Source: Planctomycetota bacterium (GTDB lineage Bacteria > Planctomycetota > MHYJ01 > JACQXL01 > JACQZI01). From it: a stretch of DNA of 17,211 nucleotides. The translations under genes and the position numbers were made by a program. Below, piece by piece: positions 1-17,211 of the stretch. Position 1 is the stretch's first letter; every line of letters begins with the position of its first letter. The stretch covers positions 1-17,211 of the forward strand of contig JACQZI010000042.1 of NCBI GenBank assembly GCA_016207825.1. The letters are read 5' to 3'. The notes under the pieces are model-generated. The model had not been told where the DNA came from and made no database searches. It saw nothing but the letters and a program-made list of their open reading frames with translations.

Positions 1-18
1 CCGATTCACATAATAAAT

Positions 19-86
19 CAGGGGTCATAGACGGGTTCTCCTTATAAAAATACTGTTCTCTACAAGTATTTTCGTCTATGACCCTG
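19..86. repeat. Long imperfect stem-loop
   Basis: GGGTCATAGACG (22-33) pairs perfectly with CGTCTATGACCC (73-84). With a one-base bulge the stem extends to CAG/CTG at 19-21 and 84-86. Inside it AAAATACT (47-54) pairs with AGTATTTT (65-72). The right arm is continuous while the left arm is split by a 13-nt bulge (34-46). GTTCTC occurs both in the bulge and in the apical loop (55-64). TGTTTT follows on the plus strand, so it could terminate a plus-strand transcript entering from the left. It could also be a transposon end or a structured RNA. Confidence 0.6.
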
Positions 87-140
87 TTTTACTTTAACTT
101 TTATATCACTCCTCAAAATAATTATTCAACAAAGCAGGGT

Positions 141-165
141 GCCCCCGAAGTGCAACGGAGCGGGG
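141..165 (+). repeat. GC-rich 25-bp repeat, copy A
   Basis: This 25-bp unit begins GCCCCCGAAG and ends GGAGCGGGG, with CCCCG/CGGGG ends able to pair. It is identical over all 25 bp to 11519-11543, which lies inside the ferredoxin gene. A diverged, inverted relative sits at about 17051-17075. Here it is intergenic, so the element is not confined to coding DNA. Confidence 0.75.
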
Positions 166-305
166 TCAATCGAGTATCCCCGAAACAAAGTGCCCTGAGG
201 TCCCGAGACCGTCAGGATCTAGGGAGAGCGGGGCGGCAGGGATGCACGATTGATTAAGCCGGTAGGTGCAGGACGTCGCTCTGCTCCGGAGCCGGGATGG
301 TTTAT

Positions 306-2618
306 TTAAGGCTGTTGGTATGTTTGCTTTTCCTCTGCCAAAAACCTATGGAGGGTGGCGCGGGAAACGCCCAAGACCTTGGTGGCTTTGAGCTTGTTGC
401 CCTTAGTCTGCCTTAAGGCTTCCTTTACCGCCTCTAAATCGAGTTTGCGCTTGCGCCGCCTTTTAACGCTGATTGACGGAATGCCCTTTTCCTTTTGGAT
501 CTGCGGCGGCAGGTGCTGCGGCTGGATGACACCCCCCCGGCTTTTGACCAGCGCAAACTGGAGCGCGTTCTGCAGTTCCCGGACATTGCCGGGCCATTTA
601 TAGTCTATTAAAATATCCAATGACTCAGGCGATAAAGAAGCTTTGTCCCGCCCGGTTTCTTCCGCGTCTTTTTTAAGGAAGTGCTCGCAGAGGTGCGGGA
701 TGTCGTTTGGCCTTTCACGCAAAGGCGGCATATTCAAAGGAACCACGCTCAAGCGGTAAAAGAGGTCTTCCCTGAAGCGGCCCGCCTTGATTTCGTCATT
801 GAGCGATTTATTGGTGGCGCTGATTACGCGCACGTCCACCTTGATGGTCTTTTCCCCGCCGACCTTTTCAAAGGTGCCGCTCTGAAGGACGCGCAGGAGT
901 TTCACCTGCATGGCCTGGGAAAGGTCGCCGATTTCATCCAGGAAAATCGTGCCGCCGTCCGCCAGTTCAAAGCGCCCCTTTTTGTCGCGGATGGCGCCGG
1001 TAAAAGCGCCCTTGACGTGCCCGAAGAGTTCGCTTTCCAGGAGGCCATCCGGCAGGGCGCCGCAATTGACCGGCACGAACTGCTTGTCCGCGCGCGGGCC
1101 TTCGTTGTGGATGGCGGAGGCGACCAGCTCTTTTCCCGTGCCGCTTTCTCCCTGGATTAAGACCGATACGCCGCTTTCGGCCAATTCTTTTATATTATCA
1201 TATAATTCCTGCATTTTAATATCATGCCCGATGATGCCGGCAAAGGAATGTTCGACTTTAAGCCGTTTCTGCAGTTTATCCAATTCGGTAATATCTTCCA
1301 GGATGACGATGGCGTGGCCTTCGCCCTCGTATTCGAGGGGCGCGGCGCTCAGGAGCAGTGTTTTTTTCTGGAGTTTATCGCTGACCATTAATTCAGCGAT
1401 GGCTTTACGCTGGTGGATGCTCTTGCCGGCAAGGGCATCCTGGATGGTCGTGCGGATATCGCAGGTGCGGCAGAGGTCTGCCAGGTCGCCTTGTTCGCAC
1501 CGTCCGGCTGAATTGACGCATTTTAGGGCGTCGCCCCAGCGCTTATCAATGAAGTCTTTTTTGGAAATATCGAACAGGCGTTCGAATGATTTATTAGTCG
1601 CTTTGATATGCCTGTTTTTATCTACGATAACGATGCCGTCCGGCATGGACTCGAATATTGCCCTGAATTTCTGCTCGGATTTATGGATGGCCAGGCGCAG
1701 GCGGATGGATGTTATGCCATAAGCCAAATCGCTTGCCAATTCGGCAAGCAACTTCACCTCATCTTCCGAAAACGCCTCAGGGTCGCTGGAATAAATATTG
1801 AGCGCGCCGAAGGGCTTGCCGTCTGTAATTAAAGGAAGCACAATGGATGAGGCATAGCCACGTTTCAGAGCCTCTTCGCGCCAGGGCTTGAAATGGGGGT
1901 CGGTGAGCATATTAGCGCATATCGAAGGCTTGCCGGTCCGGATTGCCGTGCCGGTCGGTCCCCTGCCCAGTTCCGTATCCGCCCAGGTAAGTTTTAATCC
2001 TTCAATGTATCCTTCCTCAAAACCGGCATAAGCAACCGGGAGGACGCGCTTTTCCTCGTCATTTTCGGCAAAGCCTATCCAGACCATCTTATACCCGCAG
2101 TCTTTCACGACAATCTTACACACTTCGCCCATGTAAACCGATTCATTTATCGCGTGCATCATCGCCTGGTCGCTGTTGCTGAGCGCTTTCAGCGTCCGGT
2201 TAAGCTTATGGAGTTCTGCCTCGCGTTTCTTGCGTTCGATGGCGTAGCGTATGCACCTTATCAGGGAATCGCTGTGGATTTTCCCCTTGACCAGATACTC
2301 CTGCGCGCCTTTCTGGACCGCGCTGATGCCTGTTTTTTCATCCTCAAGCCCGGTCAGCACGATAATCGGAAAATCCCGTTCATCGGCATATAATTTATCG
2401 ATATTCTCCACGCCCGTGCTATCCGGGAGGTTTAAATCCAATAAGACCGCGTCAAACTTCTGTTTGGATAAAAAGCCTGAGGCATCCTTAAGGTTCTCGG
2501 CATGCGTCAACTCAAAATCCGTTGAATGGTTTTCGCTCAAGAACTCCTTGATAAGGCGAAAATCAGCCGGATTATCCTCTATGGCCAGTATTCTTAATTT
2601 TTCCCGCTTTTCATTCAT
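306..2618 (-). CDS. Sigma54-dependent response regulator, REC-GAF-PAS-AAA+-Fis HTH
   Basis: A cytoplasmic enhancer-binding activator of RNA polymerase-sigma54. Domains in order: receiver at about 9-128 (acid pocket E14/D15, phosphoacceptor D61, T89, K111), GAF at about 145-308, PAS at about 313-448, AAA+ at about 460-690, and a Fis-type helix-turn-helix at about 727-760. The AAA+ core is intact, with Walker A GESGTGKE (490-497), the sigma54-contacting GAFTGA loop (537-542) and Walker B with DE at 561-562, so it should be active. The PAS holds a cysteine cluster (C367, C374, C383, C386) that could bind a metal or redox cofactor; that is inference. It is the last gene of the kinase operon, 47 bp after the Rcp1-type receiver, and a likely output of the upstream kinase. 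A purine-rich stretch (AAAGGCAAGAAG) precedes the ATG. Its targets are unknown. Confidence 0.92.
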   Translation of the reverse strand: MNEKREKLRILAIEDNPADFRLIKEFLSENHSTDFELTHAENLKDASGFLSKQKFDAVLLDLNLPDSTGVENIDKLYADERDFPIIVLTGLEDEKTGISAVQKGAQEYLVKGKIHSDSLIRCIRYAIERKKREAELHKLNRTLKALSNSDQAMMHAINESVYMGEVCKIVVKDCGYKMVWIGFAENDEEKRVLPVAYAGFEEGYIEGLKLTWADTELGRGPTGTAIRTGKPSICANMLTDPHFKPWREEALKRGYASSIVLPLITDGKPFGALNIYSSDPEAFSEDEVKLLAELASDLAYGITSIRLRLAIHKSEQKFRAIFESMPDGIVIVDKNRHIKATNKSFERLFDISKKDFIDKRWGDALKCVNSAGRCEQGDLADLCRTCDIRTTIQDALAGKSIHQRKAIAELMVSDKLQKKTLLLSAAPLEYEGEGHAIVILEDITELDKLQKRLKVEHSFAGIIGHDIKMQELYDNIKELAESGVSVLIQGESGTGKELVASAIHNEGPRADKQFVPVNCGALPDGLLESELFGHVKGAFTGAIRDKKGRFELADGGTIFLDEIGDLSQAMQVKLLRVLQSGTFEKVGGEKTIKVDVRVISATNKSLNDEIKAGRFREDLFYRLSVVPLNMPPLRERPNDIPHLCEHFLKKDAEETGRDKASLSPESLDILIDYKWPGNVRELQNALQFALVKSRGGVIQPQHLPPQIQKEKGIPSISVKRRRKRKLDLEAVKEALRQTKGNKLKATKVLGVSRATLHRFLAEEKQTYQQP

Positions 2619-2642
2619 TCTTCTTGCCTTTCATCCTCTCGT

Positions 2643-2667
2643 CCCTCGTTTCCTCTTCCCTCGTTTC
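2643..2667. repeat. Short direct repeat between receiver and activator genes
   Basis: CCCTCGTTTC occurs at 2643-2652 and again at 2658-2667, in a pyrimidine-rich tract spanning the junction of the two genes. The second copy carries the stop codon of the receiver gene (TGA, 2666-2668 on the minus strand). This looks like another low-complexity dispersed repeat at a gene junction. Function unknown. Confidence 0.45.
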
Positions 2668-3118
2668 ATCGCACATTCGTCGGGAGTTTCACAATCGTCA
2701 GCCAGAAATCCTTGATGGATTTTACCACCGTGGAAAACTGGTTCAAATCCAAGGGCTTGGTAATATAGCAATTCGCGTGTAGTTTATATGATTTCGCGAT
2801 ATCCTCTTCCGCCTTGGAAACGGTCAGGATGACTACGGGAATGCTTTTCAATGAATCATCGCATTTTATTTCTTTTAATACTTCTCGCCCGTCTTTTTTG
2901 GGTAGGTTCAAATCCAGCAATATGAGGTCGGGCCGGACCGCTTTTGTGAACCTTCCTTCCCGGCGCAGGAATTCCATCGCCTCGACCCCGTCGCTTACTA
3001 CATGGAGATTTACGTGCAGTTTTTCCTCTTTCAATGCCTCCTTGGTCAGGCGGACATCAGCCGGGCTGTCCTCGACCAGAAGGACCTCGATGGGGTTTAT
3101 GCCGTTATTATTAGCCAT
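2666..3118 (-). CDS. Rcp1-type single-domain response regulator
   Basis: A 150-residue stand-alone receiver of the CheY/Rcp1 type, expected to take phosphate from a partner kinase. The acid pair is E16/D17, the phosphoacceptor D69 in LLDLNLP, T99 and K121 complete the active site, and there is no output domain. I chose the ATG at 3118, preceded by AAAGGAATCAGAA. A longer in-frame start at 3205 would add 29 residues read from the AT-rich repeat and is unlikely. Rcp1-type receivers usually lie directly downstream of phytochrome-like or PAS kinases. Here the fhb gene and repeats separate it from the 1525-aa kinase, its probable partner. Confidence 0.9.
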
Positions 3119-3136
3119 TTCTGATTCCTTTCTTTT

Positions 3137-3240
3137 CAATAACCAATTATAGGTTACAAGATACAATAACCAAGATACAAATTGCAAACAAATTACAAAT
3201 CCCAAAATACATTAGTTGTTGTAATTTGGTCATTGGTTAT
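3137..3240. repeat. AT-rich mirrored repeat, copy 1
   Basis: The left half is CAA-rich (3137-3210) and the right half TTG/TTGG-rich (3214-3240), so the unit is an imperfect inverted repeat. It contains CAAGATACAATAACCAA (3157-3173) and TTTGGTCATTGGTTAT (3225-3240). Both words recur exactly on the other side of the fhb gene, at 3602-3618 and 3649-3664. The unit provides the last codons and the TGA stop of the fhb gene. Confidence 0.8.
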
Positions 3241-3580
3241 CCGACTTATTAATAATCGCTGAAAGAATATTTTTAAGTTCTTCCGCTTCTTTCATGAGAG
3301 GTTTAATCTCCTTTTCCTTGCCTGTATTGGCCTCCAAAATCAGTTCGAGCCAATGAAGGCTTTCTTTAGCTTCTCTACGGGCTATTTTCAGGCGATTCAG
3401 GAAATCCTTCTTCCCCAGAGCATCATTTGCCTCCCTGTAATTCGCTCCAACAGAACCGGCTGAACCAACCACTTGGCCCACCAAACGGTCATTCATTGGG
3501 TTCCTGGGCAAACACTTGCATAACCTTATCACTGCTTTTGCGAATTCAGTAGTTCGCTTTTCTAAATTGAATGTGCTCAT
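3230..3580 (-). CDS. Four-helix-bundle protein (S23/IVP family, Avd-like)
   Basis: A 116-residue, all-helical protein of the family known as four helix bundle protein or 23S rRNA intervening-sequence protein. Family hallmarks are visible: FNLEKRTTEFA at the start, the GSAGSVGANYREAND segment (about 39-53), KKDFLNRLKIARREAKESLHWL (about 57-78) and a charged C-terminal helix. The same fold is found in Avd, the accessory protein of diversity-generating retroelements. Members found outside rRNA have no settled function. No good ribosome-binding site precedes the ATG, and the gene begins and ends in AT-rich repeat. It interrupts a kinase-receiver operon, which suggests insertion as a unit with its repeats. 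No reverse transcriptase gene is present in the window. Confidence 0.88.
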   Translation of the reverse strand: MSTFNLEKRTTEFAKAVIRLCKCLPRNPMNDRLVGQVVGSAGSVGANYREANDALGKKDFLNRLKIARREAKESLHWLELILEANTGKEKEIKPLMKEAEELKNILSAIINKSDNQ

Positions 3581-3584
3581 AAGA

Positions 3585-3780
3585 TTTCAAATTCCAATCA
3601 CCAAGATACAATAACCAAACAAATTCCAAACACCAAATCACAAACATGTTTGGTCATTGGTTATTGGTCATTATTTGGTGCTTGTTTCTTGGTTATTGGT
3701 AATTTCTCTCCTTTGGTTATTGTTTCTTGTATCTTGGTTATTTCGTTTATCTTGATTATTTGTTATTATCCCAATTGGTA
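3585..3780. repeat. AT-rich mirrored repeat, copy 2 (extended)
   Basis: The CAA-rich half (3585-3642) meets a TTGG-rich half (3649-3770) at the palindrome CAAACATGTTTG (3641-3652). It contains CAAGATACAATAACCAA (3602-3618) and TTTGGTCATTGGTTAT (3649-3664), exact matches to copy 1, and TTGGTCATTATTT (3664-3676), which recurs at 9693-9705. TTGGTTATTG-like words repeat several times. The TTGG half overlaps the 3' end of the kinase gene and encodes its last roughly 33 residues, which are rich in N, Q, T and R. Confidence 0.8.
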
Positions 3781-6700
3781 TTGTAAAGTAGAACGTCGCC
3801 CCCTTCCCCACCTCGGATTCGACCCAAATCTTTCCCCCATGGTTTTCTACAATCTTTTTGCATATGGCCAGTCCAATGCCCGTGCCCGGGTATTCCTGCC
3901 GGGAATGGAGGCGCTGGAAAATCTGGAAGACCTTATCTTTGTATTGCGGTTCCATACCGATACCGTTATCCTTGACGCAGAAAACCCATTCCGTATCGCA
4001 TTTTTCGGCGTTTATACTAATTTTAGGAGATTCTTTATTGCGGAATTTTAAGGAGTTGCCAATCAGGTTATGGAATAACTGTATGAAGCTGCTTTCATGA
4101 ATATTTACCACTGGCAAATCACCGCGATTTACGGCTGCGCCGGCGGATTTTATTGTTTCGGACAGGTTTTTGATTACTTTATCCACGATTTCATTAGAAT
4201 CAACTTTTCTCGCAATAGTTTCCCTGCGCCCCACGCGGGAATACTCCAATAGGTCGGTAATTAATTTCTGCATGCGGACGGCACCATCCACGATGAATTC
4301 TATAAAATCATCCGCATCCTTATCTAATTTATTCTTATAGCGTTTTTCCAAGAGCTGCGAATAGTTGGACATCACTCTCAACGGCTCTTGCAGGTCATGG
4401 GAAGCCACATAGGCAAACTGTTCCAGGCTTTCGTTGGAACGCCTGATTTCATCTTCCATCTCTTTCCGTTCGGTTATATCCTGGACCATCCCGACGGAAC
4501 GGATGATCTTGCCGGACGAATCCCGGGCATGACGACATTTCTCATGGACGAACCTGATTTCACCTGTGGATTTGCGCACCACGCGGTGTTCTATCTCATA
4601 GGTATTCCTGCCTTCGCGGATAGAACTGGAATAAGCATCATCGACTGCCTTACGGTCTTCCGGATACACCCGCTCCAGAAACGCCTCGTATGTAGCAGGA
4701 AATTCCTGAGGCGTTAATCCAAATATGCGGTAAACCTCATCCGACCAGGTTAAACGCTTATTTACCAGGTCGAGCTCCCAACTGCCCAGGTGGGCAATTT
4801 CCTGCGAGCGTTTCAGCCGGTCCTCGCTTTGCCGTAATTCTTCTTCAGCGCGCTTGCGCATGGTAATATCGCGCGCCACGTGCACCGAACCTATCTGTTT
4901 GCCCTGTTCATCCTTAAGCGGCGTCGTGCTGACCAGCAAATCGCATTTCAGCTTTTCTTCATGCACTTCAACCGTATGTTCCTGCCCATCCGCTACAGTC
5001 AGTGTATGAGGGCAGCATGAGGGAGGCTCTTTGGAGCCGTGCATACATTTATAGCAAGTTTTTCCGACAATGTCTTTCGGGGTAAAGCCGAGCTTTTTTA
5101 CCATTGCCCTGTTGGCCCGGACGATGCGGTGATTATTATCTATAATGGCGATTAAATCCGGCACGCTGTCAAAGGTGCGCTCCCATTCCTGCTTGGCGCG
5201 CAAGAGTGCTTTTTCATCCTTCATGCGCAACATCGCTACCGCCACCTGGTCTGCCACCGCTTTCATCAGGGAAAGCTCTTCGTCGCTGAATGCCGGCCGG
5301 TTATTGGTGCCGAATGATAATGTCCCGATGACCTTATTTCCTTTCATAAGCGGATGGCAGGCATAAGCCTGGATGCCGTAAGATTTGACCAGTTTGGTTC
5401 TTTCATCCGGCGTAGTCTGGATATGCTCTGCCACGATACGCGCCTTGTCCCGTGCCACGCATCCGCAGACGGCCACGCCGTAATCCAGCCATTCCATCTT
5501 TTTGGCTTCCGATGCAGGGATGCCGGCACAGGCATTAAGATGAAGTTTTCCCGCACCTTCATCCACGAGGAAATTGAAGAATGCCTGGCAGTCAAGGTGT
5601 TCCATCACCTTGCGGCATATTGAACTCGCCGCTTTTTGCGGGTCGGTTGACCTTAACAATTCATTGGCAATCCATGACAAAAGCACGAACCTTTCCACGC
5701 TGTTTTTGAGCTCGTTTTCCGCCCTTCCGCGTTTCAATGTCAGTGCCACCAGATTAATGAATGATTCTATTACCTTGAGATTCTTTAGGTCTTCTGACCT
5801 GTCGGCAATAATCGCTACCGTGCCCATTAAGACGTTGTTTATAGCAAACGGCATTATGTAGGCAGTTCCTAAATTGAGTTCGGATTCCGCCTGCCTGCAC
5901 AGAGCCTGGGGCAGTTGCCTGAAGGTTAGCTCCTGCAAGCCGCCTTCGACCACGGTAATGCGCCCGGCACTCATCTGCTTTTTAGCATTGTCGTCAAATA
6001 CGAATTCCATTCCGATGGGGTTCCTGCCCAACAAAGCAGGTATCTTTTTCAGTTTGTCAGCCGGCCCGGCCAAAGCCCGGATGAAAACCCGGTTGGTTTC
6101 TGCATAGTATTCATTGATACTAATTACGGCGCTACCGGCTATGTTATGTAATTGCCGTGCGGCATACTGAAACAATTCTCCGGAAGTCATCTGTTCCAGG
6201 AAACTTACTGCGGAAGCGGTTAGGAATTCCTGGTTTTTTGTGTATTCGGCCAGCCTTTGCACCGTATGCTTCCATTCGGTAATATCCCGCCCATACACGT
6301 TAACATAGCCTTCAGCAATGACGGGCGCCAGCACGAGAGAGAAGAACCTGCCATGGATATTAGTTTCAATCTCACTGGGTACTCCCGATTTAAGCGATTC
6401 AGCAACCCATCTGCGCCACTGTTCTGATACGGGTTTACCTGCCCGGTAGTTCAATTGAGTGGTTATGGGCCGAGCCGCCTTGTTAAAATATAAAAGAGTT
6501 CCGTTTGAAGCGATACGCATTACCACATTGGGGTTTTCGGCAGGGAATTTGGAAAGGCTTAGTATTTCATGTTCGGCTTTTTTCCGTTCGGTGATGTCGC
6601 TATGCATGGCGAGATTTCCGGTGTGTTTCCCTGCGCTGTCAAACAACGGGGAAACGCTGCCAAGCGTCCATAAAACCGAGCCGTCTTTCCTGCGGAATTT

Positions 6701-8248
6701 ATATTCGCCCTGGAAGCTTTTCCCGTGCTTTAGTGTGTTTAAGGCTTTGACAACCAAAGGCTTTTGGCCTTCATCCATAAAATCCAGGCTTTTTTTACCT
6801 ATCAGTTCTTCTCTTGGATAACCCAGCATATCCGCCATCTTCTGGTTGACGAATACAAAACCGCCTTCAGGTTTCCCGATTGCGATTCCATCATTTGCCG
6901 TCTCAACAATCGTGCGGTGTTTTTCTTCGGAGACCTTCAGATTCTCCTCGGCTTTTTTCCGTTCGGTGATGTCCCTGTGCACTGAAACAATGGAGCTAAT
7001 CAACCCATTCTCATCCTTTAATACCCTGGTAAATGATTCCACGTTGATGGGCGTGCCGTTTTTATGATGTTCAACCAGTTCGCCGCGATATTGTCCGGTT
7101 TTAAATAGCAACCTGATTGCCTTTTCCCGGGTCGTTCCGACAAACTCAGTCTGCAGAAGGTCGGATAACCGTTTACCCAGGATTTCATCAGCCTTCCAGC
7201 CATATAACGATTCTGCCACCTTATTCCATGAAGTGATATTAAATTGCTTATCCATTGATATGATTACATCGTTTACATTTGCCAAGAGATACGCCTGATA
7301 AAGTATCTGTTGTTGCGCCTTCTTGCGTTCGGTGATATCCTGGAATGTCACGGCAAAGTATCCCCTGTGCGGGCTGAAGGCGGAAATCGAATACCATTTT
7401 TGGAGTGCTTGCGCATAACTCTCAAACCGGATTGGTTTCCCTGTCATCGCAACACGCCCGTATTTGCCAATCCAATCGGTCGGGTCTTTTTCTATGCCCG
7501 GTATGATCTTAGTAACCGTCTTGCCGATGATGTTTTCCTTTTTAAGCCCGGTAAGGTTCTCAAATGCCTTGTTCGCTTCATGGAAAATATAATCGCAGGG
7601 CTTTCCCTTCTCATCCAGGACTATCCGGTGGTAGGCGAATCCTTCCGACATATTGCTGAAAAGGAAGCGCAGTTTACCTTCGCTCCGTTTCAATTCATCC
7701 TTGATTGTCCGCGCTTCCGAGCCTTCAATGATTTCCCATTTACCTGCATTGCGAACCAGCGCGAAACGGTGTTTTTTTACGAGTTCCATCAGTTTTAAGG
7801 CATTGAACCTGTCACGCTGATATATAAAGGCGGCAATTATATTATACCTGCCAATAGCGTCAACAGCAAAGTCTGGGGAAACTCCGCAGGCAAGCCTTAA
7901 CCCGTCAAAGCCCCTGGAAACAGCCTTATCAATCTGTGCAACAAGAAACCGGTTATCTTTGCCATTAGCAACCCGCCACTTGTCGTTTGGGATTATCTTT
8001 ATCTGCCCGCTCTTTAAATATTTGTTGAAATAAGGCACGGCTTTAGCAAAAGTTCTCTTCGCGGACGCGGCATCAAGCGGAGCGGAGGTTACCCATAGGC
8101 AGAATTCATTGTTCTCCAATCCTGCTTTGAAATAGGGTATGAGAATCTCAACGAGGTCATCCTTTGACTGGTAAAACTGGCAGAAATGGCTGCCCCAGGC
8201 AATGTCGCCGATTAATGGGATGCCTGATTTACGTTTGTCAAATTGCAT
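3671..8248 (-). CDS. Large MEDS/multi-PAS/GAF sensor histidine kinase
   Basis: A soluble 1525-residue hybrid sensor without membrane segments. Order: MEDS domain (about 8-175; WGSHFCQFY at 18-26), PAS (about 187-310), PAS (about 313-433), PAS (about 437-558), PAS (about 562-660), diverged GAF (about 670-838), GAF (about 855-1010), PAS with a cysteine cluster (about 1018-1132; C1065, C1068, C1078, C1079), PAS (about 1145-1263), HisKA (H1284 in ASHDLQEPL) and HATPase (N1394/N1398, DNGIGM 1427-1432, GTGIGLAI 1455-1462). No receiver is fused, fitting phosphotransfer to the separate Rcp1-type receiver. The catalytic domain ends at about 1492; residues 1493-1525 come from the AT-rich repeat. No ribosome-binding site is visible, and a strong inverted repeat lies just upstream. 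The start is fixed by the MEDS domain beginning at residue 8. Confidence 0.93.
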   Translation of the reverse strand: MQFDKRKSGIPLIGDIAWGSHFCQFYQSKDDLVEILIPYFKAGLENNEFCLWVTSAPLDAASAKRTFAKAVPYFNKYLKSGQIKIIPNDKWRVANGKDNRFLVAQIDKAVSRGFDGLRLACGVSPDFAVDAIGRYNIIAAFIYQRDRFNALKLMELVKKHRFALVRNAGKWEIIEGSEARTIKDELKRSEGKLRFLFSNMSEGFAYHRIVLDEKGKPCDYIFHEANKAFENLTGLKKENIIGKTVTKIIPGIEKDPTDWIGKYGRVAMTGKPIRFESYAQALQKWYSISAFSPHRGYFAVTFQDITERKKAQQQILYQAYLLANVNDVIISMDKQFNITSWNKVAESLYGWKADEILGKRLSDLLQTEFVGTTREKAIRLLFKTGQYRGELVEHHKNGTPINVESFTRVLKDENGLISSIVSVHRDITERKKAEENLKVSEEKHRTIVETANDGIAIGKPEGGFVFVNQKMADMLGYPREELIGKKSLDFMDEGQKPLVVKALNTLKHGKSFQGEYKFRRKDGSVLWTLGSVSPLFDSAGKHTGNLAMHSDITERKKAEHEILSLSKFPAENPNVVMRIASNGTLLYFNKAARPITTQLNYRAGKPVSEQWRRWVAESLKSGVPSEIETNIHGRFFSLVLAPVIAEGYVNVYGRDITEWKHTVQRLAEYTKNQEFLTASAVSFLEQMTSGELFQYAARQLHNIAGSAVISINEYYAETNRVFIRALAGPADKLKKIPALLGRNPIGMEFVFDDNAKKQMSAGRITVVEGGLQELTFRQLPQALCRQAESELNLGTAYIMPFAINNVLMGTVAIIADRSEDLKNLKVIESFINLVALTLKRGRAENELKNSVERFVLLSWIANELLRSTDPQKAASSICRKVMEHLDCQAFFNFLVDEGAGKLHLNACAGIPASEAKKMEWLDYGVAVCGCVARDKARIVAEHIQTTPDERTKLVKSYGIQAYACHPLMKGNKVIGTLSFGTNNRPAFSDEELSLMKAVADQVAVAMLRMKDEKALLRAKQEWERTFDSVPDLIAIIDNNHRIVRANRAMVKKLGFTPKDIVGKTCYKCMHGSKEPPSCCPHTLTVADGQEHTVEVHEEKLKCDLLVSTTPLKDEQGKQIGSVHVARDITMRKRAEEELRQSEDRLKRSQEIAHLGSWELDLVNKRLTWSDEVYRIFGLTPQEFPATYEAFLERVYPEDRKAVDDAYSSSIREGRNTYEIEHRVVRKSTGEIRFVHEKCRHARDSSGKIIRSVGMVQDITERKEMEDEIRRSNESLEQFAYVASHDLQEPLRVMSNYSQLLEKRYKNKLDKDADDFIEFIVDGAVRMQKLITDLLEYSRVGRRETIARKVDSNEIVDKVIKNLSETIKSAGAAVNRGDLPVVNIHESSFIQLFHNLIGNSLKFRNKESPKISINAEKCDTEWVFCVKDNGIGMEPQYKDKVFQIFQRLHSRQEYPGTGIGLAICKKIVENHGGKIWVESEVGKGATFYFTIPIGIITNNQDKRNNQDTRNNNQRREITNNQETSTK

Positions 8249-8260
8249 ACTTCAAACTTT

Positions 8261-8343
8261 ACCGCAAAGGCGCAAAGAAACCAAGAATGGCAAATTTCTG
8301 ACTTAAAATTTCCAATCCGAAATTCCCTTTGCGTCTCTGCGGT
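8261..8343. repeat. Dispersed inverted repeat in kinase leader
   Basis: ACCGCAAAGGCGCAAAG (8261-8277) and CTTTGCGTCTCTGCGGT (8327-8343) are reverse complements at 15 of 17 positions, separated by 49 bp. This GCAAAG/CTTTGCG style of repeat is, from memory, common in intergenic DNA of uncultured Planctomycetota-like genomes. It sits between the MEDS gene and the kinase gene, ending 13 bp before the kinase start codon. In the transcript it would form a stem next to the initiation site. Confidence 0.75.
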
Positions 8344-8350
8344 GAATACA

Positions 8351-8962
8351 TTAAGTCGTTTGCACGCAAGTGGAAACGGGCATATTGACAACTTGCCATT
8401 TGCCCTGGCTCATGGCAAGGGCAAACTCATGGTTTTTGACAACATCCATAATTTCCGGCACGCCGCATTTCTCAAGCGAGTAAGTGCACAAAACCAATAA
8501 ATTCGTGCCGCCGATTACCTTGTTAATTTCCGCTTCGTAAGCGGCAAAATCATCCCAATCCTTTTTGTTATCTATCCAATAGGGATTACCGCTTACCCGC
8601 ATACCGTCAAAGCCTCTCGACAAAGCTTCGTTGTGTTTTTCCATCCACATATTAAGCGTGCGATTAAGGTCAAAGCTTCCGCCTTTCAAATACCAATCCG
8701 TATAAGGGAATATTTCTATCTGGTGTTTTTCCAGATACTTTGGGAAATTAGGCACGTCCTTTTTCATGGCGTTAAGAACGTCTTCCTTGGTAAGGAAATC
8801 AGAAGTTACCCAGACACAGAACTCGTTGTTTTCCAGCCCGGCTCTGAAGTATGGAATAAGCACGTCAAGCATATCTTTCTTGGTCTGGTAGAACTGGCAG
8901 AAATGACTGCCCCATGGCAGGCTGCCGATTAAAGCAATTCCCGAATCGCGTTTTGTTTCCAT
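8351..8962 (-). CDS. Stand-alone MEDS domain protein
   Basis: A 203-residue protein made of one MEDS domain (methanogen/methylotroph, DcmR sensory). It is a clear paralogue of the first 175 residues of the downstream kinase: both have G(I)xLIG, WGSHFCQFYQ, LIPYFxAGLENNEFCxWVTS and SRGFDGxR, and both end in KNAGKWE- or MSQGKWQ-like strands. There is no output domain. The start is well supported, with AGGAAGGAG eight bases before the ATG. It is the first gene after the promoter at 9081-9109. It could act as a separate sensor subunit, or as a decoy that binds the same ligand or partner as the kinase. It probably arose by tandem duplication of the kinase N-terminus. Confidence 0.88.
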   Translation of the reverse strand: METKRDSGIALIGSLPWGSHFCQFYQTKKDMLDVLIPYFRAGLENNEFCVWVTSDFLTKEDVLNAMKKDVPNFPKYLEKHQIEIFPYTDWYLKGGSFDLNRTLNMWMEKHNEALSRGFDGMRVSGNPYWIDNKKDWDDFAAYEAEINKVIGGTNLLVLCTYSLEKCGVPEIMDVVKNHEFALAMSQGKWQVVNMPVSTCVQTT

Positions 8963-9030
8963 AATATCTGCTCCTTCCTGTCCGGCTGATGTTGGTCAGG
9001 CGGATTATAACGAATCCAAATTTTCCCTAT

Positions 9031-9064
9031 CCAAAAACCCTTTTTGGCAAAGCAATGATGCCAA
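9031..9064 (-). promoter_or_regulatory. Overlapping hairpins in the MEDS operon leader
   Basis: CCAAAAACCCTTTTTGG (9031-9047) is a perfect 7-bp stem with a 3-nt loop. TTGGCA (9044-9049) pairs with TGCCAA (9059-9064). The two stems share TTGG, so they cannot form together. Both lie in the predicted 5' leader (about 9074 down to 8963) of the MEDS/kinase operon. A switch or attenuator is possible, but no U-run follows. Confidence 0.35.
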
Positions 9065-9080
9065 CCTTTATAGCGCAGAA

Positions 9081-9109
9081 ATTATACTCTTTAGTGCTTG
9101 AATATGCAA
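9081..9109 (-). promoter_or_regulatory. Sigma70-type promoter for the MEDS/kinase operon
   Basis: Read on the minus strand: TTGCAT (9109-9104), a 17-bp spacer, then a perfect TATAAT (9086-9081). The predicted start at about 9074 gives a leader of about 110 nt before the MEDS start codon. A second TATAAT (9009-9004), with a weak upstream TGGATA at 17 bp, could be an additional start closer to the gene. Confidence 0.6.
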
Positions 9110-9186
9110 GTAAAAAATTAATTGTCCCCGTTCATGAACCCCAATCGGCAAGAGAAAACGCTTTAAAGTGTAAGATAAAGTGGAGG

Positions 9187-9215
9187 GAAAACTGCCGGGC
9201 ATTACTGCTCGGTAG
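9187..9215 (-). terminator. Possible terminator after the lipoprotein pair
   Basis: On the minus strand, arms at 9215-9207 and 9200-9192 pair at seven of nine positions around a 6-nt loop and are followed by four U residues. It lies just after the stop of the second lipoprotein gene, where a terminator is expected. The two mismatches make it weak. Confidence 0.35.
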
Positions 9216-9223
9216 TGCGCAGA

Positions 9224-9700
9224 TTATGGATTAGACGGCTCCAGTTCTATGTTTATTTCCGCCGGGTAAAGCGTCCAGATGGCACCGGTGAAATGGTCGA
9301 CCAGGGCGGAAACCATTCCGATAGTCGTTCCCACGCAATGGATAGGCAGGAGCACTCCGTCAATAATCATGGCATTATTGGGACCCCGGCGTATGCCGCG
9401 CGTTACCGGATAATAACCTTTTTTGTCCACTTTAAGGTGATACTCATAACGCCTTTCGAGCGTTACCTTAGCCGGAGTGGTGACGACCATGGATACTTTC
9501 TTCCCGCAAGTTTCTTCTATGACAACCGTCGCGCCTTCAGGCTTGGTGTTGATTTTAATCCTCTGCGTGGTTCCGCTTATCGCCGTGGCGCAGCCGGTAC
9601 ATAGTAATAACCAAGCACTAAGAAACAATAACCAAACATTTGGGATTTGTATTTTGTGATTTGGAATCTGTTTGTTATTTGTATCTTGGAATTTGGTCAT
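9224..9700 (-). CDS. PEGA-like lipoprotein with repeat-derived signal peptide
   Basis: A 158-residue putative outer-surface lipoprotein. The body (from about 38) has the PEGA-like pattern KINTKPEGATVVIEE...VTTPAKVTL...YEYHLKVDKKGYYP, then a hydrophobic segment and a C-terminal beta strand. It is a close paralogue of the next gene upstream. The lipobox cysteine is C37 (CTGC, aligned with LSAGC of the paralogue). Residues 1-33, covering the whole polar n-region and hydrophobic core, are read entirely from the AT-rich repeat at 9602-9702. I chose the ATG at 9700, four bases after the stop of the upstream gene, with AAGGAAAAG as ribosome-binding site; a start at 9733 would overlap that gene. Probably translationally coupled to its paralogue. 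Function unknown. Confidence 0.8.
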   Translation of the reverse strand: MTKFQDTNNKQIPNHKIQIPNVWLLFLSAWLLLCTGCATAISGTTQRIKINTKPEGATVVIEETCGKKVSMVVTTPAKVTLERRYEYHLKVDKKGYYPVTRGIRRGPNNAMIIDGVLLPIHCVGTTIGMVSALVDHFTGAIWTLYPAEINIELEPSNP

Positions 9701-9702
9701 TA
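9602..9702. repeat. AT-rich mirrored repeat, copy 3
   Basis: The CAA-rich half (9603-9640, with AACAATAACCAAAC) is followed by a TTG-rich half (9641-9702) ending TTTGGTCATT (9692-9701). It shares words with copies 1 and 2. In reverse complement, 9608-9639 closely matches 3711-3743 (GTTTGGTTATTGTTTCTT). Unlike copies 1 and 2 there is no fhb gene beside it. It lies wholly within the 5' coding part of a lipoprotein gene. Confidence 0.8.
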
Positions 9703-9704
9703 TT

Positions 9705-10145
9705 TTACTTTTCCTTGTTAACCTCTTCTGCAACTTTTAACTCGATATTTATTTCCGAAGGGGAAAGCGTCCAGATAGCGCCGGTAAAGTGGTCGGCTCC
9801 ACCCAGGACCAAACCCATCAAAGTTCCCCACCAGTGGATGGGCAATATCACGAGGTCGCCGGCAACGGCCTTGTTGGGTTTCCTACCGATGCCGCGCCTT
9901 GCCGGATAATATCCTTTTTTATCCACCGTGACGTGGTAAGAATATTTCCGCGGGAGCTGGACTTCGGCAGGCGTGGTCAGGGTCATGGACACTTTTCTGT
10001 CCCAGGTTTCTTCTATGACCACGGTAGCGCCCTGAGGCTGGGTATTGATTTTAATTCTCTGCTTGGTCCCGCTTACCATCGTAGCGCACCCGGCGGATAA
10101 AACGCTTAAGAAAACCAAGCTTGCCAACAACACCTTAGGCATCAT
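9705..10145 (-). CDS. PEGA-like lipoprotein
   Basis: A 146-residue lipoprotein with a normal short signal peptide and a canonical lipobox, LSAGC (cysteine 20). The mature part carries the PEGA-like segment KINTQPQGATVVIEE...TTPAEVQL...YHVTVDKKGYYPARRG, then a hydrophobic, glycine-rich stretch and a SPSEINIEL strand. PEGA domains are beta-rich surface modules. It forms a tandem pair with the downstream paralogue, differing mainly in the signal peptide. The start is MetMet at 10145/10142. There is no clear ribosome-binding site, and the predicted promoter puts transcription initiation close to the start codon. Role unknown; envelope-associated by signal peptide. Confidence 0.83.
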   Translation of the reverse strand: MMPKVLLASLVFLSVLSAGCATMVSGTKQRIKINTQPQGATVVIEETWDRKVSMTLTTPAEVQLPRKYSYHVTVDKKGYYPARRGIGRKPNKAVAGDLVILPIHWWGTLMGLVLGGADHFTGAIWTLSPSEINIELKVAEEVNKEK

Positions 10146-10153
10146 GGTGTTAT

Positions 10154-10181
10154 AATTTAGCGAATCGCTTTATTTTGTCAA
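10154..10181 (-). promoter_or_regulatory. Promoter with palindromic spacer, lipoprotein pair
   Basis: On the minus strand: a perfect TTGACA (10181-10176), a 16-bp spacer, then TAAATT (10159-10154). Transcription would begin only a few bases before the ATG. The spacer includes AGCGAATCGCT (10159-10169), an 11-bp palindrome that could be an operator; this is inference. Confidence 0.45.
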
Positions 10182-10215
10182 GTTAATATTCCCTGTAAAC
10201 TGTTTCCTCATCTAT

Positions 10216-10842
10216 CTAATGTTCATGGCCGTTTTCCTCTGATTCACCGTGATGAAAGCTTTTACTTGTTATATCCATATGGATTCTCTCCACAAAATGC
10301 ACGAAATCCACATAGGCTTCCACGAATTCCCTGCCCTCTTCAACGCTTTTGTCAGCATTCTTTTTGGATTCTATCACTTTATCAAAACGGAGCTTAACAC
10401 CCTGCTCCAAATGTTTGTTTAGCGCTTTGATAAGCCCATCAGCCGAACCTTGTTCTATGGATTTATCAGCCAGCTCGACGGCCGGCTCGATTTCTGCTCC
10501 GACCGGTTTTAATCCCGTATAAGGCGCGCCTTCTCCGGCCCGGTGAATACGAACCAATGTCTCAAAGAAATACATATCGGCAAGTTCTTTTGCCTCCGGC
10601 CCTTTACCGCGCACCGCTAAAGTCTTCTTGAATATGGCGCGAATTTCATCCTCGTATTCCTTTTTCACCCATTTAAGAACCGGCGTAACATCGCCTTTTT
10701 CCAGCGCCGATTTGGCGGTTATCACTACCGGGCCATCCATTGTATCGCAATGCGCGTTGACAAAAATCGGCCTCACAAACCAGACACCGCTTATAATAAT
10801 CACCGCCGCGGTTATCCCTATAAACCATATTTTCCTTTTCAT
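10216..10842 (-). CDS. DUF6448 family protein, exported or membrane-anchored
   Basis: A 208-residue protein with an N-terminal hydrophobic segment (about 5-22). A conserved AHCDTMDGPVV motif (H31, C32, D33) sits just after it, where a signal peptidase site (VNA) could expose the histidine as the new N-terminus. The rest is helical, with the family-typical ADMYFFETLVRIHRAGEGAPYTGLKP block (about 88-113) and a His-rich tail (HHGESEENGHEH). This matches my memory of DUF6448, whose function is not established. The H/C/D cluster and His tail hint at metal binding. It is the third gene of the ferredoxin-cupin operon, 22 bp after the cupin gene. The ribosome-binding site is weak (AAGAGAAAAAC). Confidence 0.82.
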   Translation of the reverse strand: MKRKIWFIGITAAVIIISGVWFVRPIFVNAHCDTMDGPVVITAKSALEKGDVTPVLKWVKKEYEDEIRAIFKKTLAVRGKGPEAKELADMYFFETLVRIHRAGEGAPYTGLKPVGAEIEPAVELADKSIEQGSADGLIKALNKHLEQGVKLRFDKVIESKKNADKSVEEGREFVEAYVDFVHFVERIHMDITSKSFHHGESEENGHEH

Positions 10843-10864
10843 GTTTTTCTCTTTTCGTTAATAA

Positions 10865-11194
10865 TTATTTCTGCTCTTTTATCATTATTAATAACATTTT
10901 GAACTTATTTATTGCTTTCAACGCGTGGGGTTTATTGGCGGGCATTATTATCATCTCGCCTGATTTAAGGCGGTGGGGCTTTCCCGCAATATGAATGAGC
11001 GCTTCGCCATCCATGATATAAACCATAGCGTCAAACGGGGCGACGTGCTCGCTTAAACCCTGCCCTTTGCCAAAGGCAAAGGCCGTTACGGTGCCGGTCT
11101 TCTTGTTGATAAGGGTTTTGCTTACGATAGACCCTTGTTGATAGCCAACAATCCCTTTTACTTTTAACATTTCAGCTTTTAATTCCTTGATCAT
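10865..11194 (-). CDS. Small cupin domain protein
   Basis: A 109-residue single-domain cupin. Motif 1 lies at about 45-63 (GQGLSEHVAPFDAMVYIMDGE) and motif 2 at about 79-93 (GEMIIMPANKPHALK). Only H50 and H90 of the usual metal ligands are evident, and the second His of HxH is replaced by A, so metal binding may be incomplete, as in many small cupins of this type. It lies 15 bp after the ferredoxin gene with its own AAAGGGGTT ribosome-binding site, so it is cotranscribed with it. Small cupins of this kind often accompany redox stress or anaerobic regulons; the exact substrate is unknown. Confidence 0.85.
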   Translation of the reverse strand: MIKELKAEMLKVKGIVGYQQGSIVSKTLINKKTGTVTAFAFGKGQGLSEHVAPFDAMVYIMDGEALIHIAGKPHRLKSGEMIIMPANKPHALKAINKFKMLLIMIKEQK

Positions 11195-11209
11195 ATCAAC
11201 CCCTTTCTT

Positions 11210-12448
11210 TCAATTCGTTTTTGACTCGCCCAGGATATCGCCCTGGATACCGATAGTTATTTCCTTTGCCGGTATTTTCCTGCCGGAGGCTTCAAGTGCT
11301 TTCTGGGCAAGATAAACCAGTCCCGAACAGCAGGGCACCTCCATATGCAAGACCGTGATTGATTTTACACCGGACACCTTAAACATCTCGGTAAGCTTTT
11401 CAAGATAAGGCTCCGTATTATCAAGTTTCGGGCAGGCAATGACTAATGCCTTATCCCGTAAGAAATGCGCGTGGAAATTACCCCCTACCTTCGGTAGGGG
11501 ACTCCCATTTAATCGAGAGCCCCCGAAGTGCAACGGAGCGGGGCCGTAGGCGTAAGCGGTGCAATCCGCGGCAATGACCAAATCGCGCCCCTTTAAGAAC
11601 GGGGCATTTGGCGGAACCAGGTGCAGTTGTACCGGCCATTGGGTCAGCTGTGATTCGACCTTTGCAGATTTCGCTTCTTTTCCCGCTTTAAGCTTGGCAG
11701 AAAAACTGCGCATTGCCGTCCCTGGGTAACCGCTCCGATGCTCCGATGCGGAACGCCCCGCATTCCCGCCGAGGCGGTACATCGGGACGCAAGGCAGGCG
11801 TTCTTCTTTATGTTCTTCCCAAACAGGAACACTTATTTTATTTTCCTTGAGATAACCCAACGCCTGTTTCAGTAATTCATCCTGATTATGCTCTTTAAGA
11901 TGTTTCAAGTGGGCCTTGATGGTGTTTTCACCTGCCTTAACGATATTCGCCATGACTTTTCTTTCATCATAAGGCTCGGCTTCGCGTTCTTCCGTGGAAA
12001 TAGCGCCTTCGGGGCAATGGCCGATGCAGGCGCCGAGCCCATCGCAGAACAAATCGCTCATGAGGCGCGCCTTGCCGTCGATTATCTGCAAAGCGCCTTC
12101 GGGGCAGTTTGGGATGCACTCACCACAGCCGGTGCATTTATCTTCATTAATATGGATAATCTGCCTCTTCATTACTGTTTTCATATTCTCCTCCTTTTCC
12201 CCCTGAACACTTTTCGATTCGGGGTTTTCATTATTAATCTCTCTCCCGATACAATATTTCGCTGAAGAACACCATTCGGCGCAGCCGAGGTCAAGGCGCG
12301 GGTTGCGGAAACGATGCCCGCATTTGCCGCAACGGCGGTCAATATCGTCTTTCCAGAATTCGACCTTCGCTCCGCACTTAGGGCAATCGATATCGAAGAT
12401 ATCTTCCGGCTTCCAAAACCTCTTATCCTGTCCTGGACACTGTGCCAT
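11210..12448 (-). CDS. Zinc ribbon-ferredoxin fusion with two in-frame repeat insertions
   Basis: A 412-residue iron-sulfur protein, first gene of a redox operon. Residues 1-67 are a small Cys-rich module: a zinc ribbon (C22, C25, C40, C43) and LGCAEWCSSAKYC (C56, C60, C66). From about 95 a ferredoxin follows, with CTGCGECIPNCP (C105, C108, C111, C115) and an atypical second cluster site (C135, C141, C145). The C-terminal part has DLVIAADC, ALVIACPKLD and VPCC (C373, C374), typical of its anaerobe family. Met89 has a strong ribosome-binding site of its own, so the two halves were probably separate genes and a short product may also be made. Residues 221-241 and 303-323 are inserted GC-rich repeats. 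The start is the ATG at 12448 (MAQCPGQD); a TTG lies two codons upstream. Likely electron transfer, partner unknown. Confidence 0.87.
   Translation of the reverse strand: MAQCPGQDKRFWKPEDIFDIDCPKCGAKVEFWKDDIDRRCGKCGHRFRNPRLDLGCAEWCSSAKYCIGREINNENPESKSVQGEKEENMKTVMKRQIIHINEDKCTGCGECIPNCPEGALQIIDGKARLMSDLFCDGLGACIGHCPEGAISTEEREAEPYDERKVMANIVKAGENTIKAHLKHLKEHNQDELLKQALGYLKENKISVPVWEEHKEERLPCVPMYRLGGNAGRSASEHRSGYPGTAMRSFSAKLKAGKEAKSAKVESQLTQWPVQLHLVPPNAPFLKGRDLVIAADCTAYAYGPAPLHFGGSRLNGSPLPKVGGNFHAHFLRDKALVIACPKLDNTEPYLEKLTEMFKVSGVKSITVLHMEVPCCSGLVYLAQKALEASGRKIPAKEITIGIQGDILGESKTN
11480..11543 (-). repeat. GC-rich palindromic insertion 2 in ferredoxin gene
   Basis: About 63 bp, in frame, encoding roughly 21 extra residues (PAPLHFGG...PKVGG) between AYAYG and NFHAHFL. 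In relatives, as I recall them, the DCxxxAxx segment runs directly into the DFH segment. It holds CCCCTACC/GGTAGGGG (11482-11500), a perfect 8-bp stem with a 3-nt loop. It also holds the 25-bp unit 11519-11543, identical to 141-165. AATCGAG is shared with the region beside copy A. Confidence 0.75.
11726..11788 (-). repeat. GC-rich palindromic insertion 1 in ferredoxin gene
   Basis: About 57-63 bp, in frame, encoding VPMYRLGG...SEHRSGY between LPC and PGTAMRSF. It contains the stems ATGCGG/CCGCAT and CCGCC/GGCGG and the tandem word GCATCGGA. Its flanking words TCCCGATG and ATCGGAGC also occur at 16815-16822 and 16893-16900 in the GC-rich block at the right end. It is a different repeat from insertion 2. 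Confidence 0.7.
12182..12195 (-). promoter_or_regulatory. Strong internal ribosome-binding site in ferredoxin gene
   Basis: AGGAGG (12195-12190) lies five bases before an in-frame ATG (12184-12182), codon 89 of the fused gene. It is the best ribosome-binding site in this operon. It marks the probable original start of the ferredoxin (MKTVMKRQIIHINEDKC). No stop codon separates it from the zinc-ribbon module. Confidence 0.75.
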
Positions 12449-12518
12449 AATCAAAATACCTTTCTAAGTTTCAGGTTTAAAGTTATAAGTCAAACTCTCT
12501 TTGTCCCTTTCCGCCAAT

Positions 12519-12560
12519 AGTATAACATATTATGTAAAAATAGACATTGACTTAAGTCAA
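12519..12560 (-). promoter_or_regulatory. Class II FNR-type promoter of the ferredoxin-cupin-DUF6448 operon
   Basis: TTGACTTAAGTCAA (12547-12560) is a perfect 14-bp palindrome of the TTGAY-N4-RTCAA type bound by FNR-like regulators. On the minus strand the -10 TATACT (12524-12519) lies 22 bp further on. A start seven bases past the -10 (about 12512) puts the palindrome centre (12553.5) at exactly -41.5, the class II activation position. There is no good -35, as expected for an activated promoter. A lone half-site TAAGTCAA recurs at 12486-12493 in the leader. Confidence 0.72.
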
Positions 12561-12588
12561 AAGACAGGAAAAATTATTGTATGATAAC

Positions 12589-13230
12589 TTATTCTGTAAA
12601 CTGGCCTTTAAGGTGCGACCAGCTTAAAGCGGAAGGTTTCTGGCTGGCATACGCCTGCCAATCCTCATAGGAGATAAACGGCTTGGTCCGCTCGATTGTA
12701 TAAGTGCTCGTTTTCAATACGCCGGGCAGCTTATCAATCACTTCCGTAACATACTTCCTGAAAACATCCTCGCTCTGTGCCAAGAGGGAAAAGAGCAGGC
12801 TTTCATCCATATGATAGAAAGTAAAAGCGAAATAAACCTTGCGCAACCCTTCGGGCAGATTCGGGTCAATCAGCTTTTTATATACCTCGCTTAAGGAAAC
12901 CGGTTCCGCTTTGAGTATCACGGTAAACCTCTTCAAATCCTGCGTGTCGTGGGGCAAGGGATAAAACTTAGGAGCATATAAATGATGTAAGGCAAAACCA
13001 TCCACGCCTTTTATTTTACTGATATGATTGACAATTAAATCCTTTAAACCTGCTTGGTCTTCGAAATCCACCAGGAGGCTGGTTTCGTTATGGTAGCCTA
13101 ACCGTTTGGTCAGGTAAAGCAGGTGGCATTTATTGCCCATCTGGGACTGGATTTCGTCTTTTTGGCGGACCAGTTCGTCCCAAACATGGTTTATCTCATG
13201 CTGCGAATGGATTCTGATAATGACTATCAT
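12589..13230 (-). CDS. Tandem alpha/beta-barrel (Lrp effector-domain-like) protein
   Basis: A 213-residue cytoplasmic protein I do not recognise by name. It has two similar halves. NETSLLVDFEDQAGLKDLIVNHISKIKGVDGFALHHL (about 49-84) parallels DESLLFSLLAQSEDVFRKYVTEVIDKLPGVLKTSTYTI (about 142-179). Each resembles the Lrp/AsnC C-terminal (RAM) or dimeric alpha/beta-barrel fold, in which a strand is followed by a helix and then LxGVxxTxT. There is no DNA-binding domain. AAGGAAATTAT before the ATG is an acceptable ribosome-binding site. It has its own promoter (13251-13279) and ends about 30 bp before the FNR-type site of the next operon. A ligand-sensing or heme/redox-related barrel is possible; function unknown. 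Confidence 0.75.
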   Translation of the reverse strand: MIVIIRIHSQHEINHVWDELVRQKDEIQSQMGNKCHLLYLTKRLGYHNETSLLVDFEDQAGLKDLIVNHISKIKGVDGFALHHLYAPKFYPLPHDTQDLKRFTVILKAEPVSLSEVYKKLIDPNLPEGLRKVYFAFTFYHMDESLLFSLLAQSEDVFRKYVTEVIDKLPGVLKTSTYTIERTKPFISYEDWQAYASQKPSALSWSHLKGQFTE

Positions 13231-13250
13231 ATAATTTCCTTACTGGTTTT

Positions 13251-13279
13251 AGTGTAGCTTAAATAACGCAATGTATCAA
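13251..13279 (-). promoter_or_regulatory. Sigma70-type promoter for the tandem barrel gene
   Basis: On the minus strand: TTGATA (13279-13274), a 17-bp spacer, then TACACT (13256-13251). The leader would be about 14 nt and contains the AAGGA ribosome-binding site. Confidence 0.6.
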
Positions 13280-13308
13280 GAATTTTATAACACCTCTTGG
13301 ATTTTTAG

Positions 13309-13336
13309 TTGACAAACCGGCGGCAGTTATTAAAAT
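13309..13336 (+). promoter_or_regulatory. Sigma70-type promoter for the TIG/propeller gene
   Basis: TTGACA (13309-13314), a 16-bp spacer, then TAAAAT (13331-13336). Transcription should start near 13343, about 30 bp before the ATG. It diverges from the promoter at 13251-13279 within a 142-bp intergenic region. Confidence 0.6.
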
Positions 13337-13372
13337 ACTATCTATCTAAAACAAACAGTAAAAGGAGAAAGC

Positions 13373-14602
13373 ATGAAACCTTATTCAACAACCCTGATAG
13401 CAGTTATACTTCTCGCGGTGATAAGCTTAATCAGCACTGGAGCTAACGGATGTTTTGGCAATAGCAGCAGCGACAAAGATACCAAGGCTGGAAGCAGCCC
13501 CGGCGCGGCGCCGACGGCCAGTGCAATCAGCCCGGCTTCCGGCTATAACGATTTGAATACCACTGTCATGATTACCGGCACGAACTTCGCCAATGGCGCA
13601 ACGGTTAAGGTCGGGGGCGTTTACGCATCCAATGTCACGGTGATTTCATCAACTTGCATCACCGCAACTATAAATTACGGATTAACCGGGGGAACCGTTT
13701 ACAATGTTCTTATTACTAATTCGGATTCACAGTCCGCCACGCTCGCCAATGCCTTTACGGCAATGGCTCCGCCAACCGAATGGACTAAAGATGCCGACCT
13801 TATCTGGAATTGCGCCGCCGTATCCGAAGCCCTGACATCTAGCTGCACTATTTTGATTACCGACACCAATAAATACCGGATATATTTTACGGCGCCGGGC
13901 GGGCTCTGGAGCAGCCTCTCGGACGACGGGGCTAATTGGGAAACGCCGGTATTTACAAATATCAACGACGTGGGCGCGACGAACCCCGCGGTCATCAGGC
14001 TGAAAAACGGGACATACCTCATGATTTACGGAATCCAAACGGCTATGCCCACCACGGAAAGATTATACCGGGCAATCTCTAACGACGGCATAACTTTTGC
14101 CAAACAGGGAGTAGCTTTGGTTGCGGATGCAGGAGAAGATGATTTCGTTTCGGTTCCGGATTTAATTTATATCACCGATACCAGGTTAAGAATGTATTTC
14201 GTAGCTGACCCGGTTGATAGCAATGTCCATACCGCATATTCTGATAACAACGGTATCAACTGGACCAGGGAAGGCGCGATAAGCATAACCGGCGGACCGA
14301 CCGGAGGCCAAACCAATGACCCTGACATAATTGAACTTGCTGACGGGACGTATCAATTCTTTTTCACCACTCCACCAGCCGGACAGGCAATCGGTGATTT
14401 AAGAATACGCTCAGCGGTTTCAACTGACGGAAGGAATTTTACCCTGGAATCAGGCAGCAGGGTTACGCCCGCAGGAGCGGTCACGGCAATAATGGACCCT
14501 GATTGTATCTTAATTAAAGGAACTGTTGACCAATACAGGATTTATTACGGGGCAAACAAAGGAGTCAATCCTGATGATTTGAGATCAATAACTTTGCCTT
14601 AA
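13373..14602 (+). CDS. Secreted IPT/TIG and beta-propeller protein
   Basis: A 409-residue exported protein. A hydrophobic signal segment (about 7-22) is followed by ANGC (C27) and a Ser/Gly/Asp-rich linker, suggesting a lipoprotein although the lipobox is not canonical. Residues about 48-129 form an IPT/TIG domain (SAISPASGYNDLNTTVMITGTNFANGATVKVGG). From about 136 comes a repeated-blade domain with Asp-rich turns (SDDGANWETP, SNDGITFAKQG, SDNNGINWTREG, STDGRNFTLESG) and DPDII/DPDCI strands, as in sialidase-like or five-bladed glycosidase propellers. Catalytic residues cannot be assigned, so carbohydrate binding or hydrolysis is only inferred. AAAGGAGAAAGC precedes the ATG. The gene ends four bases from the stop of the convergent Crp/Fnr gene. 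Confidence 0.83.
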   Translation: MKPYSTTLIAVILLAVISLISTGANGCFGNSSSDKDTKAGSSPGAAPTASAISPASGYNDLNTTVMITGTNFANGATVKVGGVYASNVTVISSTCITATINYGLTGGTVYNVLITNSDSQSATLANAFTAMAPPTEWTKDADLIWNCAAVSEALTSSCTILITDTNKYRIYFTAPGGLWSSLSDDGANWETPVFTNINDVGATNPAVIRLKNGTYLMIYGIQTAMPTTERLYRAISNDGITFAKQGVALVADAGEDDFVSVPDLIYITDTRLRMYFVADPVDSNVHTAYSDNNGINWTREGAISITGGPTGGQTNDPDIIELADGTYQFFFTTPPAGQAIGDLRIRSAVSTDGRNFTLESGSRVTPAGAVTAIMDPDCILIKGTVDQYRIYYGANKGVNPDDLRSITLP

Positions 14603-14606
14603 CCAA

Positions 14607-15311
14607 TCACGGTTTGATGCCGGCGGCAACCTGCTCAAGCTTCGTTTTATTAAGAATAGTTATCTTATTGCCTTTTATCCCGACAACCTTTTTGGATTTA
14701 AGCTTGCTGAATGAACGGGAAAGCACTTCGCTGACCGTGCCTAATCTTGATGCCAGCTCCTGCTTGGAAGTAGGAAGCTTTATCTCTTTATTCCTTCCCA
14801 AGGCGGATAAATCCAAAAGATACTTTGCCAGCCTTGCCGGCACTTCTTTAAGCGAAAGCTCATCAATGATAGAAACCATGTGCCTTAAGTATCTCGCCAT
14901 GGAAGCGAGCATATTGAGCGAAAGCTGTGGATTTTCTTTTACCAGGCGAATGATATCATTCTTAAAGATAAAGAAAACCTCGCTATCAACCATGGCTTGC
15001 GCGCTTGCCGGGGAACGTCCGTTTGTAAACGCCGCCGCCTCGGCAAAACTCTCGCCCGGATATATAATATGTATAATCTGCTCCTTACCGCCATGGGAAA
15101 GCTTATAGACCTTGACCTTGCCTTCAAGCACGATATAAAAGCCGTCCAAGGGCTGGTTTTCAGATATGATGGCTTCATTCTTATTAAACTTACGCCGGAT
15201 AACCAAGCGGCTTACGCGCTCCAAATCCATACCGTTAAGCCCGGAAAAGAGCGGCACGGATTTCAATATCCGCTCGTAATCCTTGGTGCACATGTAACAG
15301 GGATTAGTCAT
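14607..15311 (-). CDS. Crp/Fnr family transcriptional regulator
   Basis: A 234-residue regulator: cyclic-nucleotide-type beta-roll (about 20-125), dimerisation helix (about 130-155) and winged helix-turn-helix (about 178-222). The recognition helix reads SEVLSRSF with E195, S198 and R199, the E..SR signature that in FNR contacts TTGA/TCAA half-sites. The perfect TTGACTTAAGTCAA palindrome upstream of the ferredoxin operon fits this. The only cysteines are C5 and C8 (CYMC), so a standard four-cysteine FNR cluster cannot form in one chain. The effector is unknown; nitrosative, redox or low-oxygen signals are plausible. No ribosome-binding site precedes the ATG, and the predicted transcript is nearly leaderless. 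It overlaps promoters with the divergent VanZ-like gene. Confidence 0.88.
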   Translation of the reverse strand: MTNPCYMCTKDYERILKSVPLFSGLNGMDLERVSRLVIRRKFNKNEAIISENQPLDGFYIVLEGKVKVYKLSHGGKEQIIHIIYPGESFAEAAAFTNGRSPASAQAMVDSEVFFIFKNDIIRLVKENPQLSLNMLASMARYLRHMVSIIDELSLKEVPARLAKYLLDLSALGRNKEIKLPTSKQELASRLGTVSEVLSRSFSKLKSKKVVGIKGNKITILNKTKLEQVAAGIKP

Positions 15312-15322
15312 ATTACGAAAAT

Positions 15323-15352
15323 ATTATAATAATCATCGGGGATTTGTATAAT
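15323..15352. promoter_or_regulatory. Back-to-back promoters, Crp/Fnr and VanZ-like genes
   Basis: A perfect TATAAT lies on each strand: minus at 15328-15323, plus at 15347-15352. Each predicted start lies only 3-5 bases before the respective ATG (15311 and 15362). Neither gene has a ribosome-binding site, so both transcripts look leaderless. The -35 of each promoter would fall on the -10 of the other, so the two should compete. The -35 elements are poor matches. Confidence 0.5.
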
Positions 15353-15361
15353 AATTACGCA

Positions 15362-15703
15362 ATGAAAATTATCCTCTCACGATGGCTGCCGTTTGTTTTA
15401 TATGCAGGATTAATATTCTATATCTCCAGCGGGCCGTTGCCGGAAATACCAGGTCCGTTACAGATAGAATATATCGACCTGGTGGCACACGCGCTTGAAT
15501 ATGCCCTCTTCACTTGGCTGGCTTATCGAGCATTTGGCACGATAAAAGCATTGCGGAAGCAGGGCTTATTTATTACATTATTAATATCAATCTTGTACGG
15601 CTTCTCTGATGAATTGCATCAGTATTCTGTCCCGGGCAGGCAGATGGATACCTGGATTTTGTATTTGACACACTGGGGGCGGTTGCGGTGGTGGGGATAT
15701 TAA
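15362..15703 (+). CDS. VanZ-like membrane protein, frameshifted near its end
   Basis: A 113-residue reading of a VanZ-like small membrane protein. Hydrophobic segments lie at about 6-20, 41-58 and 68-83, with family motifs YIDLVAHALEYALFTWLAYRA and GFSDELHQYSVPGRQMD. After TGG (15653-15655) the frame is lost: one missing base restores DFVFDTLGAVAVVGIL, the usual VanZ ending, and continues to a TGA at 15748-15750 (about 129 residues). In that frame the last dozen residues come from a dispersed repeat, and the stop overlaps the next gene start as ATGA. Either a real recent mutation or a sequence error. The start is the ATG at 15362; a TTG at 15344 is in frame but lies before the predicted transcript start. 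VanZ relatives have no firm general function; some affect glycopeptide resistance. Confidence 0.75.
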   Translation: MKIILSRWLPFVLYAGLIFYISSGPLPEIPGPLQIEYIDLVAHALEYALFTWLAYRAFGTIKALRKQGLFITLLISILYGFSDELHQYSVPGRQMDTWILYLTHWGRLRWWGY

Positions 15704-15719
15704 AAATACGCTCTAATAA

Positions 15720-15749
15720 ACCACAGATTACACGGATTAAACAGATATG
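15720..15749 (+). repeat. Period-9 dispersed repeat at VanZ/HEAT junction
   Basis: Three 9-bp units in tandem, ACAGATTAC, ACGGATTAA and ACAGATATG (15723-15749). CCACAGATTACACGGATTAA is, from memory, a common intergenic repeat in genomes of this type. Here it encodes the end of the restored VanZ frame and contains the start codon of the HEAT gene. Confidence 0.6.
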
Positions 15750-16025
15750 AAAAAGATATTGCTGCTTTGTTTGTTCTGCGCTCTTTTTATCTCAACGGCA
15801 ATATTCATAACGCCATACATCAGCGCGCCTTAGGTTACAGCTTAATGACAAAGACCCTGTTGCAAGACTTAAAGCTTTATATTTATTAGCCAAATTAGAT
15901 GATAAAAAATCTATTCCCACATTAATCAAGCTGTTAAGGATACTGATAACAGAATAAGAGGATACACGGTTGAAATACTAGGGGATTTAGAAGCTAAAGA
16001 AGCAACCCCTCAATTAATTGAATTA
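15747..16025 (+). pseudogene. Broken 5' part of a HEAT-repeat protein gene
   Basis: An ATG at 15747 opens a clean 28-residue signal peptide (MKKILLLCLFCALFISTAIF...) that stops at TAG 15831-15833. From about 15820 a different frame gives HEAT-like protein (QLNDKDPVARLKALYLLAKLDDKKSIPTLIKLL), which stops at about 15957. The original frame resumes at about 15936 (KDTDNRIRGYTVEILGDLEAKEATPQLIELL) and joins the open frame at 16026. So one exported HEAT-repeat protein of about 350 residues has been broken by one insertion (about 15815-15830) and one deletion (about 15936). Confidence 0.7.
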
Positions 16026-16805
16026 TTGGAAGATAATTATAATGATTTTGATACGCGATTGTCAGCGGCTAAAGTACTCATTAAATTCGGCATAAAAAAA
16101 GCTATTCCGCAAATCAATAAATTTCTGTTAGAATCAGGTGTAACCTGTTTTATACGAAATGATGTGTCAGGATTACTCGGAGACTTAGGACCCAGAGAAT
16201 TCATTCCCCAATTAACTGAATTATTAAAAGATAAAAACGCCCGAATACGTGAAGGCGCAACTGAAGCTCTTATTAAATTAAAGGCAAAAGAAGCTCTCCC
16301 TCAATTATTTGAACTATTAAAATATGATACTACATCCATTAAGCTCGATATTATTCCGCTTATTACCCAAGTAGAATTTAAAGAAGCAATCCCCCAATTG
16401 ACAGAATTATTAAAAGACACGAATCAATATATGCGAATAAAAACAGTGGAAGCGCTTGCTCAATTAAAAGCAAGAGAATCCATTTCCCAGATTACTGAGC
16501 TGTTAAAAGATAAGTCGCGTTTTTACTGCGCAGGAAAATTCTATGGGGCTCCGGTTCTTGAAGAAACGCTGAAAGCTCTGGTTAAACTGGATGCTAAAGA
16601 ATCCATCCCTAAAATTATCGAGCTTCTGAATGATGATGAGCCGGAAATTCGCGGGCTTACAGCAATTACCTTAGTAGAACTTGGAGCAAAGGATAAAGTT
16701 ACTCAAGAGGTCATTGAAGATATAAAACCTATTTTAAACTGGCATGAAAATTACGCAACCCGCGCTCGCGCCGCGCTGTCCCGATTGGAGGAACCCGAGA
16801 AGTAG
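16026..16805 (+). CDS. HEAT-repeat protein, C-terminal part of a frameshifted gene
   Basis: An intact 259-codon frame of about seven PBS-lyase-type HEAT repeats of 31-34 residues. The consensus is roughly KDxxxxIRxxTxEALxxLxAKEAIPQLTELL (for example about 126-157 and 187-219). HEAT solenoids are protein-binding scaffolds; no enzymatic residue is seen. The apparent start is a TTG without a ribosome-binding site in mid-repeat, so the real start is the broken signal peptide at 15747 and this segment may not be expressed alone. Codons are visibly richer in A/T at third positions than in the neighbouring genes, which suggests foreign origin or relaxed selection. GC-rich repeat follows immediately after the stop. 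Confidence 0.7.
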   Translation: MEDNYNDFDTRLSAAKVLIKFGIKKAIPQINKFLLESGVTCFIRNDVSGLLGDLGPREFIPQLTELLKDKNARIREGATEALIKLKAKEALPQLFELLKYDTTSIKLDIIPLITQVEFKEAIPQLTELLKDTNQYMRIKTVEALAQLKARESISQITELLKDKSRFYCAGKFYGAPVLEETLKALVKLDAKESIPKIIELLNDDEPEIRGLTAITLVELGAKDKVTQEVIEDIKPILNWHENYATRARAALSRLEEPEK

Positions 16806-16807
16806 TC

Positions 16808-16930
16808 CTTCGGGATCCCGATGCGAAACCAAGAAGGCAGCGCCATTCGGGAAAGGAACTGGAGGCGGCTATCGAGGATGCCGCCCCGATAAATCGGAGC
16901 GAGCCTCGCCCCGCTGAAGAGGGGCGGGAG
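16808..16930. repeat. GC-rich hairpin block after HEAT gene
   Basis: Consecutive palindromes: TCGGGATCCCGA (16810-16821), CCGAT-AA-ATCGG (16886-16897) and CGCCCC/GGGGCG (16907-16926). The words TCCCGATG (16815-16822) and ATCGGAGC (16893-16900) also bound insertion 1 in the ferredoxin gene, so this looks like a longer relative of that element. The last hairpin may help end HEAT transcription, but the only T-run (16972-16979) is 46 bp further on. Confidence 0.6.
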
Positions 16931-17211
16931 GATAAGCAAAAGGATAAGATTGAGAATAAGAAATAATAACATTTTTTTTCTTTATGGTTATTCGTCATCT
17001 CAGCAAGGATAACTCTTCGTTAATTCAATGGTAACGATTAATTATTACAAGGGTTGCGCTTCATTGCTTCAGGGGTGTCCCTGCTCTGTTGAATAATTTT
17101 TATAAGTTTCTTCTTTCGGTTTATTAGCTGTTTTACCTCTACGCTATGGCTTTTTCTTTCCGATAACCTCTGCTAACAAACTTAAACAGATTCATTATGT
17201 TACCCTTAAAC
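16931..17211. other. Gene-free right end
   Basis: AT-rich, with no convincing gene. GGATAAG occurs twice near 16930-16950, and a run of T follows at 16972. From about 17040 the sequence is an inverted, diverged relative of the left end of the window. A minus-strand ATG at about 17195 opens only 18 codons and is not supported. Confidence 0.55.
17051..17200 (-). repeat. Inverted diverged copy of the left-end repeat
   Basis: Read on the minus strand, 17098-17079 matches 120-139 at 19 of 20 positions. It is followed, as on the left, by a CCCC-GAAG-CAA-G-AGCG unit (about 17075-17054) resembling the 25-bp repeat at 141-165. Minus-strand 17200-17189 (ACATAATGAATC) matches 9-20 at 11 of 12. The order and approximate spacing are conserved (99 and 90 bp between the two matching words). 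Confidence 0.6.

Follow-up and report, generated by a model that had tools for sequence, protein, structure and literature searches.

In-frame coding palindromes were first seen, and have mainly been described, in the genus Rickettsia, whose members are intracellular and have reduced genomes; intragenic REPs are found in scattered species. Rickettsia palindromic elements (RPEs) are dispersed palindromes that lie between genes and, in frame, within conserved genes (Ogata 2000, 2002; reviewed in PMC10969869 and PMC2229807). RPEs are 105-146 bp long and have been found in frame in 19 genes, and a guanylate kinase interrupted by one is active though altered (PMC2229807); those of R. conorii carry CGTC at one end (PMC3733652). 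The GTAG/CGTC REPs are single hairpins with a conserved end tetranucleotide, the GTAG types being tied to RAYT genes; some REPs are intragenic, most of them in R. conorii and in Opitutus terrae, which belongs to the same superphylum as the organism considered here (PMC3733652). The bacterial MITEs NEMIS, ERIC and RUP possess terminal inverted repeats and a target duplication (PMC2229807).

The element that we describe resembles RPEs in being a dispersed palindrome that lies in frame in conserved protein genes and adds a short peptide. Unlike RPEs, it is mostly 54-63 bp rather than 105-146 bp long and has an unrelated sequence, and, unlike those of R. conorii, only 19 of its 109 copies have CGTC no more than 8 bp from an end. 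Whereas RPEs belong to intracellular alphaproteobacteria, this element belongs to a planctomycete; the DeMMO mine site is the source of its sister genome. An earlier reading made from the letters of this DNA alone (hereafter, the sequence-only reading) had likened the element to RPEs, and the likeness holds in the sense of "works like", with lineage, sequence, size and end tag all differing. It is also like the GTAG/CGTC REPs, which are short palindromes, often paired and in some cases within genes; unlike the GTAG types, it carries GTAG in only 29 of 109 copies, and no linked RAYT gene was found. Like the MITEs, it is small, non-autonomous, high in copy number and sometimes fused in frame; unlike them, it lacks a target duplication in clean filled/empty pairs of sites. 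Its ends read CCCC/GGGG, and no autonomous partner was found in the two transposase families searched. On the best reading, with translation inferred, it represents a new family of mobile, protein-coding palindromes that behave like RPEs and are unrelated, shorter and untagged. We class it among the in-frame coding palindromes, as neither RPE nor REP and without a recognised sequence relative. No literature account of such elements in Brocadiia or other planctomycetes was found, in a search that left most subscription literature outside.

The window, i.e., the whole stretch of 17,211 nucleotides analysed, is the entire contig C42 of a 2.89-Mb draft genome (the host genome below); all genomes used are draft assemblies. 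Its relevant features are as follows.

141-165, plus strand: intergenic partial copy of the element, hairpin 3 only (sequence match).
11210-12454, minus strand: host gene, 4Fe-4S ferredoxin-like protein (ORF, orthologue alignment).
11481-11543, plus strand: three-hairpin element, 63 bp, 21 residues (sequence, covariance model, orthologues).
11482-11500, no strand assigned: hairpin 1, CCCCTACC-TTC-GGTAGGGG, perfect 8-bp stem (sequence, fold).
11501-11520, no strand assigned: hairpin 2, ACTCCC...GAGAGC (fold, nesting in other copies).
11521-11543, no strand assigned: hairpin 3, CCCCGAAGTGCAACGGAGCGGGG (genome occurrences; inner stem covaries across copies).
11731-11787, minus strand: second in-frame insert, about 57 bp, 19 residues, boundaries +/- 2 (orthologue alignment; repeats in other genera).

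The sequence-only reading had placed an in-frame insert at 11480-11543 and credited it with a perfect 8-bp stem and about 21 added residues in a ferredoxin. The insert is real and in frame, its start having been set one base too early, and both the stem and the 21 residues were recovered. Oriented opposite to the gene, the 63-bp element encodes PAPLHFGGSRLNGSPLPKVGG, which falls between YAYG and NFHAHFL of the ferredoxin-like protein. Orthologues were gathered from 59 related genomes and 13 were aligned; all 13 lack these residues at the exact point (reading ..YAY-[A/G]NFH.. or similar), so the segment is not shared by the family. When the 63 bp are removed, the flanks ATTA and CCGTA rejoin to give TAC GGT AAT TTC (YGNF), and the orthologue L016 (AYAYGNFHQDFL) also reads YGNF at this point; this fixes the length of the insert at exactly 63 bp and shows no trace of target duplication. 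The ferredoxin part of the gene has a probable start ATG at 12184, preceded by a strong ribosome-binding site, AAGGAGGAG. It was also observed that a zinc-ribbon-like upstream frame (12185-12454, minus strand) continues without a stop into the ferredoxin frame and is a separate ORF in the orthologues L012 and L013.

Copies of the element were found at many sites in the host genome. Its 23-mer core, corresponding to hairpin 3, has 10 occurrences at up to 3 mismatches, against 0 for a reversed-pattern control. A covariance model built from seven copies gave 129 matches at E <=1 (the two strands of one palindrome being counted twice) and 71 at E <=0.001, which merge into about 75 related sites, lying both between genes and in frame inside them, as the sequence-only reading had anticipated; usual lengths are 54, 57 and 63 bp. 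The copy in the ferredoxin gene scores 82.3 bits (E 8.7e-20). Neither of the two outcomes that would have refuted the sequence-only reading, a segment common to the whole family or a 25-bp unit absent from the rest of the genome, was observed. The sole other genome of the genus, Candidatus Brocadiia DeMMO3_52 (the sister genome), yielded 72 matches over 1.2 Mb of sequence, the assembly being 56% complete. Because 57 more distant relatives gave one weak match in total and seven other genomes of the order none, the family is restricted, in this sample of relatives, to one genus of Candidatus Brocadiia. That the insert is an ordinary variable loop of the ferredoxin-like protein is extremely unlikely: loop length does vary elsewhere in the protein family, e.g., upstream of the conserved WPVQL, but the absence at the exact point in every aligned orthologue, and the membership of this DNA, with a high score, in a repeat family of about 75 sites, speak against it. 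As a separate observation, an intergenic palindrome, GTGGTTAGGACTATAGTCCTATACCAC or near-identical, often stands beside element copies (L010, L004, L100, L103, L129).

The 25-bp unit at 11519-11543 is indeed identical to 141-165, an identity from which the sequence-only reading had argued for recent mobility. Movement is supported, by filled and empty sites; the identity alone is weak evidence for it, since the intergenic copy comprises only hairpin 3 and adjoins a repeat that forms contig ends. It is followed, at about 166-182, by what appears to be the right-hand part of an older, outer copy. The right end of the window (17072-17211) matches the beginning of contig C31 (L010) in reverse complement, and next to the partial copy at 141 lies a stretch related to it, 112-146 (ATTATTCAACAAAGCAGGGTG); this longer repeat, which forms contig ends next to partial elements, is perhaps an insertion sequence.

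Filled and empty sites were observed directly. The sister ffh contains 54 bp (CCCCATTC...GCGGGA) between GGCG and G, where the ffh of the host genome is empty; the sister NfeD gene contains a 57-bp copy between GACTCCCTA and TCATCGGG, within an older copy common to both species; and a pair of paralogues in the host genome differs by a 117-bp (39-codon) insert between TTCAG and CCACC, in which one copy is nested in another. No target duplication was found in these clean pairs. The element is likewise missing from the other species' orthologues of GuaA, MurG, BioB, CysS and KsgA, with junctions that are not base-precise because the surrounding sequence has diverged or lies within other repeats. 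In addition, an identical 54-mer occupies two unrelated sites in the sister genome, which, together with the species-specific ffh insertion, is a stronger sign of movement than the copy at 141-165. The notion of a variable loop is refuted by the dispersed copies and the filled/empty pairs.

Of 97 full copies, 79% have a purine immediately before the element and 90% a pyrimidine immediately after it. Many intergenic copies sit within other repeats, and removal of the element rejoins the host repeat, for example GCCA with CTAAGACTCAAAGGCAC and CCACAAAGGCA with CAAAGGACAC. The loop of hairpin 2 is itself a nesting site for further copies: a regular-expression count gave six cases of nesting at the same point of this hairpin, and L063 and L079 resemble them by eye. 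The inner pairs of hairpin 3 change together (A-T or G-C at one; C-G, T-A or T-G at the other), and in 37 distinct sequences they are paired in 35/37 and 37/37 cases, where shuffles average 26.3 and 30.8. The observed value was reached in 0/2000 shuffles, which is not a probability, as the copies are related. This points to selection or copying that acts on the folded strand. By folding energy, most single copies are no better than shuffles; covariation is the better test.

The insert in the ferredoxin gene is very probably a copy of a non-autonomous, mobile, GC-rich three-hairpin palindrome that has multiplied in one genus of the planctomycete class Brocadiia and is translated in frame. It goes in bluntly at new positions, mostly with a purine before it and a pyrimidine after it, and leaves no target duplication. 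The insertion would probably be performed by a trans-acting enzyme working on single-stranded hairpins; this single-strand mechanism is inferred and would explain both the missing duplication and the preference for palindromes. A true REP/BIME mobilised by a RAYT (Y1) transposase is an improbable though not negligible candidate. The hairpins and duplication-free insertion agree with it, and intragenic REPs are known (PMC3733652), but neither GTAG nor CGTC is conserved as an end tag in the proportions given above (<=8 bp from the end), and only a fragment turned up when the host genome was searched for a Y1 transposase. An IS110-type transposase was absent from five genomes, so that searches limited to the Y1 and IS110 families have not found the mobilising enzyme. 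In the sister genome, the Y1 match is an IS200-like gene with hairpins of its own, about 400 bp from one copy and not bounded by the element. As mobilisers, RAYT and IS110 transposases are not supported by the genome searches.

Copies inside genes, among them core genes of the signal-recognition particle and tRNA synthetases, were assigned with Pfam and NCBIfam. In the host genome they lie in genes for an ECF sigma factor, CysS, PheT, KsgA, NnrE, a thymidylate-synthase-like protein, a GH57 enzyme and NfeD; in the sister genome, in those for Ffh, MurG, GuaA, BioB, a spermidine-synthase-domain protein and NfeD. The element residues are unmatched or gapped against solved homologues of Ffh, KsgA, MurG, BioB, GuaA, NnrE and CysS. 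Among copies with both flanks coding-like on one strand, 20 are in frame and 2, both weak-scoring, are out of frame; the in-gene copies listed contain no stop in the frame of the gene. Copies occur in either orientation, more often that of the gene, and in each of the three phases. Openness as such is not special, with a mean of 3.9 of 6 open frames per copy against 3.4 of 6 for shuffles. An in-gene copy would survive if its length is divisible by three and it presents a stop-free frame, selection would purge frame-breaking copies from needed genes, and survivors are inferred to be read through as an extra surface loop of about 18-21 residues that the protein tolerates. Mobile DNA thus appears to be translated into housekeeping proteins of these bacteria, an inference that rests on frame retention, with no support from transcripts, ribosome profiling or peptides. 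A further insert-like stretch, FPSPFPLPQGERVRERV, was noticed near residues 200-220 of the MurG of L082; it is absent from a solved MurG, which suggests another repeat family in the same gene.

Two ways in which the inserts might never reach the mature protein were weighed. Excision as RNA or protein, by a mini-intron or intein, is barely conceivable: the location in conserved genes would suit it, but 54-63 bp is too short, an Rfam search of the window gave no match, and the element also has intergenic copies. To our knowledge, known self-splicing introns and inteins are far above this size. Translational bypass, in which the ribosome skips the inserts as in Magnusiomyces mitochondria or phage T4 gene 60, is very doubtful. 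Hairpin-rich inserts of similar size in many conserved genes speak for it, and Magnusiomyces mitochondria likewise carry short inserts in many protein genes, but those inserts break the frame and are skipped (PMC5009743), whereas the element keeps it in 20 of 22 cases. The lack of stops in the frame of the gene also counts against bypass, although in-frame bypass cannot be excluded from DNA. A translated mobile palindrome remains the preferred reading, and its significance is that a family shorter than and unrelated to RPEs does likewise in a planctomycete genus, in ffh, cysS, pheT, murG and guaA. With before/after sites from two genomes of the same genus, duplication-free movement and peptide production become testable, as does the share of mobile DNA in protein length variation. 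A warning follows that mobile DNA can lie behind "lineage-specific insertions" in such proteins.

The second insert in the ferredoxin-like gene comprises the residues VPMYRLGGNAGRSASEHRS, without counterpart in the aligned orthologues, which read LPC-GCPG. The corresponding DNA (about 11731-11787) occurs once in the host genome and belongs to a palindromic family different from that of the 63-bp element, with repeats resembling it in two other genera of the order. In those genera, the family is found in frame in RecR, where it separates the two zinc-finger halves; it is also present in the ORFs of SelA, an iron-sulphur/flavoprotein subunit and an FG-GAP protein. One copy of this second family (L189) occupies a host-repeat position, between GGCA and CAAAG, that is also used by the first. 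The presence of the second family in recR and selA of other genera and the position common to both families hint at order-wide machinery, by which several unrelated hairpin families would be bluntly inserted into the same kinds of site (other palindromes, the element's own hairpin-2 loop and genes) and core proteins continually lengthened; we offer this only as a tentative possibility.

Two further observations concern other genes. The trypsin-like paralogues L042 and L055 are about 85% identical, and a 148-bp stretch around a CACNAAG palindromic repeat is 99% identical between them, as if converted or recently copied. Within the window, two adjacent genes at 9224-10145 (minus strand) encode similar small lipoprotein-like proteins, their DNA being 73% identical over 227 bp.
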